Program-made: the position numbers and the translations under genes | Source of the DNA: Roseibium sp. TrichSKD4 | GTDB lineage: Bacteria; Pseudomonadota; Alphaproteobacteria; Rhizobiales; Stappiaceae | Assembly (NCBI RefSeq): GCF_000148725.1 | Contig: NZ_GL476300.1 | Span: 184,257 to 248,256, forward strand | Direction: 5' to 3' | DNA: 64,000 nucleotides | The notes under the pieces: model-generated | The model's input: the letters and a program-made list of their open reading frames with translations, nothing else | The model's database searches: none | Told to the model about the DNA's origin: nothing | Part shown: piece after piece, positions 1 through 64,000 of the stretch | Layout of the letters: each line of letters opens with the position of its first letter | Numbering within the stretch: the stretch's first letter is position 1

Positions 1-331
1 TCGATGGGGACCATGTGCACACGTCCTGTGGGGAGACGTGGCGATTGGCAAGCAGCAAATTTAAAGCTGCGCCAGCGGCCACAAGGCGTCCAAGAAACGC
101 CTCATGCCCCCGACAAACTCGCAAATTCCCAACTGTCTTGTTGTTCTTATGACAGCGTTCCTCCCCCGAGGAACCGGACTGCTTGTTTGCACCTACCAAT
201 GCGCCGTCTAATCATCCGCTGCAGCATTCGCAAGCAAAAAACGGCTGATTACTGCGGTTTAAAATAAGAGATAAGGAAAACCACGTACAACTTTCCATTT
301 TGATCCGAAAACCAACTCCTACCGCAACAAA
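1..331. other. Intergenic sequence, no gene seen
   Basis: This stretch downstream of rhlE holds no reading frame with recognisable protein features. The only open frame, on the + strand, has no ribosome-binding site and an unconvincing composition. A short arm pair (ACGTC/GACGT near 23-41) could fold, but I cannot tie it to a known RNA family. A gene or RNA beginning outside the window cannot be excluded. Confidence 0.5.
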
Positions 332-1642
332 CTATGCTGCCCTGTTTTCCCGACGCGGGCGTCTTTTTGGCCTATTCTTACGATTTTCGTTGGCGGATGC
401 CTTTGGCCCGGACTTTTCACCTGAACGCTGACCACCATTTCCCCGCGCCTTGTGCTGAGCAGGACGCTGGCCGGATCTCTGATTACGCCCCTTGCGCACC
501 AGCTTCACGGGTGCTGGAGCCTCACCGCTGGCAACTTCGATCTCAATTCCGGTCAGTTTTTCGATCTGGCGCAACAGGGCAACTTCTTCTGCGCTGCAGA
601 GCGAAATTGCATCACCTGACGCACCTGCTCGCGCTGTCCGGCCAATGCGATGCACATAAGCTTCGGCAACTTCGGGCAACTCAAAATTGTAAACGTGGCT
701 CACGCCAGGAATATCAATTCCGCGGGCTGCTACATCTGTTGCAACAAGTACCTTGAGCGTTCCTTCACGCAGGCCTTTGATGGCCCTGTCGCGTTGGTTC
801 TGGCTTTTGTTGCCATGAATTGAGCCAGCAGAAACGCCGGCTGCCACCAGCCGCTTCATCAAGCGCTCAGCGCCATGTTTTGTCCGGCAAAAGACAAGGC
901 ATGTGTCGTCAGCACGCTCACAAATCATGTCGACCAGAAAACCTGACTTGGCTTTTTGGTCCATGAAATGAACAGATTGCGCCACCCTTTCGGCAGTCTT
1001 ACCCGCCGGTGCCACTTCGACCCGTTCCGGTTTGTGCAAATAGGTCCGGGCAAGGTCTTCGATCTGCCGCGGCATTGTTGCGGAAAACAGCAAGGTTTGG
1101 CGCTTTTCGGCCACCAGACCTGCGATCCGCCGCAATGCGTGAATAAAGCCGAGATCAAGCATCTGATCCGCTTCATCCAAGACAAGATACGACGCCTTGT
1201 TGAGGTGAACTGCCTTCCGATCGACCAGATCAAGCAGACGGCCCGGAGTTGCCACCAGTATGTCTGTTCCCCGCCCGAGGCGCTTGATCTGCGGATTGAT
1301 CGAGACGCCGCCCACAACAGATGTCACACGGAGCGGTGTCTTGCGAATGAATGAGGTCAGGTTTGAGGCGATCTGATTGACGAGTTCGCGCGTTGGCGCA
1401 AGGATCAGGGCGCGAGCAGCTTTCGGCTCAGGCGTCCGACCTTCTTCAAGCAAGCGATGCGCCAAAGGCAAACCGAAAGCTGCCGTTTTTCCCGTGCCGG
1501 TTTGCGCCAGACCCAACAGGTCGTTACCCTTCAGGATCAGCGGGATTGCATTTTTCTGGATCGGGGTTGGTGTGTCATACCCGATTTCCTCGATAGCTTT
1601 CAAAAGCGTATCGGAAAGGCCCAGCGATTTAAATTCTGTCAA
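332..1642 (-). CDS. rhlE: DEAD-box ATP-dependent RNA helicase, RhlE type
   Basis: Cytoplasmic RNA helicase that unwinds structured RNA, typically in ribosome assembly, mRNA decay or cold adaptation. Motif I AQTGTGKT lies near residues 46-53, the PTREL motif follows, the DEAD box is near 156-159, then SAT (LFSATMP) and motif VI (HRIGRTAR). A basic, Arg/Lys/Gly-rich tail from about residue 375 is typical of RhlE proteins and should bind RNA. I chose the TTG at 1642, giving MTEFKSLGL, because AAAGGA sits six bases upstream; the frame stays open to a TTG at 1675. It is transcribed away from the GGDEF-EAL gene. The family is clear; the specific RNA targets are not. Confidence 0.93.
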   Translation of the reverse strand: MTEFKSLGLSDTLLKAIEEIGYDTPTPIQKNAIPLILKGNDLLGLAQTGTGKTAAFGLPLAHRLLEEGRTPEPKAARALILAPTRELVNQIASNLTSFIRKTPLRVTSVVGGVSINPQIKRLGRGTDILVATPGRLLDLVDRKAVHLNKASYLVLDEADQMLDLGFIHALRRIAGLVAEKRQTLLFSATMPRQIEDLARTYLHKPERVEVAPAGKTAERVAQSVHFMDQKAKSGFLVDMICERADDTCLVFCRTKHGAERLMKRLVAAGVSAGSIHGNKSQNQRDRAIKGLREGTLKVLVATDVAARGIDIPGVSHVYNFELPEVAEAYVHRIGRTARAGASGDAISLCSAEEVALLRQIEKLTGIEIEVASGEAPAPVKLVRKGRNQRSGQRPAQHKARGNGGQRSGEKSGPKASANENRKNRPKRRPRRENRAA

Positions 1643-2020
1643 AGTGTTTCCTTTTGGCGTGTTCAGGTCGGACAATCCGACAAACGCCTATTAGGGTCGC
1701 ATTCCGGCTCAATTCGCCTGGAAGCTCAGCCTGTCTCTTCTCGTTCAGCGTAATGATCTGGAGCGGGCCGGAGATCTCCGGAAACCAATTATCCAGTTTG
1801 CCGCTATTCATACACTGTCAGAAGGCGGCACGTCTCCGTCCCATGACGGAGTGCCCGTGTATCTGCTCTTCCTGCGGATATGTCAAGGGGAACCGCCCTT
1901 CGCAACCTAGACATTGCATTTTATACGCTCTGTAAATCTCTAATTTAAATCTATATTATTTCGAAAAATCGAAATAGCATCCAAACTCACGCTCGCTGGT
2001 CACTTTGTACGGAGTTTCAG
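1643..2020. promoter_or_regulatory. Divergent promoter region of rhlE and the GGDEF-EAL gene, with two palindromes
   Basis: No gene is supported here. A perfect 14-bp palindrome CCGGAGATCTCCGG lies at 1768-1781, in the presumed rhlE leader. An inverted repeat TATTTCG-AAAAAT-CGAAATA lies at 1957-1976, about 45 bases before the GGDEF-EAL start. Either could be an operator or RNA hairpin; neither matches a site I can name. The A/T-rich stretch 1935-1965 is the likely promoter core for the + gene. Confidence 0.45.
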
Positions 2021-3622
2021 GTGAAGTTTTCAAAGTATCTTTCTTCCGCGCACATCGACGCGCTGGTGCTCGCAATTGTGGGACTTGGCGTGTGGGCGTT
2101 CGCAATTGAAAACGATGCTTATGAGGCATTCCACGACTTTTTGATGGCCAATGAAGACTACGAGTTGGACGAAATCCTTGTTGCTTTGGTCTTGATGGGA
2201 TTGGGTGGCTTCATTTTTGGGATGCGACGCCTAAAAGAAAGTAAACAGGAACTCCTCCTCCGACGCGAAGCACAAGCGCGAGCCGACTGGTTGTCGATCC
2301 ACGACCCACTCACAGCTCTTCCCAATCGGCGATATCTATCCAGTTTAAAAGTTCAAGGGCTGAAAGGTACTCTTGGCACCTCCCACCTTGCTTTCCTTGC
2401 GATAGACCTTGATGGCTTCAAGCGGATTAATGATCTTATCGGCCATGCAGGCGGGGACGAATTGCTGAAGGTGACTGCGGAGCGTCTTAGTTCTCAGTAT
2501 CCGAACGCAGTGGTTATCCGTTTGGGTGGGGATGAGTTTCTGGTCATCGTCGATGCAGAAGAGTTTGGGCGAGCCAGTGGTATGGCTGCAGCCAAGAACC
2601 TGATCACTACCTTGTGCGAACCACTCACGATTTCCGATGTTCAGGTCGAGGTCGGAGCCTCTGTGGGCATCGCCATTTTCCCGGACAATGGCGAGGATAT
2701 TGGGGAACTGCTTCACGCTGCCGACGTTGCACTTTACTTCGCGAAGCGATCAGGCCGGAATACTGCGGCCTTTTTTGAGCTGTCCATGCATCAGGACGTT
2801 GCCAAACGCGCCGAACTGGAAGCGAGGGTTCGCACAGCTCTTCAGGAAAAATCAATCGCCCCCTACTACCAACCGATTGTTGATTTGAAGTCGAACAAGA
2901 TTGTCGGTGCAGAGGTTCTGGCAAGATGGTCCGCCAGAGATGGGTCGATGCTTCCGCCAGATGTGTTTATTCCCGTTGCCGAGGAGATTGGCGGCGTGGT
3001 GGCATTGTCCGAGCAACTGCTCAGCAAAGCCGCAACGGATGCCTTGGGTTGGCCGGAAGATGTCATTTTGTCGTTCAACATTGCGCCAACGATGCTGTCC
3101 GACCGCCTGCTTGGAAAACGCATTCAACGGGTTCTGAATGAAACAGGCTTCCCTGCCTCCCGGCTAGAGGTCGAATTCACTGAAGGGGCTCTGCTCCGCG
3201 AAACAGAAGCTGCGACAACAGTGATCAATGACCTTGTGTCTGGCGGTGTTCGCATTGCTCTGGATGACTTTGGAACCGGCTATTCAAACATTCTGCAATT
3301 GTCCGAACTGTCGTTCAGCACAATCAAGATCGACCGGAAGTTTGTGGATCGCGCGGTGCGCGATGAAACCCAACAAGCGATTGTCCAGACCATGATAGAT
3401 CTGGCGACACGGTTGGGTGTCACCACCATCGCGGAAGGCGTTGAAACAGCTGAGCAACGTGACGCTGTTCTCAATCTTGGTTGCGAGTTTGGTCAGGGCT
3501 ACTACTTCTCTCGAGCGGTACCAAGCCATAAGATCGGTCAGCTTTTCGAAAATACGGATACAACGTTGCAGCCTGAGCTGGCAGCAATAAAAGTGGCCGA
3601 GGCAGCCCGCCAAGCCAAATAA
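2021..3622 (+). CDS. Membrane-anchored GGDEF-EAL cyclic-di-GMP protein
   Basis: Makes and/or hydrolyses cyclic di-GMP at the inner membrane. Two hydrophobic segments (about residues 12-29 and 52-67) are followed by a short helix and a GGDEF domain with an intact GGDEF at residues 169-173 and the metal-binding stretch AIDLDGFKRIND. The EAL domain follows from about 275: E298-V-L, the DDFGTGYS loop and KIDRKFVD are present, so the phosphodiesterase site also looks complete. No sensor domain other than the membrane part is visible. Both active sites look intact, so the net direction of activity cannot be read from sequence. It is a single gene with its own upstream region. Confidence 0.9.
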   Translation: MKFSKYLSSAHIDALVLAIVGLGVWAFAIENDAYEAFHDFLMANEDYELDEILVALVLMGLGGFIFGMRRLKESKQELLLRREAQARADWLSIHDPLTALPNRRYLSSLKVQGLKGTLGTSHLAFLAIDLDGFKRINDLIGHAGGDELLKVTAERLSSQYPNAVVIRLGGDEFLVIVDAEEFGRASGMAAAKNLITTLCEPLTISDVQVEVGASVGIAIFPDNGEDIGELLHAADVALYFAKRSGRNTAAFFELSMHQDVAKRAELEARVRTALQEKSIAPYYQPIVDLKSNKIVGAEVLARWSARDGSMLPPDVFIPVAEEIGGVVALSEQLLSKAATDALGWPEDVILSFNIAPTMLSDRLLGKRIQRVLNETGFPASRLEVEFTEGALLRETEAATTVINDLVSGGVRIALDDFGTGYSNILQLSELSFSTIKIDRKFVDRAVRDETQQAIVQTMIDLATRLGVTTIAEGVETAEQRDAVLNLGCEFGQGYYFSRAVPSHKIGQLFENTDTTLQPELAAIKVAEAARQAK

Positions 3623-3623
3623 T

Positions 3624-4745
3624 TTACTCAGGCAGCAACCGCAGCAAGCGCCCTTCGTCACTATCAGTCAAAACATAGATATATCCGTCGGGGCCTTGAC
3701 GGACATCCCGAATGCGTTCTTCCAGTTCCTGCAGGATTTTTGTTTCTCTAACGACGGTGTCGTTGTCCATTTCAAGAACTGAAATGTGGCGCCCCCTCAA
3801 GGCGCCTACCAATAAATTGCCTTGCCACTCAGGATAGCGGGAACTGTCGACGAAGGTCATGCCGGACGGGGCTATCGACGGATCCCAGTAGTGAACCGGC
3901 TGCTCCAACCCTGCCTTCGACGTCCCCTCCCCGATCTTGCCGCCGGTATAGTGGCGCCCGTAAGAGATGATCGGCCAGCCATAGTTTTTTCCCGCTTCGG
4001 GTTTGTTCACTTCATCACCACCCTTCGCACCATGTTCAACCGTCCAGAGGTCTCCGGTTGTTGGATGCAAGGTTGCGCTCTGCGGATTGCGGTGGCCAAT
4101 TGACCAGATTTCGGGCTGATGGTCCTTTGCCCCAATAAAGGGATTATCGGCAGGGGCGTTGCCGTTTCGGGCTATCCGCAAGACGGAGCCGGCATGATCT
4201 GACGGGTCCTGCGCTCGTGGGCCGTCCCCGCGATCACCAGTTGTCACGAACAAGGTTCCGTCTTTGGCAAAAACGAGCCTGGAGCCAAAATGACGGCCGC
4301 CGTGGGAGCGATTATTGCCTGAAAAAATGGTGACGCCGTCCTGAAGCTGAAAACCATTTCCTTCAGGCATCAGGCGGGCGCGATAAACAGACGTTCCAGC
4401 CCCACCTGGGGAGCCTTCCGAATAGCTGATGAACACTTCTCGCGATGAACTAAAGTCCGGTGTCAGCACCACATCCAGCAGCCCGCCTTGACCATTTGCA
4501 AAAACGTCGGGCGTTCCAGTAACCGCTGACATCCTCCCAGTCTTATCGACAAACTGCAGCGTCCCGTCACGCTCTGTGACAAGATAACCCCCACTTGGCA
4601 GAAACGCGACACTCCAGGGATAAAGCAGATCATCGGCGACTATCTCGATTTGAAAATCGGTTTGAGCGCTGACCGGGCCAAGCCCACCCAAGACGGATGC
4701 CAATCCCACAATCAGTGACGCTTTGAGTTTTGCAAGTCGGGCCAT
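3624..4745 (-). CDS. PQQ-dependent sugar dehydrogenase family (soluble aldose dehydrogenase-like), secreted
   Basis: Beta-propeller of the glucose/sorbosone dehydrogenase family (YliI-like), expected to oxidise aldoses in the periplasm with PQQ. A signal peptide with a hydrophobic core ends near SAQ (about residue 28). Family motifs include LLYPWSVAFLPSG, the NNRSHGGRHFGSRL region with the His used as base, and VEHGAKGGDE. Length is normal. GGAGG sits five bases before the ATG at 4745; another ATG at 4748 is possible. It converges with the GGDEF-EAL gene, the two stop codons being only one base apart. No PQQ synthesis genes are in the window, so the cofactor and substrate remain inferred. Confidence 0.85.
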   Translation of the reverse strand: MARLAKLKASLIVGLASVLGGLGPVSAQTDFQIEIVADDLLYPWSVAFLPSGGYLVTERDGTLQFVDKTGRMSAVTGTPDVFANGQGGLLDVVLTPDFSSSREVFISYSEGSPGGAGTSVYRARLMPEGNGFQLQDGVTIFSGNNRSHGGRHFGSRLVFAKDGTLFVTTGDRGDGPRAQDPSDHAGSVLRIARNGNAPADNPFIGAKDHQPEIWSIGHRNPQSATLHPTTGDLWTVEHGAKGGDEVNKPEAGKNYGWPIISYGRHYTGGKIGEGTSKAGLEQPVHYWDPSIAPSGMTFVDSSRYPEWQGNLLVGALRGRHISVLEMDNDTVVRETKILQELEERIRDVRQGPDGYIYVLTDSDEGRLLRLLPE

Positions 4746-4799
4746 CATTTCCTCCGCTCATTTCAAGACAGAATACTCCTGATATATGGCCGCCTTTTG

Positions 4800-5144
4800 T
4801 CAGGAACCAGTGGTGTCAGGTGGCTGGTCGATAAACTCTATGCGTTTGGCGATGGTCCTTTTCTCAAACGCGACATTCCAGTCGATCAGAGCGCGCCAGA
4901 CCGTTTCCACTTGATCTGCTTCCAAACCCATGGTCTCGGCCTTGTTTTTTAAGTGCTGAACCATCGCCTCGATCCGCTCGGCATCAAACGCCTGATCAGG
5001 ATGAGTTTTGAGTTCGGCCATTCGGCGCACGTACCCCTGACGCCTGACAAAGAGCTGCAGCAACTGATCGTCAATAGAGTCGATTGCCTCACGAATATCC
5101 GGTTTACTCTGGCAATCAGATGGCTGCTTTAAATCGGAAAGCAC
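4800..5144 (-). CDS. Chorismate mutase, AroQ class
   Basis: Small all-helical enzyme converting chorismate to prephenate, the branch point for Phe and Tyr. The pattern IREAIDSIDDQLLQLFVRRQGYVRRMAELK carries the Arg and Lys residues typical of AroQ helix 1, and the later VETVWRALIDWNVAFE resembles helix 3. The start is a GTG with GAAGG upstream. Length (114 residues) is usual for a monofunctional mutase or the closely related isochorismate-pyruvate lyase type. It lies between maeB and the sugar dehydrogenase with no obvious operon partner. Confidence 0.85.
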   Translation of the reverse strand: MLSDLKQPSDCQSKPDIREAIDSIDDQLLQLFVRRQGYVRRMAELKTHPDQAFDAERIEAMVQHLKNKAETMGLEADQVETVWRALIDWNVAFEKRTIAKRIEFIDQPPDTTGS

Positions 5145-5234
5145 AGGTTTCTACCTTCGCTAAAATATAACACCTCTGCCAGTCGGTCGCCCGACTGACA
5201 GAGTAATATTTTGATCCTCAGGCGAAAATGCGCC

Positions 5235-7529
5235 TTAGGCTTCTTCTGTTGTCTGAGCTTCCACGCAGGCAAGAGCAGACATGTTGACCACACCACGTGA
5301 CGTCACTGATGGTGTCAGAATATGCGCAGGGCGCGCAGCTCCAAGCAGAATTGGTCCGACATGCAATGCGTTTGTTGCCACCTTCAAAAGGTTCAATGCA
5401 ATGTTGGCGGCATCAAGGTTCGGGAAGATCAGCAAATTCGCCTCTCCTTTCAGCTTGCTGTCCGGCATCACCCGCTCACGCAGCACGTCGTTGAGAGCAG
5501 AATCCCCGTGCATTTCGCCGTCCACCTCAAGCTCGGGCAAACGGTCCCAGATCAACTCCAGTGCTTCCCGCATTTTGCGCGCTGACGCGGTATCTCGCGA
5601 ACCGAAATTCGACATGGAGAGCAGCGCTGCTTTTGGCTCAATGCCAAAGCGTTGGATTTCACGGGCTGCAAGGCAGGTCATTTCAGCCAGTTCTTCTGAA
5701 GATGGATCTTCAGTCACGAATGTATCGGATAGAAACAACGCACCGCGACTGCTGATCAGAAGCGACAAGGCAGAAAGATCCCTTGTTCCCTCTCGCACAC
5801 CAATCACCTGTCGAATGTCCCTCATATGACGACTGTAGCGCCCTTCGAGACCACAAATGAGCGCATCCGCATCGCCACGCCGGACAGCAAGTGCGGAAAT
5901 GACCGTGGAATTGGTGCGAACAATTGTACGGGCAGCATCCGGCGGCAGTCCTTTGCGACCAACAGATGCAAAATACTCGTCTGCATATTCGCGATAGCGG
6001 GGGTCATCCTGCGGGTTGATGAACTCAAAATCAGTTCCTGGCCGGATCTTGAGTCCATATCGCTCACAGCGCGCTTCCAAAACATCAGGACGGCCAACCA
6101 GAATTGGATGTGCGATCCGGTCTTCCATCAGAACCTGTGCAGCACGAAGAACGCGCTCATCTTCCCCTTCTGCAAAGATGATCCGCTTTGGATCTTGTGT
6201 AGCCGCCTGAATGATCGGCTTCATGATCAATCCGGAGCGGAAAACAAACCGGTTCAAGGTGTCTTGATAAGCGTCAAAATCCTCAATAGGCCGCGTTGCT
6301 ACGCCGGTGTCCATTGCAGCCTTTGCAACAGCCGGGGCAATTCGCAAAATCAGGCGTTGATCAAAAGGCGACGGGATCAGATAGTTTGGACCAAAGGTCT
6401 CGGTTTTTCCGCTGTAGGCCCTTGCCGCTACATCTGACGGCTCTTCCTGAGCCAGAGCTGCGATTGCCTCGACTGCGGCGCGCTTCATTTCCTCATTGAT
6501 TGTTGTCGCGCCAACATCCAGCGCACCACGGAAAATATAAGGGAAACACAGGACGTTGTTGACCTGATTGGGATAATCAGACCGGCCAGTGCACATGACG
6601 ACGTCCGGGCGCGCTGCCTTCGCGTCTTCCGGCATGATCTCCGGATTCGGGTTAGCCAGAGCCAGAATAAGTGGGCCGCTGCCCATTTTCTGAACCATGT
6701 CCGGCTTCAGCACACCCTTGGCAGACAATCCAAGGAAAACATCCGCCCCGTCGATAACTTCTGACAGCGTGCGAAGGTCTGTTTTTTGAGCGAAAACAGC
6801 CTTGTACTTATCCATCAGAGCTTCACGCCCTTCATAGACAACGCCTTCGATATCCGTAACCCAGATGTTTTCGCGTTTGGCACCCAGCGACACAAGCATA
6901 TTGAGGCAGGCCAGAGCAGCCGCTCCAGCACCAGATGCCACAATTTTGGCATCTTCAATCTTTTTGCCCGCAAGGGCAAGGCCATTTCGAACCGCCGCGC
7001 CCACAATGATCGCAGTGCCATGCTGATCATCGTGAAAGACCGGAATGTTCATCCGTTCGCGGAGTTTTTCTTCAATCTGAAAACACTCTGGCGCCTTGAT
7101 GTCTTCCAGATTGATGCCGCCGAAAGTTGGTTCCAGTACTGCGACCGCATCCACAAACCGGTCAACGTCGAACTCATCAACTTCGATATCGAATACATCA
7201 ATCCCGGCAAATTTCTTGAAGAGGACTGCCTTCCCCTCCATCACCGGCTTGGAGGCCAGTGGACCGATTGCGCCCAATCCAAGAACGGCTGTTCCGTTGG
7301 AGATGACGGCTACAAGGTTACCGCGGCTGGTGTAATTTGCCGCTTTAGAAGGGTCTTTTGCGATCTCTTCGCAAGGCGCGGCAACCCCCGGAGAATAAGC
7401 CAGCGCCAAGTCGCGTTGGTTGCCAAGCGGCTTGGTCGCCTGAATTTCGAGCTTTCCGGGACGAGGGTGCTCGTGGAAGAAAAGGGCGGACTCCGCCAAA
7501 TCACTACCGGTGGTTTTCTCGTCGCTCAT
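5235..7529 (-). CDS. maeB: NADP-dependent malic enzyme with phosphotransacetylase-like C-terminal domain
   Basis: Cytoplasmic enzyme decarboxylating malate to pyruvate with reduction of NAD(P). The N-terminal half (about 20-420) has the malic enzyme signature YSPGVAAPC, the metal site FHDDQHGTA and the dinucleotide fold [14 protein letters not shown]. The C-terminal part (about 430-760) is the phosphate acetyl/butyryl transferase-like domain found in large MaeB proteins, where it is regulatory and lacks clear transacetylase activity. Length (764) is normal for this class. Whether it is the NADP (maeB/tme) or NAD (dme) form cannot be settled by eye. Confidence 0.93.
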
Positions 7530-7587
7530 GTCCCGTCCTATATTGTTCTTTTGGGTAAGGCACCATAACCGGAACTCATGCGAAAGG

Positions 7588-8253
7588 TCACCTGACTTCT
7601 ATTTCATCCACTGCGTATCCAGCGCGATGCCAGATTAGAATGCGCAGTAACAGGAAGACTGTTATCGCATTGAAGATGTGCCATAAAAAGTGTGTGCCAA
7701 TGGTAAGGTTAGAGCAAATCGGCTCATCCAGAATGCGGAATGAGAGCGAGGCGGCGAACACGCATCCTGCACTGAAAATCCAGATCGATACTGTCCGGTT
7801 TTTCGGAAAGCAGAAGAAGCCGACAATAAAGGCAGTGAAGAGCGCTGGAAGGTAGACTGAACTGCCTCCTACAACCGGCTCCAAGAACCGACTCAAGCCC
7901 GGGACTATACCGATGAACAAAAGGAGGAACGCCGCACAAGCCAGCCAGCCAAGTCCAAGAAAACGGCGTAGGGAAATTGCGATGTAACTCAGGATAAAAA
8001 TGACGATCGGCAAGACATCCGCGATACCCGACCACCGTGTCGCAAATGTGTGGAACAGAAATGACCCGACCGCCTGTACGAAAATCAGTAGTACGAGGAC
8101 AAGCGCGAAGCGATCGTCCGGTGTGTGACGGCGCCAAAGATAAAAACAGACAAGTCCAGAAACAATAAACGCCAAGTTGGACCAAGCATTGATCGGTTCT
8201 GCCCAGAATTCAGGCCCCATACGCTCGCAATATAGGTCGACCTGCTCGTTCAT
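7588..8253 (-). CDS. Ceramidase-family integral membrane protein
   Basis: Predicted seven-helix membrane hydrolase of the alkaline ceramidase (CREST) superfamily. The N-terminal signature DLYCERMGPEFWAEPINAWSN is typical of bacterial members; SFLFHTFATRW and the later GTHFLWHIFNA supply the conserved Ser/His and His-X3-His metal-binding residues. The remainder is hydrophobic. I chose the ATG at 8253 (MNEQVD) because GAGG lies five bases upstream; an ATG at 8268 lacks a site. Bacterial substrates of this family are mostly unknown, so lipid amidase activity is inference. Confidence 0.8.
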   Translation of the reverse strand: MNEQVDLYCERMGPEFWAEPINAWSNLAFIVSGLVCFYLWRRHTPDDRFALVLVLLIFVQAVGSFLFHTFATRWSGIADVLPIVIFILSYIAISLRRFLGLGWLACAAFLLLFIGIVPGLSRFLEPVVGGSSVYLPALFTAFIVGFFCFPKNRTVSIWIFSAGCVFAASLSFRILDEPICSNLTIGTHFLWHIFNAITVFLLLRILIWHRAGYAVDEIEVR

Positions 8254-8486
8254 CCCACCCTCATCCAAGCGTCAGCCACCTTACTTACAAACGCTTGAGA
8301 CCAAACTATCTTACAAATTGGAACCTGTATCGACTATTTTCTTTTCGAATTTTGTTTTCTCTGCGTCATTTTGGCATTTTTATTTTTTCTGCAACTTTCT
8401 ATTGTGCGGTCAACGACTGAACTTCGCTTGCAGGCTGGCTTTCTAGGCGAGAGGCACTTATGTCTTTTGCAAAATGGAGTACCGTC

Positions 8487-9029
8487 ATGAATCGCATTGA
8501 TGAAAGCCGCCCGTTCATTCCTTTGAAAATCGCTGTTCTGACAGTTTCAGACACAAGATCTCTTGAGGAAGATCGCTCAGGCTCAACCCTTGCAGGACGC
8601 CTCAGCGACGCAGGCCACGAACTGGCCGACCGTAAAATCGTGAGCGACGATGTCCTTGCTATTCAAAGCGTCGTAAATGGCTGGATCAGCGATGAAACAA
8701 TTGATGTGATCATCACCACAGGTGGCACCGGTTTTACCGGCCGGGATGTGACCCCAGAGGCCATTGAGCCACTTTTCGAAAAACGGATGGATGGGTTCTC
8801 AGAGGTGTTTCACCGCATCTCTTATGACAAGATTGGCACTTCCACCATCCAGAGCCGCGCGACCGGTGGTGTTGCCGGCGCCACCTATATCTTCGTCCTT
8901 CCCGGCTCTCCAGGGGCGTGTAAAGACGCTTGGGACGGCATTCTAAAATGGCAGCTGGACTATCGACACATGCCCTGCAATTTCGTGGAAATCATGACCC
9001 GGCTTGACGAACATCTGAAGCGTGGATAG
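8487..9029 (+). CDS. moaB: Molybdenum cofactor biosynthesis protein B
   Basis: MoaB/Mog-type protein that acts on molybdopterin in molybdenum cofactor assembly. The MoCF-binding motifs are visible: LTVSDTRS near the start, TTGGTGFTGRDVTPEA, and FVLPGSPGACKDAW near the end. I chose the ATG at 8487 (MNRIDESRP) because GGAG sits seven bases before it; an upstream ATG at 8460 would add nine residues. It converges with the glycosyltransferase gene. No other moa genes are nearby. Confidence 0.92.
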   Translation: MNRIDESRPFIPLKIAVLTVSDTRSLEEDRSGSTLAGRLSDAGHELADRKIVSDDVLAIQSVVNGWISDETIDVIITTGGTGFTGRDVTPEAIEPLFEKRMDGFSEVFHRISYDKIGTSTIQSRATGGVAGATYIFVLPGSPGACKDAWDGILKWQLDYRHMPCNFVEIMTRLDEHLKRG

Positions 9030-9064
9030 CTTCAGGACGCCTGACCAATCCAGTTTCTCGTGAG

Positions 9065-9757
9065 TTAGCCGTGCAGCTTGAGAACAAACTGCGGCGGGAT
9101 GCGCAAGATGGCCACACAAAAGCGCGCCAGGCCTTTGCGTATCCTTCCGAGAATACTTGCTTCCGATGTAAGCTGAGGACTAATCGCGGCAGCTCGAAGA
9201 AATACCAAACGCCAGCGCCCGACACGACGAACCAGATCCAGGTCTTCCAGTTCCGTAAGTGGCTGGTGTCCACCTAGCTGCTTGTAGAACCTGCGCGAAA
9301 TCAGCAAACCCTGATTTTTTGAAGGCATGGCAAGTGCATGTGAGCGAAAAGCTGACATCCATTCAGAAGCCCGGGCGGCAATCCCGAATGCATCATTTTT
9401 TGCTGCGAAAGAAAAGGCCGTAGAATCGGCTTTGCCGCTGCGAATGACGCGCTCGATAGCAGCTTGCGCCTCGTGGTGCCAACCGGCTTCAAGATGAGCC
9501 TCGGGCGGGAGAAACAAAAGCCATTCTCCCTTCCCGGCTTTCTTTGCCCCATCAGCCAGCGCCAACCCGCGCGGCCCTTGGTGAGAAAGCCAGTCACACC
9601 CTGCAGCATCCGCCACACGCTCTGTTCCGTCTGTCGACCCACTGTCAACAACCAGAACCTCGCGAACCACACCTTCAGCTGCCGCAGACACCAGCGCAGA
9701 CAGGCTGTAGGCCAGCGCCTGTTCAGAATTTTTCGTCGGTACTATCACACTGAGCAT
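9065..9757 (-). CDS. Family 2 glycosyltransferase-like protein
   Basis: Cytoplasmic GT-A fold protein. It begins with the typical LSVIVPTKNSE strand-turn-helix and VLVVDSGSTDGTERVAD, the nucleotide-sugar binding part. A DXD-like position is replaced by PPEAHLE, similar to the selenodomain-associated transferase 2 (TIGR04283-like) subgroup. The late ELEDLDLVRRVGR supplies the catalytic ED pair. No transmembrane segment is evident. Gene order moaB-glycosyltransferase recurs in alphaproteobacteria as far as I recall. Acceptor and donor cannot be read from the sequence. Confidence 0.8.
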   Translation of the reverse strand: MLSVIVPTKNSEQALAYSLSALVSAAAEGVVREVLVVDSGSTDGTERVADAAGCDWLSHQGPRGLALADGAKKAGKGEWLLFLPPEAHLEAGWHHEAQAAIERVIRSGKADSTAFSFAAKNDAFGIAARASEWMSAFRSHALAMPSKNQGLLISRRFYKQLGGHQPLTELEDLDLVRRVGRWRLVFLRAAAISPQLTSEASILGRIRKGLARFCVAILRIPPQFVLKLHG

Positions 9758-9829
9758 GGAACCTGCTTTTAGGAGAATTTAGTGCGTTTGGCGAGAGAGA
9801 CCCTTGCCCATGACCCGATTCTCGATCAT

Positions 9830-9844
9830 GTTCCTGTTATGTTC
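9830..9844 (+). promoter_or_regulatory. Candidate LexA (SOS) box, GTTC-N7-GTTC
   Basis: GTTC at 9830-9833 and again at 9841-9844, seven bases apart, fits the alphaproteobacterial LexA operator exactly. It ends 23 bases before the start codon of the radical SAM gene, where it would overlap the promoter. The divergent glycosyltransferase start lies 73 bases away and is the less likely target. Confidence 0.6.
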
Positions 9845-9867
9845 TCTCTATTCAAGCGCAGCTGACA

Positions 9868-11004
9868 ATGGATTCCAGACTTCCGACACGTATTGATCCG
9901 GACCTCAAGGTTGGTCCCATGCCCGACCCGGGTGTGCCACTTCCAGAAGATCAGCGGCGCGGCAGAGGGGTTGCAACGAACAAGAGCGGGCGATTTGAAA
10001 AACTAAGCTCCGAGCTATGTGATGATGGTTGGGACATCGTCGACGATTTACCTCCGCTGAAAACAGAGGTGCAGGAAGAACGCGCTCGGACAATCATTAC
10101 CCGGAACGACTCGCCTGATATTTCCTTCGATCGTTCGATAAATCCCTATCGAGGCTGCGAGCATGGCTGCGTTTATTGTTTCGCCCGGCCCAGCCACGCC
10201 TTTATGGGTTTGTCACCAGGGCTGGATTTTGAAACACGGCTTTTTGCTAAACCCAATGCAGCAGAGCTTTTGGAACGGGAGCTAGCACGTCCCGCATACA
10301 CGCCTCGCCCAATCGCGATTGGCACGAATACTGATGCTTATCAACCTCTGGAACGCCGGCATAAGATCATGCGCGAGATACTTGAAGTGTTGGATCGGTA
10401 TAATCATCCCGTCGGGATTGTGACCAAATCTGCCCTTGTGGCTCGCGACACAGATATTCTGAGCCGTATGGCAGAGCGGAACTTGGCCAAGGTGGCTGTA
10501 TCTGTGACGACGCTTAATCGAAAACTCTCCCGCTCCATGGAACCAAGGACTTCTGCGCCTCATAAACGGTTAGATGCTGTCCGCACACTTGCAGAAGCCG
10601 GCATACCGACCTCAGTCATGGTTGCACCGGTGATACCGGCCCTAAATGACAGTGAAATTGAAGCCATTTTGGAGCAAGCAGCTGAGCATGGGGCGCGATC
10701 GGCGGCCTTTATCCTGCTTCGCCTCCCACTGGAAGTCTCTGAATTGTTCCGCGATTGGCTTCTGAGGGCAGAGCCAGGAAAGTACCGGCATGTAATGAGC
10801 CTCATCCGCTCCATGCGCGGCGGGAAAGACTATGATGCCAAATGGGGAGAGCGAATGCGCGGGCGCGGTCCCTATGCCGACCAAATCGCAAAACGTTTTT
10901 CGCTTGCGGCCAAACGGCACGGGCTCAACCTGCGCCAGCATAAGCTTTCGGCAGATCAATTCATCCGACCACAAAAAGGGGGTGTCCAGTTGAACCTGTT
11001 TTAA
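9868..11004 (+). CDS. PA0069-family radical SAM protein (SplB-related)
   Basis: Radical S-adenosylmethionine protein with the [4Fe-4S] motif C-E-H-G-C-V-Y-C (CX3CX2C) near residue 100, preceded by NPYRGCEHG and followed by GTNTDAYQPLER, the usual PA0069/SplB-related pattern. The family is related to spore photoproduct lyase, which reverses a UV lesion in DNA, but PA0069-type proteins lack a proven reaction. Length (378) is typical. It lies between the glycosyltransferase gene (divergent) and rnhB (same strand, 52 bases later). A candidate LexA box just upstream suggests DNA-damage control. No good ribosome-binding site precedes the ATG; a later ATG at 9919 is possible. Confidence 0.88.
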   Translation: MDSRLPTRIDPDLKVGPMPDPGVPLPEDQRRGRGVATNKSGRFEKLSSELCDDGWDIVDDLPPLKTEVQEERARTIITRNDSPDISFDRSINPYRGCEHGCVYCFARPSHAFMGLSPGLDFETRLFAKPNAAELLERELARPAYTPRPIAIGTNTDAYQPLERRHKIMREILEVLDRYNHPVGIVTKSALVARDTDILSRMAERNLAKVAVSVTTLNRKLSRSMEPRTSAPHKRLDAVRTLAEAGIPTSVMVAPVIPALNDSEIEAILEQAAEHGARSAAFILLRLPLEVSELFRDWLLRAEPGKYRHVMSLIRSMRGGKDYDAKWGERMRGRGPYADQIAKRFSLAAKRHGLNLRQHKLSADQFIRPQKGGVQLNLF

Positions 11005-11055
11005 CCCCTTCATTCAACTCTTGCCTTGCTGATAGCTGCAAGGCATTTAGTTGGC

Positions 11056-11706
11056 ATGAGTAAAACACCTTCTCTCTTCGACCTTGTATTTCCGGAAAAA
11101 GAAGCCGATCCCGCGCTGGAACGTCAACACGCGTCTCATTTTGGTGGCTTACTGGCTGGCGTCGACGAAGCGGGGCGTGGTCCTTGGGCCGGTCCGGTGG
11201 TCACGGCAGCGGTCATTCTGGATTACGACAAGGTCCCAAGCGGATTGACTGATTCCAAAAAGCTGTCGGAAGCAAAACGCGAGGAACTATTCCCGCAGAT
11301 TTGCGAACATGCTTTTGTTTCCGTCGCCTCCGCCGGCCCGAAGACAATTGATCTGGAGAACATACGCACAGCGACGCTCAACGCAATGGTGCGTGCAGTA
11401 AGCGGCCTCGCCTTCCCGCCACGCTATGTCATGATTGATGGCCGAGATGTTCCCTTTGGGCTCAGCGCTCCTGGACAAGCGCTGGTAAAGGGTGACAGCC
11501 GCTGTCTGGCGGTGGCGGCTGCGTCCATCGTTGCCAAAGTCATGCGCGACCGCATGATGGTTCGGCTGGATCAGATTGCGCCCGAATATGGCTTTGCACA
11601 GCACAAGGGCTATGGTGTCCCGGCCCACCAAGCCGCCCTCAGCGAGCACGGACCTTCAATCCATCACCGGTTCAGCTTCAAGCCTGTACAGCTTTCGGCC
11701 AAATAA
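11056..11706 (+). CDS. rnhB: Ribonuclease HII
   Basis: Removes ribonucleotides from RNA-DNA hybrids and single embedded ribonucleotides. VDEAGRGPWAGPVVTAAV carries the Asp-Glu catalytic pair; LTDSKKLSEAKRE and VKGDSRCLAVAAASIVAKVMRDR supply the remaining family motifs, and KGYGVPAHQAAL closes the domain. The ATG at 11056 (MSKTPSLFD) was chosen; a TTG at 11026 would add ten residues. It is followed by a bidirectional terminator shared with the convergent ATP synthase operon. Confidence 0.95.
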   Translation: MSKTPSLFDLVFPEKEADPALERQHASHFGGLLAGVDEAGRGPWAGPVVTAAVILDYDKVPSGLTDSKKLSEAKREELFPQICEHAFVSVASAGPKTIDLENIRTATLNAMVRAVSGLAFPPRYVMIDGRDVPFGLSAPGQALVKGDSRCLAVAAASIVAKVMRDRMMVRLDQIAPEYGFAQHKGYGVPAHQAALSEHGPSIHHRFSFKPVQLSAK

Positions 11707-11723
11707 CGCCGTCTAGCCAACAA

Positions 11724-11748
11724 AAAAGCGGCCCGGCAGGCCGCTTTT
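11724..11748. terminator. Bidirectional Rho-independent terminator between rnhB and atpF
   Basis: Arms AAAAGCGGCC (11724-11733) and GGCCGCTTTT (11739-11748) around a CGGCA loop. The A-run on one side and T-run on the other allow it to stop transcription from both converging genes. Confidence 0.9.
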
Positions 11749-11774
11749 GAAGTCGTTTAGAGAGGGCTCTCAAC

Positions 11775-12254
11775 TTAGTTGAGGTTTGCCTTCACCTGAC
11801 TGATGCTGTCAGAAAGAATGTCGTCTGCCACCTTGTCCTTGACCTTCGCAGTCAACATGCCTTCTGCTGCCTGAACGGCGATGTCGGCAGCCTTGGAGCG
11901 GACTTCTGCGATTGCTTGCGTTTCTGCTTGAGCAATCTTGTCTTCCGCAGCCTTGGACCGGCGCGAGATCACCTCTTCCAGCGCCCGATTGGTTTCAGCT
12001 GTCAAACGCTCGGCTTCAGCGTTGGCTTCTGCAACAATAGCTGTTGCTTCTTCCTCTGCTTCATGGCGCTTGCGCTGATAGTCGGACAAAAGAGCCTGCG
12101 CTTCTTCGCGAAGACGACGAGCTTTTTCAAGCTCATCCTTGATATCGTCAGCACGCTTGTCGAGGCCAGACGTGATCTTGCCCGGAACCTTCAGATAGAT
12201 GATCAGAGCGAAGAAAAGTACGAGACCGACGAGGGCCCAAAAACTAGCGTCCAT
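11775..12254 (-). CDS. atpF: ATP synthase F0 subunit b
   Basis: Peripheral stalk subunit. An N-terminal membrane helix (FWALVGLVLFFALIIYLKVPG, first 26 residues) is followed by a long charged, Ala/Glu-rich coiled coil to the end. Length (159) is normal. It is the last gene of the F0 operon atpI-atpB-atpE-atpF'-atpF, 10 bases after the b' gene, and is followed by the shared terminator. Alphaproteobacteria usually keep F0 and F1 genes in separate operons; no F1 genes are in this window. Confidence 0.93.
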   Translation of the reverse strand: MDASFWALVGLVLFFALIIYLKVPGKITSGLDKRADDIKDELEKARRLREEAQALLSDYQRKRHEAEEEATAIVAEANAEAERLTAETNRALEEVISRRSKAAEDKIAQAETQAIAEVRSKAADIAVQAAEGMLTAKVKDKVADDILSDSISQVKANLN

Positions 12255-12264
12255 CTTCGTCTCC

Positions 12265-12822
12265 TCAATTCATCGCCGACTTGAGGGCTTTTGTCAGATC
12301 GGTCTTTGTCGGAGCCTTACCCATCAACGCTTCGACAAGCGCTGAAGTGGTATCACCGGCAATTTCCTCGATCTGGCCAAGGGCCTCTGATTTCACGCCT
12401 GCAATGTGCTTTTCAGCCTGAGCAAGCTTTTCGGACAGCTCGGCTTCCGCCTTTTCGCGGCGAGCATCCTGTTCGGCTTTAAGCTTTTCGCGAGTTTCGC
12501 TTGCGATGCCATGTGCCTTTGCACGGGCTTCTGCGAGCGCCTGCTCGTAAGCTGCAATCGCTTCATCGGTTTCCTGCTTCAGCCGGTTGGCTTCTGCAAG
12601 GTCACCTGCGATGCGATCCTTACGATCTTCAAGAATGCCAGCGATCCGCGGAACGGCCACATTCTTCATGATCCAGTAGAAAACGCCAAAGGTCAGCGCA
12701 AGCCACAGGATCTGCGACGCATAGGTCGAGCTGTCGAACGGCGGGAAACCCGCGCCATGTTCTTCAGCCGGAATATGCAGTTCCGTGTTGAGTTCGGCGT
12801 TGGATTGGGTGTCGCCTGCCAT
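12265..12822 (-). CDS. atpG: ATP synthase F0 subunit b'
   Basis: Second, diverged b-type stalk subunit found in photosynthetic bacteria and alphaproteobacteria. A hydrophilic N-terminus of about 30 residues precedes a membrane helix (ILWLALTFGVFYWIMKNV) and a long coiled coil rich in Ala, Glu and Lys. Length (185) is larger than b because of the N-terminal extension, which is usual for b'. It lies between atpE and atpF and would form a b/b' heterodimer. The symbol follows the b' naming in related genomes (also called atpF2 or atpX). Confidence 0.92.
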   Translation of the reverse strand: MAGDTQSNAELNTELHIPAEEHGAGFPPFDSSTYASQILWLALTFGVFYWIMKNVAVPRIAGILEDRKDRIAGDLAEANRLKQETDEAIAAYEQALAEARAKAHGIASETREKLKAEQDARREKAEAELSEKLAQAEKHIAGVKSEALGQIEEIAGDTTSALVEALMGKAPTKTDLTKALKSAMN

Positions 12823-12901
12823 GTCCTATCTCCAAAGTCCGATTGGGCGGCAGTCTTGCCGCCCTCGGAGTCGCGTCAAAAGTCTCTAGAAATCCAGAGA
12901 A

Positions 12902-13129
12902 TTAGACAGCGAAGAGAAGGAGAAGTGCGATCAGCAGCGAGAAGATGCCGAGAGCTTCTGTAACGGCGAAGCCGAAAACCAGACGACCGAACTGACCGTC
13001 AGCGGCAGTCGGGTTGCGCAGAGCGCCATTCAGGTAGTTACCGAAGATGGTGCCGAGTGCGATTGCTGCACCACCCATGCCGAGGCATGCGATACCAGCG
13101 CCGATGTATTTTGCTGCTTCTGCTTCCAT
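12902..13129 (-). CDS. atpE: ATP synthase F0 subunit c
   Basis: Proteolipid of the rotor ring. From the chosen ATG at 13129 ([10 protein letters not shown]) the protein is 75 residues with two membrane helices, the Gly-rich first helix [19 protein letters not shown], the polar loop RNPTA, and the second helix with the proton-carrying carboxylate in [13 protein letters not shown] (the Glu). An upstream in-frame ATG at 13168 would add 13 residues that do not fit the family. Length and sequence are typical of alphaproteobacteria. Confidence 0.95.
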
Positions 13130-13203
13130 GACACGTGCTCCTACGTAGTGTTTATGCAGAGGTTTCATGCGGCAGCTTCATGCTACCGCCTGATGAGTGA
13201 AAC

Positions 13204-13953
13204 TTAGTGCGACGGGTGAAGGGCGTCGTTCAGATACATGCAAGTCAGGACTGTGAAGACGTAGGCTTGCAGGAACGCGACCAGGAACTCCAGAGCGGTC
13301 AGTGCGACCGTCATGCCCAGCGGCAGGATTGCGCCGACAGCGGACAAGCCACCAGCAGCACCCATGGAGACGATAAACCCGGCGAAAACTTTCAAGGTGA
13401 TGTGACCAGCCAGCATGTTCGCAAAGAGACGAACTGAAAGGCTGATCGGACGGGATATAAAGGACACCACTTCAATCGGCGCAACGATCAACAGGAGAAC
13501 CGGCGGAACCCCGGACGGCGCGAAGAGGTGGAAGAACTTTGTTCCGTGACGCATCAGACCGTAGATCGTTACTGTTCCAATAACGAGCATCGCGAGTGCG
13601 AAGGTCACAATGATGTGGCTGGTTACCGTGAAGAAGTACGGGAACATGCCGAGAAGGTTCGCAACGAGGACGAACATGAAGAGCGAGAATACCAGCGGGA
13701 AGAAGCGCATGCCTTCCGTACCAGCTGAACTTCGCAGCATTCCCGCTACGAATTCATAGGCCATTTCAGAAACTGACTGCATCCGACCCGGAATAAGGCC
13801 GCGACCGCTGGTCGTGAAAATCAGGAAAGCCGCTGCGGATGCTACGGTCAGCACCATGAACAACGAAGAGTTGGTGAAAGAGAGGTCCATACCCCCGACT
13901 TCAATCGGGAAAATCTTCTGGATCTGGAACTGATGGATCGGATCGTTCGCCAC
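13204..13953 (-). CDS. atpB: ATP synthase F0 subunit a
   Basis: Proton channel subunit in the inner membrane. It is strongly hydrophobic, with the conserved [13 protein letters not shown] helix holding the essential Arg and, near the C-terminus, [25 protein letters not shown]. The N-terminus [23 protein letters not shown] is characteristic of alphaproteobacterial forms. Length (249) is normal. It lies 46 bases after atpI and 74 before atpE. Confidence 0.95.
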
Positions 13954-13999
13954 CGGTCAGCCTTCTTCGTTTGTACATGCCTATGCGCGATATGCGCGT

Positions 14000-14398
14000 T
14001 CAATTCTTTTCAGAGCTGCCATCATCCGGCCTTTTGCGATTGAGGCTTGCTTCTGGTTCAGCGACATACCCCGCCGAGCGCAGAACATTCAAGACCCCTG
14101 CTGCAAATCCCAGCAACAAAAAGACGATTAGCCCAAAAGGTGTCGTCCCAAGCCACTGATCCAGGATCCAGCCAATACCAATTCCGGTTACGATCCCGGC
14201 AATGAACTCTGACGAGAGCTTCATTGCCTGAGCGTATCCGGACTTGTTGCCGCTCTCTGCGGTTTTGGCAGACTGCTCTGCTTCATCCCGCGTTGCCAGC
14301 AACTGGTTTAACCGGTCCCGCCGTTCAGACAGTTCCGCTTCGGAGGTTTGCCGTCCGTTTTCTGATCCGCCACCATTTTGTGCAGAGCCGGTCATCAT
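14000..14398 (-). CDS. atpI: ATP synthase protein I (AtpI)
   Basis: Small membrane protein encoded first in the F0 operon, thought to help assemble the c-ring. A charged N-terminal region (about 60 residues) precedes two hydrophobic segments, around SSEFIAGIVTGIGIGWILDQ and GLIVFLLLGFAAGVLNVLR, as in the alphaproteobacterial AtpI/DUF-type members. The A/T-rich stretch 14500-14550 on its upstream side is the probable operon promoter. Family assignment rests mainly on position and membrane pattern. Confidence 0.88.
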   Translation of the reverse strand: MMTGSAQNGGGSENGRQTSEAELSERRDRLNQLLATRDEAEQSAKTAESGNKSGYAQAMKLSSEFIAGIVTGIGIGWILDQWLGTTPFGLIVFLLLGFAAGVLNVLRSAGYVAEPEASLNRKRPDDGSSEKN

Positions 14399-14605
14399 GC
14401 CCCTCGCACCGGTTGTCGTGTCAGTTTCGGCAGCCGGTAATGCCCCCGTAAGCCGCGCGCACCATAGTCGGCACCCTTGCCCCTGTCAAGAAGGGGTAAT
14501 AAGTTCTTACATTATTGATTTTATTGAATTATTCGACTTTTCAACGACTGCGAGAGACCATAGTCGCATAGGCTTTGCACTTCCTACCCAGCGGAAGCGT
14601 GCATT

Positions 14606-17600
14606 CTAGGCCGTTTCGCGGAATCGTTCCGCGGTCTCCAGATCAACCGAAACGAGCTGAGAGACCCCTCTTTCAGCCATGGTTACACCGAACAAGCGAT
14701 TCATTCGTGCCATGGTGATCGGGTTATGCGTGATGACAACAAAACGGGTATCAGTCCGCCGCGACATTTCGTCCAAGAGATCGCAATAGCGTTCCACATT
14801 GGCATCATCGAGCGGCGCGTCGACCTCATCAAGTACGCAAATAGGTGCTGGATTAGTCAAAAAGACCGCGAAAATGAGCGCCATGGCCGTTAGTGCCTGC
14901 TCACCACCGGACAAAAGCGTCATCGTCTGAGGCTTTTTACCGGGCGGGCGGGCAATAATTTCCAACCCCGCATCAAGCGGATCATCCGAATCAACCAGCT
15001 GCAGTTCAGCCATGCCACCGCCAAACAAATGGGTGAAAAGGCGCTGGAAGTGATCATTCACGACATTGAACGAGGCCAGTAGCCGTTCGCGTGCCTCCCG
15101 ATTGAGATTGGAGATCCCGGTCCTGAGTCGCTTGATAGCCTCAATCAGGTCGTCACGCTCACTGGTCAGCGTCGTTTTCTGCTCGTCAATTTCCTTCAGC
15201 TCTTCTTCGGCGCGCAGGTTCACGCCGCCAAGACGTTCGCGTTCCGCCTTCAATCGATCAAGCCTCTTTTCGAGCGCATCTGCATCCGGCAGCGGTGCCC
15301 CCTCCTTCAAGCCCACCATTTCCGGCAGGGAGGAAACGGCAACTTCAAGGTCTTCAGTTATCCGCCGTTCCAGATTGGATTTGCGTTCACGCGCAGCTTC
15401 CAGGCGCTCTTCGGCCCGAATCTTTTGTTCCCGCGCACCGGACAAACCCTCCAATGCGTCTTTCGCCAGACGATCAACATCAGACTGATCCAGTTCAGCC
15501 TGTTGTAGTTCATCGTCCTTTTGTTTCTTTTCCTCTTCCGCTTTTGAAATGGCGGAGAACAAGTCCCGGCGCTTCAGTTCAATTTCTTCCGGTGCTTCGA
15601 TCAGCTCTTCCCGCTCTTCGGCAGCTTCTTCACGGCGCGCAACCAGCGTTTCGATTTGCTCAGCCGCATTGGAGGCCCGTGTGCGCCAGCTGTCATGCTC
15701 GCGCGCAATTGCTTCCAGGCGCCGATCACGCATCTGCTGCTCGCGTGCCAGCCCTTCAGCCACAGCCCGCGCTTCGGCCAGCGCCATGCGTGCGGCGGCA
15801 ACATCTTGCTGTAGTTTTGCGATTTCTTCGGCCAGCCCCGACATGTCGGGCGCACTCTCCAACTGCTCTTCCGCCTCCAGCTGAAACTCCCGAGCTTCAG
15901 CTGCCTGCTCTTTGAGTTGGTCAAGCCGCTCTTCTGCGCTGACCTTTTTTGCAGCCAATTGAGACAGAGCCCGTTCGGCCTGCGTCAAAGCTTCACGGGC
16001 AGCCGAAACAGTCCGCTGTGCATCGCGGACGCGGCCTCGCGCAGCTTGCTCCTGCTCTACGGCTTGCCGAACAGTCGCTGCGGCTTGTTCCATGAGCTGT
16101 TGTTTTTCATCAACTGACCCACACACCTCATCCATCTGGTCGTGCAGTTCAGCCAATCGATTCTTCTGTGCCAAGCGCTGTGCTGCCGGCGTTGGAGCAT
16201 CGGCGCGTATCACAAAACCATCCCAGCGCCAGAGGTCGCCGTCACGGGAGACCAGTCTTTGTCCGGGCTTTAGTTGTTTTTGAAGTTCTGCCCCCGTTTC
16301 CTTATCCACCAGCCCGATTTGCGCCAGCCGCCGAGCCAGTTTGGAAGGAGCCTCCACCACCTCGGACAAGGCCTGCACGCCAGCGGGCAAGGACGGATCG
16401 TCCTTCAATACAAGCACACCGCCCCAATAAACTGGTGCGTCTTCATTGTCTGGCGCTTCCAGATCTTCTCCGAGAGCGGCGCCGAGGGCCGTCTCATACC
16501 CCGGTGCAACCTTCATTGCCTCCACCAATGGCGGCCAATCGGAGCTGCTTACAGCAGACAGGATGCTCTCAAGGGTCCGGGCCTCCGTCTCAAGGCTCGA
16601 GAAGGACCGCTCCACTGCGCTGAGTGCTTCGCGGGCGACCTGCTCCTCATCGCGCGCGCTTGCGGTCTGTTCTTCTGACGTCTCAACAGCCAGCTCAAAC
16701 TCAGTCAGGGTTTCTTCGGCCAGCTCCAATGCTTCCCGGCGCTCTGCAACTCCGTCGACCTGATCCAGCTCGGTGTTCAGTGCGTTCAAGACGTTTTCAG
16801 CATCTGAAGCTTGCCCGGAAAGGCGTTCAGCGCGCTGGCGTGCATCTGCGACCGTGCGCTCAAGCTGGCGACGCTCGGCCACAGCTCGAGCTTGCGACGC
16901 GGTCTTGTCCGACAAGCTGCTTTCCAGCTCGCCCACAGCTTCTTCAGCGCCTGCAACCTTTTCGCGCGCCGTTTCCGTTCGCTCCAGAAAAGTCTCGTTT
17001 TCTTCCAGAAGTTCAGCCCGTTCTTCGGCCAAGCGTTCAAGCACCTCGTCATTTTCGCTGACCATCCGCTCTTCGCGGGTGATGTCTTCAGCCAGCTGCG
17101 CAAGACGCCGGTCAATATCCTGCAGGCGCTCCTTGATGCGGCGCTCTTCCGAATCCAGATCGTTTCGGGCAAGAACCAGCCGCTGCAAGGCCGCTGCAGC
17201 CTTTGCCGCATTGTCGCGAAGTTCGGGCAGCTTGTGCGAAGCAATCGCTTGAACGCGAGCCGTTTCAGCTTGAACTGCGGTTGCCTCGTTCACCGCCTTT
17301 TGCGCTTCATAAAACTGACTTTGAGCACTTTCAAGCGCATCGCGCGCATCTGCCCAGCGCAAATAAAGGATACCGGCTTCCGCACTTCTGATCTCAGAAG
17401 AGAGATTTCGATACCGGGTTGCCTGTCTGGATTGGCGTTTCAGGCTGTCGAGCTGACCATCAATTTGAACAAGCACATCCTCGAGCCGTTCCAGATTTTG
17501 CTCAGCCCCGCGCAAGCGAATCTCGGCTTCATGTCGGCGGGAGTGAAGACCGGAAATGCCGGCAGCCTCTTCCAGAATTTTCCGGCGAGAGGTCGGTTTT

Positions 17601-18064
17601 GCAGAAATCAGCTCACCGATCTGACCTTGCCGGACCATCGCCGGGGATCGAGCGCCCGTGGAGGCATCGGCAAACAGAAGCTGCACATCTCGTGCACGCA
17701 CATCCTTGGCGTTTATCTTGTAGTTGGACCCCGACTCCCGCTCAATTCGGCGACTGACTTCCAGAATGTCGGCTTCGTTAAACGCTTGTGGTGCGGTGCG
17801 GTCGTTGTTTTCGAGAAACAGGGTGACTTCGGCAGTGTTGCGAGCCGGACGATTGAGACTTCCTGAAAAAATCACGTCGTCCATGCCGGACGCGCGCATG
17901 TTTTTGTAGGAGTTTTCTCCCATCACCCAACGCAGGGCTTCCACCAGGTTGGACTTGCCACAGCCATTCGGCCCGACAACCCCGGTCAAACCGTCGCCGA
18001 TGATGAACTCCATCGGCTCGACAAAAGATTTGAACCCGACAACACGGAGCTTTGAAAACTTCAT
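14606..18064 (-). CDS. smc: Chromosome segregation protein SMC
   Basis: Condensin-type ATPase that compacts and segregates the chromosome. Walker A GPNGCGKSN is at residues 31-39; two long coiled-coil arms flank a hinge around residues 510-640; the C-terminal head has the ABC signature LSGGEQ at 1051-1056 and the Walker B stretch ICVLDEVDAPLDD near 1075-1087, followed by the VVITHN H-loop. Length (1152) is normal. It is followed upstream on the same strand by dsbA and the DciA-like gene, a frequently conserved neighbourhood. ScpA/ScpB genes are not in the window. Confidence 0.97.
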   Translation of the reverse strand: MKFSKLRVVGFKSFVEPMEFIIGDGLTGVVGPNGCGKSNLVEALRWVMGENSYKNMRASGMDDVIFSGSLNRPARNTAEVTLFLENNDRTAPQAFNEADILEVSRRIERESGSNYKINAKDVRARDVQLLFADASTGARSPAMVRQGQIGELISAKPTSRRKILEEAAGISGLHSRRHEAEIRLRGAEQNLERLEDVLVQIDGQLDSLKRQSRQATRYRNLSSEIRSAEAGILYLRWADARDALESAQSQFYEAQKAVNEATAVQAETARVQAIASHKLPELRDNAAKAAAALQRLVLARNDLDSEERRIKERLQDIDRRLAQLAEDITREERMVSENDEVLERLAEERAELLEENETFLERTETAREKVAGAEEAVGELESSLSDKTASQARAVAERRQLERTVADARQRAERLSGQASDAENVLNALNTELDQVDGVAERREALELAEETLTEFELAVETSEEQTASARDEEQVAREALSAVERSFSSLETEARTLESILSAVSSSDWPPLVEAMKVAPGYETALGAALGEDLEAPDNEDAPVYWGGVLVLKDDPSLPAGVQALSEVVEAPSKLARRLAQIGLVDKETGAELQKQLKPGQRLVSRDGDLWRWDGFVIRADAPTPAAQRLAQKNRLAELHDQMDEVCGSVDEKQQLMEQAAATVRQAVEQEQAARGRVRDAQRTVSAAREALTQAERALSQLAAKKVSAEERLDQLKEQAAEAREFQLEAEEQLESAPDMSGLAEEIAKLQQDVAAARMALAEARAVAEGLAREQQMRDRRLEAIAREHDSWRTRASNAAEQIETLVARREEAAEEREELIEAPEEIELKRRDLFSAISKAEEEKKQKDDELQQAELDQSDVDRLAKDALEGLSGAREQKIRAEERLEAARERKSNLERRITEDLEVAVSSLPEMVGLKEGAPLPDADALEKRLDRLKAERERLGGVNLRAEEELKEIDEQKTTLTSERDDLIEAIKRLRTGISNLNREARERLLASFNVVNDHFQRLFTHLFGGGMAELQLVDSDDPLDAGLEIIARPPGKKPQTMTLLSGGEQALTAMALIFAVFLTNPAPICVLDEVDAPLDDANVERYCDLLDEMSRRTDTRFVVITHNPITMARMNRLFGVTMAERGVSQLVSVDLETAERFRETA

Positions 18065-18154
18065 CGGCGCGCCCTGCCTCTGGCTGGACGCGCCGATATA
18101 ATAACCATGTCACGAAAACTCATCTGGCCGCTGCAGTTGCAGCAGGTCAAAGCC

Positions 18155-18793
18155 TTATAGTTCGGCGTCGATGAGTTCGGACATTTGATCAAAAGGCAGG
18201 GCTCCTGCGTGCTTCTCGCCATTAACAAAGAATGTCGGGGTCGAGCCTACCTTGAATTCGTTGGAGCCGCGTTCCCGTACTGCGTTTATTGCGTCAAGAA
18301 GCTTCTGGTTTTTCAAGGCTTCCTCGAAAGACTCCTGTGTAAATCCGATCTGCTTGGAAAAATTCAGCAGTGAACTATAGGGATTGTCGCTGAACGCCCA
18401 TGTGCTCTGGTTTTCGAACATGGTGTCGATGATGTCGAAATATTTGTCCGCCGGAGCAGAACGGGCCAGCATGAAGGCGGCAGCGGCCACAGGGTCGAGC
18501 GGGAATTCACGGAAGATGAACTTCACTTTTCCGGTCTCAATATATTGCTTCTTGAGCTCCGGATAGGTGCGCTTGTGAAAGTTGGCACAATGACCGCAAG
18601 TCATGGAGGCATACTCCACGATCGTGACCGGCGCATCTTCACTGCCAAGGACCTTGTCGCCCAGCGGGCCCGGTGTCAGCAGCTCATCAATGTCCACGCT
18701 CTCGGCGAACGCCAGTGCAGGCGCTCCGACTAGCCCGGCAGCGGCGGTCATGGCAGCAGAGGTTTTCAAAAACGTTCTACGGGATACGGTCAC
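18155..18793 (-). CDS. DsbA-family thioredoxin-like protein, Tat-exported
   Basis: Periplasmic thiol:disulfide oxidoreductase. The N-terminus SRRTFLKTSAAMTAAAGLVGAPALAFA is a twin-arginine type signal. The thioredoxin fold carries the CGHC active site (YASMTCGHCANFHKRTYPELK) near residue 72, and the cis-Pro region VGSTPTFFVNGEKHAG. Length (212) is typical of the short DsbA proteins next to smc in alphaproteobacteria. Whether it oxidises or isomerises disulfides is not shown by sequence. It probably belongs to a run of genes with the DciA-like gene upstream and smc downstream. Confidence 0.9.
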   Translation of the reverse strand: MTVSRRTFLKTSAAMTAAAGLVGAPALAFAESVDIDELLTPGPLGDKVLGSEDAPVTIVEYASMTCGHCANFHKRTYPELKKQYIETGKVKFIFREFPLDPVAAAAFMLARSAPADKYFDIIDTMFENQSTWAFSDNPYSSLLNFSKQIGFTQESFEEALKNQKLLDAINAVRERGSNEFKVGSTPTFFVNGEKHAGALPFDQMSELIDAEL

Positions 18794-18968
18794 GTGTCAG
18801 GTTCCTGTCATGCGTTGGTTTTGCCGATGCGGCTTGGGAAGGGATTTGCCCCTTAAACGTCTCACCGTCAACCAATAGCGCAAAATATGGCGGTATGTGG
18901 GAGGCTGCGTTCATCAAACAATGGTGACCATTGGCGGTGTCTGCCTCAGCTAGGATCAGAACAGCCCC

Positions 18969-19502
18969 CTAATTGGCTGTTTTTCGCGCAATTACCTGCG
19001 CGCCCAGCTTTTTGAGAGCGGCTTTCAAGCGATCATTTTCAACGTCGGCCAATTTGCTATCGAGGGATTGCTGCTCATCCTGTGTCAGCTCGCGCAGTTT
19101 CGGGCGCTGCTCATCTTGCGGACGTGCGACCGGCTTTTGCACGATCTTGATTCTGGACACGGCAGCCCAGCCAAAGAACGTGTTGATGCGCGAAATGATC
19201 TGACCGGTCTCGTGGCTTAGCATCATTGCTGTGGCCCCATCTGTATAAACAAGAAGGGTTGCCGAAGGGATATCGCCAGATGCCTCAATCGCATCCATCT
19301 CGTTCTGCCGCGGCCAAATCAACCGCACTGGTTGAACGCGCTCAGCATATCTGCCACCTGCAATATCTGGCCAGGCAGCGATGAGATCGGCTGAGGCAAA
19401 GCCCCGCTTCTTGCAGACAGCAGAAACCGCATCGCCAACGAGGTCGGCGAGGTTACGTGCGTTCTTTGAACGCGGCCCCTTGCGATTTGCATTCGGTGTC
19501 AA
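18969..19502 (-). CDS. DUF721 / DciA-like protein
   Basis: Member of the DUF721 family, which includes DciA, the ancestral loader of the replicative helicase DnaB. The conserved domain spans about residues 15-115: LADLVGDAVSAVCKKRGFASADLIAAWPDIAGGRYAERVQP, then the Thr/Ser-rich TLLVYTDGATAMMLSHETGQIISRINTFFG. The C-terminal third is charged and poorly conserved. It is divergent from mutY and upstream of the DsbA gene. The loader role is inferred from family; direct evidence for the alphaproteobacterial form is thin. Confidence 0.8.
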   Translation of the reverse strand: MTPNANRKGPRSKNARNLADLVGDAVSAVCKKRGFASADLIAAWPDIAGGRYAERVQPVRLIWPRQNEMDAIEASGDIPSATLLVYTDGATAMMLSHETGQIISRINTFFGWAAVSRIKIVQKPVARPQDEQRPKLRELTQDEQQSLDSKLADVENDRLKAALKKLGAQVIARKTAN

Positions 19503-19698
19503 AGCTGCACCTTCGGTTTTGCAAAAAGTTGTTTCGCAAATTTAAGCGTAGTCTTTGTGACAAAGACTCTTTCCGGATTGCGACAAAAGCAAGTCTCCAC
19601 CCTTTGGGCACAAGCTGTACCCGCCTTTTCCCCTATTTTTCCCCAGATATTGGCATTTGTTGCTTGAATCTGGCCGCAATAAACACAGGTTTGGAGCA

Positions 19699-20769
19699 AT
19701 GTCAGACGCTCAAGAAACCCACTCTCTCCTCACCTGGTATGACCATCACGCACGAGATTTACCATGGCGTGTCTCGCCATCAGATCGCGCGGTCGGGGTC
19801 ATACCTGATCCTTATCAAGTGTGGCTATCAGAGGTCATGCTGCAACAGACCACTGTTGCTGCGGTCAAGGAGTACTTTCTGAAATTTGTTCGGCTGTGGC
19901 CGACTGTTTCTGATCTGGCGGCCGCTACTGAGGAAGACGTCATGAAGGCGTGGGCCGGATTGGGCTACTACTCCCGAGCTCGCAATTTGAAGAAGTGCGC
20001 AGAAGTTGTCGCAAGCGAGCATGAGGGACAGTTTCCATCCACTGAAGCCGAGCTCTTAAAGCTGCCGGGGATTGGGCCTTACACAGCCGCCGCGATCGCA
20101 GCCATTGCTTTTGATCAAAGAGCGGCGGTTGTAGATGGCAATGTTGAGCGGGTCCTCAGCCGCTATTTCGAAATCACCGAGCAGCTTCCAGCTGCAAAAG
20201 TTCCGATAAAGGCCGAGATGGCCCGGCTGACGCCCTCCGACCGGCCGGGTGATTTTGCCCAAGCGGTGATGGATATTGGCGCGACAATCTGCACTCCCAA
20301 ACGCCCGGCCTGTGCCCTTTGTCCATGGATGAACAATTGCAAGGCCCGACAATCGGGCACTGCCGAAACATTGCCGCGAAAAGCACCGAAGAAGACCAAG
20401 CCAACACGGTACGGCTTTGCTTATGTCTTGAGACACCCCAAGAACGGCGCAGTTCTTCTGCAAAGACGTCCTCCCAAAGGCCTTTTGGGGGGAATGAGCG
20501 AAGTCCCCGGAACCGAGTGGAGCGAGAGCCGCTTGGAAAAACAGAATTTTGAGAACGCTCCTGCGGTAAGGCCTTGGCGGAAGACACCGGGGATCGTCCG
20601 TCACACTTTTACTCATTTTCATCTGGACGTAGAAGTTCTAGTCGCCGAAGCGACAGATGACTTTGTTCCGGGACCCGGACAGTGGTGGTCGGCGCAAAAT
20701 GAAATTGACGAAGAAGCGTTGCCAACAGTCATGAAGAAAATCATCTCGAATGCCTTTGAGTTTTCCTGA
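19699..20769 (+). CDS. mutY: Adenine DNA glycosylase
   Basis: Removes adenine mispaired with 8-oxoguanine. From the ATG at 19699, with GGAG just before it, the protein is 356 residues; an upstream frame extension to 19657 lacks a ribosome-binding site. The HhH-GPD domain shows MLQQTTVAAV, LPGIGPYTAAAIAAIAF and the catalytic Asp in VVDGNVERVL. The iron-sulfur cluster ligands are spaced CX6CX2CX5C (CTPKRPACALCPWMNNC). A NUDIX-like 8-oxoG recognition domain follows from about residue 235. It is divergent from the DciA-like gene. Confidence 0.96.
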   Translation: MSDAQETHSLLTWYDHHARDLPWRVSPSDRAVGVIPDPYQVWLSEVMLQQTTVAAVKEYFLKFVRLWPTVSDLAAATEEDVMKAWAGLGYYSRARNLKKCAEVVASEHEGQFPSTEAELLKLPGIGPYTAAAIAAIAFDQRAAVVDGNVERVLSRYFEITEQLPAAKVPIKAEMARLTPSDRPGDFAQAVMDIGATICTPKRPACALCPWMNNCKARQSGTAETLPRKAPKKTKPTRYGFAYVLRHPKNGAVLLQRRPPKGLLGGMSEVPGTEWSESRLEKQNFENAPAVRPWRKTPGIVRHTFTHFHLDVEVLVAEATDDFVPGPGQWWSAQNEIDEEALPTVMKKIISNAFEFS

Positions 20770-20966
20770 CAGCAGCTCAACCAGAGCGCCCTTACGCAAA
20801 ATACACCCTTTGGATCATAAATTAATTTTTATTAATTTAGCTCCACTGCAAGATCTACCTTGAGTAGAACTCCGTAAGCTTCCTCAGCAAGACAACCTAA
20901 CCTTTTCGCACTCGAAGATGATTTCTTCGAACACCTTGTCTTGCATCCGTTATCAGGGAGTTTCAC

Positions 20967-21449
20967 ATGCAAATCTTGAAGAAATTCGTCGCAGTTCTCC
21001 TTCTCGTTCTGCCTTTCAGCGCTGCGCAAGCGTCTCAGAAAGACATCGTGGACACTGCCGTTGGTGCCGCCTCCTTTAAAACACTGGTCGCGGCAGCCCA
21101 AGCTGCCGGGCTGGTAGACACATTAAAGGGTGACGGCCCATTCACGGTATTTGCCCCAACCGACGAAGCTTTTGCCAAGCTGCCGGACGGAACCGTTGAG
21201 GATCTCTTGAAGCCAGAAAACAAGGATCAGCTTGTTCGCATCCTGACTTACCATGTTGTACCGGGCAAAGTGATGTCCTCTGATATCGCTGGTAAGACTG
21301 CCGAAGTCGCAACCGTTGAAGGAAGCAACATTTCCGTCGACGCAACAGACGGGGTAAAAATCAACAATGCGACTGTTGTTTCTGCCGATGTCGAAGCCAG
21401 CAATGGTGTGATTCACGTTATCGATACTGTAATTCTGCCTCAGTCCTGA
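20967..21449 (+). CDS. Secreted fasciclin-domain protein
   Basis: Single FAS1 domain protein, exported through a signal peptide ending at AQA (about residue 23). The domain shows [24 protein letters not shown], the [15 protein letters not shown] motif and the H2 motif YHVVPGKV, ending with [18 protein letters not shown]1 domains are adhesive or stress-related; no enzymatic residues are known. Length (160) matches the common bacterial one-domain form. It is a single gene between mutY and bfr. Confidence 0.9.
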
Positions 21450-21579
21450 ATTCCGCAATGGCACTTGTTTGCCATCGCTTAACTGACCAAACACAAGCAC
21501 CTGTCGCCCTTGCGGCAGGTGCCACAAAAATGTGATTAGTAATTTTTTCGGTGACAATATTTCGCACTATCAATGAATC

Positions 21580-21592
21580 TAGAATCATTCTA
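21580..21592. promoter_or_regulatory. Irr/iron-control-element-like palindrome upstream of bfr
   Basis: TAGAAT-C-ATTCTA is a perfect 13-bp palindrome in the sequence TCTAGAATCATTCTAAT, close to the Irr box (TTTAGAA...TTCTAAA type) known in alphaproteobacteria. It lies 40 bases upstream of the bfr start codon, where a repressor would block transcription of the iron-storage gene under iron limitation. Confidence 0.55.
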
Positions 21593-21632
21593 ATGTGCGC
21601 ACGTAAAATCATACAGCCGGAGGCACTGTGCC

Positions 21633-22118
21633 ATGAAGGGTAGTGAAAAAGTAATTGAACGCTTGAATGAAGCTCTGTTTTTGGAGCTTGGAGCCATCAA
21701 CCAATATTGGCTCCATTATCGCCTCTGCGCTGATTGGGGCTACACACGCCTAGCCAAGAAAGAGCGCGAAGAATCCATCGAGGAAATGCAGCACGCCGAC
21801 AAGCTGGTGGATCGCATTATCTTCCTCGAAGGCCACCCAAACATGCAGAAGGTGGCACCGCTCAAAATCGGCCAGAACATCAAGGAAGTCCTGGAAGCCG
21901 ATCTGGCGGGTGAATATGAGGCACGGACCTCCTATAAAAAGTCCCGTGATGTCTGCCGCGACGAAGGCGATTATGTCTCCATGGCGATCTTTGAAGAACT
22001 CCTCAAGGACGAAGAAGGTCATATCGACTTTCTGGAAACCCAGCTGGAGCTGCTCAACAACATTGGCGAAGAGCGCTACGGTCTCCTGAACGCACACCCG
22101 GCGGACGAGGCTGAATAA
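21633..22118 (+). CDS. bfr: Bacterioferritin
   Basis: Iron-storage protein forming a 24-mer with haem. The four-helix bundle carries ferroxidase ligands E18, E51 and H54 and the haem-binding M52 (EEMQHAD), plus the later [12 protein letters not shown] and [12 protein letters not shown]. Length (161) is standard. A good ribosome-binding site (GGAGG) precedes the ATG. An Irr-like palindrome lies just upstream, and a strong bidirectional terminator follows the gene. Confidence 0.95.
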
Positions 22119-22146
22119 GCCCGATCTGATATACTGCTTGAAAAAG

Positions 22147-22178
22147 AAAACGCACGGCTGGCTGGCCGTGCGTTTTTT
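22147..22178. terminator. Bidirectional terminator between bfr and amn
   Basis: Arms ACGCACGGC (22150-22158) and GCCGTGCGT (22165-22173) around TGGCTG, with an A-run on the left and six T residues on the right, between two converging genes. Confidence 0.9.
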
Positions 22179-22199
22179 GTTTTGCCTGCTATCTGAGGA

Positions 22200-23711
22200 T
22201 TACTGGAAAGCAGTTTCCGCGAAACTTCTGAGCTTGCGCGAATGCAATCTATCGCTTGGCATCTCCCGCAGTTTTTCCAGAGCCCGCAACCCGATCTTCA
22301 GATGCTGCGCCACCTGAGTCTTATAGAAATCGGTCGCCATTCCCGGCAGCTTCAGTTCGCCATGTAGTGGCTTGTCTGAAACGCACAGCAGGGTTCCATA
22401 AGGCACCCGGAAACGGAAACCGTTTGCAGCGATGGTGGCCGACTCCATGTCCAGGGCAATCGCACGCGATTGCGAAAAGCGTTGCACCAATCCTTTTTGA
22501 TCCCAAAGTTCCCAGTTGCGGTTGTCTATTGAGGCTACGGTTCCTGTCCGCATGACACTTTTGAGTTCATAGCCGTCATATCCGGTGATCTCGGCGACTG
22601 CCTCTTCCATGGCCACTTGAACCTCTGCAAGTGGCGGAATGGGCACCCATGTCGGCAGGTCCTGATTGAGAACGTTGTCCTCACGGACATAACCGTGTGC
22701 CAAAACGTAGTCACCAAGGGTCTGACTGTTCCGAAGTCCGGCGCAGTGACCAAGCATCAGCCACGCGTGAGGCCGCAGCACAGCGATATGGTCTGTGATT
22801 GTTTTGGCATTGGAAGGCCCAACACCAATGTTCACCATGGTGATGCCGCACTGCCCCTTGCGCTTCAAATGGTAGGCTGGCATTTGCGGCAGTTTTGCGG
22901 GCGCGGCCCCGGAGCTGGGTTCTGTCTCTCCTGCAAGCGTCACCAGATTCCCCGGTTCGACAAACGCCTCATAGCCGCTATCTGGGTCTGCCAGCAGCTC
23001 GTAGGACATGCGGCAGAACTCGTCGATATAGAACTGATAGTTCGTGAACAAAACATAATTTTGATAATGCTCTGCAGCTGTGGCCGTGTAGTGCTGCAGA
23101 CGATGTAGGGAATAGTCCACCCGCGGTGCGGTGAAGGATGCCAGCGGCATCACACCGTTCGGCGGCTCATAGGTTCCGTTCGCAATGGCGTCATCCATAA
23201 CCGAAAGATCAGGAAGATCAAACGTATCAGCTAGTGGGCGATCCAACTTGGCGGCTGCTGCACCACCTTCGACATGGGTGCCATCGTAAAACGCAAAATG
23301 AAGCGGGATCGCCATGTCGCTGTCACCGACGTGAACCGGCACATCGTGGTTCTTCATCAGGAGCGAAATCTGCGTTTCCAGATAATGTTTAAAAAGGTCC
23401 GGTCGTGTGATCGTGGTTCCATGGGCTCCGGGGCCTGAAACGAAGCCATAGGATAGGCGACTATCGAGACGAACGTGACTATCGGTGACAATGTGAACCT
23501 GCGGATAATACGCGCGGACACGCCCTTCCATTTCCTTTCCCTCAAGAAGGTCCTGAAAGGCGTTCCTTAAAAATGCAGTGTTGGCCTCAAAGATCTCGAT
23601 CAGGCTATCAACCGCAGCTGACGCATCCGTAAAAGCTTCAAGCGGATGTGCGGGTGCCAATTTTACCGGGCGAACGGACTGGCCATTCAATACAGATGTA
23701 TGATCAAGCAA
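22200..23711 (-). CDS. amn: AMP nucleosidase
   Basis: Hydrolyses AMP to adenine and ribose 5-phosphate. The N-terminal AMP-nucleosidase domain (to about residue 180) includes FVSGPGAHGTTITRPDLFKHYLETQ; the C-terminal nucleoside phosphorylase-like domain contains GITMVNIGVGPSNAKTITDHIAVLRPHAWLMLGHCAGLR and ALDMESATIAANGFRFRVPYGTLLCVSDKP, with the catalytic Asp. I chose a TTG start at 23711 because GGAG sits seven bases upstream; the frame is open to an ATG at 23807 but those 32 residues do not look like the family. Length (503) is normal. Confidence 0.92.
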   Translation of the reverse strand: MLDHTSVLNGQSVRPVKLAPAHPLEAFTDASAAVDSLIEIFEANTAFLRNAFQDLLEGKEMEGRVRAYYPQVHIVTDSHVRLDSRLSYGFVSGPGAHGTTITRPDLFKHYLETQISLLMKNHDVPVHVGDSDMAIPLHFAFYDGTHVEGGAAAAKLDRPLADTFDLPDLSVMDDAIANGTYEPPNGVMPLASFTAPRVDYSLHRLQHYTATAAEHYQNYVLFTNYQFYIDEFCRMSYELLADPDSGYEAFVEPGNLVTLAGETEPSSGAAPAKLPQMPAYHLKRKGQCGITMVNIGVGPSNAKTITDHIAVLRPHAWLMLGHCAGLRNSQTLGDYVLAHGYVREDNVLNQDLPTWVPIPPLAEVQVAMEEAVAEITGYDGYELKSVMRTGTVASIDNRNWELWDQKGLVQRFSQSRAIALDMESATIAANGFRFRVPYGTLLCVSDKPLHGELKLPGMATDFYKTQVAQHLKIGLRALEKLREMPSDRLHSRKLRSFAETAFQ

Positions 23712-23940
23712 TGTGTTTCTCCTTATTGTTGTTGTTAACCGAACACAATCGGAGGCCTGAGACGTCGCGTCAATATGGTTAGTAACATTTTTTGAAGTTT
23801 TTTTCACAATTCGAAAACTTTTTCAGATTGATCTCCGCATTTTTTGTCCTGCCCAACTTGATTGAAACAACCCGGGCAATGGAGTACTGCAGATGCATTG
23901 TCTTTCCGCGGTTCCCCATCCGTGAATTCTGGAGAAATCG

Positions 23941-24747
23941 ATGACACGCTTCACGCCGTTTTTACAAGCCGCCAGTTTTGCCATTGGCGTAATCGCCCTT
24001 GGCGCTAAATCTCAGGCTGCCGAACTGCCTGATCTTGAGGGACGCGAAGTTGTTGTTGTGACGGAAAATGCATATCCGCCTCTTCAGTTCATCGACCCGA
24101 AGAGCGGCAACGCCATTGGCTGGGAATATGATGCCATGGCGGAAATCGCCAAGCGTTTGAACATGACCGTGGCCTATGAGAATGTCAGCTGGGATGCCAT
24201 GATCCCAGCTGTTTCCGAAGGCCAGTATGAAGTTGGCATGACTGGCATCACCATCCGTGATGATCGTAAGGAGAAGGTGGACTTCTCTGACGCCTATATG
24301 CGCTCGGAAATGTTCATGCTCGTCGGCGCCAAGGAAGACCGGTTCACCGATGCGAAGAGCTTTGCGGCAAATGATGACCTGTTGGTCGGCGCACAGCCGG
24401 GAACAACGCCATTCTATGTTGCAGTTTATGAAGTGCTTGATGGCAACGAAGCCAACTCGCGCATCAAATTGTTTGAGACCTTTGGTGCGTCGGTTCAGGC
24501 GCTGCGTGCAGGCGATGTCGATCTCGTGCTTACCGACGGAACCGCCGGCCAAGGCTATGTCACAGCAAATCCGGATACGTTCAAGCTCATCGGCGATCCA
24601 TTAGGGAGCGAAGACTTCGGCTTCATTTTCCCGAAGGGGTCCGACATGGTCGCACCAATCAATGCTGCAATCGCCTCCATGAAAGAAGACGGTACGATTG
24701 ATGCCCTGAACAAAAAGTGGTTCCTCGACTACAAGCTTGGTCAATAA
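23941..24747 (+). CDS. Amino-acid-type ABC transporter substrate-binding protein
   Basis: Periplasmic binding protein of family 3 (polar amino acids). A signal peptide ends near SQA (about residue 28). The mature part begins with [16 protein letters not shown] and contains [14 protein letters not shown] and the [23 protein letters not shown] signature. Length (268) is usual. It is the first gene of a two-gene unit with the permease gene, separated by a hairpin. The ligand cannot be told from sequence; glutamine/glutamate or another polar amino acid is likely. Confidence 0.92.
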
Positions 24748-24756
24748 GGACAAAGA

Positions 24757-24783
24757 GCCCCGCCTTTCCTAAGGCGGGGCTTT
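24757..24783 (+). terminator. Intercistronic hairpin between binding-protein and permease genes
   Basis: Arms GCCCCGCCTT (24757-24766) and AAGGCGGGGC (24771-24780) around TCCT, followed by only three T residues. It sits ten bases before the permease start, so it probably stabilises or partly terminates the binding-protein mRNA, giving more binding protein than permease. Confidence 0.75.
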
Positions 24784-24790
24784 ACATTTC

Positions 24791-25588
24791 ATGGCTCAAC
24801 CCAATTCTTCCTCCGATACCGATTTCCCCTATTGGCTTCTCGCCTTGAGCCTTCTTGGCCTTGGGTTCGCAGCCTACGCCTATTCCAACGATATCTATGG
24901 TCAGGTGTTCGCCATTGTCGCCAAGGGTGCCGGCATCACCATTTTTGTGACCCTGGTGGGGTTTTCACTCGCCTCGGCGCTTGGGCTGGTTCTCGCGGTT
25001 GCCTCACTGTCCCGCTTCCTCGCAGTTCGTCAGGTTGCCCGGTTCTATATTGAAGTGGTCCGCGGCCTGCCGATACTCGTTTTGCTGCTCTATATCGCTT
25101 TTGTGGCAGCCCCGCTGGTCATCGCGCTCATCAATGCCATTATCGAACCGCTGGGGATGGATCCGCTGCGGACGCGCGACTTTCCGCTGATCTGGCGAGC
25201 CATTCTCGCGCTCACCATCGGATATTCAGCCTTCATTGCCGAGGTCTTCCGCGCCGGCATTCAGGCCGTCGACAAAGGTCAGATTGAAGCAGCCAAGGCG
25301 CTTGGCATGAGCGGGTGGCTGCGCTTTCGACTGATCGTATTCCCTCAAGCTCTTCGCACGATCCTGCCCCCACTGGGCAATGACTTCGTCGCGATGATCA
25401 AGGACAGCTCCTTGGTTTCGGTTCTGGGTGTTGCCGATATCACCCAGCTGGGCAAAGTCTATGCAGCCGGATCATTCCGGTTTTTCGAGACTTATAATGT
25501 CGTCGCCTTCATCTATCTCACGATGACCGTCACCTTGTCTCTTGCTCTCAGAAAGTTCGAACGCAAGACACGGATCGAAGAGCGCTAG
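24791..25588 (+). CDS. Amino-acid-type ABC transporter permease (HisM/GlnP family)
   Basis: Inner-membrane permease of the polar amino acid uptake class. The N-terminal helix is followed by ITIFVTLVGFSLASALGLVLAV, the FYIEVVRGLPILVLLLYI segment, and the EAA loop VDKGQIEAAKALGMSGWLRFRLIVFPQALRTILPPLGNDFVAMIKDSSLVSVLG that docks the ATPase. Length (265) is normal. No ATP-binding subunit gene follows; the next gene overlaps nothing and encodes a VOC protein, so the transporter must borrow an ATPase encoded elsewhere. Confidence 0.92.
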   Translation: MAQPNSSSDTDFPYWLLALSLLGLGFAAYAYSNDIYGQVFAIVAKGAGITIFVTLVGFSLASALGLVLAVASLSRFLAVRQVARFYIEVVRGLPILVLLLYIAFVAAPLVIALINAIIEPLGMDPLRTRDFPLIWRAILALTIGYSAFIAEVFRAGIQAVDKGQIEAAKALGMSGWLRFRLIVFPQALRTILPPLGNDFVAMIKDSSLVSVLGVADITQLGKVYAAGSFRFFETYNVVAFIYLTMTVTLSLALRKFERKTRIEER

Positions 25589-25609
25589 GTGATTAAGGGA
25601 GGGTTGCAT

Positions 25610-26248
25610 ATGTTGAAGCTGGATCATTTAACTGTCATTGCTCCAACATTGGCAGAAGGTGTCACCCACGTCCAAAACTGCCTCGACCTGAATGTTCCTT
25701 TCGGTACACACCATGAATATATGGGTACCTATAATCATCGGCTCCAGCTTGGCGCGAATGTCTATCTGGAGATCGTGGCGCTTGATCCAGACGGTATAAC
25801 TCCTGGCCGGGCACGCTGGTTTGGTCTGGATAATCAGAAACAAGTCAGAAGGGATTGGGAAGAAGGTTTCCGATTGCGGGGGTGGGTTGCCAATGTTGAT
25901 GGTCTAGAACGCTTCTTGATGCATTTCCTAGGCCTGTTCGGCGAAGCAGTGCCTCTCCCTCCGGACAAATCGGAATTCAAATTCGCTATACCGGAGGACG
26001 GCTCTCTTCCCCTTGACGGTTCGCTTCCTTCACTAATCGATCATTGTGGTGTGCCGACCTCCATGGCGGAAATTCCTGACCTGGGCGCGCGGTTGGTCAA
26101 CTTCGCGATGCAGCATGCTGAGCCATTAGACATTGGCAAACGATATGCCGCGCTTTCCGTTGATCGCCCGCCAGTGATTTCTGCGGGTCCTCGCCTCAAG
26201 TACACGGCACATATAGACACGTCCGGTGATTTAAAAACGCTGTTTTAG
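25610..26248 (+). CDS. VOC (glyoxalase-like) superfamily protein
   Basis: Protein with a glyoxalase-like_3 (VOC) fold. It opens with LDHLTVIAPTLAEGVTHVQNCLDLNVPFGTHHEYMGTYNHRLQLGANVYLEIVALDPD, which shows the His/Glu metal-type residues of the fold; the C-terminal half, with LPSLIDHCGVPTSM, is less familiar. I chose the ATG at 25610 (MLKLDHL) because GGAGG lies just upstream; a GTG start at 25589 would make it directly abut the permease. It is probably co-transcribed with the transporter pair. The substrate is unknown. Confidence 0.75.
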   Translation: MLKLDHLTVIAPTLAEGVTHVQNCLDLNVPFGTHHEYMGTYNHRLQLGANVYLEIVALDPDGITPGRARWFGLDNQKQVRRDWEEGFRLRGWVANVDGLERFLMHFLGLFGEAVPLPPDKSEFKFAIPEDGSLPLDGSLPSLIDHCGVPTSMAEIPDLGARLVNFAMQHAEPLDIGKRYAALSVDRPPVISAGPRLKYTAHIDTSGDLKTLF

Positions 26249-26564
26249 ACGTTGGGAAGAGGCTGTCATACGCCGCCCCAGCGCTTCGAAATCGAGATAC
26301 GGCCGCTGTTTGACGGAGCGATTTTCGAATCACCTCGGCAAAATCTGCCCACTCAATAAGTATGAACAGCTTCAATTTTCTTCTTTTGATTGCAAATTAT
26401 GCCAAACAGGCGAAAAATTTTGAATCAACGCTCGAAAATACCCTTAACCTTTGGAGTCCTCCCAAGAATAACCGGACAAAGGAAAACAGCTGTTTTCTGC
26501 AAGTTTTGGTTAGCCAGTTATGAATACCGTTAGGTCATCGCTTTACTTTGGTAAACAAAGCATT

Positions 26565-27798
<1,234 letters not shown>

Positions 27799-27832
27799 GC
27801 AGGACGGCCTTCGCGATCCCCGCGAAAGTCTC

Positions 27833-27870
27833 GCCCCCGGATGTTTCAGCCGAAACGCCGGGGGCTTTTT
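27833..27870 (+). terminator. Terminator of ccrM
   Basis: Arms GCCCCCGG (27833-27840) and CCGGGGGC (27858-27865), a 17-base loop, then five T residues. It lies 34 bases after the ccrM stop codon. Confidence 0.85.
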
Positions 27871-27947
27871 AGTTTGATTGGCCGAATACCTCCTCCAAGG
27901 CCGTTACCAGCGGCACAAAAATCATATCGTTTGCGAAGTGAAACCGC

Positions 27948-28289
27948 TCATTTGGCTGGCAGGGTCATTGCATGCGCGACGGCAAGGCGAACCCACTCCT
28001 CGATCACTAGCGTGTCATGGTCTTCAGCGTTGACGAAAAACAAACCGGTCATTCGTCGTCCTCCCTGTACCATGGGTTCACCGCCAGGCATCGAGAGCGC
28101 CCGATCTTCGTTTTCCTTTCCAACCCGGAACATGAAACGCGGTTCGCCATCCTTTGACCGATCGGCGCCGCCGACCATGTTGCCATGAAGGAGAAAACAC
28201 ACACCGCCCATCATGCGTTTTTCAGAAAGACCCGGCAGACCATCGACATAATCCCGAAACCGGTTGGTCAATTCTTCATCATAGGCCAC
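27948..28289 (-). CDS. TfoX N-terminal domain protein
   Basis: Small protein matching the TfoX/Sxy N-terminal domain: RFRDYVDGLPGLSEKRMMGGVCFLLHGNMVGGA, then RFMFRVGKENEDRAL and a closing helix with WVRLAVAHAMTLPAK. I chose a GTG start at 28289 because GGGAGG lies five bases upstream and because this places it 11 bases after the MAPEG stop. The family domain alone is widespread and has no assigned biochemical role outside competence in gamma-proteobacteria. Last gene of the GST-MAPEG-TfoX unit. Confidence 0.82.
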   Translation of the reverse strand: MAYDEELTNRFRDYVDGLPGLSEKRMMGGVCFLLHGNMVGGADRSKDGEPRFMFRVGKENEDRALSMPGGEPMVQGGRRMTGLFFVNAEDHDTLVIEEWVRLAVAHAMTLPAK

Positions 28290-28300
28290 CAGCACCTCCC

Positions 28301-28669
28301 TCACGACCAAATGGTCAGGATAACCCAAACACCAATTGCAGCTGCCGGAAACTGGGTCATAATCATCGGAACTGCTCGGACTTTTTGATCGTAAAGGACA
28401 AAGTACAAGATGCGTCCTGCGACAAATGAGGAGACCGCAATCCAAAGCCAGATTGCTGACAAACCCATCGCCTCACTCGCCCCTAATACCAGTGCCATGG
28501 CAGGCCCATTTTCAATCAGATTGCCATAAAACCGAGAACGCTTGAATAGAACTGGGTCCTGCCCCTCCCCTCGAAGGGTATTGGTCTTTCCCCTGTAAAG
28601 CCCAATCCATGCCGTAAGACAGACCAGAACGATGGCGTAGCAACTGACAAATGTAAACGTGACTGGCAA
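28301..28669 (-). CDS. MAPEG-family membrane protein
   Basis: Membrane-associated eicosanoid/glutathione metabolism (MAPEG) family, 122 residues with four predicted membrane helices. The family pattern is visible in GLYRGKTNTLRGEGQDPVLFKRSRFYGNLIENGPAMALVLGASE, with the Arg/Asn/Glu residues used for glutathione, and the third-fourth helix region FVAGRILYFVLYD. Some bacterial members have microsomal glutathione transferase activity. It lies 36 bases downstream of a soluble GST, supporting a shared detoxification role. Confidence 0.85.
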   Translation of the reverse strand: MPVTFTFVSCYAIVLVCLTAWIGLYRGKTNTLRGEGQDPVLFKRSRFYGNLIENGPAMALVLGASEAMGLSAIWLWIAVSSFVAGRILYFVLYDQKVRAVPMIMTQFPAAAIGVWVILTIWS

Positions 28670-28705
28670 GACAATTCAGGGTTGCTCCTCTAGCAAGTTT
28701 GAAGT

Positions 28706-29320
28706 TTAAGAGGCGTCTGCCGAACCGGGCATTTTGGGGAAACTCCCTCTCGCCATAAGGGCCGCTTCCCAACGTTTGGCGTGGACCAGGGTCTCCGGAA
28801 CGTGAAGATTGACGAAGGCTGCCACGAGCAGCATGCCCATACCGATGATATCGGCCATGGAGAACCTGTCATTGACCAGGTAGGTCCGCCCGTCTGCCAA
28901 TTCGTCATTCAGCCATTTAAGGCGGTGTAAATAGACTTCACGGCGGTCGGCTGCATAGTCAGCGTTCTGGTTGACCACCTCTGCAAAAAACGGGATTTCG
29001 TGCAAGCCGACATCGCCTGCCACGTTAAAGAGCCACAATTCCATACGGCGGCACCACATGTCGACAAAGGCTTTTTCCTTGTCGGTTTGCCCAAAGAGCG
29101 CGGGCTCCGGGTAGAGACTTTCAAGATATCGACAGATTGCAACACTTTCTGCCAGATGACTTCCGTCATCCAGCTCCAGAACCGGGACTTGCCCCAGCGA
29201 ATTGAGTTTACTGAACGCCTCCGTTCGAGTCCCGCCGCCTGGGATGTCGATCATTTCGACCGGAATTTCGATGCCCTTTTCCTGCAGGAAAACAAACACG
29301 CGCGCGCCGTTTGGAGACAT
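28706..29320 (-). CDS. Glutathione S-transferase family protein with unusual start
   Basis: Soluble transferase that conjugates or reduces electrophiles with glutathione. The thioredoxin-like N-domain shows LGQVPVLELDDGSHLAESVAICRYLESLYP (cis-Pro and the Glu-Ser pair binding glutathione), the helical C-domain runs from about residue 85 and ends FSMADIIGMGMLL. The ATG at 29320 removes the first beta strand; upstream codons read V-T-K-L-Y-N-G, as a normal GST would begin, but contain no ATG, GTG or TTG. A good AGGAG site is placed seven bases before an ACG codon (29338-29336), so translation may begin there. First gene of the detoxification operon, facing the TetR gene. Confidence 0.88.
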   Translation of the reverse strand: MSPNGARVFVFLQEKGIEIPVEMIDIPGGGTRTEAFSKLNSLGQVPVLELDDGSHLAESVAICRYLESLYPEPALFGQTDKEKAFVDMWCRRMELWLFNVAGDVGLHEIPFFAEVVNQNADYAADRREVYLHRLKWLNDELADGRTYLVNDRFSMADIIGMGMLLVAAFVNLHVPETLVHAKRWEAALMARGSFPKMPGSADAS

Positions 29321-29380
29321 TCCATTATAAAGCTTCGTGACCTTGCTCCTTGCCTTGGTGATTTTTCCAAGGTGACGGCG

Positions 29381-29410
29381 ATCTAAATATGTTCAAGAAC
29401 ATATTTAGAT
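29381..29410. promoter_or_regulatory. Perfect 14-bp inverted repeat, candidate TetR operator
   Basis: ATCTAAATATGTTC at 29381-29394 is repeated in reverse complement at 29397-29410, with AA in the centre. It lies between the divergent GST operon and the TetR gene, 38 bases from the TetR ATG, the expected position for an operator controlling both directions. Confidence 0.8.
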
Positions 29411-29447
29411 ATTGGCTATCATTCGTGCCTTAGAACAGCGAGGTCCT

Positions 29448-30055
29448 ATGCCCTACAGTCCAGAACACAAGGTACGAATTCGTGCGCAAATTGTTGAAAA
29501 GGCACGCATCCTTTTCAACCGAAGAGGATTTTCTGAGGTCTCCATCGATGACATCATGGCCGAAGTGGGCCTCACGCGGGGCGGGTTTTACAATCACTTT
29601 AAAAACAAAGATGAGGTCTATGCGGAGGCTATTCAGAGTTTTTTGAATGGGCGTGGCAAAGCGTGGCGAGACGAAGCCGGGTTGGATGCTCAAAATGGGG
29701 ACCGGATTCGGTGCGCGCCATGATCGACAGTTACCTGTCTTCAAGGCATCTCGGCGATCTGGACGGCCAATGTCCTATGATTGCCCTGCCTTCAGATGTC
29801 GCTCGGGCAACGCCGGAAGTGCGTTCTTCTTATGAAACCTTGCTCAAGGCCATGACCTGGCTCTTTGAAAACAACCTTCCCGATGCTGCCGCTGCTGCAA
29901 ACCGACAAAAAGCCCTCGCACTTTCAGCAATGTGTGTGGGCGGCATGGTCCTGTCCCGAACAATCGATAACCCCGAGCTTTCAGCCGAAATTCGGGAGGC
30001 TGCGCGCATGACCGCTTTGACTTTCTCCGACCTGCTTGAAGTCGAGGAAGCTTAG
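29448..30055 (+). pseudogene. TetR/AcrR-family regulator, frameshifted
   Basis: Repressor of the TetR family, presumably of the divergent GST-MAPEG-TfoX operon. The start ATG at 29448 (MPYSPEHKVRIRAQIVEKA) has GAGG upstream. The DNA-binding domain is intact: ILFNRRGFSEVSIDDIMAEVGLTRGGFYNHFKNKDEVYAEAI. The frame then ends at a TGA at 29721-29723; the ligand-binding half (SVRAMIDSYLSSRHLGDLDG to LLEVEEA) continues in the -1 frame from about 29700 to 30055. One missing base near 29695-29705 explains this. Either a real mutation that leaves a 92-residue DNA-binding fragment, or a sequencing error. Confidence 0.82.
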
Positions 30056-30096
30056 GGTCTAGCCCTAAATCCCGCGTTCCGTCGTGACGGGTGACG

Positions 30097-30750
30097 CTAG
30101 CTGCGCGGTGTTTGCTTTGGGAAAAAGCGGAAATGCCCGACAACCTTGAAAGCGAATAATCTGTCTTCAAGCCGGGTTCCACCGCCGATATTGTGAACAA
30201 CCATCGGATTGCCGCTGCGGGAAACCTCATCGCTGACAATGGACATATGCGGGAGGTTGCCGGGCAAAACCTGCTCGACGACATCACCGGGAAGATAGGT
30301 CTCTGGTTGATCGGTAACCGGCAAATCTGCGCCTTGCCGCTCAAAATATCTTGCAAGGTTCAAAACACGCCGGTGGTCGATGTTGCGATCAGGCCGTTTC
30401 AGCCCCCAGCGGGTCGGGTAAGCAGAGAAATGGGCTTTCATATCCAGATGGACTGCTTGTTGCAGATCAAAGTCAAAAGCATCACGATAGGCGCGAATGA
30501 TGACATCTGAACAAACACCGCGATCTCGCGGAACATCGCCATTTGTATATGTCAGACCAACATAGGCCGGGTCATAGATGACCGTAACGCCAATTTGGCG
30601 TTTTGCTGCCGCGATTAAATTTGCTGCCCTTGGATCCAACAAACCAAGTTGCGGAGGCTGATCTGCCCAAACATTTGAAGGGAACGATCTGGTCGCGCTA
30701 GCGGCTAGCGCAGCACCTCCCAGAAGAAAAAAAGCCCGTCTATCCATCAT
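30097..30750 (-). CDS. DUF1287 secreted protein
   Basis: Conserved protein of the DUF1287 (YiiX/NlpC-P60-like) family. The N-terminus MMDRRAFFLLGGAALAASATRS looks like a twin-arginine-type export signal with an incomplete RR motif. The conserved core includes RQIGVTVIYDPAYVGLTYTNGDVPRDRGVCSDVIIRAYRDAFDFDLQQAVHLDM, with a Cys that could be catalytic, and later PHMSIVSDEVSRSGNPMVVHNIGGG with a His. Length (217) is typical. The ATG at 30750 follows GAGGGT; an upstream extension to 30822 is unlikely. Function is unknown; a papain-like hydrolase acting in the periplasm is a reasonable guess. Confidence 0.82.
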   Translation of the reverse strand: MMDRRAFFLLGGAALAASATRSFPSNVWADQPPQLGLLDPRAANLIAAAKRQIGVTVIYDPAYVGLTYTNGDVPRDRGVCSDVIIRAYRDAFDFDLQQAVHLDMKAHFSAYPTRWGLKRPDRNIDHRRVLNLARYFERQGADLPVTDQPETYLPGDVVEQVLPGNLPHMSIVSDEVSRSGNPMVVHNIGGGTRLEDRLFAFKVVGHFRFFPKQTPRS

Positions 30751-30854
30751 ACCCTCATCCTTTGAAGGACGAGAGTCATAGGATAGACGGGCGAATTTGT
30801 GACGTAACGGAGGCCATTGCATGTCAAGCCGCAGACGACCATCCGAAGCCAGCT

Positions 30855-32135
30855 TTAGTCAAATCCGACAAGCGCTTTACGGCGTTTTCCGACAGCGAGC
30901 GCTAAACGGTCGTCGGCCTGGAGGTTACCAGCTGTGATCTGGCGGCGCGCATCATCAACCACTTGCCGGTTCAAGCGGACTCCGCCGCCTTCAACGAGGC
31001 GTCTGGCCTCGCCGTTTGAGCCTGCAAAGCCAACGAGCACCAGGAGTTCCAGCAAACCAAGGCCTTCAGACAGACGAATGCGCGGCAACACGTGCGTTGG
31101 TTCCAGAAGCTCTTCCGCGCCGCCGAACAAGGCTTCCCCCTGCTCCAAAGCCTTCCGGGCTTCTTCCGGGCCATGCACGATTGCCGTGACCTGCGTTGCC
31201 AACACTTTCTTTGCATCATTAAGCTCATGCCCTTCCAAGGCTGAAAGGCGCTCAACTTCATTCATGGGAAGCTCGGTGAAGAGCCTTAGGAAACGCCCAA
31301 CATCTGCATCCGCGGTGTTGCGCCAGAACTGCCAGAATACAAACGGAGACAGGTGCTCGGGATGAAGCCAGACAGCGCCAGCAGCGGTCTTGCCCATTTT
31401 GGCACCAGAAGCTGTCGTTAGTAGCGGCACCGTCAGACCGTGAAGCTTGCGACCGTCAGCCTTTCGACCCAGCTCGATCCCATTGACGATGTTCCCCCAT
31501 TGATCAGACCCGCCGATTTGCATTTCGCAGTTGTAGCGGCGGGAGAGTTCAAGGAAGTCAACAGCTTGCAACATCATGTAACAGAACTCGAGAACCGTCA
31601 GAGGCGACTGCGTATCCAGACGCGACTTCACGCTTTCAAACGTGACCATGCGATTGACCGTGAATTGGGAGCCATAGTCACGCAGAAACTCCAGAAACCG
31701 GAATTCGGTCAACCATTCTGCATTGTCAACGAGCAGTGCGCCGTCATCCCCGTCCATGGAGACGAGACGTTCGATGCAACGGCGAATGCCGGACACATTT
31801 GACGCAATCTTGAGTTCATCCAAAAGCGGCCGCGCTTCATTGCGGAAACTGGGGTCGCCGACTTGGGTCGTCCCACCGCCGAGCACTGCAATTGGCCTGT
31901 GACCGAGCTTTTGCATCCAACGCAGCGTCATGAGTGGCATCAGATGCCCGACATGCAGGCTTGCAGCAGTTGCATCAAAGCCGGCGTAAACTGTCACCGG
32001 TCCTTCCGCGAGACGGGCGTCTAGCGCTTCAAGGTCGCTCGCCTGATTTACCAGTCCGCGTTCCAGCAGAACTTGCAGGGTTTCGGATTTAAGGGGTGTT
32101 GCCGGTTTTCCGGCTTCGAGCATGTGTTTGGTCAT
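30855..32135 (-). CDS. tyrS: Tyrosyl-tRNA synthetase
   Basis: Charges tRNA-Tyr. The class I signatures are ATAASLHVGHLMPLMTL (HIGH-like HVGH) and KMGKT (KMSKS-like) in GAKMGKTAAGAV. Tyrosine-binding residues occur in VYAGFDATA and YNCEMQIGGSDQWGNIVNGIEL. An S4 RNA-binding domain closes the protein (FAGSNGEARRLVEGGGVRLN). I chose the ATG at 32135 (MTKHMLEAG), with GGAAG upstream. Length (426) is normal. Upstream are a terminator hairpin and a 22-codon leader peptide with three Tyr and two Phe codons, which look like an attenuator. Confidence 0.95.
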   Translation of the reverse strand: MTKHMLEAGKPATPLKSETLQVLLERGLVNQASDLEALDARLAEGPVTVYAGFDATAASLHVGHLMPLMTLRWMQKLGHRPIAVLGGGTTQVGDPSFRNEARPLLDELKIASNVSGIRRCIERLVSMDGDDGALLVDNAEWLTEFRFLEFLRDYGSQFTVNRMVTFESVKSRLDTQSPLTVLEFCYMMLQAVDFLELSRRYNCEMQIGGSDQWGNIVNGIELGRKADGRKLHGLTVPLLTTASGAKMGKTAAGAVWLHPEHLSPFVFWQFWRNTADADVGRFLRLFTELPMNEVERLSALEGHELNDAKKVLATQVTAIVHGPEEARKALEQGEALFGGAEELLEPTHVLPRIRLSEGLGLLELLVLVGFAGSNGEARRLVEGGGVRLNRQVVDDARRQITAGNLQADDRLALAVGKRRKALVGFD

Positions 32136-32175
32136 TTTCAGCTTCCTGGTGGCAGCGCCAGGAGCCCACAAACCA

Positions 32176-32201
32176 AAAAGCCGCCTGACGCGGCGGCTTT
32201 T
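32176..32201 (-). terminator. Terminator hairpin in the tyrS leader (candidate attenuator)
   Basis: On the - strand, arms AAAAGCCGCC (32201-32192) and GGCGGCTTTT (32185-32176) around GCGTCA, followed by a T-rich run. It lies 28 bases after the stop of the leader peptide and 40 bases before tyrS. No + strand gene ends here, so the - strand reading is preferred. Confidence 0.8.
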
Positions 32202-32256
32202 GTGAGGTTTGATTTGTCAGAACAAGATCCTACGCACCCGCCGATATGTCGGTGAC
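32191..32256 (-). promoter_or_regulatory. Competing hairpins of the tyrS attenuator
   Basis: On the - strand the region right after the Tyr codons, CACC...TCGG (32254-32241), can fold with GGTG/TCGG sequences and bury CGGCGG (32243-32238). If a ribosome stalls on Y13-Y14 (32262-32257) it would cover the first arm and free CGGCGG to pair with CCGCCG (32196-32191), the 5' arm of the terminator, so tyrS is transcribed. A ribosome that finishes the peptide covers CGGCGG and the terminator forms. Confidence 0.6.
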
Positions 32257-32298
32257 GTAATAAAAATACGCGAAGGATGTGGTTGCCCATGTGTTCAT
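32230..32298 (-). CDS. Aromatic leader peptide of tyrS (22 residues)
   Basis: A short frame starts at ATG 32298 and stops at TAG 32232-32230. It reads M-N-T-W-A-T-T-S then F-A-Y-F-Y-Y and ends V-T-D-I-S-A-G-A. Three Tyr and two Phe in six codons is far above chance. A promoter (TTGACA-N17-GATGTT) ends eight bases before the ATG, so the message may have no 5' leader, as described for trpL in Sinorhizobium. The peptide is directly followed by alternative hairpins and a terminator ahead of tyrS. I infer that its translation senses charged tRNA-Tyr (and perhaps tRNA-Phe). Confidence 0.72.
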   Translation of the reverse strand: MNTWATTSFAYFYYVTDISAGA

Positions 32299-32305
32299 GG
32301 TGCCA

Positions 32306-32334
32306 AACATCCAGCAAACAACGGCAGGTGTCAA
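32306..32334 (-). promoter_or_regulatory. Sigma70-type promoter of the tyrS leader
   Basis: TTGACA at 32334-32329, a 17-base spacer, and GATGTT at 32311-32306 on the - strand. The expected start point, 7-8 bases on, falls at the leader peptide ATG. Confidence 0.65.
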
Positions 32335-32480
32335 GCACCTATGTTGAACCGCAAAAACCGGAAGGTATGACTGCTAACGCCGCACAACACACCTCCAAGT
32401 ATTAATTGTATAATTATCATTAACACTTTTTAATTGCAAATAAGTAACGATTTTCACTTACACTTACTCATGGGAAGGCA

Positions 32481-34352
32481 ATGGGTCAGCTGATGCGTTT
32501 TAAGTTTAATTCAGTCCTCTTACTCTCATACTTGTGCGGCTTGACTGCAATTTCGCTGATAATATTCGGCGCGCGACATCATGTTCAGTCCTTTAAAGAC
32601 GAGCAACATGCTGCTCTCGTTCGCTCTAGCGACGAAGCGGCACGGCATATCGGTTTTTTCATCAAGGAAAAGCGGGCGCTGGTTGAAGCTTTTGCTAATG
32701 CCCATGCAGACCAGCTTGCCGAACTGGTTCAGTCCAAAGAACACGAAGCGAACACTGCGACATTCATTGCTCAGCGACTGAAGGCCTATTTCCCTGGCCA
32801 TGTAACTTTTGCTCTTTGCGGTACGGACACTAACTTTGTTCCGAAACAATACGACCGTTTCTGGCGTGGCACCTGCCAAACAAGTGCACACCGCTTGGCC
32901 AGCACCGATGCTTCCTTTGCGTCTTATCGCCAAAATTGGAAAGAAGCTGAAAACAATGAAACCTATGTTTCATTGGAACCTCGCAATTTCCGTTTTGATC
33001 TAGACGCCCACTGGGTTGATTCCACAGGAGAACAAGGGCGACTGTTCGTTGCGTTCAACAATACCGAATTTGCCCGGATCATTGCCGCGCAAGAACTACA
33101 ACCCCATCAGCTGATCCTGTTTCACGCAAGCCGCCCTGATCTAGTGCAGCTGACATCAAACAGATGGATGGCCAGCTTCGAGACCGGCGATACCGTTTCC
33201 GAGGCACGCCTGGCCGAAATGGTTCCGCGAGTTCCAATCAGAAACTCGAATTGGGAGATTGCCTATCTTCCGTCTCACCCCCTATTCCAATCCTATCAGG
33301 AAGAAATCTACAACATGACTGCTCTCATTGTTGGAGTCATTTCCCTGCTTTTGGGCATGATGACTTTCTTGTACTTCAGAACGACCGCCCGATTGCGCCA
33401 GACCGAGGCTGAGATGTCGGAGGTTCGCAAACAGGCTCAGGTCGATAGATATTCTCTGCAAACACTTCTTGATGTTGTTCCAATCGGAATATTCCGCAGG
33501 AACTGCCATGGCGAAACCGATCTTGCCAACATCGCGAGCGCAGACCTTTTTGGAATCAAGCCAGAGGACATGTTGGGCAAGAGTGCCAGAGATCTCCACG
33601 ACAGCGACTTTGCGAACTGGGTAGAAGATTCTGATCGCGAGGTTGCCAACGGTTCCGGTACGCCGCATGCCTTTGACATCAAATACCGCGTTCCTGGCGA
33701 GCGAAACGACCGCGACTTCATAGTCTACAAAGCGCCGATGAGAGTTGAGGGAGAGGCCTTTCCGTCAATTGTGTCTGCGGTGGTTGATGTGTCGGAAGAG
33801 CGGGCCCTTCGCCGGAAGCTAGAACATTTGGCAGCTACCGATTCACTTACGGAGCTGCCCAATCGCCATCGCTTCCTGCAAGTGGCCAACCACGAGTTCC
33901 ACCGCTCGCGCCGGTATGGTCATGTGTTCTCCATCATGATGCTCGATATTGACCAATTTAAATCAATCAATACCGACTACGGTCAGGAGGCAGGTGATAC
34001 GGTTTTGAGATTTGTTGCCGAGTTCCTGCAAGATCAAGTGCGGACCAATGTGGACAAGGTTGCGCGCACCGATGGTAAAGAGTTTGGCTTCATTCTGCCT
34101 TCGACCCGCGCTGACGGTGCGGTTATTCTGGCCGAACGTATTCGTGAGCGCCTTGGTACGACTGTCATTCAATATATGGACGAAATGCTGGCCGTGACTG
34201 TCAGCATCGGCATCGCGGAATGGTCACCTGACAATCCGACCAGCGGGATCGACGAGACAGTCCGCCAAGCAGAAAAGGCTCTTTCGACTGCCAAGGAACA
34301 TGGCCGCAATCAAACCCGTATGTATGGCGAACTCACAGATCTTGCTAGCTGA
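32481..34352 (+). CDS. Membrane PAS-GGDEF protein with degenerate cyclase site
   Basis: Inner-membrane signalling protein. A transmembrane helix (about residues 12-30), a periplasmic region of about 240 residues with two or more Cys, and a second helix (about 272-295, ALIVGVISLLLGMMTFLYF) are followed by a PAS domain (about 325-430, LLDVVPIGIFRRNCHGETDLAN) and a GGDEF-type domain from about 455. The family loop DPLTELPN is present as TDSLTELPNRHRF, and MLDIDQFKSIN keeps a metal Asp, but the signature is D531-G-K-E-F instead of GGDEF, so cyclase activity is doubtful. It may sense or bind GTP or cyclic di-GMP instead. ATG with GGAAGG upstream. Confidence 0.88.
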   Translation: MGQLMRFKFNSVLLLSYLCGLTAISLIIFGARHHVQSFKDEQHAALVRSSDEAARHIGFFIKEKRALVEAFANAHADQLAELVQSKEHEANTATFIAQRLKAYFPGHVTFALCGTDTNFVPKQYDRFWRGTCQTSAHRLASTDASFASYRQNWKEAENNETYVSLEPRNFRFDLDAHWVDSTGEQGRLFVAFNNTEFARIIAAQELQPHQLILFHASRPDLVQLTSNRWMASFETGDTVSEARLAEMVPRVPIRNSNWEIAYLPSHPLFQSYQEEIYNMTALIVGVISLLLGMMTFLYFRTTARLRQTEAEMSEVRKQAQVDRYSLQTLLDVVPIGIFRRNCHGETDLANIASADLFGIKPEDMLGKSARDLHDSDFANWVEDSDREVANGSGTPHAFDIKYRVPGERNDRDFIVYKAPMRVEGEAFPSIVSAVVDVSEERALRRKLEHLAATDSLTELPNRHRFLQVANHEFHRSRRYGHVFSIMMLDIDQFKSINTDYGQEAGDTVLRFVAEFLQDQVRTNVDKVARTDGKEFGFILPSTRADGAVILAERIRERLGTTVIQYMDEMLAVTVSIGIAEWSPDNPTSGIDETVRQAEKALSTAKEHGRNQTRMYGELTDLAS

Positions 34353-34401
34353 GGCGCGGGCTGCTTGCCCACGCCTCGCTCTAAACCAATCCGGATACTA
34401 T

Positions 34402-35457
34402 TCAGAAGCCGATTGTGTAATCCGCCAGCATGATAAACAGCGGAATGCTGAGGATGGCGACCGGTGTTCCGAGACCCGTGGATGCGCCGATATAGGCAGA
34501 CGGATTCGCATCCGGCAGAGCGGCCCGCATGGTTGGTGGTCCGGACACATCCGAGCTGGACGCTGCCATGATTGACAACAGCACAACCCCGCCAGCGGAA
34601 AACCCGGTTATCTGGTGAACCGCAAAGCCGATCCCAAAGGCCAGAAGACCGTGGGTAAGTGGCGCCAGAAGCGCGTAGAGCAGATAGGCATGCGCAACCT
34701 TCTTCAGTTCCGATAGCCGTTACCAAGCCTCCATTCCCATCACAAGCATGAGGATGCTTAAAAGCCCCCGAAAAAGTGGCTCATAAAAACTGGCGTAGAC
34801 ACTTTCCGGCCTGGCAAAGAGCCCGATTGCGATACCCAACAACAAGGCGGAAATCGCCGGGCTCTTGGCGGTGTCGACAATTACGCTGCGGACTAGGGAG
34901 CCCTCTCCTTCGCCTCGCAAAGACATTCCGCCCTTCCCCAAAACGGCTGTTCCGCCCCCTGCAGAAACCGCGACCCGGGTTTCACTCACCCGCGCCAAAA
35001 CAACCGCTGTGACCAGCGCTGCCACATCCATGAAGGGATAAAGTGCGCCGATAAAACCTTCATAGTAGACCCCTTCAGCATCCAGCATGGCCATACCAGC
35101 GGCCAGTGTTGCAGCGGACACAGCACCGAACAGACCGACCGTCGCCATGGCATCGGACTTTGGAATTGTGCTCCAGTAGGAAAACAGCTTCCCACCCATC
35201 ACAACAATCAAAACGCCAATTGCCGCTGCAGCCAAAGCGGGCACCATCAAGGCCACCGCATCCGCCGAGCGGACGGAAATCCCTGCGCCGAGCCCCACCT
35301 TCAGCAGCAGAAGCAAGACGACAAACTTGTAGATGGGAGCTGGTATTTCCAGCTTGCTGCCAAGCGCTGCCAAGAGCATGCCGCCCATCAAGAAGGCCAT
35401 TGTGGGCTTTTGCAGCTGCCACAGAAGAACTGTTGCCACTTCAACAATCGTCGCCAT
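34402..35457 (-). pseudogene. SbtA-type sodium-dependent bicarbonate permease (DUF897), interrupted by an in-frame stop
   Basis: Ten-helix permease of the SbtA/DUF897 family, related to cyanobacterial Na+/bicarbonate symporters. The first 245 codons match from LQKPTMAFLMGGMLLAALGSKLEIPAPIYKFVVLLLLLKVG through LMLVMGMEAW; then a TAA (34722-34720) interrupts. The same frame then continues RLSELKKVAHAYLLYALLAPLTHGLLAFGIG to ADYTIGF and a TGA at 34402, which is the family C-terminus. A single C-to-T change (CAA to TAA) would explain the stop. The full length, 351 codons, is normal. It faces a LysR gene from which it is now split by an insertion sequence. Confidence 0.82.
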
Positions 35458-35529
35458 GTTGCGCGTCTTTCTATTCCAAAATCCTGATTTGGCGACCTGT
35501 ATGCCTTGTTCGGAAAAATAATAAAAATC

Positions 35530-37184
35530 CCGGATTTCCCAAGTAGTCAGCTGATTTAGCTTCTTCTATCCTATTTTTCTCTTTATATTACAGCGTGTTA
35601 CTTGATGACGGAGGGCTGAAAAATGGCACACCCAACGGGTGCGGGTTCTGAGAGCGATTTTCGGCTGGATTTTGACCCTCGGGTGCGGTTGGAATTCCAC
35701 GGTTCAAAGATCAGTTCTGATGGCGGTCTTCTGCTTTACCGGGAGCTTGATGACGCCCTTGGCCTTTTCGGCAAAGCGGTTCGGTTCCTTCGGGATACCC
35801 GCAAAGGTAAGAATGGCGTTCACACCTTGATGGGCCTGCTGCGCCAATCGATATTTGGTCGCCTTGCGGGCTATGAAGATGTGAATGATGCCGTGCGTCT
35901 GTCGCGTGACCCGGTAATGCGCCAGATTATCGGGGGCCGTGCCGTTGACACTCAGGCGGCATCCTCCTCCCAGATGGGCCGCTTTGAGACTGAGGTGCTC
36001 GCGACTGCCGCCAACAGGGAAGCCTTGGCCGATATGCCCGGTCAATGGATTGATGCGGTGCATGGTCGCCAAGGACTGAACTACATCACCTTGGACATGG
36101 ATAGCTCTGTCAGCCCCACCCATGGCGCTCAGGAGGGAACCGCATGGAACGGGCATTTCGGCTGCAACTGCTATCACCCATTGTTCATCTTCAATCAGTT
36201 TGGCCACTTGGAACGCTGTGCCCTGCGCAATGGCAGCGTCCACAGCGCGGATGACTGGAAGGCTCTTCTGATACCCGTCATTGCGCGCTATGCAGAGCGC
36301 GACATCATGCGCTTCTTTCGCGCTGATGCCGCCTTTGCCATTCCGGAACTTTACGAGACTTTAGAGGCTGAAGGGTACCGCTACGCCATCCGCCTCAAAA
36401 AGAACGCTGTGCTGGAAGAGAAGATCAGCCATCAGCTGACCCGCCCCGTGGGACGTCCCTCAAAGACAAAGATCAAGCGCTTCTATGAGGTTTTTGAGTA
36501 TCAGGCTGCTTCATGGAGCAAGCCCCGTCAGGTGGTTGCCAAGATCGAATGGTATCCCGGTGATCTATTCCCTCGCGTGGGTTTTGTCGTCACCAACTTG
36601 CCGATGGAGCCGGAATGGATCATCCGCTTCTACAATCAGCGCGGCACAGCCGAACAGCACATCAAAGAAGGCAAGAACGCCATCACTTGGACCCGCCTGT
36701 CCTGCAAGCGGTTCTGTGACAATGAGGTCCGGCTTCAGCTTCACGCATTGGCGTATAACCTTGGTGTCTTCCTGCAAGGGCTAGACCTCCCGGAAGAGGT
36801 CGCCGACTGGTCGCTGACAAGTATCCAGAGCCGCCTCATCAAAATCGGGGCAAAGGTCGTACGCCATGCGCGCAAAATCACGTTCCAACTGGCAGAGGTG
36901 GCTGTATCAGGCTACGTCTTCGGACGAATCCTCGCCGCAATCCGCGCCCTCAAGCCCCCGCCGAGGCCTGCATGACGCTCCAAACAACGAAACCAACACA
37001 AATGCGGCTCCACAGCTGTGTCTTGTCGCAGCCCAAACGGGATAAAGTCCACGAAAAGCTCAAAAACCGCGCTTACGTAACCGTCAAAATCGATAATCGC
37101 CCCGACAACGCTGCCGTCAGAGTTGCAAACGTCCGTGAAAACGGTCAACCTCGTCGCAACACACAGTTACTTGGGAAATATCCG
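35530..37184 (+). mobile_element. IS1380-family insertion sequence
   Basis: About 1.65 kb with a complete transposase. The probable left end begins CCGGATTTCCCAAGTA (35530) and the right end, read inward on the other strand, CGGATATTTCCCAAGTA (from 37184). The shared inverted repeat is imperfect (CGGAT, a 2-base gap, TTCCCAAGTA). No clear 4-bp target duplication was found, so the outer limits are approximate or the flanks were rearranged after insertion. Confidence 0.8.
35623..36975 (+). CDS. IS1380-family transposase
   Basis: Transposase of 450 residues, close to the family norm. It opens with FRLDFDPRVRLEFHGSKISSDGGLLLYRELDDALGL, typical of IS1380/IS1247 members. DDE-type elements include the Asp in NYITLDMDSS, the Asp in FFRADAAFAIPELYE and the Glu in FYNQRGTAEQHIKEGKNAITWTRLSCK. 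A good ribosome-binding site (GGAGGG) precedes the ATG. No frameshift or stop is visible, so the element could still move. Confidence 0.93.
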   Translation: MAHPTGAGSESDFRLDFDPRVRLEFHGSKISSDGGLLLYRELDDALGLFGKAVRFLRDTRKGKNGVHTLMGLLRQSIFGRLAGYEDVNDAVRLSRDPVMRQIIGGRAVDTQAASSSQMGRFETEVLATAANREALADMPGQWIDAVHGRQGLNYITLDMDSSVSPTHGAQEGTAWNGHFGCNCYHPLFIFNQFGHLERCALRNGSVHSADDWKALLIPVIARYAERDIMRFFRADAAFAIPELYETLEAEGYRYAIRLKKNAVLEEKISHQLTRPVGRPSKTKIKRFYEVFEYQAASWSKPRQVVAKIEWYPGDLFPRVGFVVTNLPMEPEWIIRFYNQRGTAEQHIKEGKNAITWTRLSCKRFCDNEVRLQLHALAYNLGVFLQGLDLPEEVADWSLTSIQSRLIKIGAKVVRHARKITFQLAEVAVSGYVFGRILAAIRALKPPPRPA

Positions 37185-37188
37185 ATTA

Positions 37189-37419
37189 TATATTGCAGCA
37201 CTGGAATCCGCAGCAGGACAGACCGTTACACCTATACGCAAACTTGAAGCCAAGGCCGAAGGAAAACCGCCAAGCCGTGCCAACAAGGTACAGGTTGGGG
37301 CGTTTGTTTCGGATGAAACCCGCCGTAAGCTTAAAATGCTGGCGATTGAACAAGGCCGCTCGGTCAATGATATGATTGAAGAATCTTTTCAAATGCTCTT
37401 TGATAAATACACAACATGA
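37189..37419 (+). pseudogene. Ribbon-helix-helix (plasmid partition-type) protein, N-terminus lost at the IS end
   Basis: The frame reads IAALESAAGQTVTPIRKLEAKAEGKPP then SRANKVQVGAFVSDETRRKLKMLAIEQGRSVNDMIEESFQMLFDKYTT. The second part is a ribbon-helix-helix DNA-binding fold like the small proteins encoded beside ParA on alphaproteobacterial plasmids. No start codon is available after the IS end; any ATG lies within the element. The gene was probably cut by the insertion. Direct and inverted TGATGACAT motifs follow the stop codon at once. Plasmid origin is inference. Confidence 0.6.
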
Positions 37420-37441
37420 TGACATGTCATCATGATGACAT
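37415..37441. repeat. Palindrome and TGATGACAT repeats after the RHH remnant
   Basis: CATGATGACATGTCATCATG at 37415-37434 is a perfect 20-bp palindrome that overlaps the stop codon of the RHH gene. TGATGACAT occurs at 37417-37425, in reverse at 37426-37434, and again at 37433-37441. Such short repeats resemble binding sites of RHH proteins and partition sites on plasmids. Confidence 0.6.
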
Positions 37442-37762
37442 TACAACAATCTGGCATGTTGAGAGCCGTTGCGCGCCGCATATTTTTTTACGAAATTGAC
37501 AAACGAGCCTTCGGGCTTATCCGGGTTTAAAATTCTAAGCGGTGATGGAGAGGTGTTCATAAGCCCGCGCGTCGCTCTGGCAGAGGCTCAGATCGTTGGG
37601 GTGCAGGGGGCAATCTTCATTCATAAAAGTTCGGGTCGGTGTGCATGGTCGGGCAGTCCGTCGCCACGCGATCAATCTGGTCCAAGCTTAAGGGCATCTC
37701 AGCTTCGCCACTTTGCTGGATCGCCGAGAAATCCTCTAAAAATATATTTTATGCTGAATTTT
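37442..37762. other. Unassigned sequence between the RHH remnant and lysR
   Basis: No complete gene is supported. On the - strand a frame of about 40 codons (37622-37741) reads LEDFSAIQQSGEAEMPLSLD and then QIDRVATDCPTMHTDPNFYE before its stop; it has no start codon and may be the tail of a lost gene. On the + strand an open frame (37469-37810) has no ribosome-binding site. Confidence 0.35.
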
Positions 37763-37779
37763 GTTCTATTTATTAGAAC
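37763..37779. promoter_or_regulatory. LysR-type palindrome upstream of lysR
   Basis: GTTCTA-TTTAT-TAGAAC is a perfect 6-bp arm inverted repeat, 23 bases before the lysR ATG. The core contains a T-N11-A pattern expected of LysR regulators that control their own gene and a divergent one. Confidence 0.5.
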
Positions 37780-37802
37780 GATTTGCACGCAACGGATCTT
37801 GC

Positions 37803-38699
37803 ATGGATAACCTCAACTATCATCACCTCCGGTATTTTCGGGAAGTTGCTCATGAAGGGAACCTGACGCGCAATGCGGAACGGGTGAACCTTTCCCAATC
37901 CGCGCTTTCAACCCAGATCAAGCAGCTGGAATCCCGGCTTGGCCACGACCTGTTTCGCCGCTCAGGGCGGGCACTTCACTTAACCGAAGTCGGTCAAATC
38001 GTTCTCGACTATGCGGACCGGATTTTCTCAACTGGGGAGGATTTGATCGCCACCTTGCAGCGCTCAAAACAATCCGCACCACCCTTGCGCATCGGGGCAC
38101 AATCAACCTTATCGCGAAACTTTCAGCTGAATTTCCTACGACCTTTACTGAAAAACCAAGAGGCTGCTTTCACCCTGCGCTCAGGTGGGTCTAGTGGTTT
38201 GCTCGACAGTTTGAAATCCTTGAGCCTCGATGTCGTCTTGACCACAACACCGCCAGAAGGCGCCGTTTTGGGCGAATATAAGGCGCACCGCCTGGCAGAG
38301 CAGCCCGTGTTTTTGCATGGTTGCCCTTCCCGGCTGCAGACTAAAGATCTTCCCACACTATTGGCGAACGAGCCTCTTATCGTCCCGACGGAAAGCTCCA
38401 TCCGCACCGGATTTGACAGCCTCGTCGCCAGACTTGAGATCGTGCCTCATATCGTGGCCGATGTAGATGATATGGCGATGGTGCGCCTGCTGGCGCGCGA
38501 GAATGTCGGCTTGGCCATTGCGCCATCGGTGGTTCTGGCGGATGAAATCAAATCAGGCCTCGTTCAAAGCGCGCCTTATGACCTTCAGATTTTCGAGGCC
38601 TTTTATGCCGTTACCGTAGAGCGGGCCTTTCCACATCCCGCTCTCACAAACCGTCTCAAAGGTCAGCATCAAGTTGATGGTCCATTCAACGCGGATTGA
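37803..38699 (+). CDS. LysR-family transcriptional regulator, NhaR-like
   Basis: DNA-binding regulator of 298 residues. The N-terminal winged helix-turn-helix reads HHLRYFREVAHEGNLTRNAERVNLSQSALSTQIKQLESRLGHDLFRRSGRALHLTEVG, and the C-terminal domain from about residue 90 is the periplasmic-binding-protein-like effector domain, ending FPHPALTNRLKG. The short spacer and HYHHLRYFREVA start resemble NhaR. The ATG at 37803 was chosen; an upstream extension to 37761 runs over the palindrome. In related genomes, as far as I recall, such regulators lie next to SbtA-type permeases. Its 3' end overlaps the convergent GH18 gene by 31 bases. Confidence 0.9.
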   Translation: MDNLNYHHLRYFREVAHEGNLTRNAERVNLSQSALSTQIKQLESRLGHDLFRRSGRALHLTEVGQIVLDYADRIFSTGEDLIATLQRSKQSAPPLRIGAQSTLSRNFQLNFLRPLLKNQEAAFTLRSGGSSGLLDSLKSLSLDVVLTTTPPEGAVLGEYKAHRLAEQPVFLHGCPSRLQTKDLPTLLANEPLIVPTESSIRTGFDSLVARLEIVPHIVADVDDMAMVRLLARENVGLAIAPSVVLADEIKSGLVQSAPYDLQIFEAFYAVTVERAFPHPALTNRLKGQHQVDGPFNAD

Positions 38700-39583
38700 A
38701 TGGTGCTTGCCCAGTCATTGGCGTTTTGGTTGGTGCCATTGTTGAGCGCATATTGCCACGCCATGACCCCACCGAATTTCGAGCCGAGTTCCCCTACAAT
38801 TGGAGCCACCAAATTGGCAGCTACTTCTTCTGCGGGTAGATAGCCACTTCCCCCATTTTCAGATGAAGAGATCTTTCCCAGAACCAGTTTTTCAGCCGGG
38901 AAAGCCTTGCTCAGAGCCAAAATGCTGGACGCGAAGGCGGAAGGATCGATCGATCCGGCGACAAGGCTCGCCTGCTCCTCAGCCGATGTACCCACGAAGG
39001 ATGGATTGTTGTAGTACTGGATGTTCAGCCAATCGATGCCCCGCCCTGCCTTTTGAAGAATTTCGCAATAGGGACCGGTGGGAAATTGGGCATATTCATT
39101 GGGATAAAGATAAGGCGGTTGCGGGGCGTGGGACACCAGTGTTCCATCAATTCCTGCCTTGGATTTCAGGGCGGTTGAGAGATCGGTGAGAAAGACCACC
39201 GGATCATAAGGATACTCGGAACTTGAGGGACTATAGAAGGCCTCGGTGATCTCGTAGTCGATATCAACACCGTCGAGCTTGTTCTGCCGGACAAACGCCA
39301 TGATGGAGGCAGCCGCCTGATCAGCATTGGCCGCCATTCCGGCCCAGCCTTCCGGCGTTGCCGTGCCCCCGCCAAGCGAGACCAAGACTTTTCGCTTCCC
39401 GCCTTCGCAGATGTCGTCGAGCGACGGCAGGAGAGCCTCAAGCTCACTGCTCGGCGTCACTGTTCCATCCGGGTTGGGCAGCAGAAACGAGAGGATGACA
39501 TGGGTGAAATCACTGCCGACAATGCCGCTGATCGGCGCTTCCTGACTGAGAGCATAGATGATGTTGCGCGGGGTCGTGGACAT
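38669..39583 (-). CDS. Glycoside hydrolase family 18 (chitinase-like) protein
   Basis: TIM-barrel hydrolase. The catalytic signature DGVDIDYE lies near residue 105, giving the DxxDxDxE motif with Glu as acid/base, and KVLVSLGGGTATPEGW precedes it. LNIQYYNNPSFVG and FGGVMAWQYALNNG match later barrel strands. No signal peptide is visible, so it may be cytoplasmic or exported some other way. AGGAGG precedes the ATG. It lies downstream of gcvPB, after that operon's terminator. Chitin, peptidoglycan-type or other N-acetylglucosamine polymers are candidate substrates; the sequence does not tell. Confidence 0.85.
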   Translation of the reverse strand: MSTTPRNIIYALSQEAPISGIVGSDFTHVILSFLLPNPDGTVTPSSELEALLPSLDDICEGGKRKVLVSLGGGTATPEGWAGMAANADQAAASIMAFVRQNKLDGVDIDYEITEAFYSPSSSEYPYDPVVFLTDLSTALKSKAGIDGTLVSHAPQPPYLYPNEYAQFPTGPYCEILQKAGRGIDWLNIQYYNNPSFVGTSAEEQASLVAGSIDPSAFASSILALSKAFPAEKLVLGKISSSENGGSGYLPAEEVAANLVAPIVGELGSKFGGVMAWQYALNNGTNQNANDWASTIQSALNGPST

Positions 39584-39652
39584 GGGGCCTCCTGCATATT
39601 GCTTTTTGGTTTTTACTCTTCTGACTGGAAGACGCAGGACAAAGACGCGCGT

Positions 39653-39688
39653 GAAAAGAAAAAGGGCGATCCAATCGGGTCGCCCTTT
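39653..39688 (-). terminator. Terminator of the gcv operon
   Basis: On the - strand, AAAGGGCGA (39688-39680) and TCGCCCTTT (39669-39661) form the stem, followed by a T-rich run (TTTTTCTTTTC). It is 25 bases after the gcvPB stop codon. Confidence 0.88.
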
Positions 39689-39713
39689 CCTGTCTCATTC
39701 CAGTGTGCCGAGA

Positions 39714-41306
39714 TTACTCGGCTGCGACTGGGGTGACTTCTGCCGGAGCCGGCTCGGTCCATTTCAGGACCGGCTTGCGGGCGGCGCCGGTTTCATCCAG
39801 ACGACGACGCGGAGCAAGGTAAGGTGCTCCTTCGAAGCGCTTGGTCTCGCCGCGTTTGGCACTCATGACCAGATCGCGCATAGTTGCCACGAAGAGGTCG
39901 AGCGCCGCCCGGCTTTCCGATTCCGTCGGCTCGATCAGCATCGCGCCATGCACCACCAGCGGGAAGTACATGGTCATCGGGTGATAACCCTCGTCGATCA
40001 TCGCCTTGGCAAAGTCGAGCGTGGTGACGCCTGTGTCCTTCAGGAAGGAATCGTCGAACAACACTTCGTGCATGCACGGGTTTTCGCCAAACGGCAGCGT
40101 CATGATGTCCTGCAGACCCACGCGAACATAGTTCGCATTGAGTACAGCATCTTCGGACGCCTGACGCAGGCCGTCTGATCCGTGGCTCATCATATAGCTG
40201 AGCGCACGAACATACATGCCCATCTGACCGTGGAACGCAGTCATGCGACCAAAAGGCTGTTCGCCGTCTGTGGTCTGATCTTCTGTTTCCACCAGCTCCA
40301 GACCAGCATCCGTCTTGCGGATGAACGGCAGCGGAGCATAGGGCGCCAAACGATCCGACAAGACAACCGGACCAGAACCTGGGCCACCACCGCCATGCGG
40401 CGTGGAGAAGGTCTTGTGCAGGTTGATGTGCATGGCATCAACGCCAAGATCACCCGGACGCGCCTTGCCTACGATGGCGTTGAAGTTTGCACCATCGCAG
40501 TAGAAGTAGCCTCCCGCATCGTGGATCAGATCCGCGATTTCCATGATGTCGCGCTCAAACAACCCGCATGTGTTCGGGTTGGTGAGCATGATGCCAGCGA
40601 TGTTGCCATCGTGCTTGGCAATGGTTTCCTTCAAAGCGCCCAGATCGACGGTGCTGTCGTCCTTTGCCCCGATGGAGACAACCTTGTAACCGAGAAGAGC
40701 TGCGGTTGCCGGGTTGGTGCCGTGCGCACTTTCGGGGACCAGAACGATTTCCGGCTTGCGACCCTTGGCCGTGTGCGCGGCCTTGATGGCCATCATCCCG
40801 CAGAGCTCACCATGCGCACCGGCTTTCGGGCTCATGGCAACGGCGGACGTGCCGGTGGTGACCATCAGCCAATGAGCCAGCTCATCGATTAGCTCCAGCG
40901 CGCCCGGAACAGTAGAGGCTGGTTGCAGCGGGTGAATGTCACCGAAGCCCGGCAAACGCGCCATTTTTTCATTCAGGCGCGGATTGTGCTTCATGGTGCA
41001 TGAGCCAAGCGGATACAGGCCGCTGTCGATCGCGTAGTTGTTGCGCGACAGACGCACATAGTGCCGCATGGCTTCCGGCTCGGCGAGACCGGCCAAACCG
41101 ATTTCGGTTTTACGCTCGTGACCGCCAAGTTCGCTCTCAAAGCTATCCGGCTCATCCAGATCGACGCCTGTGTAGTCCAGACGGCCGAATTCGAAGATCA
41201 GCGGCTCTTCCATGTCGAGCGCACGGTTTCCGGTAAAGGTTGTTGGGCGGAAGCTGTCGCCCGCATCACCTGCTTGGGTCGGACGACCCTGCTTGTTCAA
41301 GCTCAT
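39714..41306 (-). CDS. gcvPB: Glycine dehydrogenase (decarboxylating) subunit 2
   Basis: PLP-bearing half of split glycine decarboxylase (P-protein). The PLP lysine lies in [47 protein letters not shown] and [22 protein letters not shown] are typical. Length (530) is normal. Its ATG overlaps the gcvPA stop by four bases (ATGA), so the two subunits are translationally coupled. It is the last gene of the gcv operon. Confidence 0.96.
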
Positions 41307-42649
41307 GCCAGCACCTCCTTCAGGGCAGCGGCAAAGGCTGCGCGGTCTTCGTCGGTGTTCACCTCGGTTGCAGCAACAACCAAGAGGTTTTCAAGGCTTG
41401 CCTTGCCCGGCTCCAGGCGGGACACCGGTACGCCAGCCAGAATGCCTTTGGCAGCCAGAGCCTCGACAACATCGTTTGCCGGTTTCGGCAGCTTGACGGT
41501 GAACTCGTTGAAATAGGCCTTGTTCAGCACCTCAACGCCGGGGACGGCAGCCAGTTGCTTCTTCAGGCTGACCGCATTGGCGTGGTTGATCCGCGCAAGT
41601 TTGCTCAAGCCTGTTTGCCCCAACAAGGACATGTGGATCGTGAAGGCCAGACAGCACAGACCGGAGTTTGTGCAGATGTTGGATGTTGCCTTGTCGCGGC
41701 GGATGTGCTGCTCGCGGGTGGACAGCGTCAACACAAAACCGCGCTTGCCTTCCGCATCCACGGTTTCACCGCAGAGGCGACCCGGCATCTGGCGCACATA
41801 TTTCTGACGTGTGGCGAAGAGACCGACGTAAGGACCGCCAAAGTTCAGGCCGTTGCCGATGGATTGGCCTTCGCCCACCACAATATCCGCGCCTTGGGTG
41901 CCCGGAGCCTCGATGAGACCAAGGGAAACCACTTCGGTGAAGACGGCGATCAGCAGCGCGCCCTTTTCATGAGCTTTTTCTGCAATCGGCTTCAGGTCAA
42001 TGATCTGGCCGTAGAAGGACGGAGACTGAACCACAACACAGGAGGTTTCATCGTCGATCTGGGACAGAATGTCTTCGGTGCCGGTCGGGTCTGCGGGCAG
42101 GCTGACAACCTGATCGTCGGCCATGTTGGACAGGCCTTCAACGACTTCCCGGTATTGCGGATGCAAGCCGCCGGACAGTACTGCCTTCTTGCGCTTGGTC
42201 ACGCGGTGCGCCATCAGCACGGCTTCGCCAGTGCCCGTAGAGCCGTCATACATAGAGGCGTTGGCCACATCCATGTTGGTAACGCTGGCAACCTGCGTCT
42301 GGAACTCAAACAGGTACTGCAGCGTGCCTTGGGTGATTTCCGGCTGATACGGTGTGTAAGAGGTGAGAAACTCCGACCGCTGGATCAGGTGATCGACCGT
42401 TGCCGGCACATAGTGCTTGTAAGCGCCTGCCCCAACAAAGAACGGCACGGAACTGGCCGGTGTGTTCTTGGCGGCCATTGAGGAGAGCTGACACTCTACC
42501 TGCATTTCGCTGGCGCGCTTGGGCAGATCCACCGGGTCCTTCAGGCGGACCTTTTCCGGAATATCGGCAAAAAGATCGTCGATTGAGTCAACGCCAACCT
42601 TCGCCAGCATATCGGCGCGGTCGGTGTCAGTTAAAGGCAAATAACGCAT
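41303..42649 (-). CDS. gcvPA: Glycine dehydrogenase (decarboxylating) subunit 1
   Basis: N-terminal half of the split P-protein; forms a heterotetramer with Gcv[38 protein letters not shown] is the usual start; [48 protein letters not shown] and the later [22 protein letters not shown] are strongly conserved. Length (448) is normal. It is 25 bases downstream of the OsmC gene and overlaps gcvPB. Confidence 0.96.
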
Positions 42650-42674
42650 CGGGAGATCAAACCCTCGGTTGCTG

Positions 42675-43157
42675 TTACTGTGAAGCGACGCGCACGATAT
42701 CGGGCGCCACAGTGATTTCGCATTTTACGGAATTGGCGATGAAGCAGATTTCATGGGCTTCGTGATGCAAGGCATCTAGCTCTTCCTGAGACGGTGCTTG
42801 GTCCTCAAACACGATCTCGGGGTTGAGGGTCACCTTTGTCACCGCCATGCGCTTTGGAGCGATTTCCTCCATGATGCCTTCGGCTTTGTCACTGTAGCTG
42901 ACGATCTTGTGCTTCGCCCGGCGGGCGATATCGAGAAACGTCAGCATGTGACAGGACGAGATGGAGGCAATCAGCGCCTCTTCCGGATCGACCGCAGCCT
43001 TGTCTGACCAAGGCAGCGGAACGACCAGATGAGATGAGGATGCAGGCACATCAACACCGCCATCAAACCGCCAGACGTGTTTTCGGGAATATTTGCCACG
43101 CGGGAACTCTCCATCGAGCTCCCAATGCACGTCTGCGGTGTAAAGGTGGTTTTTCAT
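42675..43157 (-). CDS. OsmC-family peroxiredoxin-like protein within the gcv operon
   Basis: OsmC/Ohr-fold protein of 160 residues that may reduce organic peroxides. The first conserved Cys is in [15 protein letters not shown] and the second in [26 protein letters not shown] is the usual helix start. The SSH and PW patterns suggest the OsmC rather than the Ohr subgroup. It lies between gcvH (18 bases upstream) and gcvPA on the same strand, so it is co-transcribed under the glycine riboswitch. An oxidative-stress partner for glycine catabolism is possible but not shown. Confidence 0.88.
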
Positions 43158-43175
43158 GTCTAATCCTGAAATGCC

Positions 43176-43547
43176 TTAAAGCTCTGCGATGAAGGCCTTG
43201 TAACCGTCAGCATCCAGCAGTTCGGACAACTGATTGGTGTTGGACAATTTCATCTTGACGAACCAGGCAGCGCCTTCCGGGTCTTCATTGACCTTGGCAG
43301 GCTCATCTTCCAGCGTGCCGTTGGTTTCAACGACTTCACCATCGAGCGGTGCATAGACTTCACTCGCCGCCTTAACGGATTCCACGACAGCGGCTTCATC
43401 GCCCTGAGAAACGGTCTTGCCAACTTCCGGCAATTCCACAAACACAACATCGCCGAGCTGTTCCTGAGCGTAGTTGGTGATGCCAACAGTTGCGACGTCG
43501 CCGTCAACAGAAATCCACTCGTGGTCTTTGGAATAATAAGTCGTCAT
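43176..43547 (-). CDS. gcvH: Glycine cleavage system H protein
   Basis: Lipoyl carrier that shuttles the aminomethyl group from P- to T-protein. The lipoylated Lys is in [14 protein letters not shown]; the start [40 protein letters not shown] is typical. Length (123) is normal. It lies 24 bases after gcvT. Confidence 0.96.
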
Positions 43548-43571
43548 GGGTCTGGTCCAGTCTCTGGAATG

Positions 43572-44723
43572 TTAGTTTTTTGGTTTGCGGTAATAACGCT
43601 GCTGCACGAACGGCATCGCGGCGACTTGAGCCGGGAGTTCCCGGTTGCGGACAACAAGGTTGACCTTGGTTCCAAGTTCGGAATGGGCGGCATCCACATA
43701 GCCCATGGCAATCGGTGCCCCCATGGTCGGCGCAAAGCCGCCAGAGGTGACAGTGCCAATCACCGTGCCATCGGGCAGGCGAATTTCAGCGCCTTCACGC
43801 GCTGGTGCCTTGCCGTCCAGCTTGAAGCCGACCCGAACACGGGACGGTCCTTCAGCCAGTTCCTTTTGAATGTGTGCTGCACCCGGAAATCCGCCTTCTT
43901 CGCGGCGACGTTTTTGCATGGCAAAGGTGATTGAACCTTCGACCGGCGAGGTCGTTTCATCCAGATCATGGCCATAAAGGCATAAGCCTGCCTCCATACG
44001 CAGGCTGTCGCGTGCGCCCAGACCGATCGGCTTGACGCGCTCATCTGCCAGAAGCGCTTTCGCAATGGCTTCAGCGGCTCCGGCTGGAACAGACATTTCG
44101 ACACCATCTTCGCCAGTGTAACCGGAGCGAGAGATGTGGCAGTCAATTCCGTCAAGTTCCATGAAGTCGGCGTCCATGAAACCGAGCTCGGCAGCGGCCG
44201 GCGCGTGAGAAGCGACAACGGCCACAGCTTCTGGCCCCTGTAGGGCGATCAATGCACGATCTTCGACCAACTCCAGACGCACATTGTCCGGCAGCTTGTC
44301 GCGCAAAAGCGCATAGTCGACGTCCTTGCGCGAGGCGTTGACCACGATAAACAGCTGGCCGTCACGCTCTGCGGCCAGCGGACGGGTCACCATCAAATCG
44401 TCGACGATGCCGCCATCTTCATTAAGGAGGACCGTGTACCGCTGACGCCCCGGCTTCAGTTCCACCATGTTAGACGGGCAAAGTGCTTCCAGCGCACGGG
44501 CCGTGGTTTCATGGTCCGGACCGATTAACCACGCCTGTCCCATGTGGGAGACGTCGAACAGGCCGGCATGCTCACGCGTATGGAGATGCTCGGTCATGAT
44601 GCCCGTCGGATACTGGACTGGCATGGAAAAACCCGCAAACGAGACCATGCGAGCGCCGAGCTCGACGTGAAGGTCATTTAGCGGTGTTTGTAAAAGGTCT
44701 GACGCAGTGGCTTGCTCGGCCAT
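43572..44723 (-). CDS. gcvT: Aminomethyltransferase (glycine cleavage T protein)
   Basis: Transfers the methylene group from the H-protein to tetrahydrofolate, releasing ammonia. MVSFAGFSMPVQYPTGIMTEHLHTREHAGLFDVSHMGQ and GYTGEDGVEM with the catalytic Asp region are present, and GARDSLRMEAGLCLYGHDLDETTSPVEG is a strong family match. Length (383) is normal. First gene of the operon, about 60 bases downstream of the tandem glycine riboswitch. Confidence 0.96.
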   Translation of the reverse strand: MAEQATASDLLQTPLNDLHVELGARMVSFAGFSMPVQYPTGIMTEHLHTREHAGLFDVSHMGQAWLIGPDHETTARALEALCPSNMVELKPGRQRYTVLLNEDGGIVDDLMVTRPLAAERDGQLFIVVNASRKDVDYALLRDKLPDNVRLELVEDRALIALQGPEAVAVVASHAPAAAELGFMDADFMELDGIDCHISRSGYTGEDGVEMSVPAGAAEAIAKALLADERVKPIGLGARDSLRMEAGLCLYGHDLDETTSPVEGSITFAMQKRRREEGGFPGAAHIQKELAEGPSRVRVGFKLDGKAPAREGAEIRLPDGTVIGTVTSGGFAPTMGAPIAMGYVDAAHSELGTKVNLVVRNRELPAQVAAMPFVQQRYYRKPKN

Positions 44724-44783
44724 TTATAGTCCTTGGGCTCGGGTTAGCGCTAGACGCAAGCCGACTGACCTGCGCGCGCCCCC

Positions 44784-44982
44784 TCTGTCCCAGAACCTGA
44801 GAGATTTCCCGCTGACAAGCCCAAGGACCTGCCCAGAGGTTACTCCTTCGGTGAGCAGTCCGCCTCACGCGGAGCACTGCTTTCCAGAGCGTTGAGCCCA
44901 TGCGGTCCTTTTGCCTGAGAGTTTCCGGGGCGGTTGCTCCTTCGGCGCCAGGATCCTTTTCACCCGGCCTCTCCCGCATATG
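44784..44982 (-). ncRNA. Tandem glycine riboswitch
   Basis: Two glycine aptamers in the 5' leader of gcvT, read on the - strand. The first (about 44982-44908) has GGGAGAGGCC, GGCGCCGAAGGAGCAA and AACTCTCAGGCAAAAGGACC; the second (about 44900-44784) has CACCGAAGGAGTAACC and AAATCTCTCAGG. A short linker joins them. Boundaries are approximate. Both cores keep the GCCGAAGGAGYAA and CTCTCAGG blocks. Glycine binding should switch on the cleavage operon, as in other bacteria. Confidence 0.92.
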
Positions 44983-45031
44983 CATCACCGTGGCTGCCCA
45001 CGGCTGTCAGGGGACGACCCTGACGGAGCGG

Positions 45032-45060
45032 ATTGTGTGAGCGCGGCTTCATCTTGTCAA
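45032..45060 (-). promoter_or_regulatory. Promoter of the gcv operon
   Basis: On the - strand TTGACA (45060-45055), a 17-base spacer, and CACAAT (45037-45032). Transcription would start near 45025, about 40 bases ahead of the riboswitch. Confidence 0.65.
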
Positions 45061-45172
45061 TATAAGACATTCATGCAGTGCAACTGGCATTGAAAACGCA
45101 GCGATAGTGCACTGAGCTTAAAGGTGAATTTGAACCACTGTTACCTTTTCACCCAAAACCCGCGCCGCAGAA

Positions 45173-45766
45173 TCAGCGTCTGTGACGTCCTTCGTCGAAG
45201 CCAAACACGATCTTCATCTCGGTGTTTGACGGCACCAAAAACTTGTCATCGACGATCGCCCAGACCTCGCTGGGAGCCCCTTCGCCAATCGTCACCGGAA
45301 CATTCGTCAGCTCCGACAGCAGTGTCTTTGCACCTTCTTCGCTTGGCAAGATTGCAACGCGGACCGGCAACACCACTTCGCCGCCCTTCCAGGCTGGACC
45401 AGGTGTTACATCGCCCTTCAATCCAATCTTGATCCGGGTTTGACCGTTGACATCTGCCTTACAGCTGCGAGCCCAATCATCAATCGTCGCCTGATAGAGC
45501 AGGCCTGCCGGGTCGTCCTGCTGACCGCGAGCATATTTCATGATGAGGAAACTGTTGCGCTGCAGCTGGATCGGAGGGCAATAAACCGGGCCTGCAAAGG
45601 CTTCTGTGCTGACATCGCGCGGCGCCTGCCCGCCTCCAATCACATCCTTGGCGAACTCGGAACTCGACTCACCAACGCTGCCGCACCCTGACAGGAGACC
45701 GGCCAATAGCCCAACTGCAAGCGCTCCGCGCAAACCCCAACCACTCATTGCCGATTTCATCCGCAT
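45173..45766 (-). CDS. Putative lipoprotein of unknown function
   Basis: An N-terminal signal ends in the lipobox LLSGC (Cys near residue 28), so the protein is probably lipidated at the envelope. The mature part has no motif I recognise; it includes a repeated basic/hydrophobic pattern (KIGLKGDVTPGPAWKGGEVVLPVRVAILPSEE) reminiscent of alphaproteobacterial envelope lipoproteins of similar length. It is divergent from ispH. The C-terminus EGRHRR is basic. Function unknown. Confidence 0.75.
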   Translation of the reverse strand: MRMKSAMSGWGLRGALAVGLLAGLLSGCGSVGESSSEFAKDVIGGGQAPRDVSTEAFAGPVYCPPIQLQRNSFLIMKYARGQQDDPAGLLYQATIDDWARSCKADVNGQTRIKIGLKGDVTPGPAWKGGEVVLPVRVAILPSEEGAKTLLSELTNVPVTIGEGAPSEVWAIVDDKFLVPSNTEMKIVFGFDEGRHRR

Positions 45767-45924
45767 TCCAACCGGTTTGATTTCAATTTTGATGGTTCTT
45801 ATCAGGTCTTGTAAAACTTGGCGAGACTTGGGCTGACGCTTGCAAAAATGCTGGGCCTGCTTTCCCCTTGACAGACGGGGTCATACAACCCTTATTGCGC
45901 AAGACTGCTGCTTCAAGGGTAAGT

Positions 45925-46923
45925 ATGACTGAATTTAAAGACAAAAAACCGCCATTGACCCTTAAACTCTGTGCGCCGCGCGGGTTCTGCGCAGGCGTTG
46001 ATCGCGCCATCCAGATCGTGGAGTTGGCGCTAGAGAAGTTTGGGCGTCCGGTCTATGTGCGCCACGAAATCGTTCACAATAAATTTGTTGTCGACGGCCT
46101 ACGCGCTAAAGGTGCTGTTTTTGTCGAGGAACTGGACGAAATTCCAACTGCTGATCACGAACGCCCGGTGATCTTTTCAGCTCATGGGGTGCCGAAGTCT
46201 GTTCCCGCGGATGCCCAAAGCCGCAACATGTTTTATCTGGATGCGACATGCCCGCTGGTTTCCAAGGTGCACAAGGAAGCAGAAATCCATCATCGTCGGG
46301 ACCGCGAAATTCTTCTGATTGGTCATAAGGGACATCCGGAAGTCATTGGCACGATGGGTCAACTTGAGCCCGGCGCAGTGACCTTGATTGAAACCGAAGA
46401 AGACGCCCAAGTCTTTGAACCAAAGACCGTCAGGCAGTTGGCTTATATCACCCAGACAACCTTGTCGGTGGATGATACCAACGGGATTGTCTCGATCCTG
46501 AAAGACCGGTTTCCAGACATTGTCGCCCCCCACAAGGAAGACATCTGTTACGCCACCACAAACCGGCAAGAAGCAGTCAAAGCTGTTGCACCGCAGGTGG
46601 AAGCGATGGTCGTGGTCGGTGCGCCCAATTCGTCCAACTCGCAACGCCTGAGAGAAGTCGCAGAGCGCTCGGGATGCCGTGTTTCCGCATTGGTACAACG
46701 GGCGACCGATATCGACTGGCCGAAGTTTGAAGGCATAAGCAGTCTGGGTTTGACGGCTGGGGCTTCTGCGCCGGAACAACTGGTTGAAGAGATTATTGAA
46801 GCCTTCTCAAAACGCTTTGACGTCTCGGTTGATCTCGTCCGCACTGCCGAAGAGACAATTGCATTTAATCTGCCACGTGAATTGCGGGACGTCGCCCCTC
46901 CACCTGCCAGCGCAGCTGAGTAA
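45925..46923 (+). CDS. ispH: 4-hydroxy-3-methylbut-2-enyl diphosphate reductase
   Basis: Last enzyme of the MEP isoprenoid pathway. Cluster-binding cysteines are in [26 protein letters not shown] and [21 protein letters not shown] carries the conserved His (FSAHGVP). [19 protein letters not shown] is another signature. I chose the ATG at 45925 ([10 protein letters not shown]), with AAGGGTAAG upstream; a TTG at 45868 would add 19 residues. Length (332) is normal. It is followed six bases later by thrB. Confidence 0.95.
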
Positions 46924-46929
46924 TCTTTT

Positions 46930-47895
46930 ATGGCCGTTTACACAGAAGTCACAGATGAAGAACTCGGAGCCTTCATCGACCGCTATGACATTGGCGGCCT
47001 GCTCTCCTTCAAAGGCATTGCCGAGGGAGTTGAGAACAGCAATTTTCTGGTGCACACGGAGGGTGGGTTTAACATCCTTACCCTTTATGAAAAGCGCGTC
47101 GACCCTGCGGATCTTCCATTCTTTTTGAAACTCAAGGAACATCTTGCTGCAAAGGGGCTATCCTGCCCCAAGCCGGTGCCTGCAAAAGATGGAAACCTTC
47201 TGGGCACGCTGGCCGGGCGCCCCGCTGCGATCATCACGTTTTTGGACGGCATGTGGATCAAGCGCCCGCAGGCCCCGCATTGCAACATGCTCGGACAGGC
47301 CATGGCCAAGATGCATCTGGCTGCGGCGGATTTTGATATGTCTCGCAAAAATGCGTTGGATGTCTCCGGTTGGCGGCCACTCTTTAACCTGAGTGCAGAT
47401 CGCGCAGATACTGTGTGCCCCGGTCTTGAAAAGCTGATCCGCGACGACCTTGATATTCTGGAAACCAACTGGCCGAAAGACCTTCCTCGCGGTGTCATTC
47501 ATGCTGATCTTTTTCCGGACAACGTCTTCTTTTTGCAGGACGAGTTGTCTGGTCTGATCGACTTTTATTTCGCCTGCACTGATACCCTCGCCTATGATCT
47601 CGCGATTTGTCTGAACGCTTGGTGCTTTGAGAATGATCTCTCCTTCAACGTCACAAAGGCGCAGGCGTTATTGAATGGCTACACTGAAGTCAGACCGCTG
47701 AGCGAAGCGGAATTTTCTGCTCTACCACTATTGGCGAGAGGCGCCGCACTCCGGTTCTTGCTCACACGACTGTACGACTGGTTGAACGTGCCCGAGGGTG
47801 CCTTGGTTATCCCGAAAGATCCGATCGAATACGTCAAGAAGTTGAGGTTCCACCAAACCGCCGCCTCCCCCGAAGCATATGGAATTTCCTTATGA
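46930..47895 (+). CDS. thrB: Homoserine kinase, ThrB2 type
   Basis: Phosphorylates homoserine in threonine synthesis. It belongs to the choline kinase/APH-like fold used by alphaproteobacteria, not to the GHMP family. [41 protein letters not shown] is the usual start; the catalytic loop is [16 protein letters not shown] and the metal Asp is in [26 protein letters not shown]. Length (321) is normal. Its stop overlaps the rnhA start by four bases. thrC lies about 6 kb away on the other strand. Confidence 0.93.
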
Positions 47896-48344
47896 GCGAT
47901 GAAAAACGGGTCGTGATCTACACAGACGGCGCTTGTTCGGGAAATCCCGGCCCCGGTGGGTGGGGCGCGATCTTGCGTTTTGGCCAGCATGAAAAAGAAC
48001 TTTCTGGTGGTGAAGGCGAAACCACAAACAATCGCATGGAATTGACGGCAGCCATCAAAGCCCTCAACACACTAACAAGACCATGTGCAGTCGACCTTTA
48101 TACCGACAGCACCTATGTGCGCAGCGGCATCTCCGAGTGGATGAAAGGCTGGAAAGCGCGCGGCTGGAAAACGGCAGATAAGAAGCCGGTCAAGAATGCG
48201 GACCTCTGGCAGGAACTGGATGAAGCCAGGGACCGTCACGACGTAACCTGGCATTGGGTTAAGGGCCATGCTGGACACCCCGACAATGAACGCGCCGACG
48301 AATTGGCGCGGGGCGGTATGGCACCGTTCAAATCAGGCAGCTAA
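47892..48344 (+). CDS. rnhA: Ribonuclease HI
   Basis: Degrades RNA in RNA-DNA hybrids. [22 protein letters not shown] holds the first catalytic Asp, [13 protein letters not shown] the Glu, [20 protein letters not shown] the second Asp, and [21 protein letters not shown] the active-site His and last Asp. Length (150) is normal. It is coupled to thrB by a 4-base overlap. Confidence 0.96.
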
Positions 48345-48376
48345 GCCTCAACGGCTCAAGGTTCGACCCACACCCG

Positions 48377-49231
48377 ATGCTTAAACCGGACAAACTTCTC
48401 ATTGTGGCCAATCCAACGGCTGGCGGCTACGATCGAACTGTTTTGGAAGCGGTTCGCGCTGGTCTGGAAAAAGCAGGCTACCATGTGACCTTGCATCTGA
48501 CCTCGCAGGCGGGCGAGATGGGCGAGATCTGCAGTGCTCCCACTTTCGATGCTGGCACTCTGGTCATTGCTGGCGGGGATGGGTCGGTGAACAATGCGCT
48601 GGCCGGTCTGCAAGCGCAGCTGAACACTCCAAAACTCGCAATCATTCCCTGCGGTACAGCGAATGTTTTGGCCCACGAGCTCAAGCTTCCGAAAAAGCCA
48701 CATAAAATCATTGAAATGCTAACTGCTGGCCAGACCATTCCGCTTCATGCTGGTCTCGCAAATGGACACCCGTTTGTGCTGATGGCCTCGTCCGGATTTG
48801 ATGCCGAGGTCGTCCATGCCATTCCGCTGGCGTTGAAGCGGCGCTTGGGCAAGCTTGCCTATGTAGTGACCGCCCTGAAGCTTGCATTTACCCGCAAGCC
48901 TGTGGACCTTGAGGCAGAAGTGGACGGCGAGATCTATCGAGGCAAGCTGATTGTCGCCACGAACAGCCGTTTTTATGGTGGCCCGTTTTGTGTGGCTCCA
49001 AATGAGAGTGTCAGCCGCGCAGGCCTGCATTTACTGGTTCTGGAAAATGATGATGTGCTTTCGGTAATCCGTTTCGCACTGGCCCTCATCAGCAACCGCA
49101 TGCACAAAACAAAAGGGGTGCGTGTAATTCCATTTGAGCGCGCGAGGCTGCACAGCACTCAGGCTGCAGCGGTTCAGATCGACTGCAGCGGTTCAGATCG
49201 ACGGCGACCCTTTTGGCGCGACGCCTGTTGA
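48377..49231 (+). CDS. Lipid/diacylglycerol kinase family protein with shifted C-terminus
   Basis: YegS/DgkB-like kinase. LIVANPTAGGYDRT and LVIAGGDGSVNNALAGL (the GGDG ATP-binding loop) and the C-terminal PFCVAPNES region are present. A tandem 19-bp duplication at 49164-49201 shifts the frame, so the end reads CSGSDRRRPFWRDAC and stops at 49231. Without it the frame would continue IDGDPFGATPVELSISSITLEMIVP to a stop at 49274 (292 residues), the normal end. The change removes the last beta strands, so activity may be affected. A sequencing artefact must be considered. Confidence 0.85.
   Translation: MLKPDKLLIVANPTAGGYDRTVLEAVRAGLEKAGYHVTLHLTSQAGEMGEICSAPTFDAGTLVIAGGDGSVNNALAGLQAQLNTPKLAIIPCGTANVLAHELKLPKKPHKIIEMLTAGQTIPLHAGLANGHPFVLMASSGFDAEVVHAIPLALKRRLGKLAYVVTALKLAFTRKPVDLEAEVDGEIYRGKLIVATNSRFYGGPFCVAPNESVSRAGLHLLVLENDDVLSVIRFALALISNRMHKTKGVRVIPFERARLHSTQAAAVQIDCSGSDRRRPFWRDAC
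49164..49201 (+). repeat. 19-bp tandem duplication in the lipid kinase gene
   Basis: CTGCAGCGGTTCAGATCGA is present at 49164-49182 and repeated directly at 49183-49201. Nineteen is not a multiple of three, so it causes a frameshift. Removing one copy restores the family C-terminus. Confidence 0.95.
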
Positions 49232-49323
49232 GCTCTCCATATCGTCGATCACACTGGAAATGATCGTTCCCTGACCAAACTCCCAAAACCACCTGCGTCC
49301 CACTGGTGATCTGCTTCTCTTGA

Positions 49324-52236
49324 TCAGGATACGGCTTCTTCTTTCGGCATTTTGCGCAAGGTCTTTGTGGCTTCATCACTGGAGACCGCCTGACCAAAGA
49401 AGAAGCCTTGTGCGTATTCGCAGCCCAGCTGGTAAAGTTCCAACGCCTCGTCTTCGCTTTCCGCCCCTTCCGCAACGATTGACATGCCAAGGTCATGCCC
49501 CATGGCGACGATCGTCCGCAGCAAGATCGAACGCGAACTGTCCGCGCTTGGCTTCACGAATGACTGATCGATTTTAAGCGTGTCGAACGGGAACCGCTGG
49601 AGATACGATAAGGACGAATGCCCTGTGCCAAAATCATCAATGGACAGGCCTGCCCCCAGCCCACGCAGGCGCTCAAGAACCTTCACCGAATATTCCGGGT
49701 TGGACATGACTAGCGATTCCGTCAGTTCCAGTTTCAGCGTTCCCGGAGCAACAGAAGAGCGAGATAGGACCGCCTTCACATCATTGATCAAATCGTGATT
49801 GAGAAGCTGGCGAGAAGACAGATTGACCGAAACAAAAAGCGGAGTTGACGTTTTCATTTCCCGTTGCCAGTAAGCCAGCTGATGCGCGCCCTTTTCCAGC
49901 ATATACATGCCAAGTTCATGAATCAGGCCAGATTGCTCGGCAATCGGAATAAACTCGCTTGGTGAGATCTGTCCGCGTTTCGGGTGCTTCCACCGCGCCA
50001 AGACTTCAAAACCGGCAACGCTCTGATTTTCCAGGCGCACAATCGGCTGATAAAAAACGCCGAGATTTTCTTTCTTGATCGCCTCGCGTAGATCCGCTTC
50101 GAGGTCGACAACGTTCTTGCCAAGTGGGCGCAGGATCGGGCGGAACACTTCCTGTCGATCACCGCCGAGGCGCCGCGCATGGTTTAACGCGATTTCAGCG
50201 TTGGCCATAAGGTCTTCAACGTCCTGCTTGCCGCCTTCAAACAGTGCAATACCGGCCGAACAGGTGAGAAAAATCTCACGCTCCCCGAAGGTAATCGGCG
50301 ACCGAACGGCCTTGCGCAAGGAATCTGCCAACGCAACAACGCGGTCCGGTTCCTTCTCGGACAAAACAACCAGACCATAGAGGTCGCCATTCAGCCGAGC
50401 GAGCGTGTCCTGACGACCGATAAGGCGGCCCAGTCGGCGCGCCACTGTGAGCAGAATGCTGTCCCCGGCGGAAATTCCGATGCTGTCATTCACCTGCTTG
50501 AACCGGTCCAGATTAAGCATAATGACAGTTGGCTTGACACCTGATTGTTCAGCATTTGTCTGGATGACTGCAGTGCGCAAACGGTCCATGAAAAGTTCGC
50601 GGTTAGGCAAGCCCGTCAGATTATCGTGAACCGCATCGTGCAGGAGTCGTTCTTCTGCCGTGCGTTCCTCAGTGACATCCAACAAGGTGCCAACGCAGCG
50701 AATAACTTCACCGTCCGCTCCAACGATAGGTCTGGCGCGCAGTCGGAACCACCGGAAGTGGCCGTCCTCCGACCTCAGCCGGAAGGTTTGGACGATCTTG
50801 CCACCGCGTTTGTCTATGACCGCATCCAGTGTTGCCCGAAACCGATCCCGGTCTTGCGGGTGGAGGACGTCAAGCCAATCTCTTGCCGGGCCCTCCAGCG
50901 TTCCGCGACGCAGGTTCAAGAGATCTTCGACCTCGTTCCCGGTGAAGATCCGGTCGCGGTCGATGTCCCAATCCCAGATGATGTCTCCGGCCCCGGTCAA
51001 TGCAAGCGCCCGGCGCTCCACATCCGAGATTAGCCCCTGCGCAATTGCTCCGCCTGCAAAGGCGTGCTGCATGACTGTGAAGCCGATCAACAGAACTATG
51101 AGAACCAGTCCACCGCCGAGCGCGGGTTGAACAATGTCATTTGCGAGTGTCCCGGTCACGGTCATCGCTGCGCCAATAAGCCAGGCCAGCAACAGGAACC
51201 AACTCGGGATCAGGAGAATTGCACGATCATAGCCCTGCCAGGCGAGCACCAAAATGGTGACGAAACCCAAAATGCCAATAATGCCCATTGCCAAACGGGC
51301 AATCCCAGCAGCAACGGACGGATCCCACACAGCCACCCCCAAAAGCCCCAACAGCAAGACAAGGCTGGTCAGCGCCAGATGGGAATAATGGATATTCCAG
51401 CGATTGAGGTTCAGATAGGCATAGAGGAAGATGATCAAGCTGGAAGTCAGCATGACCTCTGCGGAAGCGCGGTAAAGCGGTTCACCGCCGTGCTCCAGTT
51501 TGAACAACAGGCTCCAGAAGCCAAAATCGATGCAAAGATAAGCGAGAACAGACCAAGCAAGCGCAGCCGTTGCCGGGAACATGACTGTGCCCTTGACCAC
51601 AAAAAGAATGGTCAGAAACAAGGCAAGCAGGCCAGAGATTCCAAGAATGATCCCGCGATAAAGCGTATAGCCGTTGATTGTTTCCTTGTAGACCTCAGGC
51701 TTCCATAACCGCAGCTGCGGCAAGTCCGGAGAATTCAACTCCGCCACAAAGGTCACAATGGCTCCGGGGTCCAGCGTGATCAGGAAGACATCTGCCTCAA
51801 GGCTGTGTTCGCGAACAGGGGCCAATCCCTGACTTGGGGTAATTGCTACGATGCGGGACGAGCCAAGCTCCGGCCAAAACAGTTTGGAGCCAACCAAGCG
51901 AAAAAACGGTGCGACCAGCAGACGGTCAACCTGTTCATCACTGGTATTTGCCAAGGCAAAGACGGTCCAGCTTCGGCTGCTGCCATCTCGTGACGGCACC
52001 TCGATCCGGCGCACGATACCGTCAGCGCCAGGAGCTGTGGACACCTGCAATCGTGGGACGGCTTCCCTGTAGAGATCGACTGAATCTGTCAGTTCCAGCG
52101 CATCTATATCGGGCGGCACCGGGATCGGCTCAATTGCATGGACAGTTTGCGCGCTGAAGATGACGCAGCAGACCGCAAGTACCCAATACAGGAGCCCTTT
52201 TGAAGCTCGACAGAAATCAAACCACGAATACGACAT
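49324..52236 (-). CDS. Large membrane GGDEF-EAL protein (7TMR-DISM type)
   Basis: Cyclic-di-GMP phosphodiesterase candidate with a signal peptide (to about residue 35), a periplasmic DISM-like region (about 40-190), a membrane domain with about seven helices (190-400), a PAS domain (about 410-530, GDIIWDWDIDRDRIFTGNEVEDLLN and the LHPQDRDRF loop), a GGDEF domain (about 540-690) and an EAL domain (705-955). The GGDEF signature is replaced by N616-G-D-L-Y and is probably inactive. The EAL site looks complete: E744-V-L, VNLSSRQL, LELTESLVM, DDFGTGHSSLSYL and KIDQSFV. Length (970) is normal for this architecture. Confidence 0.9.
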   Translation of the reverse strand: MSYSWFDFCRASKGLLYWVLAVCCVIFSAQTVHAIEPIPVPPDIDALELTDSVDLYREAVPRLQVSTAPGADGIVRRIEVPSRDGSSRSWTVFALANTSDEQVDRLLVAPFFRLVGSKLFWPELGSSRIVAITPSQGLAPVREHSLEADVFLITLDPGAIVTFVAELNSPDLPQLRLWKPEVYKETINGYTLYRGIILGISGLLALFLTILFVVKGTVMFPATAALAWSVLAYLCIDFGFWSLLFKLEHGGEPLYRASAEVMLTSSLIIFLYAYLNLNRWNIHYSHLALTSLVLLLGLLGVAVWDPSVAAGIARLAMGIIGILGFVTILVLAWQGYDRAILLIPSWFLLLAWLIGAAMTVTGTLANDIVQPALGGGLVLIVLLIGFTVMQHAFAGGAIAQGLISDVERRALALTGAGDIIWDWDIDRDRIFTGNEVEDLLNLRRGTLEGPARDWLDVLHPQDRDRFRATLDAVIDKRGGKIVQTFRLRSEDGHFRWFRLRARPIVGADGEVIRCVGTLLDVTEERTAEERLLHDAVHDNLTGLPNRELFMDRLRTAVIQTNAEQSGVKPTVIMLNLDRFKQVNDSIGISAGDSILLTVARRLGRLIGRQDTLARLNGDLYGLVVLSEKEPDRVVALADSLRKAVRSPITFGEREIFLTCSAGIALFEGGKQDVEDLMANAEIALNHARRLGGDRQEVFRPILRPLGKNVVDLEADLREAIKKENLGVFYQPIVRLENQSVAGFEVLARWKHPKRGQISPSEFIPIAEQSGLIHELGMYMLEKGAHQLAYWQREMKTSTPLFVSVNLSSRQLLNHDLINDVKAVLSRSSVAPGTLKLELTESLVMSNPEYSVKVLERLRGLGAGLSIDDFGTGHSSLSYLQRFPFDTLKIDQSFVKPSADSSRSILLRTIVAMGHDLGMSIVAEGAESEDEALELYQLGCEYAQGFFFGQAVSSDEATKTLRKMPKEEAVS

Positions 52237-52298
52237 AAACGAAGCAGTATAATGTTGCGGGAATTGTCACAAGGTCTCTTTCAGTTTGCTCCCCGCTC

Positions 52299-52904
52299 TC
52301 ATGGAGCGCGCCCATGTGGCCGAAGCATGGTCTTCAGGTAAACAGGCAAACAACAGATGATCTGCCAAGCGCCATCGATCAACAGATACTTTTGCGCATA
52401 TCGTTCTTGTCTGAACCCCATCTTTTCAAGCAAGGAGATCGACCGCTGATTCGTCGGGATGCAGGCTGCCTCGACCCGGTGCAATCGCAACGTGCTGAAG
52501 CAATATGGCAAGAGCAGCGAAAGAGCGTCAGTCATGTGCCCAGCCCCGGCAAAAGGAGCGCCCATCCAATACCCCAGTGTTGCGCATTGACTGACGCCCC
52601 TGCGTAAATTCGACAAAGTCAAACCGCCAACAAGCCGTTCTTCTTCCCGCTCAAACAGCAAAAAGGGATAGGTTCTTCCTTCACGCCTTTCCTTTGCGTA
52701 GCGGCGCAACCGGCGACGGAAACCCGCCTTTGTCAGGTCATCTTGCGGCCAAACAGGCTCCCAAGGCTTCAGAAACGCACGGCTTTGCTCGCGCAGCTCT
52801 GCCCATTCGGTAAAGTCGGCCATAACGGGATAGCGTAAAAAATGAGTGGCACCCTCAATCCGCGGCTCGTTGTCCGGGCACAAGGTCGATTTGAAGAGTG
52901 CCAT
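52299..52904 (-). CDS. GNAT N-acetyltransferase, RimJ-like
   Basis: Acetyl-CoA-dependent acetyltransferase, RimJ/RimL subgroup (GNAT). LVGGLTLSNLRRGVSQCATLGYWMGAPFAGAGHMTDALSLLLPYCFSTLRLHRVEAACIPTNQRSISLLEKMGFRQE contains the acetyl-CoA loop and the typical helix. Length (201) is usual. It is the last gene of the thrC-M16-GNAT run, 12 bases after the peptidase gene. A ribosomal-protein or other N-terminal substrate is likely but not certain. Confidence 0.88.
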   Translation of the reverse strand: MALFKSTLCPDNEPRIEGATHFLRYPVMADFTEWAELREQSRAFLKPWEPVWPQDDLTKAGFRRRLRRYAKERREGRTYPFLLFEREEERLVGGLTLSNLRRGVSQCATLGYWMGAPFAGAGHMTDALSLLLPYCFSTLRLHRVEAACIPTNQRSISLLEKMGFRQERYAQKYLLIDGAWQIICCLPVYLKTMLRPHGRAP

Positions 52905-52916
52905 GTCGCGCCACCT

Positions 52917-54203
52917 CTATATAGATGCAGCTCTCAGGACTGGAGAGGTCAAACTGTTTGCAATGTCATTTACAGACATCAGCTTGTCGACCGGCCCAAC
53001 GGCTGTCAACGTTGGCACTGCGTTGAGGAAAGTTTCCTGTGCAACACGTCTGATCTCCGCGGCAGTCACAGCTTCAATCTTGGCTGACACCTCATCCATG
53101 GGCAGAACTCGGCCATGAACTAGTATCTGGCGGGCAATCTGGCCAGCACGTGCTGCCGGGCTTTCCAAGGCCATCATCAACCCTGCCCGAATTTGCGCGC
53201 GAGATCGATTCACCTCTGCGTCGCTAATTGTTTCTCCAGCTGAGCGAAGCTCATCGAGGATCATGGGCATCAAGGCTGTCAGGTCTTCCTGACTGGTTGC
53301 GGCATGCAGGCCGAAAAGGCCCGTGTCGCTGAAGGCCCAATGGAAACTGTAGATCGCATAGCAGAGGCCGTGCTTCTCGCGGATTTCCTGAAACAGGCGC
53401 GAAGACATCCCGCCGCCCATGATGGACGCGAGAATCTGGATCGCATAATAGTCCTTGGACTTGTAAGGCCGACCTTCAAACCCGATCAGGATTTGCGCTT
53501 CCATCAAGTCTTTCTCGATCCGAACTTCGCCGCCTTTGTAGGATGCATGTTCGCCCTGCCCAGCGGCCTCTTGAGAAATTGCGCCAAATTTCTGCGCCGC
53601 CAATTCCACCAGCTGATCGTGATCCACGGCTCCAGCTGCGGCGAGTACCATGTCGGGACCACGATACCGCTCGTGAAGATACTGATTGAGCGCATCCGGT
53701 GTGAAGCCGAGAACACCCTCGGGCGTACCAAGGATCGGACGACCGATGGATTGATCAGGCCAAGCGGTTGATTGAAAAAGGTCAAACGCCTTGTCTTCTG
53801 GCGTGTCAGCGGCTGCCCCGATTTCCTGAAGGATGACATGTTGCTCGCGCTTGAGCTCTTCGCCATCAAACACCGAATTCTGCAAGATGTCCGACAGCAT
53901 ATCGACGGCGAGTGGAACATCTTCCGCCAATACACGCGCATAGTAGTTCGTATGCTCAATGCTGGTCGCAGCGTTCAGCTCGCCGCCAACGGCCTCGATC
54001 TCCTCGGCAATTTGCCGTGCATTTCGGCGCGCTGTTCCCTTGAACGCCATGTGTTCCAGAAGGTGGGTGATGCCATTTTGCTCCACCCGCTCGGATCTTG
54101 AGCCTGTCTTGACCCAAATCCCGAGCGCCGCAGTTTTCAGGTGCGGCATGCGGTCTGTCACAACCGTCAGACCATTATCCAGAACCGTCGTTCTTACATC
54201 CAT
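52917..54203 (-). CDS. M16-family zinc peptidase (processing peptidase-like)
   Basis: Pitrilysin-type peptidase similar to the mitochondrial processing peptidase beta chain. The inverted zinc site is HLLEHMAFKG (HXXEH) near residue 47; a more distal Glu is in the FDGEELKREQHVILQEIGAAADTPEDKAFD region. The C-terminal half is the structural M16C domain. Length (428) is normal. Its start is two bases after the thrC stop. Substrates are unknown. The same gene order is common in Hyphomicrobiales. Confidence 0.93.
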   Translation of the reverse strand: MDVRTTVLDNGLTVVTDRMPHLKTAALGIWVKTGSRSERVEQNGITHLLEHMAFKGTARRNARQIAEEIEAVGGELNAATSIEHTNYYARVLAEDVPLAVDMLSDILQNSVFDGEELKREQHVILQEIGAAADTPEDKAFDLFQSTAWPDQSIGRPILGTPEGVLGFTPDALNQYLHERYRGPDMVLAAAGAVDHDQLVELAAQKFGAISQEAAGQGEHASYKGGEVRIEKDLMEAQILIGFEGRPYKSKDYYAIQILASIMGGGMSSRLFQEIREKHGLCYAIYSFHWAFSDTGLFGLHAATSQEDLTALMPMILDELRSAGETISDAEVNRSRAQIRAGLMMALESPAARAGQIARQILVHGRVLPMDEVSAKIEAVTAAEIRRVAQETFLNAVPTLTAVGPVDKLMSVNDIANSLTSPVLRAASI

Positions 54204-54205
54204 AC

Positions 54206-55621
54206 TTAAACTCCGCTACGCACGGCGCGCGCGTGCTTTTCGACAAAGGCTTCCACTGCGCCCTGCTCGGCAGCAACAACATGTTGGCGTTCTTCAGCGC
54301 TCATCATCGGCTGCAATTCGCTTGGCAATTCCGGACGGACACCGCAGGCCGCTTCAACGGCATCCGGGAACTTGGCCGGATGCGCAGTCCCGAGAACAAT
54401 CATAGGTACATCCGCGGTCTCATACGCCTTGGCAACATGAATACCGATGGCCGTGTGCGGGTCGAGCAAATAACCGCTGTCCGTCACGGTTGAGGCGATT
54501 GTGCTCGCCGTATCTTCTTCCGAGCAGCGGCCAGCAGCAAAGGACTGGTGTATTTTCTCCAGAACCGGTCCTTCAATTGTAAAGCTTCCAGATTGGCGCA
54601 GGCGATCCATCATGGTTTTCACCGCTCCGCCGTCGCGACCGCTTGCTGCGCTCAACAATCGCTCGAAATTGGAAGAAACTTGAATGTCCATTGACGGAGA
54701 GGTCGTGGCAGAAACGCCGCGCGTTTCATAGCGTCCGGTCTCAAGACACCGCACAAGAATGTCGTTCACATTCGTGGCGACAACCAGCTGGTCAATTGGT
54801 AGACCCATCATCTTGGCCGCGTATCCGGCAAAGATGTCCCCGAAGTTACCGGTAGGAACCGTGAATGACACCTTGCGATGCGGCGCGCCGACAGCAGCCC
54901 CGGCCACAAAGTAATAGACGATCTGCGCGAGAATTCGCGCCCAGTTGATCGAATTGACGCCGGATAGTGCAACACGATCGCGGAACGGGAAATTGTTGAA
55001 CATGCCTTTTACGATGTGCTGGCAATCATCGAAATTACCAGTCAAGGCAAGAGCATGAACGTTGTCTTCCGTCGGCGTGGTCATTTGCCGGCGCTGGACG
55101 TTGGATACACGGCCATCAGGAAACAGGATGAAGATATCTGTCCGATCACGGCCACGGAACGCTTCAATCGCTGCGCCGCCTGTATCTCCTGACGTCGCAC
55201 CAACAATCGTTGCCCGCTGCCCGCGCTCAGTCAGAACGTGATCCATCATCCGACCAAGCAGCTGCATGGCCACGTCCTTGAACGCCAGGGTCGGACCATG
55301 GAAAAGCTCCAGGACAAATCGACCCGGTGCCAATTGAACGAGCGGCGTTACGGCATCATGACGAAAGCCTGCATACGCATCATCGATCATGGCCTTCAAA
55401 TCAGCATCTGATATTTCACCGCCAACGAACGGCTGTATCACCTCAAAAGCGACATCAGCGTAAGGACGTCCGGCAAAGAATGCGATTTTTTCGGCATCAA
55501 ATGTCGGCCAGCTTTCTGGAAGATAAAGGCCACCATCACGGGCCAAGCCTTGAAGAAGTACGTCGGAAAACTCGAGTACAGGTGCATCACCGCGGGTGCT
55601 GAAGTATTTCACCGCGTTCAT
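54206..55621 (-). CDS. thrC: Threonine synthase
   Basis: Converts phosphohomoserine to threonine with PLP. The PLP lysine is in FHGPTLAFKDVAMQLLGRMMDHVL, and ATSGDTGGAAIEAFRGRDRTDIFILFPDGRVSNVQRRQMTT and VPTGNFGDIFAGYAAKMMGLP are family signatures. Length (471) matches the longer (type 2) synthases of proteobacteria. First gene of the thrC-M16-GNAT unit. thrB is on the other strand upstream in the window. Confidence 0.96.
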   Translation of the reverse strand: MNAVKYFSTRGDAPVLEFSDVLLQGLARDGGLYLPESWPTFDAEKIAFFAGRPYADVAFEVIQPFVGGEISDADLKAMIDDAYAGFRHDAVTPLVQLAPGRFVLELFHGPTLAFKDVAMQLLGRMMDHVLTERGQRATIVGATSGDTGGAAIEAFRGRDRTDIFILFPDGRVSNVQRRQMTTPTEDNVHALALTGNFDDCQHIVKGMFNNFPFRDRVALSGVNSINWARILAQIVYYFVAGAAVGAPHRKVSFTVPTGNFGDIFAGYAAKMMGLPIDQLVVATNVNDILVRCLETGRYETRGVSATTSPSMDIQVSSNFERLLSAASGRDGGAVKTMMDRLRQSGSFTIEGPVLEKIHQSFAAGRCSEEDTASTIASTVTDSGYLLDPHTAIGIHVAKAYETADVPMIVLGTAHPAKFPDAVEAACGVRPELPSELQPMMSAEERQHVVAAEQGAVEAFVEKHARAVRSGV

Positions 55622-55747
55622 TGCCTCCGGAATTAAACTTGTTGGGCCACACGGCCATTCCGGCGCACACTAGACTATACTGACGGCAAATTAAACTCAT
55701 TGTCGTCGGCATTTATGCGAAGTTGATTGATTTGAAGTTTCCGCTGC

Positions 55748-56344
55748 TCAGGCGTGCCCAGCCTCTCCGTAAAGCATAGCCGGATCAATTCCGATCGACA
55801 TCATGGCGCGCTGCCACTTCTCTCCTGTGTCAGCATCAAAAACCAGATCAGGAGCAGCCGGAGCTGTCAGCCAACCATTGGCCTGAATCTCGCTCTCAAG
55901 CTGACCTGGAGCCCATCCGGAATATCCAAGCGCAAGCAAGGCATGCTCCGGTCCGCTGCCATCAGCCATAGCCTTCAAAATTTCTAGTGTGGCTGTAAGG
56001 CAAATGCCATTGTCGATGGGCAACGTCGAACGGTCGATGACGAAGTCATCAGAATGCAGAACGAACCCGCGTTCAACTTCAACCGGCCCACCTTTGAACA
56101 CGCTCATTTCACGGACACCTGATGGCAGACGAATGGCTGTTTCGTCATTGACGATATCCAGCTGAAGGAGGAGGTCTTCAAAAGACAGGTGCCGAGCGAC
56201 CTGATTTAGCACCAGCCCCATGGCCCCCTGCTCGGAATGGGAGCACATGTAGATGACGGAGTGATCGAACCGGCCGTCTTCCATATTCGGCATGGCAATC
56301 AACATCTGACCTTCAAGCGAGTTGGCTCGTCCCGTCTCAGTCAT
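55748..56344 (-). CDS. YqgE/AlgH family protein
   Basis: Conserved protein (UPF0301) of 198 residues. [40 protein letters not shown] is the diagnostic start; [16 protein letters not shown] and [25 protein letters not shown] follow. The fold is known but the biochemical role is not; AlgH in pseudomonads affects alginate and virulence regulation. It is divergent from the DsbD-like gene. Confidence 0.92.
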
Positions 56345-56535
56345 GGATTACTCCTCGATTTCTCCGGCGCCGGTCGTTCCGTGCAGCCTGTATTCCATGC
56401 TAGCGTCTCTCTGCATACTTGTTAACTCACAGAGCACGTACAAGTTGTCGCTGTTCACCATTCTGTCAGGCCCGGGTGATCGAGACTTACGATAAACTGC
56501 CATTCAACCTCCAAAAAGTGCCGATTATCTCCATC

Positions 56536-57369
56536 ATGAAAAATATCCTTGGTTGTCTGATATCCGCATTTCTAACACTGACCGGAACCTCTGCGTTCGC
56601 GGCATCGACCAACTGGCAGGAAGTGATGGGGGGGGCTGTACGCCTTATCACATCGGGTCCGCTGGAAAACGGCACTTATCTGGCAGGTATCGAGTTTCTG
56701 CTTGATGACGGCTGGCACACCTATTGGCGCTATCCCGGCGAGGCAGGTATTCCACCTCAGCTGGACTTCTCTGCTTCCGAAAATGTGGGCAATATCGAAG
56801 TTCTCTATCCCGCGCCAGAGCTTTATGATGACGGGTTTTCAACCTCTATTGTCTATCACCACGGTATTGTTTTGCCCGTGAAGATCACTCCGAATGACTT
56901 AAACAGCGAAGTTTCGCTCTCGCTTTCGATGTTTTTCGGTGTCTGCAGTGATGTGTGCGTCCCGGGAGATGCCACGTTTGGTCTTCAGTTAACACCTGAC
57001 AGCGAATCCGACCGTCATTCAGCCTCGCTCATTGAACGGGATTTGGACCGCGTGCCGCTTTCAGCCACAAGTGAAGCTCCCTTTGTGCAGAGTTTGGACG
57101 TGATCGAAGCGGCTTCCAAGCCAGCCCTTCTTATTTCAGCAACCCTTACGGGTGTTGGAGAAGTTGATCCGGGCCTTTTCGCAGAAGGCCCGGAAGGCTC
57201 TTATATTGGCGTGCCACGCCTGACGGATCGAACTGGGAATACCGCGACCTGGACTTTGCCATTGAACGGGCTGGCGCATGACAACGGTCAATCTCAGCTT
57301 ACGCTCGTACTTGTGGATGGCGACACATCAGTTGAAAGCCAGCACCCTGTCACGATACCGCAGAACTAA
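56536..57369 (+). CDS. Periplasmic DsbD N-terminal-like protein
   Basis: Exported protein of 277 residues resembling the DsbC/DsbD-alpha domain. A signal peptide ends after SAFA (about residue 23). LENGTYLAGIEFLLDDGWHTYWRYPGEAGIPPQLDFSASENVGNIEVLYPAPELYDDG is typical of the family, and SMFFGVCSDVCVPGDATFGL holds the Cys pair used for thiol exchange (CSDVC). The membrane DsbD part is absent. The ATG at 56536 was chosen because it starts the signal peptide; the frame stays open to 56419. Redox partner unknown. Confidence 0.82.
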   Translation: MKNILGCLISAFLTLTGTSAFAASTNWQEVMGGAVRLITSGPLENGTYLAGIEFLLDDGWHTYWRYPGEAGIPPQLDFSASENVGNIEVLYPAPELYDDGFSTSIVYHHGIVLPVKITPNDLNSEVSLSLSMFFGVCSDVCVPGDATFGLQLTPDSESDRHSASLIERDLDRVPLSATSEAPFVQSLDVIEAASKPALLISATLTGVGEVDPGLFAEGPEGSYIGVPRLTDRTGNTATWTLPLNGLAHDNGQSQLTLVLVDGDTSVESQHPVTIPQN

Positions 57370-57394
57370 ACTCCAAAAATATTTTCGCCAATTA

Positions 57395-57445
57395 TCCGTT
57401 AGAGCCTCGACCTTTTGGCGCCAGGCACCTACCTCTTCTAACGGA
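57395..57445 (+). repeat. Long-stem inverted repeat before the peroxiredoxin gene
   Basis: TCCGTTAGA (57395-57403) pairs with TCTAACGGA (57437-57445), leaving a 33-base loop that itself includes the palindrome TGGCGCCA. It ends 32 bases before the peroxiredoxin ATG. A regulatory stem, or a site for a dimeric regulator, is possible. Confidence 0.55.
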
Positions 57446-57477
57446 CTTCAATTCAGCATTTTGGGAAGGACTATCCT

Positions 57478-57960
57478 ATGACAATTAAAGTTGGTGACCA
57501 GCTACCTGACGCGACATTCAAAGTGATGACGGCAGATGGTCCGGGTGAAGTGAAGTCTGCTGACCTTTTTGGAGGCAAAACGGTGGTGCTCTTTGGTGTA
57601 CCGGGTGCCTTCACTCCGACGTGCCATATGAACCACCTTCCGGGCTTCATTGAGCATGAGGCGACAATCAAGGCCAAAGGTGTGGACACCATTGGCGTGG
57701 TATCCGTAAACGACCTTTTTGTTATGGATGCTTGGGAAAAGGCCTCAAGTGCCACCGGTAAGGTGTCTTTCCTCTCCGACACCGATGCGAGTTTTGTTCA
57801 AAGCATTGGCCTCAGCTTTGATGCTCCGATCTTTGGCCATGCCCGTGCGCAGCGTTTTGCCCTGATTGCCAAAGACGGGGAAGTCACTTTCCTCTCTGTC
57901 GAAGAGAACCCCGGCGAAGCAACGGCTACAGGCGCTGCTGCAATTCTCGAGGCGCTTTAA
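57478..57960 (+). CDS. Peroxiredoxin, Prx5-like
   Basis: Thiol peroxidase of the AhpE/Prx5 group. The peroxidatic Cys is in VPGAFTPTCHMNHLPGFIEH with the PXXXTXXC pattern. DTIGVVSVNDLFVMDAWEKASS and the late FGHARAQRFALIAKDGEV complete the fold. The protein ends in a short segment without a clear resolving Cys, so it may act as a 1-Cys enzyme needing glutathione or a glutaredoxin. Length (160) is normal. Single gene. Confidence 0.93.
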   Translation: MTIKVGDQLPDATFKVMTADGPGEVKSADLFGGKTVVLFGVPGAFTPTCHMNHLPGFIEHEATIKAKGVDTIGVVSVNDLFVMDAWEKASSATGKVSFLSDTDASFVQSIGLSFDAPIFGHARAQRFALIAKDGEVTFLSVEENPGEATATGAAAILEAL

Positions 57961-58031
57961 CCGCTTCGCAAATGCACAAATACTGGTTCAGGCGCGGCAA
58001 TTCAGCTGCGCCTTTTCTTTTGAATTTGGTA

Positions 58032-58811
58032 TCAGATGTGCCTCTGCCGGAGCATGTGAAAAACAAATGCGAGATAAACACCGGCGAGCGTGGCGGCCAG
58101 CCCAAACCACGTTAAGGCGTATCCCAGATGGTCGTTTTTGAAGCGAACCACCGTTTCACCGGCTTGCGGCAACTCGGCAACCTGTTCAACGGTGTTTGCC
58201 AAATCAATACTAAACGGAGCGAGCGCATCCGTCTTGAGGTTCACCATCTCGGCCATGCCATCGGTATCCCGTGCAAACCAGATACGGGATTTCGGATCGG
58301 CTGCGGGCGTCGTCCATGATGGCTTTTCAGAAACACGAAGTAGTCCAGTGAGTTTCTGAAAACCTTCTGGGGCCATGATAGCAGCTTGGCGGACCTCTTC
58401 CGGCAGATCTTGCGGAATATAGCCCCGGTTGATCATCACATGCCACCCACCCTCCGTTTTGAAGGGGCTGTAGATGAGATATCCAGGGCCGTTAAACTTG
58501 CCGACCGACTTCGTCAAAGCCGTATAATAGAAGACCGGATCCCCTACAAAACGACCTGTGACGAAAACGTTCTTGTAGTCGTCTTCAAGGCTGAGTTCAT
58601 CCCAGCCGTCCGGCGCGGGAACAGGAACCGGCTTTGAAGACACACCGGCTTCAACCCGCTCGATCAAGGCATTCTTTTGCTCAAGGCGGTCAAGTTGCCA
58701 AAAACCAAGGTTCAGCAATACGAGGAAGCCGACGACCGCTGCAATGGTCGGTATGATCAGGGGCCGCCCTATACTTTTCCGCGAGCCTTGAGCTGCAGCC
58801 TTGTCAGACAT
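58032..58811 (-). CDS. SURF1-family cytochrome c oxidase assembly protein
   Basis: Helps haem a insertion into cytochrome aa3 oxidase. Two membrane helices frame a periplasmic domain: IIPTIAAVVGFLVLLNLGFWQLDR near the N-terminus and LGYALTWFGLAATLAGVYLAFVF at the end. RFVGDPVFYYTALTKSVGKFNGPGYLIYSPFKTEGGWHVMINRGYIPQ is typical. The ATG at 58811 (MSDKAAAQ) was chosen; it overlaps the DUF983 stop by 8 bases. Last gene of the cox operon. Confidence 0.92.
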   Translation of the reverse strand: MSDKAAAQGSRKSIGRPLIIPTIAAVVGFLVLLNLGFWQLDRLEQKNALIERVEAGVSSKPVPVPAPDGWDELSLEDDYKNVFVTGRFVGDPVFYYTALTKSVGKFNGPGYLIYSPFKTEGGWHVMINRGYIPQDLPEEVRQAAIMAPEGFQKLTGLLRVSEKPSWTTPAADPKSRIWFARDTDGMAEMVNLKTDALAPFSIDLANTVEQVAELPQAGETVVRFKNDHLGYALTWFGLAATLAGVYLAFVFHMLRQRHI

Positions 58812-59187
58812 CCAGTTTTCCTTCTTTGGCATTGTGCTTGTATTGCAATCCGATCATCAGCCCCTTGAGGGGACGCAAGATCGCAGCCGCCAACACAGTG
58901 GTTAGCGGAAGCCATATAACCATGTGGACCCAGATAGGCGGCTGGTAGGAAAGTTCCAGCCAAAGGACCAGTGCAACAATCACAAATCCCACAATCATGA
59001 TCACGAAAACTGCTGGCCCGTCACCGCTATCAGCAAATTGATAAGGCAATTCGCAAGCGTCACATTCCGCTCTCAGGTCCAGGAAACCATGAAAAAGTTT
59101 TCCTTCGCCGCAACGTGGGCAATGACCTTTCATGGCAGCGAGGGCAGAATTGAGTGGTGGGAACTGAGAATGGTTCTGCATCAACAC
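58804..59187 (-). CDS. DUF983 zinc-ribbon membrane protein
   Basis: Small protein frequently found in cox operons of alphaproteobacteria. A zinc-ribbon-like motif with two CXXC pairs (CPRCGEGKLFHGFLDLRAECDAC) precedes two membrane helices (VFVIMIVGFVIVALVLWLEL and IWVHMVIWLPLTTVLAAAIL). Length (127) is normal. It lies 96 bases after coxC and overlaps SURF1. A role in oxidase maturation is suggested by context only. Confidence 0.88.
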   Translation of the reverse strand: MLMQNHSQFPPLNSALAAMKGHCPRCGEGKLFHGFLDLRAECDACELPYQFADSGDGPAVFVIMIVGFVIVALVLWLELSYQPPIWVHMVIWLPLTTVLAAAILRPLKGLMIGLQYKHNAKEGKLDV

Positions 59188-59283
59188 TTCCTTAAAGCTT
59201 CACCACCTCAAAAAAGCACCCGACCTTCAAAGAAGGCCGGGTGCCAGGTTTCATATCGATAACTTCACAAGTTCGCGTTCGGC

Positions 59284-60150
59284 TTATTCGCCCCAAATAT
59301 AGATGGCAACGAACAGGAACAGCCAGACAACGTCAACGAAGTGCCAGTACCAAGCGGCTGCTTCAAAGCCGAAGTGTTGCTTCGGTGTGAAGTGACCAGC
59401 AAGCGCACGGAACAGGCAGACGGCAAGGAAGATTGTTCCCACAATAACGTGGAAGCCATGGAAGCCGGTCGCCATGTAGAAGGTCGCGCCGTAGATGTTA
59501 CCGCTGAAGTCAAACGCAGCGTGACCGTACTCGTATGCCTGACAGATCGAGAACAGGATACCAAGGATCACGGTGAAGATCAGGCCCCACTTCAACCCTT
59601 CTCGGTCATCATGCAGTAGAGCATGGTGCGCCCAGGTCACAGTCGTACCGGACAAGAGAAGGATGAGAGTGTTCAGCAGCGGCAGGTGCCACGGGTCGAA
59701 TGTTTCAATGCCAACGGGAGGCCACTGACCACCGGTTGCTTCAACCCGGGCGTAGTTGATGGCTTCTCCAGCGAATAGGGACGCATCGAAATAGGCCCAG
59801 AACCAGGCGACAAAGAACATCACTTCCGAAGCGATGAACATGATCATGCCGTAGCGCAGGTGCAAGGAAACAACCCGTGTGTGATGCCCTTCATGGGCTT
59901 CCCTGATCGTGTCTCGCCACCAAGCAAACATTGTGTAGAGAACAATGATTGTGCCGATCGCAAACAATCCCCAACCGGTCAAATTGATTTCGAACAGTGG
60001 GAAGTTGATGATGAACTCGGATCCGCTTGATAGGCGCATGAAACCGATTGCACCCAATGCCATGATGAAGGCACCCATCGATGCGATGAACGGCCAAGGG
60101 CTCGGATCGATGATGTGGTAATCGTGATTTTTGGTATGTGCCTCAGCCAT
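59284..60150 (-). CDS. ctaE: Cytochrome c oxidase subunit III
   Basis: Third core subunit of the aa3-type oxidase. The N-terminus MAEAHTKNHDYHIIDPSPWPFIASMGAFIMALGAIGFM is typical; EGHHTRVVSLHLRYGMIMFIASEVMFFVAWFWAYFDASLF and HALLHDDREGLKWGLIFTVILGILFSICQAYEYGHAAFDFSGNIYGATFYMATGFHGFHVIVGTIFLAVCLFRA are signature stretches. Seven helices. Length (288) is normal. Also called coxC. Confidence 0.96.
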   Translation of the reverse strand: MAEAHTKNHDYHIIDPSPWPFIASMGAFIMALGAIGFMRLSSGSEFIINFPLFEINLTGWGLFAIGTIIVLYTMFAWWRDTIREAHEGHHTRVVSLHLRYGMIMFIASEVMFFVAWFWAYFDASLFAGEAINYARVEATGGQWPPVGIETFDPWHLPLLNTLILLLSGTTVTWAHHALLHDDREGLKWGLIFTVILGILFSICQAYEYGHAAFDFSGNIYGATFYMATGFHGFHVIVGTIFLAVCLFRALAGHFTPKQHFGFEAAAWYWHFVDVVWLFLFVAIYIWGE

Positions 60151-60196
60151 AGGCTAGCTCCCCAACACTAGTTTCACCTGCTCTTGAGCAGGAACG

Positions 60197-60805
60197 TCAT
60201 AAATTCGTTTCAGTCGCCGTCTCGTCAACACGCGCAGCCACTGGCTGCTCCGCATCGTGAGCCGGGAAGAAGGTGTAAGACAAGGTGATTTCCTTGATGT
60301 GCTTCAGATTCGGGTCTTTATTCATCTCCGGATCCACAAAGAAAACCACCGGCATTTCGACTTGCTCGCCTGCTTTAAGCGGTTGCTCGGTAAAGCAGAA
60401 ACAGTCCAATTTGTTGAAGTAGGCACCTGCTTCATAGGGCGTCACGTTAAACGTGGATGTTCCAACTGAGGTGTTGGTGCCGATATTCTTGGCGACATAA
60501 GCGAGCTGACCGGTTTCGCCCATCTTAAGCGTAATGGTGCGCTGTTCCGGTTTGAAGTCCCAAGGAAGGCCCCGGTTGACGTTTCCATCAAACCGAATGG
60601 TCACAACGCGGTCTATCACCTCTTGCGCGGCTTCTTCCGCCACTTGGGTTTTGCCGCCAAAACCGGTGACCCGGCAGAACCAATCATAGAGTGGCACAGC
60701 TGCATAAGCAGCTCCGATCATCGTGCCGAACAAAGCCACGCAAGCAAATGCAACCTTACGGTTGGATTTGTTTTGGCGTGCAGCAGTGTCGTGCTCTTCA
60801 CTCAT
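60197..60805 (-). CDS. ctaG: Cytochrome c oxidase assembly protein CtaG/Cox11
   Basis: Copper-delivering assembly factor for the CuB site of subunit I. One N-terminal membrane helix (KVAFACVALFGTMIGAAYAAVPLYDWFCRVTGFGG) is followed by a periplasmic domain with the Cu-binding CFCF (KLDCFCFTEQPLKAGE). The domain end VFFVDPEMNKDPNLKHIKEITLSYTFFPA is conserved. Length (202) is normal. Confidence 0.95.
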   Translation of the reverse strand: MSEEHDTAARQNKSNRKVAFACVALFGTMIGAAYAAVPLYDWFCRVTGFGGKTQVAEEAAQEVIDRVVTIRFDGNVNRGLPWDFKPEQRTITLKMGETGQLAYVAKNIGTNTSVGTSTFNVTPYEAGAYFNKLDCFCFTEQPLKAGEQVEMPVVFFVDPEMNKDPNLKHIKEITLSYTFFPAHDAEQPVAARVDETATETNL

Positions 60806-60820
60806 AGACTTAAATGCCTC

Positions 60821-60982
60821 CTAAAGGGGACGGTTCAGGATTTCAGGACCCATCTTCACGATTGTGACCACGTAAAACAGGACCACCATCGCAAGAAGGG
60901 ATAACGCAATTGCGACCGAGCGCGAGCGCCGTTTTTTTTGCTGATCGTCTGTCAGCTTGATGCCATCGTCCTTCTGGGTCAT
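60821..60982 (-). CDS. coxF: Small CoxF-type membrane protein
   Basis: A 53-residue frame on the - strand. It reads [20 protein letters not shown], then a membrane helix (about residues 22-42) and a short tail ending RPL. Start ATG overlaps the ctaB stop by four bases and its stop is 16 bases before ctaG, filling that gap. Small proteins named CoxF sit in this exact position in alphaproteobacterial aa3 oxidase operons. No motif beyond the single helix is visible. Confidence 0.8.
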
Positions 60983-61920
60983 GCAACAAACCCCTTGATC
61001 AGGCTTTCGGTCAAAAGACCGGCAAACAACAGGAACAGGTAGTAAAGCGAGAATTTGAAAAGACGAACGCTCGCCGCGTGTGCCGCGTCACCTTCCCGTT
61101 TGCGCCAAACATCATAAGAGAGCCACACAAAGGCCAGTCCGAGACCTGCGGCCATCACCCCGTAAATAACGCTTGCATATCCGAGGAAGTAAGGTGCAAC
61201 GCCAATTGGCGCGAGCAAGACTGCATAAGCCAGAATATTATGGCGCGTCACAGTTTCACCGGCAGTTACCGGCATCATCGGCACACCCGCAGTCTCGTAG
61301 TCGCCCTTCTTGAAAAGCGCGAGCGCCCAGAAGTGCGGCGGGGTCCACATGAAGATGATGAGGAACAGCACAAAGCTCTCCAGCGACACATCTCCGGTCA
61401 CGGCTGTCCAGCCAATCATTGGAGGGAATGCGCCTGCAGCTCCGCCGATCACGATATTCTGCGGTGTCGAGCGCTTCAGCCACATGGTGTAGACCACGGC
61501 GTAAAAGAAGATTGTGAAGGCCAGAAACGCACCGGCAAACCAGTTCACCAGCAGGCCGAGCGTGAGTACGGAGCCGATGGACAAGGTGATTCCGAAGGCC
61601 AGCGCCTCGTCCGGTGTCACTTTGCCTGCCGGGATTGGCCGTTTGGCAGTCCTCGACATGATCCGGTCAATGTCCGCGTCGTACCACATGTTCAGAGCGC
61701 CGGAAGCGCCGGCACCGACTGCGATGCAGAGAACGGCAACAGCGGCAATCACCGGGTGCACAGAACCGGGAGCCAGCATCATGCCAACAAACGCAGTAAA
61801 GATGACCAGCGACATTACCCGCGGCTTCAGCAGGGCGATGTAATCCCCGGCAGACCCCATTCCACCTTCCCAGGCGTTGGAGGAAGCGATCATCGTATCT
61901 TGGCGGTCGGCAAGCGACAT
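60979..61920 (-). CDS. ctaB: Protohaem IX farnesyltransferase (haem O synthase)
   Basis: Adds a farnesyl group to protohaem in haem A/O synthesis. The UbiA-family substrate motif is [31 protein letters not shown] with the N/DXXXD pair; a second Asp-rich loop is [16 protein letters not shown]. Nine hydrophobic helices. I chose the ATG at 61920 (MSLADRQD), with GGAA upstream; the frame runs to 61998 upstream. Length (313) is normal. Confidence 0.95.
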
Positions 61921-62066
61921 GCCGCAATTCCTTTTATCGTCAGCCTCAAGGCAACCTGAGTACACGGTTGCAGCTGTTTTCTTTTTATTTGAACGCACCG
62001 CGCCGTGTTCAGGCGCGGTGCGTGTTTTTCAGGCAGGGGAAATTGTTCCCGCTGCGAACGCTCGGA

Positions 62067-63674
<1,608 letters not shown>

Positions 63675-63732
63675 CTATTTAGCCCTTGGATCGCGAGGGC
63701 ATTTAGCCCTCGCTCAAACTAAAACGCCGGTA

Positions 63733-64000
63733 TCAGTTAGCGGCGACAGATACTTCTTCAGACGCAGCTTCTGCGACTTTTTTGTCAGACGCGATGGCTG
63801 CCCAAAGCTGCTCGTTTGCCTTATCGACATCGTTCTTCGCAGCTTCCACCCACTGTGCGTACTGCTCTTTCGTTACAACACGAAGCGAGATCGGCATGAA
63901 CGCATGGTCCTTGCCGCAAAGCTCAGAACACTGGCCGTAGTAAACACCCGTCTCGCGTGCTTCGAACCACGTTTCGTTCAAACGGCCCGGGATCGCATCG
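63733..64000 (-). CDS. ctaC: Cytochrome c oxidase subunit II, C-terminal part
   Basis: Partial gene: the frame continues past the window end. The CuA-binding segment is visible as GQCSELCGKDHAFMPI (Cys, Cys, His and Met ligands), followed by VVTKEQYAQWVEAAKNDVDKA and a short Ala/Glu-rich tail. The N-terminal membrane helices and the first CuA His are outside the window. First gene of the cox operon as seen here. Confidence 0.93.
   Translation of the reverse strand, partial: DAIPGRLNETWFEARETGVYYGQCSELCGKDHAFMPISLRVVTKEQYAQWVEAAKNDVDKANEQLWAAIASDKKVAEAASEEVSVAAN

Follow-up and report, generated by a model that had tools for sequence, protein, structure and literature searches.

The window, that is, the whole 64,000-nucleotide stretch of Roseibium sp. 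TrichSKD4 DNA that was analysed, carries on its minus strand a gene for a tyrosyl-tRNA synthetase (TyrRS), a copy of the essential enzyme that charges tRNA with tyrosine; the gene is preceded by a short Tyr-rich reading frame and by segments able to form alternative RNA hairpins. The gene, tyrS (30855–32135, ATG at 32135), encodes a protein of 426 aa, classed here as an auxiliary TyrRS, with the Pfam domains tRNA-synt_1b and S4 and an NCBIfam assignment to TIGR00234. Upstream lies a sigma-70-like promoter (32306–32334, minus strand), composed of TTGACA (32334–32329), a spacer of 17 nt and GATGTT (32311–32306). This promoter was not listed by a simple sigma-70 scan of the window, and GATGTT shares three of six letters with the consensus. 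The leader peptide ORF (MNTWATTSFAYFYYVTDISAGA, 22 aa) occupies 32230–32298 on the same strand, from the ATG at 32298 to the TAG at 32232–32230, and contains the control codons TAT TTT TAT TAC (Y11 F12 Y13 Y14) at 32257–32268. The first-pass annotation had described both the promoter with a nearby ATG and the 22-residue Tyr-rich frame; both were found again on the minus strand, with promoter and ATG 7 nt apart.

Four arms lie on the minus strand. Arm 1 (32251–32260) pairs with 32238–32230 in the local fold. Arm 2 (32230–32243; CGGCGGGTGCGTAG) can offer its 3' part to arm 1 and its CGGCGG (32243–32238) to arm 3 (32190–32201; AAAAGCCGCCGC), which forms the antiterminator by pairing with arm 2 and the terminator by pairing with arm 4. 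The terminator is completed by arm 4 with its U-tract (32174–32186). The terminator earlier placed at 32201–32176, ahead of tyrS, is indeed a stem of 10 pairs followed by the U-rich TGGTTTG, and the proposed alternative pairing of CGGCGG with its 5' arm can form over 6 bp in the window, extended to 7–8 bp in most relatives. The idea that CGGCGG is buried in the first hairpin holds in part: a longer fold pairs CCGA with UCGG, whereas in the best local 1:2 hairpin the greater part of CGGCGG is loop. Finally, a hairpin over the tyrS Shine–Dalgarno (SD) sequence (32140–32166, minus strand) is formed by a 5' arm, GGCTCCTGG, and a 3' arm, CCAGGAAGC.

Taken in isolation, the window leader RNA has a more stable fold than 198 of its 200 shuffled versions (z −2.7). 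In the Rfam 15 scan, no family reached its gathering score over this leader; Phe_leader (RF01859) gave a weak match of 20.9 bits, far under its gathering score of 55. No T-box covariance match was obtained at the gathering score in the window, or up to E 10 within 31900–32600, and a T box or riboswitch at tyrS was rejected, as Rfam gives it no support. A conserved operon was likewise rejected, the DUF1287 gene downstream in the window recurring at one of 51 loci.

TyrRS relatives were scanned in one genome per species, and short-peptide seeds led to 59 loci. The leader-type set (n = 52) consists of the window and loci L001–L051, from Roseibium/Labrenzia, Pannonibacter, Pseudovibrio and a few with other labels, with TyrRS proteins 61–88% identical to that of the window. 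The leader-type hosts are mostly marine bacteria. No such leader was seen at loci L052–L059, where a stray YY frame in L058 overlaps the gene start in an unfit layout; a stray frame in L093, picked up with a filter for three Tyr or YY, did not match the layout either.

Relatives devoid of frame and hairpins, the outcome named in the first-pass annotation as speaking against it, were not encountered: the frame and the terminator, a GCCGCC-like...GGCGGC hairpin 5' of tyrS, are present in 52 of 52 leaders, and a fold is obtained for each of the 22 distinct 1:2 segments. The frame spans 18–27 codons, with three Tyr codons in 48 leaders and two in the other four. TTGAC stands 34–38 nt 5' of the leader ATG in all 52 (exactly 36 nt in 32 of them), the position-wise majority at −13 to −8 of that ATG reads CATTTA, and C occupies −1 in 51 of 52. 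An SD-like motif 5' of the leader ATG was found in none of the 52. Because of this promoter–ATG spacing and the lack of an SD-like motif, the leader transcript is probably leaderless, starting at the AUG or at a frequent G 3 bases 5' of it.

The earlier label of a Tyr/Phe leader stands for Tyr, which is the constant control codon, but not for Phe. Pseudovibrio leaders read VYYY or DFYY, and conserved Tyr/Phe co-sensing was rejected because most of them have no Phe next to the Tyr codons. In Roseibium-type leaders, where Phe codons do adjoin the Tyr codons, Phe would have the same effect as Tyr. Over codons 2–9, pN/pS is 0.69 in 28 leaders of 21 aa (Roseibium and Pannonibacter), with 2.3 and 1.1 in the shifted frames, and 0.70 in 8 Pseudovibrio leaders; these values suggest a real frame under weak protein-level constraint. 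The position of the stop codon differs, falling 5' of the GGCGGC arm in L033, L034, L048 and L049, at the arm end in Roseibium and past the arm in other Pseudovibrio, and arm 2 is retained wherever the stop falls, these four loci included. As the stop shifts while the arm stays, arm 2 appears to be kept as RNA and the Tyr codons as codons.

The pairings were assessed by a swap test, with arms exchanged among distinct sequences in 10,000 permutations and phylogeny left uncorrected. The GCGG of arm 2 is invariant in alignment A1, and the letters of 1:2 differ by lineage (e.g. L003, L033, L037 and L038, the last reading ACGCAAGCC...GGCTTGTGT). Compensatory change, which the first-pass annotation had named as a check, is borne out moderately for 1:2, for which 100 of 10,000 phylogeny-uncorrected swaps were as good; the arms of 2:3 vary too little for the test (841 of 10,000), and 3:4 is nearly invariant (4806 of 10,000). 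For the lower stem of the terminator, 29 of 10,000 swaps were as good. The RNAalifold fold of A1 has 10 pairs, seven in the terminator and three within arm 2, with no 1:2 hairpin and no two-sided changes; what supports 1:2 is the folding of individual sequences, together with the swaps. An extra helix between the first codons of the leader and a segment past its stop, conspicuous on inspection (e.g. L009 and L027), was dropped, 5626 of 10,000 swaps being as good.

Ribosome positions were modelled with a mask that hides the RNA as far as 12 nt beyond the first base of the A-site codon, and the pairing of the rest was computed with ViennaRNA. With the last Tyr codon in the A site, the mask edge lies 4 nt 5' of arm 2 in 50 of 52 leaders and 7 nt in the other two. 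The attenuator geometry proposed earlier is reproduced in this model: a stall at the last Tyr gives the 2:3 antiterminator in 52/52 partial transcripts ending at arm 3, while a stop codon in the A site gives 2:3 in 0/52 and the terminator in 52/52 full leaders. In partial transcripts at equilibrium with no ribosome, 2:3 beats 1:2 in 31 of 52 leaders; shutting the gene off in the model needs a ribosome past the Tyr codons. Each modelled stall, from 9 codons before the last Tyr to 2 past it, allows 2:3, and Tyr specificity would therefore depend on where ribosomes wait and on the order of folding; the model alone is not proof of it. In full-length leaders with a stalled ribosome, 3:4 keeps at least 5 pairs in 44 of 52, from which it follows that modelled antitermination must be kinetic.

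The hairpin over the SD sequence of tyrS covaries more clearly than any of these helices. None of the 10,000 swaps, uncorrected for phylogeny, was as good as the original arms (own −16.15 versus −13.63 kcal/mol); within groups the figures were 0 of 10,000 for 13 Pseudovibrio-type pairs and 332 of 10,000 for 36 distinct Roseibium-type pairs. The 45 bases 5' of tyrS average −16.4 kcal/mol (z −2.2, with 38 of 52 below −1.5), compared with −9.8 kcal/mol (z −0.4, 8 of 36 below −1.5) for 36 long ORFs of the window, controls that were chosen mechanically and of which some may not be genes. At tyrS the SD has a mean unpaired probability of 0.18; the figure for 18 SD-bearing control ORFs is 0.51. By these folding figures the hairpin probably keeps tyrS translation low, and it is a possible second lock on the gene.

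A TyrRS match was obtained in 147 of 150 genomes of the order, and two copies were found in G001 and G002 alone, both Stappiaceae. Within this family, 66 of 87 genomes carry a leader-type TyrRS (63–88% identity), and every one of the 66 also has a full-length second, ordinary TyrRS. The other 21 comprise 20 with one TyrRS match and G164, which has an ordinary copy plus a decayed remnant. Leader-type TyrRS proteins form their own long-branch clade, with support of 100/100 and 100/99 in two trees, and the ordinary copies of three leader-type genomes group with other Hyphomicrobiales. No leader was found 5' of the ordinary TyrRS in the three genomes whose upstream was read. NCBIfam assigns the tyrS equivalog (TIGR00234) to both kinds. 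Among 13 near-fixed differences listed between leader-type and other TyrRS, position 192 is Val in 52/52 leader-type proteins versus Tyr in 52/52 others; this position adjoins the Asp that reads the Tyr hydroxyl. Judged by its sequence relationships, the tyrS of the window is a second, divergent, auxiliary TyrRS and not the housekeeping one.

The leader was also turned into a covariance model, R1, for which the structure was supplied, so that R1 matches lean to that structure. They coincide with the 66 of 87 family genomes having the auxiliary TyrRS (E at most 3.2e-10), many of these 66 being species in the build of R1. In all 66 the match lies on the same strand, 31–79 nt 5' of the auxiliary TyrRS gene. 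G164 was matched at E 4.6e-5, and in it a Tyr leader persists before the decayed tyrS. The best match among the 20 single-TyrRS family genomes (1.25e-3) reads as an ordinary terminator. The presence of more genes under the same leader was rejected on five of the weak family matches (L121–L125), which look like ordinary terminators after or near other genes.

Across 289 genomes of the class, E 1e-3 was reached by R1 in 10. Of the three class matches inspected besides G001, L131 and L132 have the look of ordinary terminators and the third, in G441, an alphaproteobacterium of another order, is a leader. The R1 score of G441 (E 1.5e-4) is not significant alone, yet the locus has TTGACA 36 nt 5' of the ATG of a frame reading MTEMMHITAVYFARLP with one Tyr, alternative arms and a terminator, as well as a GGTCTCC/GGAGACC hairpin that covers the SD of the TyrRS gene. 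When modelled, the G441 leader forms 1:2 without a ribosome and 2:3 with a stall, and a ribosome at the stop leaves 2.9 pairs of 2:3. Restriction of the arrangement to Stappiaceae was consequently rejected, since G441 carries the same layout. Its second TyrRS is 58% identical, and G441 is the sole two-copy genome among 43 of its order (38 matched at 1e-90). Two TyrRS at E 1e-110 occur in four of 385 class genomes (G001, G441, G349 and G358); G349 and G358 gave no R1 match.

A 98/93 split in the tree sets the G441 leader protein, together with the leader-type proteins, apart from 57 other rows. Long-branch attraction is possible because both branches are long, and position 192 of the G441 leader TyrRS is Tyr, the housekeeping letter. 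That the G441 and leader-type genes have their control region in common speaks for a common origin. Because the three-Tyr/YY filter would miss the one-Tyr leader of G441, loci were rescanned with a filter that accepted a frame holding even one Tyr, provided that it had the promoter spacing and a terminator; in L129, a known leader, this filter overlooked the terminator. The rescan gave a leader at none of 60 other TyrRS loci, a count in which L059 has no upstream sequence, L088 has about 45 nt and L063 is the same gene as L094, and at none of 51 loci in a second set.

The layout of leader, hairpins and tyrS given in the first-pass annotation is thus confirmed, and the core of its interpretation as a Tyr attenuator is supported by the comparison of relatives. 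It is highly probable that a ribosome-mediated transcription attenuator responding to Tyr controls the auxiliary TyrRS gene. We infer the following course, from transcript start to enzyme role. Transcription would begin at the leader AUG or a few bases away, and a ribosome would trail RNA polymerase through the frame of 18–27 codons, in which the Tyr codons reach arm 1 or stop just short of it. When Tyr-tRNA is ample, the ribosome would proceed and cover arm 2, 3:4 would pair and transcription would stop before tyrS. A shortage of charged tRNA-Tyr would halt the ribosome at the Tyr codons and leave arm 2 free to pair with arm 3 before arm 4 exists; with 2:3 formed, RNA polymerase would continue into tyrS. 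The SD hairpin probably limits translation of tyrS and may constitute a second control point. The spare TyrRS would then be produced when the ordinary enzyme fails to charge tRNA-Tyr, whether because Tyr is low, because an inhibitor is present or because of an analogue of Tyr such as D-Tyr.

Several features of the leader could also be accommodated by control that is mainly translational, with the 3:4 and SD hairpins setting tyrS translation and 3:4 acting as an inefficient terminator. PMC9413887 describes attenuators that have, in place of a terminator, a structure by which the ribosome-binding site is hidden. The SD hairpin, which occludes the SD, is the best-supported helix by swaps; the tail of arm 4 can pair with the SD region, 4 of 10,000 swaps being as good; and four leaders (L033, L034, L048 and L049) have poor U-tracts, those of other Pseudovibrio being moderate. 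Most Roseibium-type leaders, however, have CTTTTT behind the GC-rich stem, the stall-to-arm-2 geometry is of the antiterminator type, and no link was found by which stalling in the leader would open the SD hairpin, so that predominantly translational control is considered unlikely.

The leader RNA or peptide might instead act mainly in trans, as rnTrpL and peTrpL of Sinorhizobium reportedly do, with control of tyrS being secondary. The probable leaderless start resembles that given for trpL in part of PMC10117765, and G164 keeps its leader despite a decayed tyrS; against this, codons 2–9 of the peptide are weakly constrained and the single decayed gene in G164 may be recent, which makes a main role in trans quite improbable. 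A constitutive terminator accompanied by an incidental Tyr-rich frame, with no regulation at all, is scarcely credible: GC-rich terminators weakly matching R1 do exist elsewhere in these genomes, but 52/52 leaders retain the frame with its Tyr codons, the spacing of the promoter and the alternative pairings, even where the stop has moved. The attenuator operating on transcription is the reading preferred here.

A broader proposal, put forward tentatively, is that of a portable two-lock cassette. It would combine an alphaproteobacterial auxiliary TyrRS family, distinct from every housekeeping TyrRS sampled, with a Tyr attenuator of the leaderless kind and a hairpin that occludes the SD. It would serve as an emergency TyrRS, induced when the charging of tRNA-Tyr fails, plausibly in the presence of a natural inhibitor of TyrRS or of a Tyr analogue. 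Its likelihood is rated slightly lower because of the possible attraction in the tree and the Tyr at position 192 in G441. Should the attenuator hold, the charging of Tyr-tRNA would be what the leader senses, and cultured Roseibium and Pseudovibrio would allow a test of why bacteria retain a locked second TyrRS. The second enzyme would then point to some stress or inhibitor, and the conserved SD hairpin suggests a layer of control additional to that of a classical attenuator.

The trp, his and phe leader-peptide attenuators of Proteobacteria combine a short ORF, control codons, alternative pairings and a terminator. The tyrS leader shares with the pheST attenuator an aminoacyl-tRNA synthetase as target and all of these elements, and differs from the pheST, trp, his and phe attenuators in its predicted Tyr specificity, in serving an auxiliary synthetase and in its probable leaderless start. 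A close parallel is the auxiliary, antibiotic-resistant TrpRS gene of Streptomyces coelicolor, which Vecchione and Sello (in 2010) reportedly found to be under ribosome-mediated attenuation. There, as at tyrS, a second aminoacyl-tRNA synthetase beside the housekeeping one would be governed in this way; the present case, in contrast, concerns Tyr and Alphaproteobacteria, is apparently leaderless and has an extra SD-occluding hairpin.

Attenuators at trpS and leuS in Streptomyces and at pheST in gammaproteobacteria are described in sections of PMC1262725, in which no tyrosine attenuator is reported for Actinobacteria. Excerpts of PMC2965389, PMC3847290 and PMC9413887 make no mention of a tyrS leader. 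In the literature searched, no description of a leader-peptide attenuator at tyrS was found; the older surveys (Vitreschak 2004, Panina 2001) lie outside it and may mention one. Within Alphaproteobacteria, the trpL of S. meliloti is leaderless according to part of PMC10117765. The S. meliloti trpL/trpE attenuator resembles the tyrS leader in belonging to this class and in having a leaderless leader ORF (a probable trait of tyrS), but it involves another amino acid and another target gene, and the SD hairpin is a feature of tyrS.

Duplicated aminoacyl-tRNA synthetases include TyrZ and TrpRS1, as stated in passages of PMC9437257 and PMC4787780. The tyrZ gene of Bacillus subtilis is subject to a T box riboswitch and a MarR regulator, and the conditions controlling TyrZ are given as unknown in the corresponding portion of PMC9437257. 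Both tyrZ and the tyrS described here encode a second TyrRS with RNA control tied to tRNA-Tyr, the latter by prediction from its leader. Whereas tyrZ uses a T box, tyrS has a leader peptide predicted to be translated, and if the attenuator reading is true, leader-peptide control of a spare TyrRS arose beside the T-box route of Bacillus. The tyrS leader is best read as the leader-peptide counterpart of B. subtilis tyrZ.

The auxiliary tyrS has decayed in one Stappiaceae genome (L120, G164:C1:3416800-3420200), where the gene is interrupted by several stops and the Tyr leader and terminator are still found upstream of it. This leader resembles that of L037, one of the leader-type tyrS loci. Two TyrRS matches each were also found in two alphaproteobacterial genomes (G349 and G358), in which a search with the leader covariance model R1 found no leader. 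Furthermore, short TyrRS C-terminal-like fragments occur in G174 (L118, C23:186972-187253, 39% identity) and G162 (L119, C53:814638-814844, 41% identity), each with a full tyrS copy within ~3 kb.

A helix closing the 5´ end of the leader RNA, in which nt 1-14 pair with a post-stop segment (e.g., in L009 and L027), was rejected, the swap test of own against exchanged arms being negative.

In the window, a DUF1287 gene (30097-30822, minus strand) lies directly downstream of tyrS, a neighbour found in only one of the 51 loci (L001). Apparently split ORFs resembling a membrane transporter (34310-35457, minus strand) adjoin a 450-aa ORF (35623-36975, plus strand) that, by eye, looks like an IS-type transposase. 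Elsewhere in the window, a tandem glycine riboswitch (44783-44986, minus strand) comprises two aptamers, both scoring above the Rfam gathering threshold.
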